Assembly: GCA_017694785.1 (NCBI GenBank)
Contig: JADIMK010000073.1
Location: 1-41,617, forward strand
DNA: 41,617 nucleotides
From: Candidatus Cryptobacteroides intestinigallinarum
Lineage (GTDB): Bacteria > Bacteroidota > Bacteroidia > Bacteroidales > UBA932
Direction of reading: 5' to 3'
The first letter of the stretch is position 1. Each line of letters opens with the position of its first letter. A model generated the notes under the pieces. It was not told where the DNA came from and ran no database searches. It saw nothing but the letters and a program-made list of their open reading frames with translations. A program made the position numbers and the translations under genes. Below, in pieces: positions 1-41,617 of the stretch.

Positions 1-1235
1 TCCCGAGGTTTACGGTTTCACTTACAATGCATATAGACGGCCGGGTCCTTGAGGATGCAGTCAATGATGTGATCGTACTTTTCCCGCACATGAAGGTTCG
101 GCTGAAGAAAGACTCTTCAGGATTCATGTATGTCAGGAATGATTCCAGGATTCCTGTGTCATGCTGTACGGGAAAGGAGGTAACACTTTCCGATCCCACG
201 CTGAACGGGTATCTGTTCTGCGTGTCTTATTCCGGAAAGACTGTCTTCCTTGATGTGCATTCGGCACTTCTGGATGAAAAAGGCCTTGCTTCATTTGCAA
301 AGGCCATCGTCTTCCGCTATATACAGCTGTCCGGATATCCAGTCGAGAATGACGGGAGTGTCTGTGCCTTGCCGGAAGGACAGCAGCATGTGTCCATGGA
401 AGATCCGTTTGAACGTATAGAAGATATTCCGGCGGCAAGGCCCGTATGGTATATGGATGCAAAGGCTTTCCACGATGTGGAGGCAGGAGGTGGAGGTTGT
501 GATTTCCGCAATAGGTCTTCAGAGCCGGTGTTTGATGCTGTGCAGATCAGGATACCTCTCCAGAAGCTCCGTTCGTTTGTAAAGGAATATGCCGGCTTGC
601 CTGAGATCCTGATTTCATCGGTTGTCTCACAGGCTCTCTATGAACAATACTGCGGCAAGATGGAGAAAGGGGAGTACATGGTAGCATCGATTTCGGTAAA
701 CCTGCGCAGGTATTTCCCTACAGTGTCTCTCAAACCTTTCAGTACATCGGTGTCTCTGGCATACAACAGACGTCTGGGGGAATATCCGTTCAATACGATA
801 CTGATGTCCCAGAAAAAGCTGCTTGAGGCCCAGCTCAAGACAGATGCCCTTGCATATAATGCCCAGCGCAGGATAGCAGACTTTGAGAAGGTACAGGCCT
901 GCACAGACTTTGCTTCAAGGTGTACGGCTGCGTCAGGAATCATTTCCGATAAGGCTGCCCAGTCGACTTACATGCTGAGGAATGCCGGCAACATAGGCAT
1001 GCCTGAAACCATGATGCGCTATGTGACAGAGTTCTATCCTATGTACACTCCGTCGGTACATCCTTTGTCGTTTTCATCCATAATATTCAGAAATGAGGTA
1101 ATCCTCACAGTATCACTGATGCACGGATATTTGCCGGATCTGTGCAGGAGGATAGTCTCTCTGATGAATGACAATGACATATATGCGTACATCTCGGACA
1201 GATTCAGTTTTATTCCGGTAAGATACAGACTATAA
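1..1235 (+). CDS. Condensation-domain-like / alcohol acetyltransferase-like protein, 5' end cut by the window edge
   Basis: The reading frame is open from base 3, and the residues before the first ATG (base 27) already match the family, so the true start lies left of the window. The N-terminal part (a Leu-Thr-x-x-Ile-Asp-Gly stretch, then RVLEDAVNDVIVLFPHMKVR) resembles the opening of the NRPS condensation / alcohol acetyltransferase-like fold, in which a beta strand is followed by a helix ending in FPxxxVRL. The motif VHSALLDEKGL falls where family members carry an H-x3-D-G active-site loop, here with Glu in place of Gly. Such proteins are acyltransferases acting on CoA or carrier-bound acyl groups; the substrate here cannot be told. 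No signal peptide or membrane segment is visible in the part present. The next gene, pgpH, starts 12 bases after the stop, so the two are probably co-transcribed. Assignment to the superfamily is moderate; the exact function is unknown. Confidence 0.6.
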   Translation, partial: PRFTVSLTMHIDGRVLEDAVNDVIVLFPHMKVRLKKDSSGFMYVRNDSRIPVSCCTGKEVTLSDPTLNGYLFCVSYSGKTVFLDVHSALLDEKGLASFAKAIVFRYIQLSGYPVENDGSVCALPEGQQHVSMEDPFERIEDIPAARPVWYMDAKAFHDVEAGGGGCDFRNRSSEPVFDAVQIRIPLQKLRSFVKEYAGLPEILISSVVSQALYEQYCGKMEKGEYMVASISVNLRRYFPTVSLKPFSTSVSLAYNRRLGEYPFNTILMSQKKLLEAQLKTDALAYNAQRRIADFEKVQACTDFASRCTAASGIISDKAAQSTYMLRNAGNIGMPETMMRYVTEFYPMYTPSVHPLSFSSIIFRNEVILTVSLMHGYLPDLCRRIVSLMNDNDIYAYISDRFSFIPVRYRL

Positions 1236-1247
1236 TATAACAAGGAC

Positions 1248-3299
1248 ATGGATAACGGCAGAATACTTCAGGGAGCCAGGACATTTGTTCCGCTGGTCAT
1301 ATTGTTGGCTTTGACAGTGCTTTTCATGCCGAGAAGCGGCAAATTCAATTATGACTACAGGAAAGGTGCGCCATGGATGTATGAGACGCTCGTGTCAGAG
1401 TTCGATTTCCCTGTACTCAAGACCGAAGCTCAGCTCCAGAGTGAAAAGGATGCTGCGGTCTCATCGGTAATACCTTATTACAAGTACTCGGAAAACATTA
1501 CGAGTGAGCGCCATGATGCATTGGAGGCTATAGACCTGGGTAAATATGGCTATATGAAGCCTGCTGTCGCAGCTGCACTTGACAGCATCTATACCAAAGG
1601 TGTTGTAGCTGAACGGCCGGACTTCAAGGACGGGATATCGGAAAATGAGCAGGTGATATATGTCCAGCGGAACAGGCGTGCTGCACTTGTACCTCCGTCG
1701 GAAATCTATACGGCCGCACAGGCCCGTTCACGTTTCCTCTCTGACATCAGGAATATCGCGCAGGGCTGCAATGTCGATTCCATCTGCTCGGCCTCGGGAA
1801 TACTTGATCTGATTGTCCCGAATCTCATATTCGACCAGCAGACGACAGACCTTGTACACGAAGAATCTGTCAACTATGTCTCTCCGACTTCCGGTTATGT
1901 ATCTGCCGGTCAGGTGATTGTGTCAAAAGGTGAAACGGTGACCGCAGAGATAGAGCAGCTCCTGGATTCCTATAAGGCTGAGTATGAGAACAGCGTTGGA
2001 TACAATGGCCCGAGGATACTGCTGTGGATCGGCAATGTCCTGCTCTCGATAGTGCTTGTCGCACTGCTGTTCTTCACAGTCTACTATTCGAATCCGAGGA
2101 TCTTCAGGAATTTCAACAAGTATATCTATATCCTTGTCCTGTTCCTGATCTCGGCTCTTGTCACATTCGCTGTCGCCAAGGCCGATGCAAGGCTTCTGTA
2201 TGTAGTGCCTTACACATTGTTCGCCCTTTATCTCACGGCATTTTTCCGCAACAATGTTGTGTATCCTCTATATATAGTTTCTCTGATTCCGCTCCTTGTC
2301 TTTTCGCATAACGGAATTGAACTTTTCGTGATGTATCTGGTAGCGGGAGTGACTGCAATATATACGTTCTCGTTTTTCAGCAAGGGCTGGCAGCAGTTCA
2401 TAATGGCATTTTTTGTATTCCTGTCTCTTCTTGTCACATATCTGGCGTTCAAGCTTGTAGATGGGGAAATAAGAGGATTCAGGGATTATCAGACGATTCT
2501 TTTCCTTTTCATAGGGTCGATGATGTCTGTAGCCGGATATCCTCTGATATATCTGTTTGAAAAGATTTTCATGCTTGTGTCTAACTCAAGGCTCGTAGAA
2601 CTGTGCGATACCAATAACAAGCTGCTGAGGGAACTGGCTACCAAGGCTCCGGGAACTTTCCAGCATTGTCTTCAGGTAATGAACCTGGCCGATGCAGCTT
2701 CAAGATCCATCGGTGCGAATGTTGCTCTGGTGAGGGCAGGAGCCCTGTACCATGACATAGGCAAGATGAACAATCCGCAGTGTTTCATCGAGAACGAGAC
2801 CCCAGGAGTGAAATACCATGAAGGCCTGAGTCCGGAGGAAAGTGCACGTGATATAACGCGTCATGTGCCGGACGGAATGGTACTTGCGGAAAAATACGGA
2901 CTCCCGGATGTCGTGAAGGACTTTATTGTGACTCATCACGGTACTACCTGTGCCGCCTACTTCTACAACAAGTATCTGAACGAAGGAGGTGATCCGTCAA
3001 AGACTGATGTTTTCTTCTATAAGGGCCGCAAGCCGAGCACAAAGGAGCAGATAATACTGATGCTCTGCGATACCCTTGAGGCTGCATCCAGGACACTGAA
3101 GGACTATTCCCACCAGAGCATATCGGATCTGGTCGAAAGGATAGTCAAGTCAAAGATGGATGACGGGCAGTTTGAGGAAGCGGACATCTCGCTCAAGGAA
3201 CTTAATGTCGTCAAGGATGTCCTGAAGGACTATCTTCAGCAGATGTACCATGCCCGTATCGTGTATCCTAAGAGAAAAACTGAGGCGGACAAAGCTTGA
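1248..3299 (+). CDS. pgpH: 7TM-HD membrane phosphodiesterase, PgpH/YqfF type
   Basis: This is a 683-residue membrane protein with the layout of the 7TMR-HDED/7TM-HD family. One N-terminal membrane segment (about residues 13-28) is followed by an extracytoplasmic domain of about 225 residues. A block of roughly seven membrane helices (about 257-440) comes next, then a cytoplasmic HD domain. The HD metal-binding pair is His502-Asp503 in the motif ALYHDIGK, with an upstream His in TFQHCLQV and a downstream THHG typical of HDIG domains. In Firmicutes, PgpH hydrolyses the second messenger c-di-AMP to pApA; that activity is likely here but inferred from the family. It follows the condensation-like gene by 12 bases and precedes tig, which has its own promoter. 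Length is normal for the family and no key residue is missing. Confidence 0.88.
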   Translation: MDNGRILQGARTFVPLVILLALTVLFMPRSGKFNYDYRKGAPWMYETLVSEFDFPVLKTEAQLQSEKDAAVSSVIPYYKYSENITSERHDALEAIDLGKYGYMKPAVAAALDSIYTKGVVAERPDFKDGISENEQVIYVQRNRRAALVPPSEIYTAAQARSRFLSDIRNIAQGCNVDSICSASGILDLIVPNLIFDQQTTDLVHEESVNYVSPTSGYVSAGQVIVSKGETVTAEIEQLLDSYKAEYENSVGYNGPRILLWIGNVLLSIVLVALLFFTVYYSNPRIFRNFNKYIYILVLFLISALVTFAVAKADARLLYVVPYTLFALYLTAFFRNNVVYPLYIVSLIPLLVFSHNGIELFVMYLVAGVTAIYTFSFFSKGWQQFIMAFFVFLSLLVTYLAFKLVDGEIRGFRDYQTILFLFIGSMMSVAGYPLIYLFEKIFMLVSNSRLVELCDTNNKLLRELATKAPGTFQHCLQVMNLADAASRSIGANVALVRAGALYHDIGKMNNPQCFIENETPGVKYHEGLSPEESARDITRHVPDGMVLAEKYGLPDVVKDFIVTHHGTTCAAYFYNKYLNEGGDPSKTDVFFYKGRKPSTKEQIILMLCDTLEAASRTLKDYSHQSISDLVERIVKSKMDDGQFEEADISLKELNVVKDVLKDYLQQMYHARIVYPKRKTEADKA

Positions 3300-3300
3300 T

Positions 3301-3331
3301 TTTGAATTTTGGCCCAGAATATATAACTTTG
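3301..3331 (+). promoter_or_regulatory. Bacteroidetes sigma-70 promoter for tig
   Basis: TTTG at 3301-3304 and TAACTTTG at 3324-3331 are separated by 19 bases, which matches the Bacteroidetes -33/-7 consensus (TTTG and TAnnTTTG). Transcription should start near 3338, giving a leader of about 29 bases to the ATG at 3367. It starts at the end of pgpH and gives tig-clpP a transcript of their own. Confidence 0.75.
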
Positions 3332-3366
3332 CAGGCTTTCCGAAAAAAGAAATAAAATCTTTTATT

Positions 3367-4683
3367 ATGAATATATCACAGAACAGAGTAGATGACCTCA
3401 ATCTTGAGCTCACACTCGACATTACAAAGGACGATTACGCAGACCGTAGGAAAAAGAGACTCAATGCCCAGAGAAGGACAGCCGAGATCAAAGGCTTCAG
3501 GAAGGGTATGGTGCCGATGGGCCTGATAGAGAAGATCTACGGCCAGTCAGCCCTTGTTGATGCTGTCAATGACATCATCGCGGAGTCTCTCAACAATTTC
3601 ATAAAGGAAAACAACCTCAGGGTAGTCGGAGAACCTCTTCCTAGCGAAGACCAGCCGAAGACCGAGTGGACAAACGGCAACGATTTCTCCTTCAAGTTTG
3701 ATGTGGCTACGACAAAAGAAGTCGCATTTGAACTCTCAAAGGAGGACAAGGTCCCTTATTATGAGATAGAGATCACTGACCAGGCTAAGAAGGAGCTCAA
3801 GGAGAATCTTCTGAAGCAGTACGGTTCTCTTGAGGATGGTGAGGCCGCCGGTGCCGATGACTTCATCATAGTCGACTTCATCCAGGGTGAGACCAAGGTT
3901 GAAGGTGCTTATGTCGCTCTCAGAAGTGTATCGGAAGCTGTAAGACCTTCATTTATCGGCCTGAAGAAGGATGCTGAAATCGATGTCAATGTCAATGAGG
4001 CATTTACAGATGAGACCGACAGGGCTGCAATGCTCAAGATGAAGAAGGAAGAGCTCGCAGGCATCGATCCTATGTTCAAGATGGTCGTACGCAATGTGAA
4101 GACATTCGTATCAGCGCCTATGACACAGGAGACCTTCGACAAGATCTTCGGTGAAGGTGTTGTGAAGGATGAGGCCGGATTCGATGCCAAGGTCGAGGAA
4201 AGGCTCAGGTCAGAATACAGCCAGGAGTCAGACTACAGGTTCTCAAAGGACATCAAGGACTATCTTGTGAAGAAGGCAGACATTGCCCTTCCTGAGAAGT
4301 TCCTCAAGAGATGGGTATTCGTCGCAAATGAAGGCAAGTTCACCATGGAGGAAATTGAGAAGGATTTTGCTCTCTTCCTTGAGGACTACCGCTGGCACAT
4401 GGTCAAGGATTTCCTCATGCAGAAATATCAGGTGAAGGTAGAGGATGCCGATCTTCTTGCTAGTGCAAAGGCATTTGCAGCATACCAGTTCGCAATGTAC
4501 GGCATCAATAATGTTCCTGAAGAGCAGCTTGAGTCATACGCAAAGACTATCCTTTCACAGGAGAAGGAAAGCCGCCGCGTCCTCGAGCAGGTAGAGGACC
4601 AGAAGACAATCGCTGCCGTCAAGGAAGTCATCACCCTTGAGAATACAAAGGTGACAGTTGAACAGTTCCGTGAATTGAAATAG
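3367..4683 (+). CDS. tig: Trigger factor
   Basis: Trigger factor is the ribosome-bound chaperone that meets nascent chains at the exit tunnel. The 438-residue protein carries the N-terminal ribosome-binding signature GFRKGMVP (near residue 43) and the expected order of tail domain, a diverged FKBP-like middle domain, and a long helical C-terminal arm. The middle domain lacks an obvious FKBP active site, which is common in this phylum, so prolyl isomerase activity is doubtful. I chose ATG 3367 because the upstream in-frame start at 3250 lies inside pgpH and before the predicted promoter, while the protein from 3367 begins with the family-typical MNISQNRVDDLNLEL. clpP follows after 8 bases, a common grouping (tig-clpP-clpX) that couples folding to proteolysis. 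The stop codon is TAG. Confidence 0.95.
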   Translation: MNISQNRVDDLNLELTLDITKDDYADRRKKRLNAQRRTAEIKGFRKGMVPMGLIEKIYGQSALVDAVNDIIAESLNNFIKENNLRVVGEPLPSEDQPKTEWTNGNDFSFKFDVATTKEVAFELSKEDKVPYYEIEITDQAKKELKENLLKQYGSLEDGEAAGADDFIIVDFIQGETKVEGAYVALRSVSEAVRPSFIGLKKDAEIDVNVNEAFTDETDRAAMLKMKKEELAGIDPMFKMVVRNVKTFVSAPMTQETFDKIFGEGVVKDEAGFDAKVEERLRSEYSQESDYRFSKDIKDYLVKKADIALPEKFLKRWVFVANEGKFTMEEIEKDFALFLEDYRWHMVKDFLMQKYQVKVEDADLLASAKAFAAYQFAMYGINNVPEEQLESYAKTILSQEKESRRVLEQVEDQKTIAAVKEVITLENTKVTVEQFRELK

Positions 4684-4691
4684 TCTTGGCA

Positions 4692-5393
4692 ATGGGAAAG
4701 GAATCCGGGAAATTTTCACAGAAGGAATTTGACCTGTTTGCAAGGTCAGAACTGGGCATAAGTCCGATGACTGTACATCGCTACAGTTCGGCTGCTGATG
4801 CCTATATCAATCCGACCATCATTGAGGAAAGGAAGCTGAATGTCGCATCGATGGATGTCTTCAGCCGCCTGATGATGGACAGGATCATATTTCTCGGTGT
4901 GCCTATTGATGATGATGTCGCGAACATCATCACTGCGCAGCTCCTTTTCCTTGCTTCAACAGACAATGCCGGTGACATCACGATGTATCTGAATACTCCT
5001 GGAGGTTCGGTTTCCGCCGGTCTGGGCATCTACGATACAATGCAGCTGATAGAGCCGGATGTCTGCACTGTATGTACAGGAATGGCAGCCTCGATGGGGG
5101 CAGTCCTCCTCTGTGCAGGAAGTGCGGGGAAAAGATCAGCACTGCCTCATTCCAGGGTCATGATACATCAGCCTCTTGGTGGAGCACAGGGACAGGCTTC
5201 CGATATAGAGATAGCGGCCCGGGAGATTGTCAAGATCAAGAAGGAGCTATATACGATAATGTCGGAGCATACCGGCAAGCCTCTGGAAAAGATAATGGCT
5301 GACGGAGACAGAGACTATTGGATGAGTGCATCTGAAGCGAAGGAATACGGTATGATTGATGAGATCCTTACAAAGAAAAAGAACAGGGCCTGA
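4692..5393 (+). CDS. clpP: ATP-dependent Clp protease proteolytic subunit
   Basis: ClpP forms the tetradecameric serine peptidase chamber that works with ClpX or ClpA/C unfoldases. The protein (233 residues from ATG 4692) has the complete triad: Ser134 in [10 protein letters not shown], His159 in MIHQPLGG and Asp208 in DRDYWM. The spacings of 25 and 49 residues are identical to E. coli ClpP. The N-terminal extension of about 40 residues before the conserved core is longer than in E. coli and probably acts as a propeptide. A TTG codon at 4686 is an alternative start two codons upstream. The TGA stop lies in the loop of a strong hairpin (5373-5411) that separates it from clpX. Confidence 0.96.
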
Positions 5394-5411
5394 GGCCTTG
5401 TTCTTTTTCTT
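5373..5411 (+). terminator. Intrinsic terminator/attenuator between clpP and clpX
   Basis: An 18-bp inverted repeat (5373-5390 paired with 5394-5411, one G-U pair) has a 3-base loop, and that loop is the clpP stop codon TGA. The GC-rich core AGGGCC/GGCCTT is followed by the T-rich run TTCTTTTTCTT, the form of an intrinsic terminator. The A-rich left arm mirrors it, so it could also work on the other strand. It probably limits read-through into clpX or stabilises the 3' end of the tig-clpP transcript. Confidence 0.75.
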
Positions 5412-5446
5412 GCATGGGTTTTCTGTCACAGTTAAACAGAAGTGAA

Positions 5447-6670
5447 ATGGCAAAGAAATCAGATCAGGAAGAGAAGTATTGTGCATTCTGCGGCAGAAGC
5501 GAGCATGAGGTTCCTATGCTGCTGCAGGGACTGGATTCATCCATATGCAGCGACTGTGTCAAGCTTTGCAGTGAATATCTCCAAAGCATCCGGCCCGCTT
5601 CGGCCCAGATGCATGGCAAGATTGAGAAGCTGCTGAAGCCGAAGGAAATCCATGCTTATCTGGATCAGTATGTAATAGGTCAGGACAGGGCAAAGAAGCT
5701 GCTTTCAGTAGCCGTGTACAACCACTACAAGAGAATCAACCACAATCTTGCTTCCGATTCGAAAGACGACCTTGACATAGAGAAGTCAAATATCCTGATG
5801 GTCGGGCCTACAGGTACCGGAAAGACCCTTATGGCAAAGACCATAGCCAAGCTTCTTGATGTGCCTTTCACAATTGTCGATGCAACCGTACTTACCGAAG
5901 CCGGATATGTAGGTGAAGATGTGGAGAGCATACTTACCCGTCTGCTTCAGGAAGCCGACTATGATGTCGCCCTTGCAGAGAGGGGGATTGTCTTCATCGA
6001 TGAGATAGACAAGATAGCCCGCAAGAGCGACAATCCTTCAATCACCAGGGACGTGTCTGGTGAAGGTGTCCAGCAGGCGATGCTGAAGCTCCTTGAAGGC
6101 AATGTCGTGAATGTCCCGCCTAAGGGCGGCCGCAAGCATCCTGAACAGGAATTCATACAAGTCAATACCCAGAATATACTCTTTATCTGCGGAGGCGCAT
6201 TCGAAGGGATAGAGCGCCGTATCGCCCAGCGTCTCAACACCCAGGTGATAGGATTCGGATCAGCTTCGAAGAAACAGGTCGACAAGAACAATCTCCTCAG
6301 ATATGTATCAGCCCAGGATCTGCGTGCCTATGGCCTTATACCTGAGATCATAGGCCGTCTTCCGGTCATCACATATCTTGACCAGCTTGACAGGGCAGCA
6401 CTCCTGAGGATCCTTACCGAGCCGAAGAATGCCATAATGAAGCAGTATGAGAAGATGTTCGAGATGGACGGGCTCAAGCTTGTCGTCGAGCCAGGGGTCC
6501 TGGACCTTATCGTCGACACTGCAATCGAAAACAAGCTTGGAGCACGAGGTCTCCGGTCTATCTGCGAGAAGATCATGACTGATGCCATGTATGAGGCTCC
6601 TTCTTCACGTAAAAAGACATTCAACCTTACACTAGAATACGCGAAATCCAGACTTTCCGATGAGGATTAG
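5447..6670 (+). CDS. clpX: ATP-dependent Clp protease ATP-binding subunit ClpX
   Basis: ClpX is the AAA+ unfoldase that selects tagged substrates and feeds them into ClpP. Visible features in order are the N-terminal C4 zinc-binding domain (Cys12, Cys15, Cys34, Cys37), Walker A GPTGTGKT at 120-127, and Walker B with Asp185-Glu186 in FIDEIDK. Next come the [20 protein letters not shown] region, the pore-2 and arginine-finger regions, and the C-terminal small domain with the sensor-2 motif GARGLRS. Length is 407 residues from ATG 5447, chosen because [16 protein letters not shown] is the family-like start; an in-frame ATG at 5414 would add 11 unlikely residues and sits right after the clpP hairpin. 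The gap to clpP is 53 bases. Stop codon TAG. Confidence 0.96.
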
Positions 6671-6702
6671 TCCGGATTCCGCGTATTTTTGATTGATCAG
6701 GT

Positions 6703-6735
6703 CCATGCTCTGCCGTTGTAGGCAGACATGCATGG
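6703..6735. terminator. Possible bidirectional terminator between convergent clpX and the nucleoside kinase gene
   Basis: CCATGC plus TCTGCC (6703-6714) can pair with GGCAGA (6721-6726) and GCATGG (6730-6735), leaving a 3-base bulge and a GTTGTA loop. It lies in the 71-base gap between two convergent genes. There is no clear T-run on either strand, so the call is weak. Confidence 0.35.
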
Positions 6736-6741
6736 GTAGGA

Positions 6742-7353
6742 TCAGAAGAGCCCGTAGAGCTGGGCATCTATCCTGTCGGTAATGCCGGCGAAGTCTTCAG
6801 GCCGGTTCTCAAAGTCAAGGTTGTCGACATCTACGATGAGTGTCTTGCCCTTGTATGACGAAATCCACTGTTCGTATTTCTGGTTCAGTCCGGTAAGATA
6901 TTCTATGCTTATGCCTTTCTCGTATTCCCGTCCACGTTTCTGGATCTGGCCTACAAGGTGAGGAATTGAGGACCTGAGGTATATCAGCAGGTCGGGAAGC
7001 TTCACCAGAGACATCATCAGGTTGAAAAGATCCATGTAGGTGTTGAAATCACGTTCGGATATGTTCCCCATGTCACGGTTGTTGGCAGCGAATATATAGA
7101 CTCCTTCAAGTATGGTCCTGTCCTGGATTATCGTTTCCTCTGATCTTGATATCTCAAGAATGTCCTTGAATCTCTGTGTGAGGAAATACACTTCCATGTT
7201 GAATGACCACCGGCTGATGTCCTTGTAGTAGTCTTCGATGTATGGATTGTATGTGACCGCCTCATATTTCGGGATCCATCCGTAATAAGACGAGAGCATC
7301 CTTGTAAGGGTGGTCTTTCCGCTCCCGATGTTTCCAGCTATTCCTATATGCAT
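6742..7353 (-). CDS. Deoxynucleoside kinase (deoxyadenosine/deoxyguanosine kinase family)
   Basis: This 203-residue protein belongs to the dNK family, which phosphorylates deoxynucleosides with ATP in nucleotide salvage. The P-loop GNIGSGKT is at residues 7-14, the EAV motif follows after about 18 residues, and the family's DR-S/T motif appears as QDRTILEG near residue 80. The C-terminal half has the arginine-rich lid (KRGREYEKGI). Length is normal. Which deoxynucleoside is preferred cannot be told from sequence; Bacteroidetes members are usually annotated as deoxyadenosine/deoxyguanosine kinases. It lies downstream of gdhA on the same strand (97-base gap) and faces clpX. Confidence 0.87.
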   Translation of the reverse strand: MHIGIAGNIGSGKTTLTRMLSSYYGWIPKYEAVTYNPYIEDYYKDISRWSFNMEVYFLTQRFKDILEISRSEETIIQDRTILEGVYIFAANNRDMGNISERDFNTYMDLFNLMMSLVKLPDLLIYLRSSIPHLVGQIQKRGREYEKGISIEYLTGLNQKYEQWISSYKGKTLIVDVDNLDFENRPEDFAGITDRIDAQLYGLF

Positions 7354-7450
7354 TGCTTTATGGCTGTTTAATGTTTTCTTTGTCAGGTCCTGGACAGGCT
7401 ATGTCTATGTCTGTCAGCCAGAAATACTCTGATGATGTCCTGATGGACTT

Positions 7451-8806
7451 TCAGACAAGTCCCTGGGCCATCATTGCATCTGCTACCTTGATGAATCCGG
7501 CTATGTTTGCACCTTTGACATAATTGATGCTGCCGTCTTCGCATCTGCCGTATTTCACGCAGGCTTCGTGTATGTCGTTCATGATCCGGTGCAGCCGGTC
7601 ATCGACTTCTTCCCTTGTCCAGCTGAGCCTCATGGAGTTCTGTGTCATTTCGAGTCCGGAAGTGGCAACTCCGCCTGCATTTGACGCTTTTCCAGGTGAA
7701 AACAGCAGTCCTGCATTCTGGAAGATTTCTATTGCATCCGGCTCGGTAGGCATGTTTGCTCCTTCAGCGACGCAGATGCAGCCGTTTTCAACGAGAGTCC
7801 TGGCTTCAGATGCGTTTATTTCATTCTGCGTGGCACAAGGTATCGCTATGTCACATTTCACACCCCAAGGCCTCTTGTTCTCAAAGTATTTTGCATGCGG
7901 ATATCTGTCCGCGTATTCCCTTATCCTGCCCCTGTATATGTTCTTCAGTTCCATTACATAGGCCAGTTTCTCTTCATCTATGCCGTCCGGATCGAATATG
8001 AAGCCGTTGGAGTCAGACATGGTCAGAACCTTGGCTCCTAGCTGAAGGGCTTTTTCAGCCGCATATTGTGCGACATTTCCTGCTCCGGATATGGCTACAG
8101 TCTTGCCTTCGAAGCTGTCGTCTCTTGTGGCGAGCATCGACTGGGCGAAGTAGCAGGTGCCGTATCCTGTAGCTTCTGGCCGTAGTGGGCTTCCTCCCCA
8201 GCTCAGGCCTTTGCCTGTAAGTACTCCTGAAAATTCTTTCTTCAGCCTCTTGTACTGGCCGAACATATATCCTATTTCCCTGCTGCCGGTACCTATGTCT
8301 CCGGCAGGTACGTCAGTATCCTGTCCGATGTGCCTGAACATTTCTGTCATGAAGCTCTGGCAGAATTTCATGACTTCGTTGTCTGATTTTCCCTTGGGAT
8401 TGAAATCAGATCCTCCTTTGGCTCCTCCCATCGGCAAGGTAGTCAGGCTGTTCTTGAACGTCTGCTCAAAGGCAAGGAATTTCATGATGCTGAGGTTTAC
8501 GCTTGGATGGAGACGTATGCCTCCCTTGTATGGCCCTATGGCACTGTTCATCTGCACCCTGAATCCGCGGTTTATCTGGATCTGTCCTTCATCGTCAAGC
8601 CAAGGCACCCTGAAGATGATTACTCTTTCCGGCTCGGCAATCCTTTCGAGGATCTTCATGTCCATGAGATACGGATGTTCCACAATGTAAGGAGCTACAC
8701 TTTCGAGAACTTCCTTTACTGCCTGATGGAATTCTTTTTCTCCCGGATTCCTGGCTATGAGTCCGGCCATGAACCCGTTGACGTAGTTTTGGGCGAATCT
8801 GTTCAT
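7451..8806 (-). CDS. gdhA: Glutamate dehydrogenase, NADP-type hexameric
   Basis: The enzyme interconverts 2-oxoglutarate plus ammonium and glutamate, the main ammonium-assimilation step in many Bacteroidales. The 451-residue protein has the family's substrate loop GPYKGGIRLHPSVN (Lys94) and the catalytic lysine Lys130 in PMGGAKGG. A Rossmann domain follows (AISGAGNVAQYAAEKA), then the C-terminal CVAEGANMPT region. Length and motifs match the short hexameric, normally NADP-linked class. I used ATG 8806 (MNRFAQNYVNGF); a further in-frame extension to 8881 is not conserved-looking. The deoxynucleoside kinase gene follows on the same strand. No clear promoter was found upstream. Confidence 0.95.
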   Translation of the reverse strand: MNRFAQNYVNGFMAGLIARNPGEKEFHQAVKEVLESVAPYIVEHPYLMDMKILERIAEPERVIIFRVPWLDDEGQIQINRGFRVQMNSAIGPYKGGIRLHPSVNLSIMKFLAFEQTFKNSLTTLPMGGAKGGSDFNPKGKSDNEVMKFCQSFMTEMFRHIGQDTDVPAGDIGTGSREIGYMFGQYKRLKKEFSGVLTGKGLSWGGSPLRPEATGYGTCYFAQSMLATRDDSFEGKTVAISGAGNVAQYAAEKALQLGAKVLTMSDSNGFIFDPDGIDEEKLAYVMELKNIYRGRIREYADRYPHAKYFENKRPWGVKCDIAIPCATQNEINASEARTLVENGCICVAEGANMPTEPDAIEIFQNAGLLFSPGKASNAGGVATSGLEMTQNSMRLSWTREEVDDRLHRIMNDIHEACVKYGRCEDGSINYVKGANIAGFIKVADAMMAQGLV

Positions 8807-8854
8807 AATAATGTCTTTTATCAAGTTCGTACTGCTGTATGTCCGGAATAGAGT

Positions 8855-9028
8855 ATGCACGTGCCGGCCTTGCCGGGGCAAAACCCTACAAATTTCAGAA
8901 AAAAAATCATAAAACGAAAGCCAATGGATGATGAAATCCTCATCCTGAATATAGATGAGTCGAAGTCCTGGATGTATGAAATGCTAAGTCCGGCGTCAAA
9001 GAAGTGCAAGTGGAATATATGTAAATAG
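8855..9028 (+). CDS. Possible small ORF, 57 residues, unknown
   Basis: Most of the 309-base gap between divergent gdhA and the next plus-strand gene is otherwise empty. A frame runs from ATG 8855 to TAG 9028, with an internal ATG at 8924 giving a 34-residue form beginning MDDEILILNIDESKSW. The middle is strongly basic (RKKIIKRK) and the C-terminus is Lys/Cys-rich. No ribosome-binding site or promoter is evident and I recognise no family. It may be chance. Confidence 0.2.
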   Translation: MHVPALPGQNPTNFRKKIIKRKPMDDEILILNIDESKSWMYEMLSPASKKCKWNICK

Positions 9029-9076
9029 TGACAGAAAATCACTTTTTTACGTGATGTGATACTCCTTGAAATGGAC

Positions 9077-9084
9077 TTACTTTG
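9077..9084 (+). promoter_or_regulatory. Probable -7 box for the ten-gene envelope operon
   Basis: TTACTTTG matches the Bacteroidetes -7 consensus TAnnTTTG in all fixed positions but one, and lies 31 bases before the ATG at 9116. No TTTG is found at the expected -33 distance. A short inverted repeat (ATCAC at 9039-9043, GTGAT at 9051-9055) lies just upstream and could bind a regulator. Confidence 0.4.
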
Positions 9085-9115
9085 TAAATATTATATCTGA
9101 AACTAAAGGATTGAC

Positions 9116-10564
9116 ATGAAAAAAGTATTGTTCATTGCATCGCTGATGCTTTCCGTAGGGGCTTTCGCCCAGGTTCCTGATTCCACTTCAGTAAAAGATG
9201 GAGAAGACAAAGTAAAGAAACTCGAGAATGAGAATATCGAGGAGTACAGGAGGAGTTCTCTCTACACTGTGCTTGTGAAACATTCTGAAGCAAATTACGG
9301 ATCGACCATAGATTCTGTCTTCATGATGATGGAGACTCCTGACAAGTTCAACAACCATGATCTTTCGGTTAAGTCTTTTGAAAGTTCAAGTACGAAAGCA
9401 AAGAAAGTCAAGGCAGACAAGCGTGGAACGGAAAAGGATCCTAATATCGTTGACATTTCAGCATTCATTGATGAGAATGACATTGCAAAGGGAATGGTCG
9501 CAAAATGGTTCGACAGGGACCCGGAGACAGGATACTTCGATGTTGAACTCATAAAGGAAAGGGGATTCTATGATGCATCATTCAAGAGCATAGAGCAGGC
9601 TGATGCTACAGTCAGAGGCCGTGCAATGCTTGCAGATGCAGGCTTCGACCTTATAGGAAAGACCTTTATGATAGTAAATGACATCACTTTCATTGACCAT
9701 GGAGAGAATTCGGCTAAGGCAAGTGCCGGAATCAAGGCCGGTCTTTCCATCCTCGGAGGTCTTGCTTCAATAGTAACAGGTGATGACTCTTTCCAGGACC
9801 TCGGGAATTCAACAGGTGAACTCATCGGAGGAATCGCAAATGAGATAGCCGGATATAAGGTGAACATCATATCATATCTGTACCGTCTTGACTGGAATGA
9901 AGAAATGCTCGACACATTCCTTTCAGAGTACTGGATAGATGCGGAGAATCCTGATCCTGCCAAGAAAGCCGCATTCGATGCTTCGGATCTTTTCAAGCTT
10001 TCCTATGTCGGATATACCATGACATCAGCTGAAAACGTGTCATCAAAGACATTCTCTACGAAACCTCTCCAGGAGCAGTTCCTCAAAGTCTGCACCAGGG
10101 CCCTTGACAAGGCTATCGTAGAACTCCAGAGAGAATATGACGAATTCAAGATCAATGTCCCTATATATGCTGTCAATGATGACGGTACAGTTTCTGTCAA
10201 GATAGGTCTCAAGGAAGGTGTCACAGAAAAATCTACCTATGAAGTGCTCATGAAGGACATGTCTTCAGGCGTGACAAAATATGTCAGGGTAGGTATGCTG
10301 AAGCCGGTGGCAGGTAAGATATGGGACAACAGGTTTGGTGCTGAAGAGGAGGCTCTGATGCTTGAGGAAGACCGCAAGGCAGCTGAAGAGGCCGCTGCGC
10401 AGGGTGATGCAGAAGCTCCTGAAGAGGCTGCTGTAGCTGAAGTCGAGTCAACTGCCGAGCTTGAAGAAGGCAATCCTTTCCTCGGATCCACAACATTTGA
10501 AATAGTAAGCGGTGCAGGCAAGATCATGCCGGGACTGCTGATAAGGGAAGTAAAGATCAAATAA
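9116..10564 (+). CDS. Exported protein of unknown function, first gene of the envelope operon
   Basis: This 482-residue protein starts with a clear signal peptide (residues 1-18, cleavage after AFA). A charged segment follows (about 20-130), then a mixed alpha/beta region. A Gly/Ala-rich stretch of about 40 residues (AGIKAGLSILGGLASI, near 205-220) could be a membrane-contacting glycine-zipper-like segment. The region near 410-450 is an Ala/Glu-rich low-complexity linker before a short C-terminal strand segment. I do not recognise a named family. It lies 5 bases before the next gene, and is the likely promoter-proximal gene of a ten-gene run. Location is periplasm or outer membrane; no lipobox cysteine is present. 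Confidence 0.8.
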   Translation: MKKVLFIASLMLSVGAFAQVPDSTSVKDGEDKVKKLENENIEEYRRSSLYTVLVKHSEANYGSTIDSVFMMMETPDKFNNHDLSVKSFESSSTKAKKVKADKRGTEKDPNIVDISAFIDENDIAKGMVAKWFDRDPETGYFDVELIKERGFYDASFKSIEQADATVRGRAMLADAGFDLIGKTFMIVNDITFIDHGENSAKASAGIKAGLSILGGLASIVTGDDSFQDLGNSTGELIGGIANEIAGYKVNIISYLYRLDWNEEMLDTFLSEYWIDAENPDPAKKAAFDASDLFKLSYVGYTMTSAENVSSKTFSTKPLQEQFLKVCTRALDKAIVELQREYDEFKINVPIYAVNDDGTVSVKIGLKEGVTEKSTYEVLMKDMSSGVTKYVRVGMLKPVAGKIWDNRFGAEEEALMLEEDRKAAEEAAAQGDAEAPEEAAVAEVESTAELEEGNPFLGSTTFEIVSGAGKIMPGLLIREVKIK

Positions 10565-10569
10565 AGACT

Positions 10570-11112
10570 ATGAAGAGTTTGAAGTTCATACTGGCTGCAC
10601 TTCTTGCAGTATTTGTGGCTGTCCCGTCATTTTCTGCTGACAGTGCCCAGAAACGGAAACAGAAGAAAGCCGACAAGAATACTAAGGAATGGTATTATGA
10701 GATTGAGGCATTTGCCGCCCCATACAAAGGCTCCTGTGATATAAAGGTATGGTCCTATGGTCCGGATGCAATCACGGCACGGGACCAGGCTACGAAGAAT
10801 GCCGTCCATGGAGTGATATTCAGGGGAATTCCTGGCAATGTGGAGAAGAGGCTCAATGCCTTGCCACCTCTTGTGGAAGACATAATGGCTGAACAGACCC
10901 ATAAGGCTTTCTTTGATGCGTTCTTTGCAGACGGCGGCCCTTATCTGAGGTTCGCGACAAGGACAATGGCTGACGGCAATGACGAAATACTGCGTTATGA
11001 CCGTAAGAACTATAAGGTAGGAGTCATTGTCACAGTCCAGTACGATGCCTTGAGAAAGGCTCTTGAACAGCAGGGAATTGTCGGTTCTTTGACTTCAGGA
11101 TTCACTAAATGA
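10570..11112 (+). CDS. Small exported protein, possibly LPP20-like
   Basis: The 180-residue protein has a signal peptide (about 1-22, ending FSA) followed by a Lys-rich stretch (QKRKQKKADKNTKEW). The central motif, an Ala-rich helix with ARDQATKNAVHGVIFRGI, is the kind of 'A-x-x-A-R-x-x-A' helix seen in LPP20/FlgO-like periplasmic domains. The C-terminus is a beta strand (KVGVIVTVQYDAL) and a helix. No enzyme motif is seen. The stop TGA at 11110-11112 overlaps an ATG at 11109, so translation may be coupled to the next gene. Function unknown; context is the trans-envelope operon. Confidence 0.78.
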   Translation: MKSLKFILAALLAVFVAVPSFSADSAQKRKQKKADKNTKEWYYEIEAFAAPYKGSCDIKVWSYGPDAITARDQATKNAVHGVIFRGIPGNVEKRLNALPPLVEDIMAEQTHKAFFDAFFADGGPYLRFATRTMADGNDEILRYDRKNYKVGVIVTVQYDALRKALEQQGIVGSLTSGFTK

Positions 11113-11120
11113 CATATCAT

Positions 11121-12059
11121 ATGAAAAAGATTCCATTGCTATTGTTGTCAGCGGTACTTTCCCTTCTGCCGTCTTTCGGCCAGGCAGTGCCGTCCATCAT
11201 GGTCATTCCAAGTGATTCGTGGTGCAATGACAACGGGTTTCTGACAGAAATTGACAACAATGGCGTCAAGATGTATCAAGCGGATTACCGTAGAGCTCTT
11301 GTCAGCAGTCCGGATCTCAAGGTCGTCATAGGCTTTGTGAACAATATGATGACGGATTTCGGCTACAGGACTGTTGACCTGGAGGCGACACTCAAGAATA
11401 TCGAGACGGAGAACGCCCTGAATTCGGTCACATATTCATCAATGGGTGATTCGTTCGCAGAGACGCCTCGGGAACGGATGTCAAGGGTTGCCAAGGCTGA
11501 TCTCTGGCTGGAAGTCGGCTGGATCATCAGCACAATGGGGCCGAGGAAATCCCTTACTCTCTCGATGCGCGCCCTTGATGCCTATACCCAGAAGGATGTA
11601 GCTTCAGCCCAGGGTACGACCGCTCCATCCATAGCTGTTGAACTGCCGGTGATGCTTGAGGAGGCGGTGAATTCATATATCTATGAGTTCAAGAGCCAGC
11701 TCCAGTCATTCTTTTCGGAAATACAGCAGTACGGCAGGGAGATCACTCTGGAAATCAGGGTATGGGACAATGCCGGCTTCAACCTTGAGTCCAGCATGGC
11801 GGATGATATCCTCGGTTATATGATAGAGGACTGGGTGTATGAAAATGCCTCCGGAGGCATGAAGACTCCGACCACAGCTTCAGAGAATGTGATGGTCTTC
11901 AGCGGGGTAAGAATACCTAACGTGACACCGGAAGGAAGACAGGTTGATGCCAGATACTGGACCAGGTCTCTGGTGAAGATGTTGTCTTCAAACGGTATAG
12001 ATACCAAGTTGTATACAAAGGGCCTCGGCAATGTCATGATTGTGCTTGGCCAGAAATGA
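11121..12059 (+). CDS. Exported CsgG/LpoB-like protein (possibly DUF6175 type)
   Basis: From ATG 11121 the protein has 312 residues with a typical signal peptide (MKKIPLLLLSAVLSLLPSFGQA). An in-frame ATG at 11109, overlapping the previous stop, would add four residues ahead of the signal peptide and is less likely. The mature part begins with a strand (PSIMVIPSD) and later has ADLWLEVGW and SLTLSMRALDAYTQKDVAS, a pattern like the nucleotide-sized alpha/beta domain of CsgG/LpoB-type lipoproteins. I think it belongs to the Bacteroidetes DUF6175 group, but that is from memory and not checked. No lipobox. The gene overlaps or abuts both neighbours, supporting co-translation. Confidence 0.72.
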   Translation: MKKIPLLLLSAVLSLLPSFGQAVPSIMVIPSDSWCNDNGFLTEIDNNGVKMYQADYRRALVSSPDLKVVIGFVNNMMTDFGYRTVDLEATLKNIETENALNSVTYSSMGDSFAETPRERMSRVAKADLWLEVGWIISTMGPRKSLTLSMRALDAYTQKDVASAQGTTAPSIAVELPVMLEEAVNSYIYEFKSQLQSFFSEIQQYGREITLEIRVWDNAGFNLESSMADDILGYMIEDWVYENASGGMKTPTTASENVMVFSGVRIPNVTPEGRQVDARYWTRSLVKMLSSNGIDTKLYTKGLGNVMIVLGQK

Positions 12060-12066
12060 CAGCACT

Positions 12067-13086
12067 ATGAAAACTTTTTCTACACTTGCGGCTTTTGCTC
12101 TGTCATTATTGACGATATCGCCGCTCCAGGCACAGGAACCGGAGGCAAAGATAGCCCTTACCCCGTATGTGATCTATGAGATAGAGTCTGTCCCGTCTGC
12201 GGCGCTTTCGTCCCTCCAGAGAAAGCTTACGAGCATGGCTACTGCGAACGGCTTTGCCGGTACTTCAGATACGTTTCTGCTCACCGGTGTCCCGACCGTA
12301 ACTGATGTCTCGATGACTCCTACTGCACCTGCGCAGTTTGTCGTTACGATGGATGTTGAAGTGTACGTAGTAAACTCTCCGGAGGAAGTGATTGTCGCGC
12401 AGACGGTGTATTCAGTGAAAGGTGTCGGCGCCAGCGAGCAGAAGGCTATTATCGGGGCTATCAACCAGATCAATGTCAAGAGCATCGATACAAGACGTTT
12501 CATGGAGAATGCCAGGACTAAGATCATCGATTATTATGCTGGAAGACTGCCTTCAATCATTGCCAAGGCGCAGTCCATGGCCTCGATGAAGCGTTATGAT
12601 GAAGCTCTTGCTGTCCTTTCGGCAGTCCCGGAATGCCTGGATGAATATCCGCAGGTCGCCGATCTGATGGTAGACATTTACACAAAGAGGATTGACCTTG
12701 CCGCAGACAGTCTCATTCGTTCCGCTTCCGCAAAGCTTGCAATGGATGATACCGATGCAGCATTAGCTGATCTTGTCAAGATCGATCCTTACAGTACACT
12801 TGCGGCAAAGGCCGATGCGATTGTCTCTGACATAAAGGCAAAGGCTGATGCAGAAAAGCAGGCTGAACTCCAGAAGGAGATAGAGGCCTACGAGTATGAG
12901 AGGGAGCTTGCTCTCAAGAAGTATGAGGATGAGATTGAACTTAAGAAGAAACGGCTTGAACTGGCAAAGGAAGTGTCCTCCGCGGCAGGAAATATTGCAG
13001 CAGGAGGAGCTGCGGATACTGCCGGTGCTGTGGTCAAGACAGGATCTTCACTTGCAAAACTTCTTCTTGGAAATCTAGTCAAATAA
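12067..13086 (+). CDS. Exported protein with CsgG/LPP20-like N-terminus and coiled-coil C-terminus
   Basis: The 339-residue protein (ATG 12067, 7 bases after the previous stop) has a signal peptide ending LQAQ near residue 22. Residues about 25-150 form an alpha/beta region with a helix GASEQKAIIGAINQI, similar in plan to its neighbours. Residues about 160-260 are helical and repeat-like (ALAVLSAVPE ... ALADLVKIDP), perhaps two TPR-like units. Residues 265-305 are a highly charged coiled coil rich in Lys and Glu. The C-terminus is Gly/Ala-rich and hydrophobic (AAGNIAAGGAADTAGAV, LLLGNLVK), possibly inserting in or touching a membrane. Function unknown; a scaffold or tether between layers of the envelope is plausible. 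Confidence 0.75.
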   Translation: MKTFSTLAAFALSLLTISPLQAQEPEAKIALTPYVIYEIESVPSAALSSLQRKLTSMATANGFAGTSDTFLLTGVPTVTDVSMTPTAPAQFVVTMDVEVYVVNSPEEVIVAQTVYSVKGVGASEQKAIIGAINQINVKSIDTRRFMENARTKIIDYYAGRLPSIIAKAQSMASMKRYDEALAVLSAVPECLDEYPQVADLMVDIYTKRIDLAADSLIRSASAKLAMDDTDAALADLVKIDPYSTLAAKADAIVSDIKAKADAEKQAELQKEIEAYEYERELALKKYEDEIELKKKRLELAKEVSSAAGNIAAGGAADTAGAVVKTGSSLAKLLLGNLVK

Positions 13087-13105
13087 TCTTTAAAACCGAC
13101 CGATC

Positions 13106-13711
13106 ATGATCTGTCCAAAATGTGGAGATGAGCTTTCATCGGCAGTAAAGGTCTGCCCGAGATGCGGATATGTAGTAGATGACAAGATGGATGAATATCT
13201 GGATACTCTGGAGTCTCTCCTGCTTGATCTCAAGACATTGCCGAAGGAGTCTTTCAGTTCATATTTTTCAGCCCAGGCATATCTCATGACAGCTTTTGTC
13301 ATGATTGTGTTCCTGATTGTCTATTTCATGACAGGAGGTCTGCTTTTCCTTCTGCTTGCAGCTATAGCGCTTATCCTTACAGTCATATATCTTATAAAGA
13401 AGATAGTCAAAGGGAAAAGTCATGCATCAAGCGAGGCCAGGTACAAGGAAACTCTTGCTTCTCTGGAGACAATGGTAAGGCTCCTGAAGTCTGACTATGG
13501 GGAAGCCAGGGAGGTCAGGGACCGTCTCCGTTCAGTAACTTCTGAACTCAAGGACATAACCTATGCCCATAATGCAAACCACAGGAATGCCCTGAAGACA
13601 TGGATAGCGGTTGTCGTAGTTGTCGTAGCTCTGGCTGTAGCGGGGATAACCCTTCTCGGAATGCGGGACCTGGACAACGCTCAGGTGGAAAATACAGTCA
13701 CAATGTCATAG
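13106..13711 (+). CDS. Zinc-ribbon membrane protein
   Basis: The protein (201 residues) opens with a zinc ribbon, CPKCG at 3-7 and CPRCG at 18-22, then a helical segment. A hydrophobic block (about 55-95) of two closely spaced membrane helices follows. Next comes a coiled-coil-like cytoplasmic stretch (about 105-165) and one more membrane helix (about 169-190, very Val-rich). The zinc ribbon should be cytoplasmic. Zinc-ribbon membrane proteins are often found beside SPFH proteins of the YdjI/Band_7_1 type, as with the next gene here 15 bases downstream. No enzymatic motif. Likely a membrane partner or sensor for the SPFH-GYF protein. Confidence 0.8.
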   Translation: MICPKCGDELSSAVKVCPRCGYVVDDKMDEYLDTLESLLLDLKTLPKESFSSYFSAQAYLMTAFVMIVFLIVYFMTGGLLFLLLAAIALILTVIYLIKKIVKGKSHASSEARYKETLASLETMVRLLKSDYGEAREVRDRLRSVTSELKDITYAHNANHRNALKTWIAVVVVVVALAVAGITLLGMRDLDNAQVENTVTMS

Positions 13712-13726
13712 AAAATTCAGAATCCG

Positions 13727-15145
13727 ATGGGAATCTTCAGTAAAAACAAGCTTCAGAAAGGAGCAATAGCAGATGTAATCAGATGTCCGCACAAGGATTA
13801 TCTGATATGGAAATGGGCTCCGGACGGAGATGATCAGGACGGACTCAGAGCCGATGCAATCCGCTACGGCAGCTATCTTACCGTAGCCCCTGGAGAGACA
13901 GCTGCGCTGTTCTATAACCAGAGCAACGGTGATATGGTGGAGTATATCAAGGGACCAGTCCAGAACCTGAAGATTGAGACGGCAAACCTGCCGATACTTT
14001 CTTCGATTATAGGTGCCGGATATGGAGGAGGAACACCTTTCAGCGCCAGCGTCTATTTCATCAACACTGCGGGGGCTAACCAGTTCTCATTCTTCATCGA
14101 TGACTGCATGCTCACGGACTACGAGACAGGGAGCTTTATACCGGCGAAGATCAAAGGCAAGGTAAGTTTCGGGATCGCGGACTGTGAACGCTTCATAGGC
14201 CTTCACAATCTGCGCGACATGGATACCTTCTATCTCAAGGAGAAAGTAAAGGAAACCATCATAGATGACCTGAAGCCAATATTCGGAAATGCTTCCGAAC
14301 AGTTCAGGATACCTGCCGTGCTGCTTCCTTCCAATACAGACAAGATCAGGAACATGGCTTCAGCCCAGCTGGAGGAAAGCCTTGACAATGACTTTGCCGT
14401 CAAGCTGCTCAGGCTCAACATCGAGTCTCTCCAGCTTGATACGACCCATGAGAACTATGTCTATCTGAGGGCACAGCTGGACAACAAGGCCAAGGAAGCT
14501 ATCTATACAAGCCAGATCCGTACAGCTCAGGCCAGGAACAAGCTTCAGGCTGTAGATGAGGAATCCAAGAGAATGTCCAGGGAAAATGATATTGTCCTTG
14601 ACAACATGGAGGATACTCTCAGACGTCAGCGTGAAGAAGCCCAGAGGCTTTCGAAGCTGAGGACAGAGACAGAGCATCTGGCTGCCCATCAGATAAATGT
14701 CCAGGGAGATGTCGCTTACCGTGCAGCAGAGAGTCTCGGGGAGCTCGGATCCTCAGGCGGAGCGACTATGGGCGGTGACGGCGGAATGAATGTCGCCGGC
14801 ATGATGGCCGGCATGATGATGGGCGGAGCCGTCGGCTCGAATATGGCGAATATGATGGGGACAATGGGGCAGAACATAGCTTCTCCGGCTCCTCCGACTC
14901 CACCTCCTGCATCCGTGGCCCAGTATCATGTGATTGTGAACGGACAGCAGTCCGGACCTTATAATATGACGCAGGTGTCGAATATGATTGCATCCGGTCA
15001 GCTGACGAGAGACTCATATGTGTGGAAGCAGGGAATGCCTGCCTGGGCACAAGCTTCTGCTCTGCCGGAGCTCGCTGCAGCTTTCGGTGCTGTCCCGCCT
15101 CCTTTTACTCCTCCGCAGGGGCCTCCTCCTCCACCTGTCATGTAG
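13727..15145 (+). CDS. SPFH (Band_7_1/YdjI-like) protein with C-terminal GYF_2 domain
   Basis: The 472-residue protein begins MGIFSKNKLQKGAIADVIRC, the usual opening of the Band_7_1 group ('virion core protein'/YdjI). Residues about 40-270 form the SPFH domain with typical strands and the GPVQNLKIETANLP segment. A charged coiled coil (about 280-330) precedes a Gly/Met-rich linker (GMMAGMMMGGAVG, about 360-375). A proline-rich spacer leads to a GYF_2/DUF4339 domain (about 400-450), with QSGPYNMTQVSNMI and YVWKQGMPAW, and a Pro-rich tail. There is no signal peptide or membrane helix; SPFH proteins assemble on the inner face of the membrane. In B. subtilis, YdjI works with a PspA homologue in membrane stress; a membrane-domain role is inferred here. 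Confidence 0.87.
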   Translation: MGIFSKNKLQKGAIADVIRCPHKDYLIWKWAPDGDDQDGLRADAIRYGSYLTVAPGETAALFYNQSNGDMVEYIKGPVQNLKIETANLPILSSIIGAGYGGGTPFSASVYFINTAGANQFSFFIDDCMLTDYETGSFIPAKIKGKVSFGIADCERFIGLHNLRDMDTFYLKEKVKETIIDDLKPIFGNASEQFRIPAVLLPSNTDKIRNMASAQLEESLDNDFAVKLLRLNIESLQLDTTHENYVYLRAQLDNKAKEAIYTSQIRTAQARNKLQAVDEESKRMSRENDIVLDNMEDTLRRQREEAQRLSKLRTETEHLAAHQINVQGDVAYRAAESLGELGSSGGATMGGDGGMNVAGMMAGMMMGGAVGSNMANMMGTMGQNIASPAPPTPPPASVAQYHVIVNGQQSGPYNMTQVSNMIASGQLTRDSYVWKQGMPAWAQASALPELAAAFGAVPPPFTPPQGPPPPPVM

Positions 15146-15165
15146 AACCATAGAAACAAAGTGTT

Positions 15166-15492
15166 ATGGATATTGATGAGATGGCAAATGCCGCAATGGG
15201 CTTTGCAATGTATGACAACTTCAGGAAAGCGATGGACAAGCAGTCTGTCGCAGACGATGAAGGGGCTCCGCGTCCGGCCAGGACATGGTATGTGATCCTC
15301 CAGGGCAGACAGAACGGACCGTTCTCGTTGGGCGAACTGGTGTCAATGGCTTCTTCAGGAAGCATCTCTTCCGCAACTTATGTTTGGAAGCAGGGGATGG
15401 AAGACTGGATACCGGCATCTTCCGTAGCTGAGCTGTCCTCTGTTTTCCAGGACCAGACAAAAACAGACGCAGATGAAAGTCAAGGTAAATAA
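15166..15492 (+). CDS. Stand-alone GYF_2 domain protein
   Basis: This 108-residue protein has a short acidic N-terminus and then a single GYF_2/DUF4339 domain (about 40-95): TWYVILQGRQNGPFSLGELV, then TYVWKQGMEDWIPASSVAEL. The YVWKQGM block is identical to that in the C-terminal domain of the preceding SPFH protein, so one probably arose from the other by duplication. GYF-type domains bind proline-rich peptides, and the SPFH protein has two Pro-rich stretches, so the two may bind each other. The gene starts 20 bases after the SPFH stop and overlaps the next gene by 20 bases. Confidence 0.82.
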   Translation: MDIDEMANAAMGFAMYDNFRKAMDKQSVADDEGAPRPARTWYVILQGRQNGPFSLGELVSMASSGSISSATYVWKQGMEDWIPASSVAELSSVFQDQTKTDADESQGK

Positions 15493-15814
15493 AGTTTTCC
15501 TCGCTACGGCAGTCCTGATTTGCGTGATTGCAGGAGTGCTTTTCGGTGCTCTGAAGTTCGGTGTGCTCAACATCGTATGTTCTGAAATCATCCTGCTTCC
15601 TTCACTTGTGCTGCTGATGGCTGTTGATATAGAGAATGAAAGGGTCTCTACATTGATAAAGACCATTTCTGGCTCTGTGCTTCCTGTTGCTCTTGTTGCA
15701 AATGTACTCATGGGTGTCTTCCATGCCGGCATACTGGCCTATGCGATAGCAGACGGTCTGCTCCTCATTGTGCTTCTTGCCGGATCATATTCAATGACGA
15801 GGCTTAACCAATAA
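15473..15814 (+). CDS. Small integral membrane protein
   Basis: A 113-residue, very hydrophobic protein with about four membrane helices (near 7-26, 32-48, 60-80 and 85-103). There are few charged residues and no recognisable motif. The ATG lies inside the end of the GYF_2 gene (20-base overlap), which ties its translation to that gene. The next gene starts 10 bases after its stop. It is probably the inner-membrane part of the same complex; function unknown. Confidence 0.7.
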   Translation: MKVKVNKVFLATAVLICVIAGVLFGALKFGVLNIVCSEIILLPSLVLLMAVDIENERVSTLIKTISGSVLPVALVANVLMGVFHAGILAYAIADGLLLIVLLAGSYSMTRLNQ

Positions 15815-15824
15815 TCGGATAACT

Positions 15825-17258
15825 ATGAAACTAACGGGATACATATTGCTTCCGCTTGTCCTTTTTTCGTTGTGCGCAGGACTTTCTGCAAAGGACAGGG
15901 TGGTGGAGAAGTCAGGGAAGACTCCTGGGTGGCTAATGACCTCAGACCAGTATTCATTCTCTGTAATGGCACAGGATACTGATCTCAGTGCGGCACGTCA
16001 GAAGTGTCTGGATGACATAAGGCAATATATTGTCAATTCCATCGCATCCAATATAACTTCAGTAGAGACAAGTACAGTCGACTCTGACATTGACAACGGT
16101 CTGGAGGATCTGTACACTACATACAGCTCACAGCTCAAGACAGCGGCTGCAAAGCTGCCGTTCCTGACAGGGATCACTCTTTCCAATGCCCTTGAAGTGT
16201 ATTGGGAAAAATGCCGGAAGAAATCCGACGGCACATATTATTACAACTATCATGTCCTCTATCCTTTTACGGTAAAGGAAAGGGACAAGCTCATAAAGCA
16301 GTTCAAGGAATATGACGCAGAGAAATATGCCGCCCTGGTAGCTTTACGGGAAGCTTATCCGCATCTTGCGGATGTGTCGATGATCGATGCCGGGATACGT
16401 GACCTCGAGCCTCTTGTGACATATTTCTTCGATGATGTGAGGAAGAAGGAGGCGGAATCTCTGCTTTCTACTTACAAGAGAGCGTATTCCCTGATTTCAC
16501 TTATGCCGGAAAGTCAGGAACTGGGGTATTTTGCGTACAATCTCATGCTTGACGGCCATAAGATCACCTGTTCGAAGGCTCCGCAGCTGAGATCAGAGAC
16601 GGCATATGACGTAGAGCTCCGACCAGAAGCCGGAGGATATGTCATAACTTATGACTATACGTATTGTTATCCTTCAGATGACAACTATATCCAGATCATC
16701 TATTCCTTCCCTGGGGCAACTCTCAAGTACAGGCATCAGATAGATATTTCCCAGAAGGAAAAGCTTGTATTCCCGGCTGGTTTCGTGGAAATCGCCTGCG
16801 TTGGCAAGGACAGCACGATGACAGCTGAAGTGCAGATGACCCTCAGATCCAAGACCGACAAGAGCTTTTCTGCCGGGAATGTCCGGTTTGACATACCTTC
16901 TTCAGGTCTTGCCATCTCATCTGCTCAGATGCAGGATTTCAAAGGCAAAGGGATGAAACTGTACAGGATTGGATTGCCTCTGGATGAACTTCCGGAAAAG
17001 GATGAGAGAGGAATGGTATCCGGTACAATGCAGGTCAGATACGACAATGGACGTCAGGATGAAGCTGTCTTCACCCTTCCTTATTCAGTGAAGGTATATC
17101 CGGAGAAAGAGGAACCTGTCCAGGAAGTCGCGTCTGATGAAGATACGTCCCTTGACGGGCAGTCTCAGGCAGAGACTGTTTCAGAGGGGACTGTTTCAGA
17201 GGGGACTGTTTCAGAGGAGACTGTAGCAGAAGAGACGGTTTCAGAGACCGGCAATTGA
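15825..17258 (+). CDS. Exported LPP20-like protein with a repetitive acidic tail
   Basis: The 477-residue protein has a signal peptide (about 1-22, ending LSA). Residues about 30-160 resemble an LPP20/FlgO-type domain: a PGWL start, a strand YSFSVMAQ, a helix LSAARQKCLDDIRQYIV, and strands in YYYNYHVLYPFTV. The middle (about 250-440) is beta-rich, with several short strands. The C-terminal ~30 residues are Thr/Val/Ser/Glu repeats encoded by five 15-bp DNA repeats (17175-17249). The mature start and the tail are not hydrophobic, so it is probably periplasmic or surface-exposed through a partner. Related in plan to the next lipoprotein. Function unknown. Confidence 0.75.
   Translation: MKLTGYILLPLVLFSLCAGLSAKDRVVEKSGKTPGWLMTSDQYSFSVMAQDTDLSAARQKCLDDIRQYIVNSIASNITSVETSTVDSDIDNGLEDLYTTYSSQLKTAAAKLPFLTGITLSNALEVYWEKCRKKSDGTYYYNYHVLYPFTVKERDKLIKQFKEYDAEKYAALVALREAYPHLADVSMIDAGIRDLEPLVTYFFDDVRKKEAESLLSTYKRAYSLISLMPESQELGYFAYNLMLDGHKITCSKAPQLRSETAYDVELRPEAGGYVITYDYTYCYPSDDNYIQIIYSFPGATLKYRHQIDISQKEKLVFPAGFVEIACVGKDSTMTAEVQMTLRSKTDKSFSAGNVRFDIPSSGLAISSAQMQDFKGKGMKLYRIGLPLDELPEKDERGMVSGTMQVRYDNGRQDEAVFTLPYSVKVYPEKEEPVQEVASDEDTSLDGQSQAETVSEGTVSEGTVSEETVAEETVSETGN
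17175..17249 (+). repeat. Five 15-bp tandem repeats in coding DNA
   Basis: Five units beginning ACTGTTTCAGAG or a close variant occupy 17175-17249. The first two are identical, the third differs at one base, and the last two differ at three or more. The length is a multiple of three, so gain or loss of units would change tail length without breaking the frame. Confidence 0.85.
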
Positions 17259-17264
17259 TATATA

Positions 17265-17272
17265 TATATTTG
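17265..17272 (+). promoter_or_regulatory. -7 box before the LPP20-family lipoprotein gene
   Basis: TATATTTG fits TAnnTTTG exactly and sits 47 bases before the ATG at 17320, after a TA-repeat run. No TTTG is seen at the -33 distance. It would let the last gene of the envelope operon be expressed on its own as well as by read-through. Confidence 0.5.
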
Positions 17273-17319
17273 GCAGGAATTGTCCGGCTTAACAATAGTA
17301 ACCCAAAAAATTTCTAGTT

Positions 17320-17880
17320 ATGAAAAAGGTTTTGTTTTACGCATCATCTGCATTGGCTATAGCGCTGATGCTTTCATCATGCGGAGCTTCCAGAAAAGCC
17401 GTTGCGGCTGTTGAGGGAGAACAGGAAGTAAATCTGGTCTTCAATGAGGCAAAATATCACAGCGACAAGAGTTATTTCAGGGACAGCCAGTCCGGTATCA
17501 GCAAGGATCTTTCAACCGCGAAGAAAGTCGCCATGCAGAATACACGTCAGTCGATCAGCGCAATGGTCCAGGCACAGATAGGTCTTTTGGTAGAGAACTA
17601 CACACAGAATGACCAGGTGGCTGAGGATACAAGCTTCGGCAACGACCTTGAGGAACTTGGCCGTACTGTAGTGGATTCACAGCTTTCGGGACTGGAGATA
17701 GTTGCCGAAAAGGCATTCAAGCTTCCTGACGGGTCTTACCGTTACCATGTATGCATGCAGCTGAGCAAGGATGTCCTTGAAGATGCTCTTTCATCTGCCG
17801 TAGAGAAAGATGCAAAGCTCAAGCTTAAAGTCAACAAGGACAGATTCAGAGCGATCTATGAAGAAGTGATAAAGAAATAA
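17320..17880 (+). CDS. LPP20-family lipoprotein
   Basis: A 186-residue lipoprotein with signal peptide and lipobox LSSC (Cys at residue 21), followed by a Gly-Ala-Ser spacer. The mature domain has the LPP20 plan: the helix DLSTAKKVAMQNTRQSISAMV, a second helical part, and strands GLEIVAEKAF and YRYHVCMQL. It then ends in a helical tail. LPP20-type lipoproteins are usually outer-membrane-anchored on the periplasmic side. It is the tenth gene of the operon and ends only 2 bases from the stop of the convergent acetyltransferase gene. It has its own candidate -7 box. Confidence 0.82.
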   Translation: MKKVLFYASSALAIALMLSSCGASRKAVAAVEGEQEVNLVFNEAKYHSDKSYFRDSQSGISKDLSTAKKVAMQNTRQSISAMVQAQIGLLVENYTQNDQVAEDTSFGNDLEELGRTVVDSQLSGLEIVAEKAFKLPDGSYRYHVCMQLSKDVLEDALSSAVEKDAKLKLKVNKDRFRAIYEEVIKK

Positions 17881-17882
17881 CT

Positions 17883-18443
17883 TCAGATCTTCTTTATGAA
17901 TTTTGCGGGGACACCTCCGACGATGGTGTCCGCCGGAACATCCTTCGTGACGACAGCACCGGCTGCAATTATCGCATTGTCACCGATTGTGACGCCTTGA
18001 AGTATCGTCGAGTTTGAACCTACCCAGACATTCCTTCCGAGTACGATAGGAGCTGGGTAGGTATTTTGTCTGTCCTCAGGAGCAATGCCATGGTTGAGGG
18101 TCGCGAAGACCACATTGTGGCCTATCTGACATCCGTCCCCTATATATACTCCGCCGTGGTCCTGGAAATGGCAGCATGCATTGATGAATACATTTTCTCC
18201 GATATGTATGTTCTTGCCGAAGTCCGTATAGAACGGAGGGAATACTCGCAGGGTCGCAGGCACTTCATAGCCGAAAACTTCTGAAAGCATGGCCCTTGTC
18301 TGGTCGGGGTCGTGATAGGCCGAGTTGAGCCTGAATGTTATCTTCCTGGCTTCATTGCTCATCCTGTCCATCAGTTCATGTATTTCGTCTGAGGCAAGTG
18401 CTTTGCCTGTCTTTACATATTCGAGAAATTCATTCAGTTCCAT
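17883..18443 (-). CDS. Sugar O-acetyltransferase, maltose/galactoside acetyltransferase family
   Basis: The 186-residue protein is a left-handed beta-helix (hexapeptide repeat) acetyltransferase of the Maa/LacA/NodL group, which moves acetyl from acetyl-CoA to a sugar hydroxyl. The N-terminal MAT cap (about 1-60) is followed by hexapeptide turns (IGENVFINA, IGDGCQIGHNV, VWVGSNSTILQGV, IGDNAIIAAGAVV). The catalytic His is in ATLNHG near residue 117, and the C-terminal GVPAKFIKKI is typical. The acceptor sugar is unknown. The gene is separated from the upstream nuo operon by an intrinsic terminator (18482-18518). Confidence 0.88.
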   Translation of the reverse strand: MELNEFLEYVKTGKALASDEIHELMDRMSNEARKITFRLNSAYHDPDQTRAMLSEVFGYEVPATLRVFPPFYTDFGKNIHIGENVFINACCHFQDHGGVYIGDGCQIGHNVVFATLNHGIAPEDRQNTYPAPIVLGRNVWVGSNSTILQGVTIGDNAIIAAGAVVTKDVPADTIVGGVPAKFIKKI

Positions 18444-18481
18444 ATTTCCGTAATCTTTGTGTCCTTGAGGTGTAATCCTCT

Positions 18482-18518
18482 AAAAAATACAGCCGCCACA
18501 GATCTTCCGCGGCGGCTG
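18482..18518 (-). terminator. Intrinsic terminator of the nuo operon
   Basis: On the minus strand, an 8-bp perfect GC-rich stem (CAGCCGCC at 18490-18497 with GGCGGCTG at 18511-18518) with a 13-base loop is followed by a T-run (18482-18487). It lies 75 bases past the nuoN stop and before the acetyltransferase gene, so it closes the nuo transcript. Confidence 0.85.
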
Positions 18519-18592
18519 CAAATATAGTTCAGATATGTCTGTATAATGTATCTTCTTTACATGGAAATGTACCTTTGTTACACTCTGAAGAC

Positions 18593-20026
18593 CTACATTC
18601 CGAATGAAAAGGCATTTATTCCGTCAAATATCGAGCTGACAAGGCCGAGGATGATGATTCCTGCGATGCAGAGTACAAGTCCTGTACGGGTGCCTGTTCC
18701 GCTTCTGAAGGTTGCCACAGGAGCATCGTTCCTGTTTATGAACATAGCCTTGACAACCAGAAGGTAGTAGTAGAGGGATATGACAGTATTTGCAAGTGCG
18801 ATGAACACAAGAACATGGAATCCTTTTTCAAAGGCTGCCGCAAAGATGAAGAACTTTGAGAAGAAGCCAGCGAAAGGAGGTATTCCTGCCAGTGAAAACA
18901 GGGCAAGTGTCATAGTCACTGCAAGTTTCGGATTGGTGCTGTATAGCCCGTTGTAGTCGTCCATGGTGACTTTGCCCTTGCTGTTCTGTTCTACTGCGGA
19001 TATTACTCCGAAGGCTGCGAGGTTGGCTGCCATGTAAACCAGCACATAGAAAATCAGGGAAGTCATGCCGTAGGCTGATCCGCTGATTACGGCAAGCATG
19101 ATGTAGCCGGCCTGTGATATTGAAGAGAACGCAAGGAATCTCTTGAGATTCTTCTGCCTGATGGCAAATACGTTGGCCACCGTGATGCTCAGGACAATGA
19201 CGATATAGAGCATCAGCTGCCAGTACTGTACCATAGGAGCGAATACTTTGGTCAGGATGACCATCAGGGTGAAGGCAGCCGCAGCTTTAGACACTACTGA
19301 AAGATATGATGTCACAGCTGTAGGTGCCCCCTGGTAGGTATCTGCTGTCCAGAGGTGGAACGGTACAAGTGATATCTTGAATCCGAGGCCGGTGAAGAAG
19401 AATACCATCGCCATGATCTGCAGCGGCGTCCCTTTCATTCCTGCAGTCATGTCATCGAAATAAAGGGTACCTGTCGTGCCGTACAGGAAGGAGATGCCGT
19501 AGAGCATCAGCCCGCTTGCGAACAGCGCACTGAGGATGAACTTGGCTCCGGCCTCAGCAGAATTGCCTTTGTATTTGTCGAAGGCCACAAGGCAGGCCAT
19601 AGGCACAGATGCAAGCTCCAGTCCTATGAAGAACATCAAGAAGTGTCCGGCACTTATCATGAAGTCCATTCCGATCAGAGTCGAAAGGGTGAGGACATAG
19701 AATTCCCCTCTCTTGAAGGATGTGTCTTCGCGGCTGAGCCAAGGTCCTGCCTGCAGGAACACCAGAAGAGTCCCTATTGCGAGGATGCTCTTGACAATGC
19801 CGTAGACAGGTCTGTAGATATACATTCCTCCGAATATTTCTCCTGAAGCTGTGCTGTACGGCCAGATTGTTCCTGCTATGAACAGGGTCATCAGGATACA
19901 TGTGAAAGTATGGAAGAATTTCCTTCCGCGTTCTCCGGCGATCAGGTCATAAAGGAGAACAATGACTGTTATCGCTGTAAGGGCGATCTCAGTGTACATA
20001 TATGTGAAAATTCCAGCGTAGTCCAT
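18593..20026 (-). CDS. nuoN: NADH-quinone oxidoreductase subunit N
   Basis: NuoN is one of the three antiporter-like proton-pumping membrane subunits of complex I. The 477-residue, polytopic protein has about 14 membrane helices and the conserved block [20 protein letters not shown], with the TM7-type Lys intact nine residues before the Trp. A later Lys-bearing helix is also present. It is the last gene of the operon, 13 bases after nuoM, and is followed by a strong terminator. Confidence 0.94.
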
Positions 20027-20039
20027 TTTACAGTCAGTT

Positions 20040-21524
20040 TCAGTTCAATATATGGGATATCAGAGGTAATACGCTCTCATGGATCATGTCACTCATCCAC
20101 AGCGGAGAGAGTCCAAGTCCGGCGATGCAGACTATGAGGACGATGACGGCAAGGCGTTCATCCCAGGTGGCATCCGTAAGCTTCAGATGCTCAGGGTTGG
20201 TGCAGGTGCCGTAGAGTATCTTTCCGATGAGTCGGAGGATATAGACAGCCGTGATGACAATCGAGGTGCAGGCTATGACTGTGACAACCCTATGGAATAC
20301 GTCGTTGTCCATGAATGCTCCGTTGAAGATGGTCATCTCGGCTACGAAGCCGCTGAGGCCCGGAAGACCGAGGTTGGCCAGACCGGCTATCACATAGCAG
20401 ACAGAGAGGAACGGCATTATCCTCATCAGTCCGCTCAGCTCCCTGATGTCCCTTGTGTGGGTCCTTCCGTAGATCATTCCGATGAGCGCGAAGAAGAGAG
20501 CTGTCATGAGTCCATGGCTGAGCATCTGGAGCACTGCTCCTGTGGCTGCGGTGGAATTCATCATCAGGATGGCAAACAGCACCAGACCGCAGTGTGACAC
20601 TGAAGAATATGCGTTGATATACTTGAGGTCGGTCTGTACGCATGCGGAGAATGCTCCGTAGACTACAGATATGGCAGTGAGTATGATGAATATCCAGCTG
20701 AGTTCCTGTGCCGCGTCAGGCAGCAGGTACATCGCTATCCTGAAGCATCCGTATCCTCCGAGCTTCATGAGCACTCCGGCGTGTAGCATGGAGACGGCTG
20801 TCGGGGCAGAAGCATGTCCGTCCGGACTCCATGTGTGGAACGGGAAAAGGGCTCCGAGCACTCCGAATCCTATGAAGATGATAGGGAACCATACTCTCTG
20901 CATATGCAGCGGAATGTTGTCCATCCTTGCTATTTCAGTGATTTCCATAGTGGTCGCTCCGGAACCGAAATATATGCCGAGGATACCGATGAGAATGAGT
21001 GCGGAACCACCCATGAGCATCAGCGTAAGCTTCATGGCTGAATATTCTTTCCTGCCTGTACCCCAGACTCCGATGAGCAGGTACATAGGTATGAGGGCCA
21101 CTTCATAGAACATGAACATCGTGAAGAGGTCCACTGATATGAAGAATCCGAATACACCGGTGGAGAGCAGGCAGAACCACATGAAGAATTCCTTGGTCTT
21201 GTCGGTAAGCTTCCATGAGGCGAATGTGCCGGTGAACACTATGATTGCCGAGAGCAGCAGCATCGCTACAGAAATGCCGTCGACTCCTACGGAGTATCTG
21301 ATATTGAGCGGCCTGTACCAGAGTATGCTGTCGGTCAGAAGCATCGGGGCTGCCTGTCCTTCTGCCCTCTGTCCGAGGTAGATGAATACCAGGGATATGG
21401 CCAGGGCCAGCAGGACTGATGATCCGGCCACCATCACAGCATGTATCTGCCTGGTGTTCCTTGATACCCAGAGTCCGAGCATCATCAGAAGGGGAACGGC
21501 CGGAAAAAGTGACAATATATTCAT
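20040..21524 (-). CDS. nuoM: NADH-quinone oxidoreductase subunit M
   Basis: This antiporter-like membrane subunit of complex I has 494 residues and about 14 helices. The conserved Glu of TM5 ([15 protein letters not shown]) and the [12 protein letters not shown] block are present. At the position of the usual TM7 lysine the sequence reads [13 protein letters not shown], i.e. Leu instead of Lys nine residues before the Trp. I believe this is a trait of Bacteroidetes NuoM rather than a defect, but could not check. The gap to nuoL is 73 bases, with no gene in it. Confidence 0.94.
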
Positions 21525-21597
21525 AATCCTATGTCAGTTTTGACTTTACAATTCATTAAACATCCTGTGTCCGGCAGGGGACACCATTGTACCATAT

Positions 21598-23487
21598 CTA
21601 CATCAGCATGAGCACTATCGCAAGGCAGAGAGCTCCGCCGAGAAACCATATCGCATATTTCTGCACATAGCCGCTCTGCATCTGCCTGATGGCCCATGAG
21701 ACCTTGTTCGTGACAGCGGCAAGCAGGTTCATGAAGCCGTCGACGATATGTCTGTCGAACCATGCTATAGGGGTACTGATATGTGCGAAGATGATCCTAT
21801 GTGTGATGAACTGGTATATCTCGTCGATGTAGAACCTGTGGTAGGCAGCCTTGTGGAGACCGCTGAAGCGTACGGCCAGAGAATCTGCCACGGTCCTGTC
21901 CTCCCTCATGTACATCCATGTCGCAAGCGCTATCCCGATGACAGCTGTGCAGAGGCTCACTGAAGCTACGCTCCAGTCAATATGTATATGATAGGCCTGT
22001 CCGTTGCTGCTGACGAACTCCCCGAACGGGATCCATCCGGCGACGAGGGTCACGGCGGCAAGGAATATGAGAGGGATTGTCATCGTAAGCGGTGCCTCAT
22101 GAGGCCTGTGCTCCCTGTGGAGCTCCTTGTTCTCCTTGCCCCAGAAGATGCACCAGTATAGCCTTGCCATATAGAAGGCGGTGAGTCCGGCGATGAATGT
22201 CATGACAACTCCCATGACAGGGCTGAACCTGAAGCAGGCTGTAAGTATCTCATCCTTGGAGAAGAAGCCGCTCAGCGGCCAGATACCTGCTATCGAAAGG
22301 CATGCTATCAGGAATGTGATGTGGGTCACAGGCATGTATTTCCTGAGTCCGCCCATTGCAGACATCTCGTTGGAGTGCACTGCATGGATGATGCAGCCGG
22401 CTCCGAGGAAGAGCAGAGCCTTGAACATCGCATGTGTGAAGAGATGGAACATGGATGCCATGTAGCCGAGTCCGCCTTCATGAGGATCAGCCGAAGTACA
22501 TACTCCGAGTGCAACTATCATGAAGCCTATCTGGGAGATTGTACTGAAGGCAAGCACCCTCTTGATGTCACTCTGGACGCAGGCCACAACAGCTGCATAT
22601 AAGGCAGTGAATGCTCCGACATAGGCGGTGATGTGCAGGACATCAGGAGCATAGACGATGAAGAGAGGGAACATCCTTGCCACGAGGTAAACGCCCGCCA
22701 CAACCATGGTGGCAGCATGTATCAGGGCCGATACCGGTGTAGGACCTTCCATTGCATCAGGCAGCCAGATGTGCAGAGGGAACATCGCACTCTATCCTGC
22801 ACCACCGATGAACATGAGCCCGAGGGCAAGCGGAAGCAGGGCTCTGGCAGCGCCGAGGGCCGGAGCATCAGGAGTGAATGAGAATGTCCCTGTGTAGAAG
22901 CCGTAGACCAGGATTCCGATCAGGAAGCCGAGATCTGCGAACCTTGTGACTATGAATGCTTTCTTTGATGCAGCAATTGCCTCTTTCTTTGTGTAGTAGA
23001 AACCTATGAGAAGATATGAGCTCACACCCACAAGCTCCCAGAAGATGTACATCTGGAAGATGTTGGTCGCAACCACGAGTCCGAGCATGCTCATAGTGAA
23101 GAGAGACAGGAAGGCATAGTATCTCTGGAAGCCCCGTTCTCCTTTCATGTATCCGAATGAGTAGATGTGCACCATAAGGGATACTGTGGAGATGACAATC
23201 AGCATCATTACTGAAATCGGGTCGAGCATGACTCCGAGATCTATGTGGAGGCTGCCGTTGAACGGGAGCCATACCGTATTCCAAGGTATCAGGGTAGGGA
23301 AGACTCCCTCGGCATTCCTGCCGGCCCCGAAATATGAAAACGCCGTCCAGTAGCTCAGGAGTGCTACGGCAGCAGTGACCGCAGTGCCGATGATTCCGGC
23401 GACCGTATTCCTGAGCTTTGTCCCGAGCAGACCTATGAAGATGAAGCTCAGGAACGGAAGCAGAAGTATAAGTACTGTATATTCCAT
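21598..23487 (-). pseudogene. nuoL: NADH-quinone oxidoreductase subunit L, interrupted by an in-frame TAG
   Basis: NuoL is the distal proton-pumping subunit that also forms the long lateral helix of complex I. The gene is full length (629 codons plus stop) and its two halves are in one frame, but codon 232 is TAG (22792-22794). Upstream the protein reads LMFIGGAG, and downstream SAMFPLHIWLPDAMEGPTPV continues the conserved sequence without loss. The missing residue is the invariant Lys of GKSAQ/GKSAM, Lys229 in E. coli, which is essential for pumping. A single A-to-T change (AAG to TAG) explains it. As read, translation yields a 231-residue fragment; restart at ATG 22785 would give 395 residues. 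Both parts look under purifying selection, so the mutation is recent, a sequencing error, or suppressed. Confidence 0.85.
22792..22794 (-). other. nuoL: In-frame amber codon at the conserved NuoL lysine
   Basis: On the minus strand the codon order is GCA-GGA-TAG-AGT-GCG-ATG. TAG is a normal stop elsewhere in this window (tig, clpX, and nuoI of the same operon), so general recoding of TAG is unlikely. Confidence 0.9.
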
Positions 23488-23522
23488 TATCGTATTTTCT
23501 GTTTAGAGCTGTGATTTTGTTC

Positions 23523-23831
23523 CTACCATTTCATCTTGTCCAGATTCTTCACCTGGATGTTCTTCATGTTGCGGTATATGTTGATGATGATGGCTATCGC
23601 GACAGCTGTCTCAGCCGCACTGATTCCGATGGCGAAAAGCGAGAAGAAGAAGCCTTCTAGCTGTCCCGGGAAAAGGAAGCGGTTGAATACCACGAAGTTG
23701 ATGTCTACCGAGTTGAGGATCAGCTCTACAGAGATAAGCATCGCAAGCAGGTTGCGTCTGGTGAAGAATCCGTAGATTCCCACGAACATCATTATCGTAG
23801 AGACTATGAGGTAATATTCCATGTGTACCAT
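23523..23831 (-). CDS. nuoK: NADH-quinone oxidoreductase subunit K
   Basis: A 102-residue protein with three membrane helices, the usual size of NuoK. It carries the two conserved membrane glutamates, in ISVELILNSV and ISAAETAVAIAI, which form part of the E-channel coupling quinone reduction to pumping. An AAGGAAC stretch lies 7-13 bases before the ATG at 23831, so I prefer this start to the ATG three codons later. nuoJ ends 12 bases upstream and nuoL begins 35 bases downstream. Confidence 0.95.
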   Translation of the reverse strand: MVHMEYYLIVSTIMMFVGIYGFFTRRNLLAMLISVELILNSVDINFVVFNRFLFPGQLEGFFFSLFAIGISAAETAVAIAIIINIYRNMKNIQVKNLDKMKW

Positions 23832-23843
23832 AGCTGTTCCTTT

Positions 23844-24353
23844 TTATCGTTTTCTTGCAATCATGATTCCGCCTATTATACAGGCGAGCAGGAGTATGCT
23901 TATGACCTCGAACGGCAGGAGATATCCGTATTTGTCCGGGCTCATGAGGGCATGTCCGATTTCCCTTACAGGAAGCTCTCCGTGTTCGAACACCGGGCTC
24001 AGGAACCTGTTCTTCAGGGTCACGGTCAGGCAGATGCACAATGCGGCCAGAGTCGCCACAAGGCCTGCGAAAAATTTCCCTTTCTTCAGCTTCTCCGCCT
24101 GGTCACCTTCACTTGAGGTAAGAAGGATGGAGAAAACATAGAGCACTGTGATGCCGCCGGCATATACAAGCAGCTGCACGGCACCGAGGAATGAATAGTT
24201 GAGCTGGAAATAGATTCCGGCTGTCCCGAAAAGGACGAAAAGCAGATATGTGGCTGCCCTCAGGATACGCCTGGTGGTCACTGCCAGCACCGCACTGACG
24301 GTTATGAAGACCGCCAGGACGGCAAATACTATCATGTCGAGAGTTATGTTCAT
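23844..24353 (-). CDS. nuoJ: NADH-quinone oxidoreductase subunit J
   Basis: The 169-residue membrane subunit has five helices. The first (IVFAVLAVFITVSAVLAVTT) leads into RRILRAATYLL, and the third carries the conserved LLVYAGGITVLYVF motif with the pi-bulge region. It belongs to the proton-translocating membrane arm next to NuoK and NuoH. The start lies 2 bases after the nuoI stop, so translation is probably coupled. Confidence 0.94.
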   Translation of the reverse strand: MNITLDMIVFAVLAVFITVSAVLAVTTRRILRAATYLLFVLFGTAGIYFQLNYSFLGAVQLLVYAGGITVLYVFSILLTSSEGDQAEKLKKGKFFAGLVATLAALCICLTVTLKNRFLSPVFEHGELPVREIGHALMSPDKYGYLLPFEVISILLLACIIGGIMIARKR

Positions 24354-24355
24354 GG

Positions 24356-24796
24356 CTATTGCTTATTCAATGTTTTGACCAGCTTGCTCCTTGTGAACAC
24401 TGCGTGTTCGAAATCTGTCGTGAACTCGATCGCATGGTGCGGGCATGCGTTCACGCACAGATGGCAGAACATGCATGAGCCCAGGTCATATTCATATTTC
24501 ACCAGATGCTTCTTCGGCTTGCCTGTAGCCGGGTCAGTGATCATCTCTGAAGTTATCTTTATGGCTCCGTTAGGACAGGCCATCTGGCAGAGTCCGCAGG
24601 CTACACACCTGTTGTTGCCGTTTTCATCAAGCGGCATGACAAGGTCGCCGCAGAATCTTTCGTTCATCTTGAGGACAGCCCTGTTCTCCGGATACTGTTC
24701 TGTGATCTTAGGGGTGAAATATTCCCTGAAGGTCACCTTCATGCCGGTGAGCAGTGAGCCGATTCCCTTGAAAAGTCCTTTTATATAATTCCACAT
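24356..24796 (-). CDS. nuoI: NADH-quinone oxidoreductase subunit I (2x[4Fe-4S])
   Basis: NuoI carries clusters N6a and N6b, which pass electrons to NuoB. Two ferredoxin-type motifs are complete: CVACGLCQMACP and CMFCHLCVNACP. Length is 146 residues from ATG 24796 (MWNYIKGLFKGI), placed 2 bases after nuoH; a longer in-frame reading back to 24877 would lie inside nuoH and is not family-like. The stop is TAG, which shows that TAG terminates translation within this same operon. Confidence 0.94.
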   Translation of the reverse strand: MWNYIKGLFKGIGSLLTGMKVTFREYFTPKITEQYPENRAVLKMNERFCGDLVMPLDENGNNRCVACGLCQMACPNGAIKITSEMITDPATGKPKKHLVKYEYDLGSCMFCHLCVNACPHHAIEFTTDFEHAVFTRSKLVKTLNKQ

Positions 24797-24798
24797 GG

Positions 24799-25875
24799 CT
24801 AAAAATGCAATTTGAATACAACAACCACAACCATAAGAAGAAGGTTCAGAAGTCCTATAGGTACCAGATACTTCCATTCAAGGGTGAGGATCTGGTCGAT
24901 CCTGAGCCTAGGGAATGTCCATTTGATCCACATCAGCAGCCATACTACGAAGAAGGCTTTCACAAAGAACCAGATGAATCCAGGGATCCAGTCCATGACG
25001 GCGTTGAAACCGTCAAGTCCAGGGATGTGCAGCGGCATCCATCCTCCGAGGAAGATGGTCGCGGCGATGCTGGACACTATGAAGAGGTTTACGAATTCTG
25101 CCACATAGAAGAGGCCGAAATGCATTCCGGAATATTCGGTGTGGTAGCCGGCGGTAAGTTCGGATTCTGCCTCAGGCAGGTCGAACGGTCCGCGGTTGAC
25201 CTCTGCGTTTGCTGCAATAAGATAGATGACGAATGAGATTATGGCAGGAATGTGTCCTTTGAAGATAAACCATCCGTCGGCCTGTCTCATGACGATCTCA
25301 GAAAACTGCATAGTGTCGGTGAGCACTACGATTGTGAGGATTGAAAGTCCGACCGAGAGTTCGTAGCTGATCATCTGGGCGCCGCTTCTCATCGCACCGA
25401 TGAGGGAGAACTTGTTGTTGGAGCTCCATCCGGCAAGCAGGATTCCAACTATTCCGATGGAAGATGCGGCCATGAAGAAGAGTACACCGACATTGAAGTC
25501 GAATATCTCAAGTCCACGGCTGAACGGGATGCAGGCAAAGGCCATCACAGAGGCCAGTATCACAAGATATGGAGCAAGGTTATAGAGGAACTTATCCGAA
25601 TGCCTGATGGTTATGATCTCCTTGGTCAGCATCTTGAATACGTCGCAGATGACCTGGACGCTTCCCCATGGACCGACCCTTGTAGGTCCGAGACGGCACT
25701 GGAAGGCAGCGCAGACCTTGCGCTCCATATATATCATTATTATGGCGATCACGACATACACGAGCAGGAGGCAGATGCCGATGGCAAGGCACTCGATGAA
25801 GATGGCCAGGCCTTCCGACATGACTGAAGTCAGCTGTGTATGGATCCAGTTTGTAACTATACCGAAATCAAACAT
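24799..25875 (-). CDS. nuoH: NADH-quinone oxidoreductase subunit H
   Basis: NuoH forms much of the quinone-binding cavity and links the redox arm to the pumping arm. The 358-residue protein has about nine helices and the family motifs ERKVCAAFQCRLGPTRVGP and EVNRGPFDLPEAESELTAGY, the latter with the acidic residues at the cavity. A C-terminal RLRIDQILTLEWKYLVP block is typical. It lies between nuoCD and nuoI with short gaps. Confidence 0.96.
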   Translation of the reverse strand: MFDFGIVTNWIHTQLTSVMSEGLAIFIECLAIGICLLLVYVVIAIIMIYMERKVCAAFQCRLGPTRVGPWGSVQVICDVFKMLTKEIITIRHSDKFLYNLAPYLVILASVMAFACIPFSRGLEIFDFNVGVLFFMAASSIGIVGILLAGWSSNNKFSLIGAMRSGAQMISYELSVGLSILTIVVLTDTMQFSEIVMRQADGWFIFKGHIPAIISFVIYLIAANAEVNRGPFDLPEAESELTAGYHTEYSGMHFGLFYVAEFVNLFIVSSIAATIFLGGWMPLHIPGLDGFNAVMDWIPGFIWFFVKAFFVVWLLMWIKWTFPRLRIDQILTLEWKYLVPIGLLNLLLMVVVVVFKLHF

Positions 25876-25909
25876 ATTCTAATACTTTTTTATCCGGTCC
25901 TGTTGTCAT

Positions 25910-27535
25910 TTATCTGTCTATGTCAGGTACAACGTAGTCGAGAGTACCTCCTATCGCTATCAGGTCGGCGATCTTGGCATTCCTTGATATCGTGTCTATG
26001 CAGGATACAAGAGGCAGTCCGGTAGAGCGGAACTTGAGCCTGTACGGGTATTTGTCACCGTGGCTTTCGAGATAGACTCCGAATTCTCCGCGGCTGCCTT
26101 CAACTGCTGTGGACCAGCTTCCTTCCGGCAGCTTGATGACAGGCTTTACCTTCATCTGCCATTCTCCTTCAGGAATGTTGTCGATGAGCTGCTCAATGAT
26201 GTTGAGGCTCTGCTCTATCTCCTTGACTCTTACCATATAGCGGTCGAAGCAGTCTCCGTGGCTGAAGGTGATCTCCTTGAAGTCAACCTTGTCATACATG
26301 GCGTAAGGATGCCTCTTGCGCACATCGCAGGCCCAGCCTGAGGCCCTTCCTGTACCGCCTGTCGCGCCGAAGGATATAGCATCCTCCCTGGAAAGTACAC
26401 CGGTGCCGATCAGCCTTGTCCTGACAATCACATTCCCGGTGAATATGTCGTGGTATTCCTGAAGCTTCGGCCTCATGTACTTTATGAACTCCTTGGTCTT
26501 CCTGACGAAGTCCGGATGTATGTCGGCCTGTACTCCACCGATGGTGTTGTAGGTCTGGATGAGACGGCCTCCTGTGGTCTGCTCGAGGATATCCAGCACC
26601 TTCTCCCTGTCCCTGAAGCCAAGGAAGAATACCTCCAGGGCTCCCATGTCCTGTGAAAGGCAGGCGATGAAAAGCAGGTGTGAATCAATCCTCTGGAGCT
26701 CATCCATGATTGTACGGATGCACTTGATCCTGTCGGATACCTCAAGTCCCATGGCCTTTTCTATGCATGCGCACAGGGCATGGCGGTTCTGCATGGCACC
26801 GAGGTAGTCGAGCCTGTCGGTAAGTCCGAGGGTCTGAGGGTAGGTGAGGGATTCGCAGAGCTTCTCGATGCCCCTGTGGATATAGCCGCAGTGTACATCG
26901 ATTTTCTTTATCGTTTCTCCTTCAAGGGATACCCTGAACCTGAGCACTCCGTGGGTGGCAGGATGCTGAGGCCCTATGTTGATCACATATTCCTGGTCTT
27001 CGAAGAGGGGATGACGGCGGATGATGTAGTCTCCTGACGGAGTCATCTCGTAGCTCGGGGAGTCGTCATGAGTCTCCTCATTCTCCATGTTGAGAGGGTT
27101 GAGCGACATGTCATAGTCCTTGCGCAGAGGGTAGCCTTTCCAGTCATCCCTCAGGTAGAGCCTCCTGAGATCAGGATGCCCTACGAAGGTAATTCCGAAG
27201 AAATCGTATGCTTCCCTCTCATTGAACAGGGCTCCTTTCCAGAGGTCATGGACTGAAGGAAGGCTAGGGTTCTCCCTGTCTTCGGCAGATGTAGCCACGA
27301 CAACGTTTTCTCCAGTAGATGTATTCTCAAGGTGATAGACGCATCCGAGTCCTTCTTCTCCCCAGTCTACTCCGGTGAGGCTGCGGAGGAAATCGAATCC
27401 TTCTTCCTTCAGCTTTTCAGCCAGATGCCTGAAAGCCTGGGCAGGGATCCTGTACATGCCGTCACCTCTGCCGTCCCATACGGCCGATGGCTCGATGGCG
27501 GCAATCCTTTCTTTTATATCGGTCTTGTTCTCCAT
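25910..27535 (-). CDS. nuoCD: NADH-quinone oxidoreductase, fused subunits C and D
   Basis: The 541-residue protein joins NuoC (about residues 1-150, with NEREAYDFFGITFVGHPDLRR) to NuoD (from about 180). NuoD motifs are NIGPQHPATHGVLRF at its start, HCGYIHRGIEKLCE, RIDSHLLFIACLSQDMGAL and the C-terminal DYVVPDIDR. NuoD contributes the quinone-site His and Tyr facing NuoH. Fusion of C and D is common in Bacteroidetes and enterobacteria. The linker (about 150-175) is acidic. It is 12 bases downstream of nuoB. Confidence 0.96.
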   Translation of the reverse strand: MENKTDIKERIAAIEPSAVWDGRGDGMYRIPAQAFRHLAEKLKEEGFDFLRSLTGVDWGEEGLGCVYHLENTSTGENVVVATSAEDRENPSLPSVHDLWKGALFNEREAYDFFGITFVGHPDLRRLYLRDDWKGYPLRKDYDMSLNPLNMENEETHDDSPSYEMTPSGDYIIRRHPLFEDQEYVINIGPQHPATHGVLRFRVSLEGETIKKIDVHCGYIHRGIEKLCESLTYPQTLGLTDRLDYLGAMQNRHALCACIEKAMGLEVSDRIKCIRTIMDELQRIDSHLLFIACLSQDMGALEVFFLGFRDREKVLDILEQTTGGRLIQTYNTIGGVQADIHPDFVRKTKEFIKYMRPKLQEYHDIFTGNVIVRTRLIGTGVLSREDAISFGATGGTGRASGWACDVRKRHPYAMYDKVDFKEITFSHGDCFDRYMVRVKEIEQSLNIIEQLIDNIPEGEWQMKVKPVIKLPEGSWSTAVEGSRGEFGVYLESHGDKYPYRLKFRSTGLPLVSCIDTISRNAKIADLIAIGGTLDYVVPDIDR

Positions 27536-27547
27536 ACTGATATCGAT

Positions 27548-28198
27548 TTAAGCGAGTCCGGACTCATCATATTCCCTGAAGTCCTCGGTCTTGTTGGTGT
27601 CCTCCCTCATCTTCTTCTCATATTCCTTTTCGCTGATGCTCTTGTTGACTCCACCGAAGAATCTCTGGGCCTTGACCTTGCGCTGAAGCTGCATAAGTCC
27701 GTAGAGCATGGCTTCCGGTCTCGGAGGACATCCCGGTATGTAGACATCCACAGGGATGATCTTGTCGACTCCGTTGACAACATGGTAGGATTTCTTGAAA
27801 GGGCCTCCGCTGATGGCGCAGCCTCCTGTAGCAATCACATATTTGGGATCAGCCATCTGGTCATACAGACGTTTGAGCACAGGTGCCATCTTGTTGGTGA
27901 TAGTGCCTGCCACCATGATGAAATCGGCCTGACGTGGGGATGATCGCGCCACTTCAAACCCGAATCTGGCGAAATCGTACCTTGCGGCACCAATCGCCAT
28001 GAATTCTATACCGCAGCAGCTCGTGGCGAAGGTAAGAGGCCAGAGGCTGTTGCTGCGTCCCCATTCGATCACATCGTCCAGACATCCGATGACCACATTG
28101 GTGCCGTGGTCTCGGAGCTCCTTGAGCATCTGTTCGATATATTCGTTGTCGTTGAAATCTTCATATTTCATCGACTTGATGTTGACATTCCTTTTCAT
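27548..28198 (-). CDS. nuoB: NADH-quinone oxidoreductase subunit B
   Basis: NuoB holds cluster N2, the last iron-sulfur centre before quinone. The tandem cysteines in [12 protein letters not shown], the Cys in [10 protein letters not shown] and the Cys in [10 protein letters not shown] supply the four ligands. With ATG 28198 the protein has 216 residues, longer than many NuoB because of an N-terminal ~40-residue extension and a charged C-terminal tail. A TTG at 28207 and an ATG at 28171 are alternative starts. nuoA lies 36 bases upstream. Confidence 0.95.
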
Positions 28199-28234
28199 TT
28201 CATGCAATCTATAAAAACATCATTCCGGTCAGGA

Positions 28235-28585
28235 TCATTTCCATTCGAGTGCTCCCTTCTTCCATGCGTATGCAAGTCCGAGTATAAGTATCAGCAGGAA
28301 GAAAAGTACGCTGACCAGACCGAAGACACCGAGATCCTGCACTACCACTGCCCATGCGAAGAGAAATACTGTCTCCACATCGAACATGAGGAACAGGATG
28401 GCAAAAAGATAATAGCCGACCTTGAACTGCATCCAGGACCTGCCCCTTGTCGGCATTCCGCACTCGTACGGTTCACCTTTCTGGGGGTTGTAGGAGCGCG
28501 GCGCTATGGCCTTTGCAATTCCGACGGCTGCTGTCACCATGATGATGGCGATCAGGATAACCACTACCAGCAATATGAAATTCAT
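28235..28585 (-). CDS. nuoA: NADH-quinone oxidoreductase subunit A
   Basis: The first gene of the operon encodes a 116-residue membrane protein with three helices and the conserved YECGMPTRG loop, followed by QFKVGYYLFAILFLMFDVETVFLFAWA with its acidic pair. NuoA helps shape the quinone site with NuoH. No nuoE, nuoF or nuoG is present in the window. Bacteroidetes complex I normally lacks these NADH-module genes, so the natural electron donor may be ferredoxin or another protein. Confidence 0.95.
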   Translation of the reverse strand: MNFILLVVVILIAIIMVTAAVGIAKAIAPRSYNPQKGEPYECGMPTRGRSWMQFKVGYYLFAILFLMFDVETVFLFAWAVVVQDLGVFGLVSVLFFLLILILGLAYAWKKGALEWK

Positions 28586-28637
28586 AACCGTTAAAATTAA
28601 TTGTCAGACATCGTTATGTAACGTACATGACTTTATA

Positions 28638-28660
28638 CGGACATTGTTCAAATGTTCCGT
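28638..28660 (-). promoter_or_regulatory. Possible promoter/operator region of the nuo operon
   Basis: In the 116-base gap before nuoA, an imperfect palindrome (CGGACATT ... AATGTTCCG, 28638-28660) overlaps a weak minus-strand -7 box (AACATTTG at 28649-28656, one mismatch to TAnnTTTG). An operator over a promoter is plausible. No -33 box was found. Confidence 0.3.
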
Positions 28661-28701
28661 AAGGGCTTCCGGAAAGATACGGAAACCGGAGAGGAGTCTT
28701 T

Positions 28702-29106
28702 TCAGACCCGTATTCTTCCGAGGGCGAAAATATAGTAGTCGGCGAGCCGGGATGCTGGCTCTACCCTTGAAGACATCGTGCTTTCCTGAAGATGACCTGC
28801 CTTTGCAAGGTCTGTCTGGCTGCTGCCGACAGTCTGGCTCTGGCATTTTTGGCTCATCTGGCATGGCGCCTGGGCTGAGCCGGTCACAGAATATGTCTCC
28901 ATGCTGCCGTCAAAAGAAGGTACGAAAGACCTCACGGCATCCTGATTCATAAGCCCTGACAGGACCATTGATGCCGTCTCTGGGAATCCTGCGGAAAATG
29001 ATATTCTTCCTTCGCTCTTATGGGAATGTACAAGACCGGCTGTCATGCCGCCGAGAACCACGGCAATGAAAAGACAGCATAGATTGTTGCAGAACGTCCT
29101 GTACAT
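28702..29106 (-). CDS. Small exported or membrane-anchored protein, unknown
   Basis: The 134-residue product has one N-terminal hydrophobic segment (about 8-28) that may be a signal peptide or anchor. There is no clear cleavage site or lipobox. The remainder is Ser/Gln-rich with two Cys (CQMSQKCQ) and ends FALGRIRV. I recognise no family. The start at 29106 is supported by a TAnnTTTG box 27-34 bases upstream. It lies upstream of nuoA on the same strand but with a 116-base gap, so it is probably a separate unit. Confidence 0.6.
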   Translation of the reverse strand: MYRTFCNNLCCLFIAVVLGGMTAGLVHSHKSEGRISFSAGFPETASMVLSGLMNQDAVRSFVPSFDGSMETYSVTGSAQAPCQMSQKCQSQTVGSSQTDLAKAGHLQESTMSSRVEPASRLADYYIFALGRIRV

Positions 29107-29132
29107 AATTATCCCTTTCTGAAAACAGGGCG

Positions 29133-29140
29133 CAAATTTA
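29133..29140 (-). promoter_or_regulatory. -7 box for the small exported protein gene
   Basis: On the minus strand TAAATTTG fits TAnnTTTG, and GTTG (29159-29162), 18 bases upstream, is close to the TTTG -33 box. It is divergent from, and 22 bases away from, the AEC transporter -7 box. Confidence 0.55.
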
Positions 29141-29162
29141 CACAAAAAATGAAAAAATCAAC

Positions 29163-29170
29163 TATTTTTG
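29163..29170 (+). promoter_or_regulatory. -7 box for the AEC transporter gene
   Basis: TATTTTTG fits TAnnTTTG exactly and lies 21 bases before the ATG at 29192, giving a very short leader. No TTTG is found at the -33 distance. Confidence 0.5.
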
Positions 29171-29191
29171 CGTCCCTGAAATCATAAGAGC

Positions 29192-30109
29192 ATGGAAACA
29201 GTCATAATTAAGGCCTTGTCTTTTGTCCTGATAATCTTCGGGGCAGCATGGCTCAGACATGCCGGTTTCTTCCGGAAGGAGGATTTCCGCCTGATTTCAG
29301 ACCTTGTCCTCAAGGTCACGCTTCCTTGTGCCGTAATATCCAATTTCAGCAGGACGGATGTCGAGGCTTCTCTTCTTTATCTTATCCCTCTCGGAGTCCT
29401 GTGCAACCTGGTCACCATCGCAGCTGGATATTTTGCCACTCCGGCATCTGACCGGGCCAGGAGAGCCTTCAACATGATCAACCTTTCCGGCTACAACATA
29501 GGATGCTTCACAATGCCGTATATCCAGAGTTTCCTCGGACCGTCCGGAGCTATCGCCACTTGTCTTTTTGATGCAGGCAACTCACTCATGTGTACCGGCG
29601 CGACCTATCCCATGGCTGCAGCAGTGGCAGGGACAGGGGAGAAGTCAGGAGTGAAGGTATTCCTCAGGAGGATGTTCTCGTCGATCCCGATGGACACCTA
29701 TATAATAATGGTGATACTCTCTCTGCTCGGGCTGAAGCTTCCGCATATCGTGACATCCTTCACGGACACAGTAGGTGCCGCTAACAGCTTTCTTGCGATG
29801 GCGATGATAGGTGTAGGCTTTGAGATACACCTGGAGAAGGACAAGCTCCTGCATATCGGTGGCCTTCTGCTCGGCCGTTATGTAATAGCTTTTGTAATGG
29901 CACTTCTGTTCTGGTACTGTACGCCTTTCTCTGAAGGTATCAGGAAGATCCTTCTGGTCATCTCTTTTGCACCGGTTTCTGCAGTATGTGCGATCTTTAC
30001 ATCAAAATGCGGTGGAGACGTGCCGATTTCGTGTACGGTGAATTCACTTTCCATCCTGATAAGCATCGTCTGCATGAGCGTGATAATGATAGTGTTCCGG
30101 GTCTCATGA
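29192..30109 (+). CDS. AEC-family (auxin efflux carrier) transporter
   Basis: The 305-residue protein has about ten membrane helices in two halves of five, the layout of the AEC/BART superfamily. Family-like stretches include an N-terminal helix ending RHAGFFRKEDFRLISDLVLKVTLPC, the half-helix with ...LPCAVISNF, and NLSGYNIGCFTMPYIQSFLG. Bacterial members export or import small carboxylates or amino acids. The substrate cannot be told here, and no nearby metabolic gene suggests one. A small hairpin (CCCCAT/ATGGGG, 30118-30131) follows the gene. Confidence 0.85.
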   Translation: METVIIKALSFVLIIFGAAWLRHAGFFRKEDFRLISDLVLKVTLPCAVISNFSRTDVEASLLYLIPLGVLCNLVTIAAGYFATPASDRARRAFNMINLSGYNIGCFTMPYIQSFLGPSGAIATCLFDAGNSLMCTGATYPMAAAVAGTGEKSGVKVFLRRMFSSIPMDTYIIMVILSLLGLKLPHIVTSFTDTVGAANSFLAMAMIGVGFEIHLEKDKLLHIGGLLLGRYVIAFVMALLFWYCTPFSEGIRKILLVISFAPVSAVCAIFTSKCGGDVPISCTVNSLSILISIVCMSVIMIVFRVS

Positions 30110-30117
30110 GAAGATAT

Positions 30118-30131
30118 CCCCATACATGGGG
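30118..30131 (+). other. Short perfect inverted repeat after the AEC gene
   Basis: CCCCAT and ATGGGG are separated by two bases. There is no T-run after it, so it is more likely an operator or mRNA end structure than an intrinsic terminator. Confidence 0.3.
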
Positions 30132-30162
30132 ACAAAATGACCGTCACAATCCTGAATAAGCA

Positions 30163-30786
30163 ATGGAATTCATAAACATAATAGACTATATAGGTACCTT
30201 CGCCTTCGCCATAAGCGGCATCCGTCTGGCTGCCGCGAAGAACTTCGACTGGTTCGGTGCATACGTGGTGGGGTTTGTGACAGCCGTGGGCGGCGGTACC
30301 CTCAGGGATGTAATGCTTGATGTGACACCTTTCTGGATGGAGCATGTCTCATATGTCGTGATCACTGCCCTTGCCTTGCTTTTCGTCATCATATTCAGGA
30401 AATATGTCGTGCGTCTTGACAACACTTTCTTCATCTTCGATGCCGTAGGCATAGCCTTGTTTACCGTTGTGGGTGTGGAAAAGAGCATGGCAGCAGGATA
30501 TCCGATGTGGGTGAATGTCATAATGGGTACGATAACGGGTGCTGCGGGAGGAATGTTCAGGGACATATTCATCAACGAGGTGCCACTGATATTCCGCAAA
30601 GACATATATGCCATGGCCTGCCTAGCCGGTGGAATTGTCTATTACATATGCTTCTGGGCAGGGCTTCCTCCGGTCCTGACACAGATAATCGCGGCTGTGT
30701 CTGTATTTCTCATACGTGTACTTTCAGTACATTATAAAATAAGTCTGCCGTCACTCAAGAGCATTGATGACGGCAGAGAAAAGTAG
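30163..30786 (+). CDS. TRIC / UPF0126 family membrane protein
   Basis: The 207-residue protein has about seven membrane helices built from two repeats. Each repeat carries the family's glycine motif with Arg-Asp: VGGGTLRDVML (about 44-54) and GAAGGMFRDIFI (about 127-138). Prokaryotic TRIC homologues form trimeric monovalent-cation channels; UPF0126/YadS-like members have also been linked to glycine uptake. Function here is inferred. It starts 53 bases after the AEC gene and may share its transcript. Confidence 0.87.
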   Translation: MEFINIIDYIGTFAFAISGIRLAAAKNFDWFGAYVVGFVTAVGGGTLRDVMLDVTPFWMEHVSYVVITALALLFVIIFRKYVVRLDNTFFIFDAVGIALFTVVGVEKSMAAGYPMWVNVIMGTITGAAGGMFRDIFINEVPLIFRKDIYAMACLAGGIVYYICFWAGLPPVLTQIIAAVSVFLIRVLSVHYKISLPSLKSIDDGREK

Positions 30787-30801
30787 AAGTCAGGAAAATG
30801 T

Positions 30802-30825
30802 CTTTCCGGGCGTGTCCCCGGAAAG
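30802..30825. terminator. Hairpin between convergent TRIC and nitroreductase genes
   Basis: A perfect 9-bp stem (CTTTCCGGG with CCCGGAAAG) has a 6-base loop. On the minus strand it is followed within a few bases by ATTTTCC, on the plus strand by ATGACTTTC. It probably acts as a terminator in both directions, although the T-runs are short. Confidence 0.55.
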
Positions 30826-30838
30826 ATGACTTTCAGAT

Positions 30839-31501
30839 TCAGTCTACGAACTTTATCTTGGAAGTGTCGCGAGGCTTTGCTGCAGGTGTCTCGTCCGGAT
30901 ATCCGAACGCTATACATAAGAGCAGCTTGTATCCTTCAGAAAATCCGAGCTTCTCAAGATATGTTGCGGCAGCAGGATTTTCGTTTATGAATCTGACCGG
31001 TCCGCCGAGACAGCATGAACCTATGCCCATAGACCAGGCCGAGAGTATCATGTTCCCGCTCAGGAGTCCGCAGTCAACCTGTGAGAATCCGTATGAAGGG
31101 TCGTTTGCCACGAAAACGACTGTCGGTGCATTCCTGAACATGTTGACAAAGGAAGGATCCTTTGCAGCATCAGGGTAAGCCTTCACATATTCGGCTGTGA
31201 TCCCTTCGATGAATTCAGGATTGTCCACTACGCGCACTTCCCATGACTGCTTGTTCTGTCCGTTAGGGGCGTTGATGCCGCATTCGAGGACGACCTGCAT
31301 GGTGTCACGTCCGACAGCCTGGCTCTTGTACTTGCGTATGCTCCTTCGGGTCATGATATTGTCAATCACAGTCCCGGAAGCCGATACTTCTTCTTTGCAG
31401 GCATTGCCTGAACCGTTGCCGCAGCAGCCGGGAAGCATCATCCCGACGGCAAGGAAAGCGGCAGCAAAAACTGATGTTCTGATAGCTTTCATGTTCTTCA
31501 T
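30839..31501 (-). CDS. Nitroreductase-family lipoprotein
   Basis: The 220-residue protein has a lipoprotein signal peptide with lipobox LPGC (Cys26), then a nitroreductase/flavin fold. RRSIRKYKSQAVGRD is the FMN-phosphate-binding start, ECGINAPNGQNKQSWEVRVV the next FMN block, and MGIGSCCLGG with the C-terminal GYPDE region completes the site. Such enzymes reduce nitroaromatics or quinones with NAD(P)H, or act in flavin and other chemistry. A lipid-anchored, exported member is unusual because FMN and NAD(P)H are normally cytoplasmic. The -7 box lies 22 bases upstream of the start. Confidence 0.87.
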   Translation of the reverse strand: MKNMKAIRTSVFAAAFLAVGMMLPGCCGNGSGNACKEEVSASGTVIDNIMTRRSIRKYKSQAVGRDTMQVVLECGINAPNGQNKQSWEVRVVDNPEFIEGITAEYVKAYPDAAKDPSFVNMFRNAPTVVFVANDPSYGFSQVDCGLLSGNMILSAWSMGIGSCCLGGPVRFINENPAAATYLEKLGFSEGYKLLLCIAFGYPDETPAAKPRDTSKIKFVD

Positions 31502-31522
31502 TATTTAAGGTTGCAATTTATA

Positions 31523-31530
31523 CAAATTTA
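31523..31530 (-). promoter_or_regulatory. -7 box for the nitroreductase gene
   Basis: TAAATTTG on the minus strand fits TAnnTTTG and lies 22-29 bases before the start at 31501. No TTTG is seen at -33. Confidence 0.5.
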
Positions 31531-31601
31531 TGATTTTTTTATGATATCGCGGCATAAGGCCAGTCACAGGATCATAGCTGTTTCCATATAGTAATGTCAG
31601 A

Positions 31602-32294
31602 TCATTGTCTTTTCAATGAAGCTGAAGTACCAGATGCCCTTCTGATTGTAGTCGCGAGTCTCCGTGGCATCTTAGACGCCACAGAAGCCGGTGTCCTGAC
31701 CAGAGGGTTGGGAAGCACGCAGACTATCTGTGCCGCCTGTCTGAGAGTCAGATCGGACGCATGCCTTTTGAAGTACTTGAGTGAAGCAGCTTCTACTCCG
31801 AAGAGGCCTTTCCCCGTCTCGATGACATTGAGATACACCTCCATAATCCTTTCCTTGCTCCATAATAATTCTATCAGGACGGTGTAATAGGCTTCAACCC
31901 CTTTCCTGAACCATGAGTGTCCTCCGAAAGTGAAGCAGTTCTTTGCCGTCTGCTGGGATATTGTGCTGCATCCGCGGATCTTTTTTCCTCTGGACTCATG
32001 TTCCTTCATCATTTTCTTCAGTTCTTCGAAATCGAATCCATGGTGCTGCATGAAACGGCTGTCTTCAGAAGCTATCACAGCCCGGATGACATTGGGAGAA
32101 ATGTTTTCCAGGTCGGTCCATATCCTTGTGTTGCGGTAGTCCTTGTCTCCGGCATTCTGTATCGAGCGCTTCAGCATGAGAGGAGTGTATGTGACCGGCA
32201 CCCATCTGTACAGGATGACAAGAACAAGGCTCAGAACAATGAGTCCCAGAGGAATATATAGGAACAGTATTTTCAGGATTTTCTTTGCCATCAT
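31602..32294 (-). CDS. mtgA: Monofunctional peptidoglycan glycosyltransferase
   Basis: MtgA polymerises lipid II into glycan strands. The 230-residue protein has one N-terminal membrane anchor (about 9-29) and the GT51 motifs in order: VIASEDSRFMQHHGFDFEEL with catalytic Glu77, GCSTISQQTAKN, KERIMEVYLNVIETGKGLFGVEAASLKYF, and ASDLTLRQAAQIVCVLPNP. There is no transpeptidase domain. I used ATG 32294; the next codon is also ATG, and a TTG at 32306 is further upstream but too close to the -7 box at 32311-32318. It is divergent from a GH25 muramidase gene. Confidence 0.93.
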   Translation of the reverse strand: MMAKKILKILFLYIPLGLIVLSLVLVILYRWVPVTYTPLMLKRSIQNAGDKDYRNTRIWTDLENISPNVIRAVIASEDSRFMQHHGFDFEELKKMMKEHESRGKKIRGCSTISQQTAKNCFTFGGHSWFRKGVEAYYTVLIELLWSKERIMEVYLNVIETGKGLFGVEAASLKYFKRHASDLTLRQAAQIVCVLPNPLVRTPASVASKMPRRLATTIRRASGTSASLKRQ

Positions 32295-32310
32295 TTTCTG
32301 CTGCAATTCC

Positions 32311-32318
32311 CAAAGATA
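32311..32318 (-). promoter_or_regulatory. -7 box for mtgA
   Basis: TATCTTTG on the minus strand, an exact TAnnTTTG, lies 17 bases before the mtgA start. The same octamer occurs on the plus strand at 32372-32379 for the divergent muramidase gene. Confidence 0.5.
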
Positions 32319-32371
32319 GGAATTAATGGAATACAGATGACAGGGAATGTTCTTTTGAAGCTGAAAAAATG

Positions 32372-32379
32372 TATCTTTG
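32372..32379 (+). promoter_or_regulatory. -7 box for the GH25 muramidase gene
   Basis: TATCTTTG fits TAnnTTTG and places the transcript start near 32386. This supports ATG 32424 over the TTG at 32391. A TTTG at 32354-32357 is only 14 bases upstream, short for a -33 box. Confidence 0.5.
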
Positions 32380-32423
32380 CTAAATACTGATTGTTGCCGG
32401 ATTCCGGTAAAAAAGAAAATGCC

Positions 32424-33527
32424 ATGGCAGAAACACCTGAAAATAAAGAAGAAAAAGAAGAGCAGCCGCGTGCAAGGAAAGCGTCGGCAGGCACGAGGAG
32501 GACTTCTTCAGGAACAGGTGCAAGGAAGGCAACAGGGAAAACTGCAGGAAGAGCGGTCGGGAGGACATCAGGGAAAGCTGCAGGAAGAGCGGTCGGGAGG
32601 ACATCAGGGAAAGCTGACGGGAAAACGGCCGGTAGTCCCTCTGGCAGAAGGCCTGTAAGAAGACAGGTGAATGGTACTGCCAGAAAACAGGTCAAAAGTG
32701 CTTCAGGAAAGAAAAGACGTCATATCAAGCTTTATGTCTGCGCTTTTGTCTTTGTCCTGGCCATAGGCACGGCACTTTACCATGCCAACAGACTTTCCGT
32801 CGAATATTTCGGTACGCCTTTGAGCCTGGATGTGATACGCTCGCAGATCCGCGCCATGAGGAGCGGAGAACATCTGCCTGCCGGAGACTGGGTCTATGGC
32901 ATAGACATTTCACACCATCAGCTGTATGTCAACTGGGATGACCTCAAGATCTATGTCGACGAAAACGGAAGGACTGTCAGGGACAAGTCAGAAAGTGTAG
33001 CCTCTGAGGATGTGGATTTTGTCTTCATGAAAGCAACCGAAGGCGTCTCATACAGGGACGGCAAGTTCAGCACCAGATGGAAGAATGCCGGAAAGACCAC
33101 CATAAGACGTGGCGCGTATCATTTCTTCCGTCCGGGAAAGAATGTGGCAGCACAGGTCAAGAATTACATAGACCATGTCGGTCCTCTGTCCGAGAATGAC
33201 CTGCCCCCGGTCCTTGACATAGAGCAGACAGACGGATGTACTCCTGCCATCGTTAATGCAAGGGCCTTGGAGTGGCTGAAGGCTGTTGAAAGGCATTACG
33301 GCAGGACACCTATAATATATGCCAATCCTGAATTCATGAGGAATGTCCTGGATAAGGAACTGCTTTCATCATATACGATATGGGTGGCGCATTACCGTGT
33401 GGCCAGACCTTTCTGCAAAGGCTGGACTTTCTGGCAGTTCACGGACCGCGGTCATGTCGCCGGGGTAGGTGTCGGCGGCGTGGACATGAATGTCTGTCCG
33501 GCATCGGTATTCTATTCAATGCCATGA
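32424..33527 (+). CDS. Membrane-anchored GH25 muramidase with basic repetitive N-terminus
   Basis: The 367-residue protein has a cytoplasmic N-terminal tail of about 95 residues that is rich in Lys, Arg, Gly, Ala, Ser and Thr. This tail includes an exact double repeat of AAGRAVGRTSGK. A single membrane helix follows (about 104-120), then an extracytoplasmic GH25 lysozyme domain. The domain starts YGIDISHHQ (Asp161), continues VDFVFMKATEGVSYRD and RGAYHFFRPGKN, and has the catalytic DxE as Asp265-Glu267 in PVLDIEQ. GH25 enzymes cut the MurNAc-GlcNAc bond. The basic tail looks like histone-H1-type DNA- or membrane-binding tails and is not needed for catalysis. Divergent from mtgA. Confidence 0.9.
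   Translation: MAETPENKEEKEEQPRARKASAGTRRTSSGTGARKATGKTAGRAVGRTSGKAAGRAVGRTSGKADGKTAGSPSGRRPVRRQVNGTARKQVKSASGKKRRHIKLYVCAFVFVLAIGTALYHANRLSVEYFGTPLSLDVIRSQIRAMRSGEHLPAGDWVYGIDISHHQLYVNWDDLKIYVDENGRTVRDKSESVASEDVDFVFMKATEGVSYRDGKFSTRWKNAGKTTIRRGAYHFFRPGKNVAAQVKNYIDHVGPLSENDLPPVLDIEQTDGCTPAIVNARALEWLKAVERHYGRTPIIYANPEFMRNVLDKELLSSYTIWVAHYRVARPFCKGWTFWQFTDRGHVAGVGVGGVDMNVCPASVFYSMP
32542..32613 (+). repeat. Two perfect 36-bp tandem repeats
   Basis: Units 32542-32577 and 32578-32613 are identical and encode 12 residues each in the basic tail of the muramidase. Partial copies lie on both sides (GKTAGR-like before, GKADGK after). Copy number can change without frameshift. Confidence 0.9.
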
Positions 33528-33626
33528 CCCGTCAATTATGCCAAGACCAAGCACATGATGCCATTGCATAGACATATGACATTGCATCGCATCATGGAAT
33601 TGACTTTAGAGGAAGAAAAGTGACAG

Positions 33627-34130
33627 ATGGATGATTTTGCAGCAATAGATTTCGAGACGGCAAACGAGCAGAAGAGCAGCGTATGCTCTGTCGGTATAGT
33701 AGTGGTGAGGGGAGGAGAGATAACAGATACTTTCTATAGCCTTATCCATCCTGAACCGGACTATTTCCAGTGGTTCTGCCAGAGGGTACATGGTCTTTCA
33801 CATGCAGACACTGATGATGCACCGGTCTTCCCTTATGTCTGGGAAAAGGTGGATCCTCTGATCAATGGGCTTCCCCTGGTAGCACACAACAGTCCGTTCG
33901 ACGAGGGATGCCTGAAGGCCGTGTTCCGTGTCTATCAGATGGATTATCCTGACTATGTCTTCTATGATACATGCCGGGCAGCACGCAGATACTTCGGACG
34001 TACCCTTCCCGACCACAAGCTTCCTACTGTCGCTGCAGCCTGCGGCTATGATCTCCAGACCCACCACCATGCCCTGGCTGATGCTGAAGCTTGTGCCCAT
34101 ATCGCTATGAAGATTTTTGAAAAAATCTGA
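33627..34130 (+). CDS. DnaQ-like 3'-5' exonuclease (DEDDh)
   Basis: The 167-residue protein is a stand-alone DEDDh exonuclease domain. Asp8 and Glu10 lie in AAIDFETA, Asp92 in AHNSPFDEGCL, and the His147/Asp152 pair in HHALADAEA. It resembles the proofreading epsilon-type domain and oligoribonuclease-like enzymes, and acts on single-stranded DNA or RNA ends. The whole protein is the catalytic domain, with no BRCT or helicase partner. The 99-base gap upstream holds an imperfect inverted repeat with CATGATGC/GCATCATG arms but no clear promoter. Confidence 0.88.
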   Translation: MDDFAAIDFETANEQKSSVCSVGIVVVRGGEITDTFYSLIHPEPDYFQWFCQRVHGLSHADTDDAPVFPYVWEKVDPLINGLPLVAHNSPFDEGCLKAVFRVYQMDYPDYVFYDTCRAARRYFGRTLPDHKLPTVAAACGYDLQTHHHALADAEACAHIAMKIFEKI

Positions 34131-34164
34131 AATATCCGGGGTTACAAGTTGCCGATAAATTTTA

Positions 34165-34172
34165 TACATTTG
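34165..34172 (+). promoter_or_regulatory. -7 box upstream of the efflux-pump remnant
   Basis: TACATTTG fits TAnnTTTG exactly. The 321 bases between the exonuclease and the TolC remnant hold no gene. Besides this box they contain a hairpin with a 7-bp stem (GCCGGAG 34347-34353 with CTCCGGC 34367-34373). A leader of about 270 bases would precede the remnant, perhaps once regulatory. Confidence 0.45.
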
Positions 34173-34451
34173 CGGCGATTTTCGAGGGAAGTTCCAGCAG
34201 AGGTCTTGTATAATGACATCCTGGACCCTATATGAAAGATATCAGAAATGTTACGTATAAAAGCTGCAAATATCCACAATATCAATAAGATCCATGATTT
34301 TCACTCATGGGGTGCAGCTGCATTGCTATAGCAGACGTAGACATTTGCCGGAGCAGTCTCTTCTGTCTCCGGCGGGACAGTCCATCCTGTCTCAGTAAAG
34401 TCCGCCGACGGGCGGCATATATTCAGAAACAAACAAATAAATCCAAATTGC

Positions 34452-34769
34452 ATGAGCAGAATAAAAGGGCTCACAGTACTGTGTTGCGTGGTACTGTGCA
34501 GCCGGATTACCTGTGCTGGACAGACAGTCATGGGCATAGATGAATTGTTCAGGCTTGCAGACGAGAACAGCACCAGCATACGGTCATACGAGACCGGAGC
34601 TGAGTCTGCGGACGAGGCCCTGAAGGCAGCGAAGGCGCAACGGCTTCCGGAAATAGGGATTTCTGTTTCAGCCAGCTATCTGGGAAACGGACGGCTCTGG
34701 GACAGGGATTTCACTTCCGGCATGAAGATCGACATTCCGCATTTCCCGGTACGGGGCTGCTGTAGATGA
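34452..34769 (+). pseudogene. 5' remnant of a TolC-family outer membrane efflux gene
   Basis: Signal peptide (about 1-23) and the first ~75 mature residues of a TolC/OprM-type protein survive: MGIDELFRLADENSTSIRSY, then ADEALKAAKAQRLPEIGISV and SYLGNGRLWDRDF, ending IPHF near base 34745. TolC proteins of Bacteroidetes efflux operons run about 430-480 residues. Here the frame loses homology after IPHF, reads seven unrelated residues and stops at 34769. The break leads straight into the 3' end of a different gene in another frame, so this is a deletion scar and not a complete gene. Confidence 0.75.
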
Positions 34770-35016
34770 TGTGGCCATATCACGTGACCCTGCCCAGATG
34801 GGAGGATTCATCGAGAGTTTCATGACAGGTATCATGGAGGTCAGCGTCAAGCAACTGTATGGGGTTGCTGCCTATGCGTGCATACTGCTTCTGCTTCTCT
34901 TCCTTCTGTATGATGCTCCTGTGAGACGCAGGCTCAAGCTCATGCCGGCCTGGAGGACAGTCAGGGATGAGATCGCTGCTTCGTTCAGACGGGAAACCCA
35001 GAAGAAGCAGATGTAG
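34747..35016 (+). pseudogene. 3' remnant of an MFS (EmrB/DHA2-type) drug-efflux gene
   Basis: From about 34747 the frame reads GAAVDDVAISRDPAQMGGFI, then a final membrane helix (LYGVAAYACILLLLLFLLYD), and ends in a basic cytoplasmic tail (APVRRRLKLMPAWRTVRDEI). This matches the C-terminal end of 14-helix MFS pumps that Bacteroidetes encode after a TolC and an HlyD/EmrA gene. About 90 of some 500+ codons remain; a GTG at 34771 is the only nearby start. It could at most make an ~81-residue one-helix peptide. Confidence 0.7.
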
Positions 35017-35095
35017 ATTTTTAAATTTCTGATTAACTTTCTTCCCTTTTCTGCTACCTGTATATGAAATCCGATACAGATGGAGGAAAGACATT

Positions 35096-35596
35096 ATGAC
35101 CAGGGAAGAATTCAGATTATTTTCAGCCGGAATACGAGGCAAGCTTATGACTCTTGTGGGACGGTTCCCCCAGGAGTCGCTGGCCCCGCTTTCGGCTGAA
35201 GATGTTGTACAGGACACCCTGGTCGTACTGTGGCAACTTATGGAGAAAGGATATCCGGTCAGAGATCCGGAAGCCTTGTCTGTCAAGATCGCTAAGAACC
35301 TGTGTGTAGCTGTCTACCGCAGGAAGAAGACCGGAACAGATCTTCCCGGTGAAGACATCTGCGGGGGATATTCTGCTACAGAGCGGACAGATGCATCGGA
35401 TATCATGCTGATCAAGGAGCGTCTATGCAGGAGACTTACTCCATCCCAGCGCAGTTACCTCTCGATGAGAAATGACCTGGGCCTTTCACTTGACGAGATA
35501 TCAGCAAGGACGGGACGCCCCAAATCAAGTATCAAGACAACGATTTCGACAGCACGGAGACTTCTTCTGAAGCTGCTGGAAAAGGAGGTATTATGA
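35096..35596 (+). CDS. ECF-type RNA polymerase sigma factor
   Basis: The 166-residue protein has sigma region 2 (about 10-75, with SAEDVVQDTLVVLWQLMEKG, the core-binding and -10 helix) and region 4 (about 112-160). Region 4 is a helix-turn-helix: LTPSQRSYLSMRNDLGLSLDEISARTG followed by SSIKTTISTARRLL. This is the compact ECF layout. Its stop overlaps the ATG of the next gene (ATGA at 35593-35596), which encodes a membrane protein of anti-sigma layout, so the pair is probably regulated together by an envelope signal. Upstream, TAAATTTC (35022-35029) is one base off the -7 consensus. Confidence 0.9.
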   Translation: MTREEFRLFSAGIRGKLMTLVGRFPQESLAPLSAEDVVQDTLVVLWQLMEKGYPVRDPEALSVKIAKNLCVAVYRRKKTGTDLPGEDICGGYSATERTDASDIMLIKERLCRRLTPSQRSYLSMRNDLGLSLDEISARTGRPKSSIKTTISTARRLLLKLLEKEVL

Positions 35597-36213
35597 CAAG
35601 GAAAGAAAATATGGCTGACAAGAATGTCCGCCGCAGGCTCATCACACGTTATCTTGATGCCATGACAGACCCGGAAGAGGAAAGGGCTCTTGCCGAATAT
35701 TTCTCTGGGAATGTCCCGGACGAAGATGAAAAGGCGTTTGCCAGACTCCTTGCCATGAGTGCCGCCGATCCTGCTTCAGATGAAGGAGCGGCTGAGTTCG
35801 ACCGGATAGTGTCCGGACGCAGGCACGTAAGGAGAGTATGGCTTGTACCTTCTCTGGTTGCCGCGTGCGCAGCCGTCTTGCTCCTGGTCGTGCTGTCTCC
35901 GGCATCGCATAGGAATTCCGCTCCAGGGACAGATCTGTCCCTGGGCCGGGATTCCGGTCCTTCGGCAGGTGTGCCTGTGGAGTCGTATGTGTCTTCGGAG
36001 ACTGCCAAGGGAGGAATCTCTCCTGTCGAGATGGCCTGTTGCCTGGACCAGGTCCTGGCCTTGTGCGGAGATGATGCCGCATCGGCAGATGCAAGGCCAT
36101 CGGGCAGTTCGGCACTGGTCACTGTGAATATGAAAGACGGAAGTTCAAGAAAATATTTCATGACGTTCGACAGCGGTGAAGGATCCGCATCGTTTGTCGC
36201 ACTGGATGAATGA
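35593..36213 (+). CDS. Probable anti-sigma factor, single-pass membrane protein
   Basis: The 206-residue protein has a cytoplasmic N-terminal ~80 residues with helices suited to sigma binding (RRRLITRYLDAMTDPEEERALAEYF; this resembles the start of many Bacteroidetes anti-sigma proteins). One membrane helix follows (about 83-101), then a periplasmic ~100-residue part ending in two short strands (SALVTVNMKDG, KYFMTFDS). It overlaps the ECF sigma gene by four bases. No CHCC zinc motif is present. The role as anti-sigma is inferred from layout and overlap. Confidence 0.7.
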   Translation: MTRKENMADKNVRRRLITRYLDAMTDPEEERALAEYFSGNVPDEDEKAFARLLAMSAADPASDEGAAEFDRIVSGRRHVRRVWLVPSLVAACAAVLLLVVLSPASHRNSAPGTDLSLGRDSGPSAGVPVESYVSSETAKGGISPVEMACCLDQVLALCGDDAASADARPSGSSALVTVNMKDGSSRKYFMTFDSGEGSASFVALDE

Positions 36214-36272
36214 ACTTCCTGCCTTAAGTATATAATCCTGTATTCAAACAAACTTATCAAAAGGGAGAAGAC

Positions 36273-36926
36273 ATGAACACACTCATTTTGACTTCATTGT
36301 GCGCACTCGCGCTTAATGCGTCCGCAAAACCGGCAGCAACGGATACTGTGGATATGTATATGATCGACAATGCAAAAGTTGAAAAATTCGACGGCTCGCA
36401 GCTGGTCGGCAAGACTATAGTCTCATACGATGTCCTGCTTGTCAAAGGAAAGCAGAAGGACGAGGTCATAAGGACGCATACGATCACTACACTTTCAGGC
36501 AAGATGCTGCAGCTGAAAGGGCAGCTGTCCGGCATCCATGTCAAGGACGGGACTGCAGCAAAAGGACCTGACGCTGAACTGCTGTATATCATCGACGGGG
36601 CAGAGGGAGATCCAGATTCCCTGGATCCTGAGAAAATAGTGGCGGTAGATGTCTACAAGGCGGGATCCGAGAAGGCTCTCTCCTATGGGGAGAAAGGCCG
36701 CAACGGGGTGATATCCATCACAACAGTTGAGGCAGCCGGGCGTAATTTACCTGAGTCTTCGCCCGTCATTGTCATCGATGGCAAGACAGCCACTTCTGAA
36801 GAGCTCTCTGCCGTTTCTCCGGAAGACATAGTGTCTGTGACAGTCTACAAGAACCGTGAGGATGTCCTCAGATATACCGACGATCCTTCCAGAAAAGTCA
36901 TAGTGGTAGTGACAAGGAAGAAATGA
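36273..36926 (+). CDS. Exported protein with two TonB-plug-like segments
   Basis: The 217-residue protein has a signal peptide (cleavage after ASA, residue 18). After a beta-rich part, it has a segment very like the plug domain of SusC-type TonB receptors: LYIIDG at 104-109, DPEKIVAVDVYKAGSEKALSYG, then GVISITT. A second, weaker copy follows 61 residues later: VIVIDG at 165-170, SPEDIVSVTVYKN, and a final KVIVVVTRKK. No beta-barrel follows, and the protein ends there. It lies 59 bases after the anti-sigma gene, so it may act in the same signalling pathway, for example as a periplasmic partner of the anti-sigma factor. Function unknown. Confidence 0.65.
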   Translation: MNTLILTSLCALALNASAKPAATDTVDMYMIDNAKVEKFDGSQLVGKTIVSYDVLLVKGKQKDEVIRTHTITTLSGKMLQLKGQLSGIHVKDGTAAKGPDAELLYIIDGAEGDPDSLDPEKIVAVDVYKAGSEKALSYGEKGRNGVISITTVEAAGRNLPESSPVIVIDGKTATSEELSAVSPEDIVSVTVYKNREDVLRYTDDPSRKVIVVVTRKK

Positions 36927-36957
36927 TCTCCGGAGACCTGGAGATAGAGAGTGCCCT

Positions 36958-36972
36958 AAAGTCATAGACTTT
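36958..36972. other. Short inverted repeat in the gene-free stretch
   Basis: AAAGTC and GACTTT are separated by ATA, about 30 bases after the plug-like gene. Together with the 147-bp element at 37079, it is the only structure seen in the 342-base gap 36927-37268, where no coding frame is convincing. Confidence 0.35.
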
Positions 36973-37078
36973 ACTGTCATTATATAATACGGTCAGGATG
37001 ATAAGATCAAGTGCTTCCTTTTTGTGGAGGCATATGGTCATCAATTGATAATCTTGCTGTCCGTTACTCTTGAGGGTA

Positions 37079-37225
37079 GGAAGAGGCTGTATTGAATCCG
37101 GAAAGGCGTGGCCGGCCGCGGCCTCGTGAGCGGCTCCCGACAGGATGGGTGAGACGGAGTCAAACCCGTCCGAAGGGTGGATGGAGGCGAAGCCGAAACC
37201 TTGACGCAGCAATACAGCCTCTTCC
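37079..37225. repeat. 147-bp element bounded by 16-bp perfect inverted repeats
   Basis: GGAAGAGGCTGTATTG (37079-37094) and its exact reverse complement (37210-37225) enclose 115 GC-rich bases. Inside is a second hairpin: GGATGGGT (37143-37150) with ACCCGTCC (37164-37171, one G-U), whose loop holds a GAC/GTC stem. There is also a GGCCGCGGCC palindrome near 37112. It could be a MITE-like mobile repeat or a structured RNA. I do not match it to a known riboswitch, 6S RNA, tmRNA or RNase P RNA. Flanks show no clear target-site duplication. Confidence 0.6.
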
Positions 37226-37268
37226 ATAAAAGAGAAACCGACCCGAAGGAAATGACAGCCGGCAGGGT

Positions 37269-37784
37269 CTAAAGCATCCTGCCGTATTTGAGCTCCTCGC
37301 CGGAAGGATCATATTCCTTCCGTTTGCCGACAGGCGGCGCAGAAAGTCTAATGCGGACCACAGCGGTCCTGCCAAGGCTTCTTGCGACCGCCTGTTCAAA
37401 TGCATCCATGTGCTGCGGCAGGAATCTCTGGCTTATTGCCCTGAGTGCCGCAATCTTTTCTTCATCTGAGGTGACGATTTCCGCTGTCCCGGAAGCGTAC
37501 GCCGACCTGTACTGGAGGGTGAACGATCCGTCCTTCGGTCCTACGGTAGGAGTGCATCTTGACACTGCTGAAAGGCTTACCTGAGGGTTTGCAGCTATTG
37601 CATCAAGCTTCTCTCCCTCAAGAGCACAATGGAAATACCATGTCATGTCATCCGTACATGCAAGCGACAGCGGCACTACATAGGGACTTCCGTCCGGACG
37701 TATGAATCCGACTGAAATATATGGAGCCCTGCGCATCGTTTCCAGAGCCCATGTGCTGTCCATTTCTCTGCTCTTCTTTCTCAT
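37269..37784 (-). CDS. Pyridoxamine 5'-phosphate oxidase-like flavoprotein (NimA-like)
   Basis: The 171-residue protein has the FMN-binding split-barrel layout: an N-terminal helix (WALETMRRAPYISVGFIRPDGSP) followed by strands YVVPLSLACTDD, TWYFHCALEGEKLDAIAANPQVSLSAV and the YASGTAEIV region. This matches the 5-nitroimidazole-reductase (Nim)/PPOX group common in Bacteroidetes. Members reduce nitro compounds or bind flavin or haem; whether this one gives nitroimidazole resistance cannot be told. ATG 37784 is supported by a -7 box at 37801-37808. It is divergent from sodB. Confidence 0.8.
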   Translation of the reverse strand: MRKKSREMDSTWALETMRRAPYISVGFIRPDGSPYVVPLSLACTDDMTWYFHCALEGEKLDAIAANPQVSLSAVSRCTPTVGPKDGSFTLQYRSAYASGTAEIVTSDEEKIAALRAISQRFLPQHMDAFEQAVARSLGRTAVVRIRLSAPPVGKRKEYDPSGEELKYGRML

Positions 37785-37800
37785 GGCTGTATTTTTTCTG

Positions 37801-37808
37801 CAAAGGTA
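37801..37808 (-). promoter_or_regulatory. -7 box for the NimA-like gene
   Basis: TACCTTTG on the minus strand fits TAnnTTTG and lies 17 bases before the start at 37784. No -33 TTTG is seen. Confidence 0.5.
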
Positions 37809-37852
37809 AGGTTTCATCCGCTCTTATTCTGCCGGATAAGGAGAAAATTCAT

Positions 37853-37860
37853 TATATTTG
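37853..37860 (+). promoter_or_regulatory. -7 box for sodB
   Basis: TATATTTG fits TAnnTTTG and lies 65 bases before the sodB ATG at 37925. It supports that start over in-frame codons further upstream, which overlap the divergent gene. Confidence 0.5.
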
Positions 37861-37924
37861 TATGGTCCATGTCCATTTGCGTCCCCGCAATATCAGGGCA
37901 GGACAACAGATAAATGTAATTGCC

Positions 37925-38500
37925 ATGAAACATCTTTTGCCACAGCTTCCTTATGCTCCGGATGCTCTTGCTCCGGCCATGAGCAGTGAGACCATCGCGT
38001 TTCACTATGGAAAACATCTCCAGACCTATATCGACAATCTCAACAAGCTGATTGCCGGCACTCCTTATGAGGATATGTCTCTGGAGGAGATTGTCTGCAA
38101 GGCCGATGGCGCAGTATTCAACAATGCCGCACAGACCTGGAACCATACATTCTTCTTTGAGACACTTACACCTGTGCCGGTGGAGATTCCTACGGTCCTT
38201 GCTGAGAAACTTTCGGCTTCTTTCGGCTCCACCGGGCAGTTCCTGGAGGAATTCAGCAAGGCTGCGGCAGGACTTTTCGGTTCAGGCTGGGCCTGGCTTG
38301 TGCAGGAAGGTGACGGCAGTCTTAAGATCGTGCAGAAGCAGAATGCCGGCAACCCGATGACCGACGGCGCTGTGCCTCTGCTGACTGTGGATGTATGGGA
38401 GCATGCCTACTACATCGATTACCGCAACCGCAGGGCTGACTACATCGCAGCGTGCCTGAGGCTCATCGACTGGAACAAAGTAGCAGCGCGCCTTTCCTGA
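37925..38500 (+). CDS. sodB: Superoxide dismutase, Fe/Mn family
   Basis: The 191-residue enzyme turns superoxide into oxygen and hydrogen peroxide. The four metal ligands are His27 (AFHYGKH), His74 (TWNHTFFF), Asp156 and His160 (DVWEHAYY). The N-terminal helical hairpin and the GSGWAWL motif are intact. Residues around the second shell fit the iron or cambialistic type usual in Bacteroides, but the metal cannot be fixed from sequence. ATG 37925 gives the family-like start MKHLLPQLPYAPDAL. sbcD starts 2 bases after its stop, so superoxide defence and DNA repair genes are co-transcribed. Confidence 0.95.
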   Translation: MKHLLPQLPYAPDALAPAMSSETIAFHYGKHLQTYIDNLNKLIAGTPYEDMSLEEIVCKADGAVFNNAAQTWNHTFFFETLTPVPVEIPTVLAEKLSASFGSTGQFLEEFSKAAAGLFGSGWAWLVQEGDGSLKIVQKQNAGNPMTDGAVPLLTVDVWEHAYYIDYRNRRADYIAACLRLIDWNKVAARLS

Positions 38501-38502
38501 GC

Positions 38503-39762
38503 ATGAGATTCATACATACCAGTGACTGGCATCTTGGCCAGATATTCAACGAGTACGACCGCTCCCCCGAACACGGAATGTTCCTGGGGGAGCTGGTTTC
38601 TATAGTAGGGGAGGAACAGCCGGATGCGCTTCTTGTGAGCGGAGACATATTCCACAATTCACTGCCTTCCGCCCAGAGCCAGAAGATGTTTACAGATGCG
38701 GTGCTTGCTCTCAGACAGACATGTCCGAGGATGAAGATAGTGATCACTGCAGGCAACCATGACGGCGGGGCAAGACTTGAGGCTGACCGCAATCTGTGGA
38801 AAAAGCTCGGAGTGACTGTAATCGGAGGCCTGTCACGGCGTGACGGGCATGCCGTGCTTGAAGACCATATAGTGGAGATCCCTTCGTCATCAGGAGAGGC
38901 TCCGGCAGGCTATGTCGTCGCTGTGCCTTATGTCTTCCGGCAGAACTATCCCCAGAGTCCTTATGCAGATGAAGTATCAGATGATAATGCAATCTCTTCC
39001 GCCTTGTCGCGTCAGAAGGCTTTCTATCTGGATCTGCTGTCGCATGTCAGGGCCTTGCAGGAAAAGAAATGTCCGGGAGAGGCTTCCCCTGTCGTGCTGA
39101 TGGCTCATCTCGCAGTCGCAGGCTGTGACATAAAAGGCCATGACGAGCCATTGGGAGGCATGGACTATACTCCGTCCGATGTCTTTCCAGAGGGCTATGA
39201 CTATCTTGCCCTGGGGCATATACATCATCCGCAGACTCTGAGGATGAAGCCTTACGCAAGATACAGCGGATCGCCGATTCCAATGAGTTTCGATGAGGAT
39301 TATCAGCACAGTGTATCGCTGGTGGAAGTCCATGCCGGAGGAAAAGTCTCTGTGCGCGAGATTCCGCTGCGCTGCCCTGTGCCTGTGCTCACAATTCCGG
39401 AAAAGCCTGTACCTTTCGACCAGGCTCTGGCCGCTCTTGAGCAGTTCCCTCAGGATAAATGTGCATATATACGTCTGAATGTGAAGATCTCGGACTATCT
39501 TCCCCAGAATGCTTCAGTCAAGGCATCCATGGCTTCAAAAGGAAAGGCATGCCGGTACTGCGGAATGAAAGTGGTGAAAGATGCTGCTATATCTCTGGAC
39601 AATGGCATGAATCTCAGTGTGGATGAGGTACGCACGCTTGATCCGGTGGAGATGGCTTCAATATATTACAGAGCCCGTTTCGGAGCAGAGATGGACGAGT
39701 CGCTTGGAGTCTTGCTCAGGGAGGTGGCGGATGAAATACGCCAGGAAGATGCCGGAAACTGA
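38503..39762 (+). CDS. sbcD: Exonuclease subunit SbcD
   Basis: SbcD (Mre11 homologue) is the Mn-dependent nuclease of the SbcCD complex that opens hairpins and trims DNA ends. The 419-residue protein has the metallophosphoesterase motifs in order: SDWHLGQ (residues near 7-13), SGDIFHN, TAGNHDGG, MAHLAVAG and ALGHIHHPQ. The C-terminal capping and SbcC-binding region follows. ATG 38503, 2 bases after sodB, gives the conserved MRFIHTSDWHLG start. sbcC begins 12 bases after its stop. Confidence 0.95.
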   Translation: MRFIHTSDWHLGQIFNEYDRSPEHGMFLGELVSIVGEEQPDALLVSGDIFHNSLPSAQSQKMFTDAVLALRQTCPRMKIVITAGNHDGGARLEADRNLWKKLGVTVIGGLSRRDGHAVLEDHIVEIPSSSGEAPAGYVVAVPYVFRQNYPQSPYADEVSDDNAISSALSRQKAFYLDLLSHVRALQEKKCPGEASPVVLMAHLAVAGCDIKGHDEPLGGMDYTPSDVFPEGYDYLALGHIHHPQTLRMKPYARYSGSPIPMSFDEDYQHSVSLVEVHAGGKVSVREIPLRCPVPVLTIPEKPVPFDQALAALEQFPQDKCAYIRLNVKISDYLPQNASVKASMASKGKACRYCGMKVVKDAAISLDNGMNLSVDEVRTLDPVEMASIYYRARFGAEMDESLGVLLREVADEIRQEDAGN

Positions 39763-39774
39763 AAAACAGAATAT

Positions 39775-41617
39775 ATGGAACTGATATCGCTTGAAATAAA
39801 GAATATAGCATCGATAGAGTCTGCCTTCATAGACTTTTCTGCAGCTCCGCTCAAGGATGAGCCGATATTCCTTATATGCGGAGAGACCGGAGCCGGCAAA
39901 AGTACGATTCTTGATGCGGTCTGCCTTGCCCTGTACAATGATGCTCCCAGGCTTTCATCTGTGCAGCAGGACAGGCTGATAGATGATGCCGTGGCTCCTG
40001 GAAACCGTACTGAGGATGATACCCTTGGGACAAGGGATACCCGCCAGTTTCTGCGCAAAGGCTCAGGAGAAGGCTCTGTGACCCTCATCTTCTGTGGTTC
40101 AGATGGAGTGGAATATACATCATACTGGCATGTACGCAGGTCTCGTCTGCGTCCGGACGGACGTCTGCAGGATCTTGAACGTACATTGTCGTGGGGAGAC
40201 GGCAATTGCCTGAGCAGCAGGAAAGATGTGGACGAAAAGATCAGGCAGGTCACAGGCATGAACTTCAACCAGTATTGCCGGACATCGATGCTTGCCCAGG
40301 GCGAGTTCTCGAAATTCCTCAAGAGTTCCGATACGGAGAAGGCCGATATTCTGGAGAAACTGACAAGGACGGACATATATTCCCGTCTCGGAGCCCGTAT
40401 ATTCCAGAGGACCAATGAACTGAAGGCAGGCTGCCGCAGGATGCAGGACAAGATATCATCGATAACTCTGATGTCTGAAGAAGACAAGGAAAAAGCCAGG
40501 CAGAGGATCTCCGGGCTCAATGCTGAAGCGGCTGAAGTCCTGTCGGCTTCAAAAGGGACAGCTGCCAAGCTGCAGAGCATCAGGAGATATTCCGAACTTG
40601 CCGGCAAAGTGGCCGAGGCGAAGAAAAGTGTACTTGAATCAGAGTCTGTGCTCAGTTCTGAAGCATTCAAGGCTGATGTCAGCCTGTGTTCGGAATGGGA
40701 CAGGACTGCCCAGCTGAGGGTGCAGTCAGGACAGGTTCACCAGCTGGAGCAGGATCTCCGGCAGAAGAATAGTGAAGCGGAAGGAAAGCTTTCCGTATTT
40801 CTTTCCCTATGCAAGGAGACCTATGCCGCCCGCAGGGAGCTTGAATCGCTTGAGGCAAGGGGGCGGGAACTGTCGGAGGATATGGCCAGAATGTCGGCGC
40901 ACCAGAGATTGTTTGAAGAGAGCACTTCTGTAGCTGACTGGCTTGAAACAGTCGCCCGTTCAGAAGAAGAGAGAAAGAAACTGTCCGCAAAACTGGAAGA
41001 TGGGGCTGTCCTGCAGAAAAAGTTCGAGGAAGATATAAAGGCTGCCCAGGAAAGGCTTGATGCTATGGGACTCAGGAAGAAGACTCTGCAGGCAGATCTT
41101 TCTGAAAAACGGACCAGGATAGCGGAGGCGGACAAGGCCGGGAAGAGCAGACTCCGCGATGTCCTCTCGGACCGTGTCAGGAAGCTGACAGAAGTGCAGC
41201 ACAGCCTGGAATCTCTCAGAAGGCTGGAAACTGAGCGGAAACGTTGTGCTGAGACTCTGGCCGGATATGAGACACGGCTGAAGGCTGCGGTACAGGCTGC
41301 ATCCGACAGGGATTCTGCATTCTCCGCAGCAGACCTGGCGTATGCCGGTGCACGGGACCTGGCCGAGAGAATGAAGGACTCCGTCGGCAACTGGGCCAGG
41401 ATGGCAAGGATGAAGCTTCATGTAGGGGATATATGTCCCCTTTGCGGACAGGAAGTACATAAGCTTCTTACAGATAAGGATTTCGAACAGATGCTAGGTC
41501 CTGTACTGGATGACTTGCAGTCAAGGGAAAAGGTAAGGAAAGAGGCTGAGATCGCACGAAATGACGCGCACTCTGAAGTGACGGCGCTGACAAATAACCT
41601 TTCAGATGCTTCCAGGG
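39775..41617 (+). CDS. sbcC: Exonuclease subunit SbcC, cut by the right window edge
   Basis: The frame runs open from ATG 39775 to the end of the window (614 codons seen), covering the N-terminal ABC half and most of the first coiled coil of a protein normally about 1000 residues long. Walker A GETGAGKST is at 36-44, the Q-loop LAQGEFSKFLKS near 173-184, then a long charged coiled coil. The zinc-hook motif CPLC is at Cys554/Cys557, followed by the return helix. SbcC (Rad50 homologue) binds ATP and tethers DNA ends for SbcD. The C-terminal signature and Walker B motifs lie beyond the window. Confidence 0.95.
   Translation, partial: MELISLEIKNIASIESAFIDFSAAPLKDEPIFLICGETGAGKSTILDAVCLALYNDAPRLSSVQQDRLIDDAVAPGNRTEDDTLGTRDTRQFLRKGSGEGSVTLIFCGSDGVEYTSYWHVRRSRLRPDGRLQDLERTLSWGDGNCLSSRKDVDEKIRQVTGMNFNQYCRTSMLAQGEFSKFLKSSDTEKADILEKLTRTDIYSRLGARIFQRTNELKAGCRRMQDKISSITLMSEEDKEKARQRISGLNAEAAEVLSASKGTAAKLQSIRRYSELAGKVAEAKKSVLESESVLSSEAFKADVSLCSEWDRTAQLRVQSGQVHQLEQDLRQKNSEAEGKLSVFLSLCKETYAARRELESLEARGRELSEDMARMSAHQRLFEESTSVADWLETVARSEEERKKLSAKLEDGAVLQKKFEEDIKAAQERLDAMGLRKKTLQADLSEKRTRIAEADKAGKSRLRDVLSDRVRKLTEVQHSLESLRRLETERKRCAETLAGYETRLKAAVQAASDRDSAFSAADLAYAGARDLAERMKDSVGNWARMARMKLHVGDICPLCGQEVHKLLTDKDFEQMLGPVLDDLQSREKVRKEAEIARNDAHSEVTALTNNLSDASR

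Follow-up and report, generated by a model that had tools for sequence, protein, structure and literature searches.

A single in-frame TAG interrupts the otherwise open nuoL gene at codon 232, a conserved lysine codon, in the assembly of Candidatus Cryptobacteroides intestinigallinarum. We conclude that this stop probably reflects a knock-out of an ordinary kind, recent and tolerated, and does not mark a new genetic code or a new pump.

The interrupted nuoL gene and its operon

The window, by which we mean the whole stretch of 41,617 nucleotides analysed here, is a complete contig (C65) of a draft assembly of 2.24 Mb in 102 contigs, estimated to be 90.95% complete and 2.39% contaminated. Its minus strand carries a complex I operon in the order nuoA-B-CD-H-I-J-K-L-M-N; inspection of the ORFs of this operon revealed no nuoE, nuoF or nuoG within it. 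The relevant features are as follows.

28235..28585, minus strand: nuoA, open; NuoA models give the best NCBIfam match, at 107.5 bits and thus below the cut-off of 163; matched without stops at six of the seven loci of relatives
27548..28207, minus strand: nuoB, open, with the start that the ORF finder assigns; 384.8 bits, cut-off 283; likewise in 7 of 7 relatives' loci
25910..27535, minus strand: nuoCD fusion, open; subunit D model over its cut-off
24799..25875, minus strand: nuoH, open; 330 bits, cut-off 305
24356..24877, minus strand: nuoI, open; best match TIGR01971, 102.5 bits, just below the cut-off of 113
23844..24353, minus strand: nuoJ, open; NuoJ models give the best match, under the cut-off (89.4 of 154 bits)
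23523..23831, minus strand: nuoK, open; NF004320, 91.4 bits, cut-off 57
21598..23487, minus strand: nuoL, 630 codons (terminal TAG counted), with one interruption
22795..23487, minus strand: open part of nuoL ahead of the stop, residues 1-231, with Proton_antipo_N and the start of Proton_antipo_M
22792-22794, minus strand: in-frame TAG, nuoL codon 232, at the position of E. coli Lys229
21598..22785, minus strand: downstream open part of nuoL, 395 aa, from an ATG 6 nt past the stop, with the rest of Proton_antipo_M; putative reinitiation product
20040..21524, minus strand: nuoM, open; TIGR01972, 427.5 bits, cut-off 263.8
18593..20026, minus strand: nuoN, open; TIGR01770, 373.8 bits, cut-off 332.6

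Curated profile cut-offs were passed by nuoB, nuoCD, nuoH, nuoK, nuoL, nuoM and nuoN, while nuoA, nuoI and nuoJ scored below theirs and were named also from gene order. At the start assigned to it by the ORF finder, nuoI runs into nuoH. Since a stop stands at residue 26 in three relatives, followed by a methionine at residue 28, translation probably begins at Met28 of the ORF.

The nuoL frame begins with an ATG at 23487 and contains stops only at codon 232 (TAG) and codon 630 (the terminal TAG), so that our codon scan bears out the initial annotation, which had described a lone TAG with an open frame on either side. With the TAG read as lysine, the product scores 613.7 bits against the NCBIfam NuoL model NF005141 (cut-off 556); the family match extends over the full length of the protein and the gene is placed among other complex I genes. 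Alignment to NuoL of E. coli K-12 sets codon 232 opposite Lys229 in the block AVGKSAQLPLQTW, which agrees with the position proposed in that annotation. The residues E144, D178, H254, K305, H334, H338, K342, K399 and D400 (E. coli numbering), which we take to belong to the charged path, are unchanged. We found no second nuoL in a search of the genome (an assembly 90.95% complete), the two other matches being nuoM and nuoN. The gene shows two traits of a unitary or strain-level nonsense pseudogene, namely a stop in a gene that is intact in relatives and the lack of a second intact copy in the assembly.

Outside the operon, the plus-strand region 34452-34769 encodes the N-terminal 105 aa or so of what matches an outer membrane efflux protein (OEP, PF02321, E 2e-9, residues 30-96) before ending early, and the frame at 34741-35013, for which no Pfam match was obtained, resembles by eye the end of a membrane protein. 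The region 34452-35013 resembles an internal deletion, and is perhaps a second broken gene in the window. Most proteins encoded on the plus strand between 9116 and 17880 are unplaced; the run includes one with DUF6175 and one with SPFH/Band 7 and GYF_2 domains; several of the proteins scanned from this region gave no Pfam family.

Conservation of the codon among relatives

Comparison of nuoL in related genomes, which the initial annotation had put forward as a check, was carried out on 109 distinct contexts around the site (our own and 108 others, up to 180 nt) from loci with at least 50% protein identity. The codon specifies lysine in all 108 related contexts (87 AAG, 21 AAA). Among 400 genomes of the same genus, nuoL was detected in 42, our own (G000) included, and none of the other 41 carries an internal stop. 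These counts rest on limits of E <= 1e-150 for nuoL and 1e-100 for nuoCD, which could hide fragments; at E <= 1e-3, no nuoL fragments were found over 101 genomes, the other matches being paralogues of 26-31% identity. NuoL-like proteins of 29% identity are present in some same-genus genomes that do not possess nuoL. Loss of nuoL alone at the species level was not seen, given that nuoL occurs in 42 and nuoCD in 43 of the 400 genomes; in the one genome that accounts for the difference (G075), the match to nuoM stops 9 bases short of its contig end, where nuoL would follow.

The closest named NuoL relatives are Bacteroidales records, e.g., that of Candidatus Merdivivens pullicola (89%). Three protein records are much closer and look, by their sequences, as if they came from the same species or nearly so. 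P0001 is identical to our NuoL at 616 of 629 residues and possesses the lysine. P0066, also with the lysine, is identical at 594 of 598 aligned residues and lacks 31 residues near the C-terminus. P0125 matches at 197 of 199 residues and continues into an out-of-frame tail, the lysine region being absent. Among the protein matches listed for both nuoL halves in a clustered database, none was an identical fragment of 231 or 395 residues; one of these searches scored 8000 candidates.

Selective constraint on nuoL

The dN/dS of our nuoL against seven same-genus loci ranges from 0.052 to 0.082 and that among the relatives from 0.036 to 0.083 (median 0.063, 20 pairs), values that are rough and blind to very recent change as dS is near saturation (0.8-2.0). 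Before the stop the ratio of our gene is 0.046-0.075, and after it 0.044-0.085. The corresponding values are those of nuoM (0.059-0.075 with six loci; relatives 0.029-0.063), nuoCD (0.044-0.071; relatives 0.036-0.058) and of nuoN (0.063-0.090 with six loci; relatives 0.077-0.108). Two of the loci (L194 and L197) are very alike, and one or two pairs of relatives per gene were skipped owing to low or undefined dS. The low ratio of nuoL, resembling that of its relatives, suggests a young lesion: as judged from the sequence comparison, normal constraint probably acted on the gene until a short time ago, and long-standing decay is disfavoured.

We also counted the departures of our sequence in columns where the relatives agree, with at least four of them per column and with L197 left out as a near-duplicate. 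Our nuoL departs at 5 of 188 columns before the stop, which is within the range of the relatives, and at 11 of 332 after it, which exceeds all six relatives (0 to 7 of 328). This excess could point to a somewhat older lesion; a longer own branch is, however, enough to explain it, since our departures also exceed those of all relatives in nuoA, nuoB, nuoJ and nuoM. The counts in other genes of the operon are 11/418 for nuoM, 15/347 for nuoN, 14/444 for nuoCD, 10/140 for nuoJ and 9/118 for nuoI.

Possible decoding or reinitiation at the stop

A rival reading is that the TAG is decoded as lysine or an analogue, by read-through or recoding. In its favour, the stop sits at an invariant functional residue and the dN/dS after it resembles that before it. 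Yet none of the 42 tRNA genes detected with the Rfam tRNA model has the anticodon CUA (ARAGORN assigned anticodons at all 42 places, 30 + 12), in a set which is incomplete, since tRNA-Phe is absent from it. The best PylS match in the genome reaches 18.5 bits against a cut-off of 178.15, which one of 14 control genomes exceeded, and release factor RF1 is present (493.6 bits, cut-off 423). TAG terminates 62 of 234 sampled ORFs of at least 100 aa and 49 of 182 of at least 200 aa (greedy, putative ORFs, both nuoL pieces included, in 298,186 bases made up of the window and 13 further stretches, ~13% of the genome); it also ends nuoL itself, and is found at the site in none of the 108 relatives. Stop-codon recoding is thus not supported, and we give it next to no credence. 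The initial annotation had been right to doubt general recoding, whereas the suppressor tRNA or inserted analogue that it kept as an option finds no support. It had also held that lysine in all relatives, together with no suppressor tRNA in this genome, would make the stop an error or a simple recent mutation; this is the pattern observed, in an assembly that is 90.95% complete and in which tRNA-Phe was not found either. Nor does a split but expressed NuoL appear at all probable, though we rate it slightly above recoding. Here, termination at the TAG would be followed by a fresh start of the ribosomes at the ATG 6 nt beyond it, producing two pieces without the lysine of TM7, and the complex would pass electrons and pump less. 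The ATG lies at 22785-22783 with an AGGA 13-10 nt upstream of it, antiporter-domain profiles match both pieces, and the downstream frame is open with a dN/dS in the normal range. The same methionine (SAMFPLHIW) is, however, present in the proteins of the relatives inspected, so its position is not an adaptation to restarting; the combination of stop and restart is not conserved, as the other nuoL genes among the 42 of the genus are free of internal stops. Local RNA folding is unremarkable (MFE -51.3 vs a shuffle mean of -57.5, z = +1.54), and a role of RNA structure around the stop was rejected on this basis.

A phage origin was likewise rejected: the segment 22000-23500 gave no megablast match in phage records, and a 21-base pattern across the stop had 0 exact matches in viral contigs.

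Mutation versus consensus error

It is probable, in our estimation, that the TAG is a recent real nonsense mutation, which would leave the strain without a working membrane arm of complex I. Against it stand the lack of a second record with this stop among the matches listed, the A-to-T change implied by the commonest codon of the relatives, which is a transversion (transversions being less common than transitions), and, as regards tolerated loss, the fact that loss of nuoL alone was not seen at the species level. The main competing explanation is a consensus, base-call or strain-mixture error in the draft, the nuoL of the organism being intact. The state of the assembly (102 contigs, 90.95% complete, 2.39% contaminated), the lysine in all 108 distinct relatives without a second stop record among the matches listed, and the near-identical protein records with other gaps of ~100 bp, possibly assembly noise, all speak for such an error. 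However, a lone substitution with a good frame on either side is not the usual fault of assemblers, and with a consensus error rate of 1e-5 or less, our estimate for the entire genome is below a single spurious stop. Moreover, the 32 in-frame, stop-separated pairs (at least 120 codons on each side) in the 298,186 bases yielded no recognisable further case of a gene cut by a nonsense codon: nuoL is the only pair shown to be one protein, six of the 31 others, judged in full, read like two genes each, and the rest were judged from their ends. We therefore consider an error unlikely. From the three options of the initial annotation, the real nonsense mutation, ranked second there, fits best; the suppressor or analogue is not supported, while error, ranked first, is the less likely of the other two. 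Within the library and terms used, our literature search turned up no paper describing a nonsense allele of nuoL in Bacteroidales from the gut.

The exact coincidence with the functional lysine had been given weight in the initial annotation, and this we could not support, since a stop anywhere removes the rest of the protein. There are 174 other single-base changes that would create a stop in nuoL, in 123 other codons, each removing the part downstream, and the match with the lysine needs no special cause. The chance of landing on codon 232 is ~1 in 175, and that of landing on one of five codons which we assign to the charged path (E151, K232, K309, K356 and K411) is ~3%; both figures are post hoc. 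On the former, we rejected the idea that the lysine was specially targeted, and the location of the stop on a proton-path lysine is probably a coincidence. The case warns against taking a stop at a functional residue for recoding.

Broken pump-subunit records in close relatives

Three near-identical protein records carry other gaps in pump subunits. P0125 resumes at 22789 after nuoL codon 199, i.e., with 101 bp missing and out of frame, and the gap of P0066 in nuoL comprises 31 residues, or 93 bp, and is in frame. P0241, a NuoM record with two member sequences, is identical to our protein at 206 of 206 residues and resumes at 20782 after codon 206, with 124 bp missing, out of frame. These sizes (93, 101 and 124 bp) were derived by placing the protein ends on the DNA of the window and by eye, and no clear repeat was seen by eye at the two out-of-frame junctions. 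The gaps either hint at recurrent loss through strain-level lesions or are assembly noise, their sizes being compatible with assembler faults.

Taken with the TAG, these records would amount to four independent lesions (TAG, P0125, P0066 and P0241) if one Bacteroidales species were shedding the distal proton-pumping arm, under selection or by free tolerance, with the other nuo genes open; we regard this as doubtful, even more so than a consensus error at the TAG. Should reads confirm the other lesions, one could test for selection against the pump arm; if they do not, the case is an ordinary one. The idea of nuoL as a special hot spot of breakage was rejected, as a control with nuoM likewise turned up a broken record near-identical to our protein (P0241). 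The nuoL records listed include short, truncated and frame-shifted ones (at least 22 short records, some of which may end with the contig), and broken records come from other taxa as well; since clustering of the database makes broken sequences conspicuous, it does not lend itself to estimating a rate. In another lineage, five different frame-shifted or gapped NuoL records (P0131-P0134 and P0169) have one N-terminal sequence in common.

Possible tolerance of complex I loss

If the nonsense mutation is real, translation would halt after residue 231, ahead of the second half of the antiporter domain, and residues 232-629 would be missing unless ribosomes restarted at the ATG 6 nt further on. Judging from work on E. 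coli, complex I without full NuoL would assemble poorly or pump abnormally. According to PMC3274701, that study and one earlier study cited therein found no assembled complex I in E. coli without NuoL, while another study cited there obtained near-normal electron transfer with halved pumping; NuoL truncations are described in the same paper as lowering the amount of complex I, which was fragile and showed little quinone reductase activity. The supposition of the initial annotation that a strain-level mutation cripples pumping while leaving the rest intact may hence be too mild if assembly fails, though the near-normal electron transfer recounted in that source runs the other way. PMC4938563 cites K229A as severely reducing complex I activity, and reports almost no effect of it in the Bacillus complementation assay of that paper. 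Those E. coli mutants (PMC3274701; PMC4938563) resemble our case in the loss of NuoL sequence or of Lys229. They differ in being engineered in an enzyme with an NADH module, whereas here a natural or artefactual stop removes everything from residue 232 onward.

We propose that loss of NuoL would probably be tolerated in this organism because its operon is without NADH-module genes, its genome encodes a complete Na+-NQR, and neither nuoL nor nuoCD was matched in 357 of the 400 genomes sampled from the genus. The genes nqrA to nqrF are consecutive in our genome, each over its NCBIfam cut-off, and an NqrF match was obtained in 96 of 101 same-genus genomes (above the cut-off in 90). Within the genus, nuoL and nuoCD co-occur sparsely (42 and 43 of 400 genomes); among 150 high-quality genomes, each was found in 23. 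The closest known parallel in gene content is the NUO of B. fragilis 638R (PMC7002350), which is encoded by a nuo operon without nuoE, nuoF and nuoG in a genome that also carries Na+-NQR. Its deletion left NADH:quinone activity and competitive colonisation of mice unchanged (PMC7002350). The difference is that nuo was removed there by the authors, with no measured defect, while here a stop lies within nuoL. Dispensability of complex I is not certain, since the authors of PMC7002350 still suggest an energy-conserving role for NUO, fed with electrons by an unknown donor. Premature stops do arise in gut commensals: in a study of B. fragilis within its host, as told in PMC11379459, they accounted for 28 of the 325 nonsynonymous mutations that had appeared de novo. 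Unlike the mutations recounted there, ours comes from a single assembly without a time series and with no evidence of selection.

If real, the nuoL stop would be a snapshot of an anaerobe possibly losing complex I through a point mutation in a pump subunit. The complex concerned would be one that has no NADH-module genes and for which Na+-NQR provides a backup, and only a minority of the genomes sampled from the genus have nuo at all.
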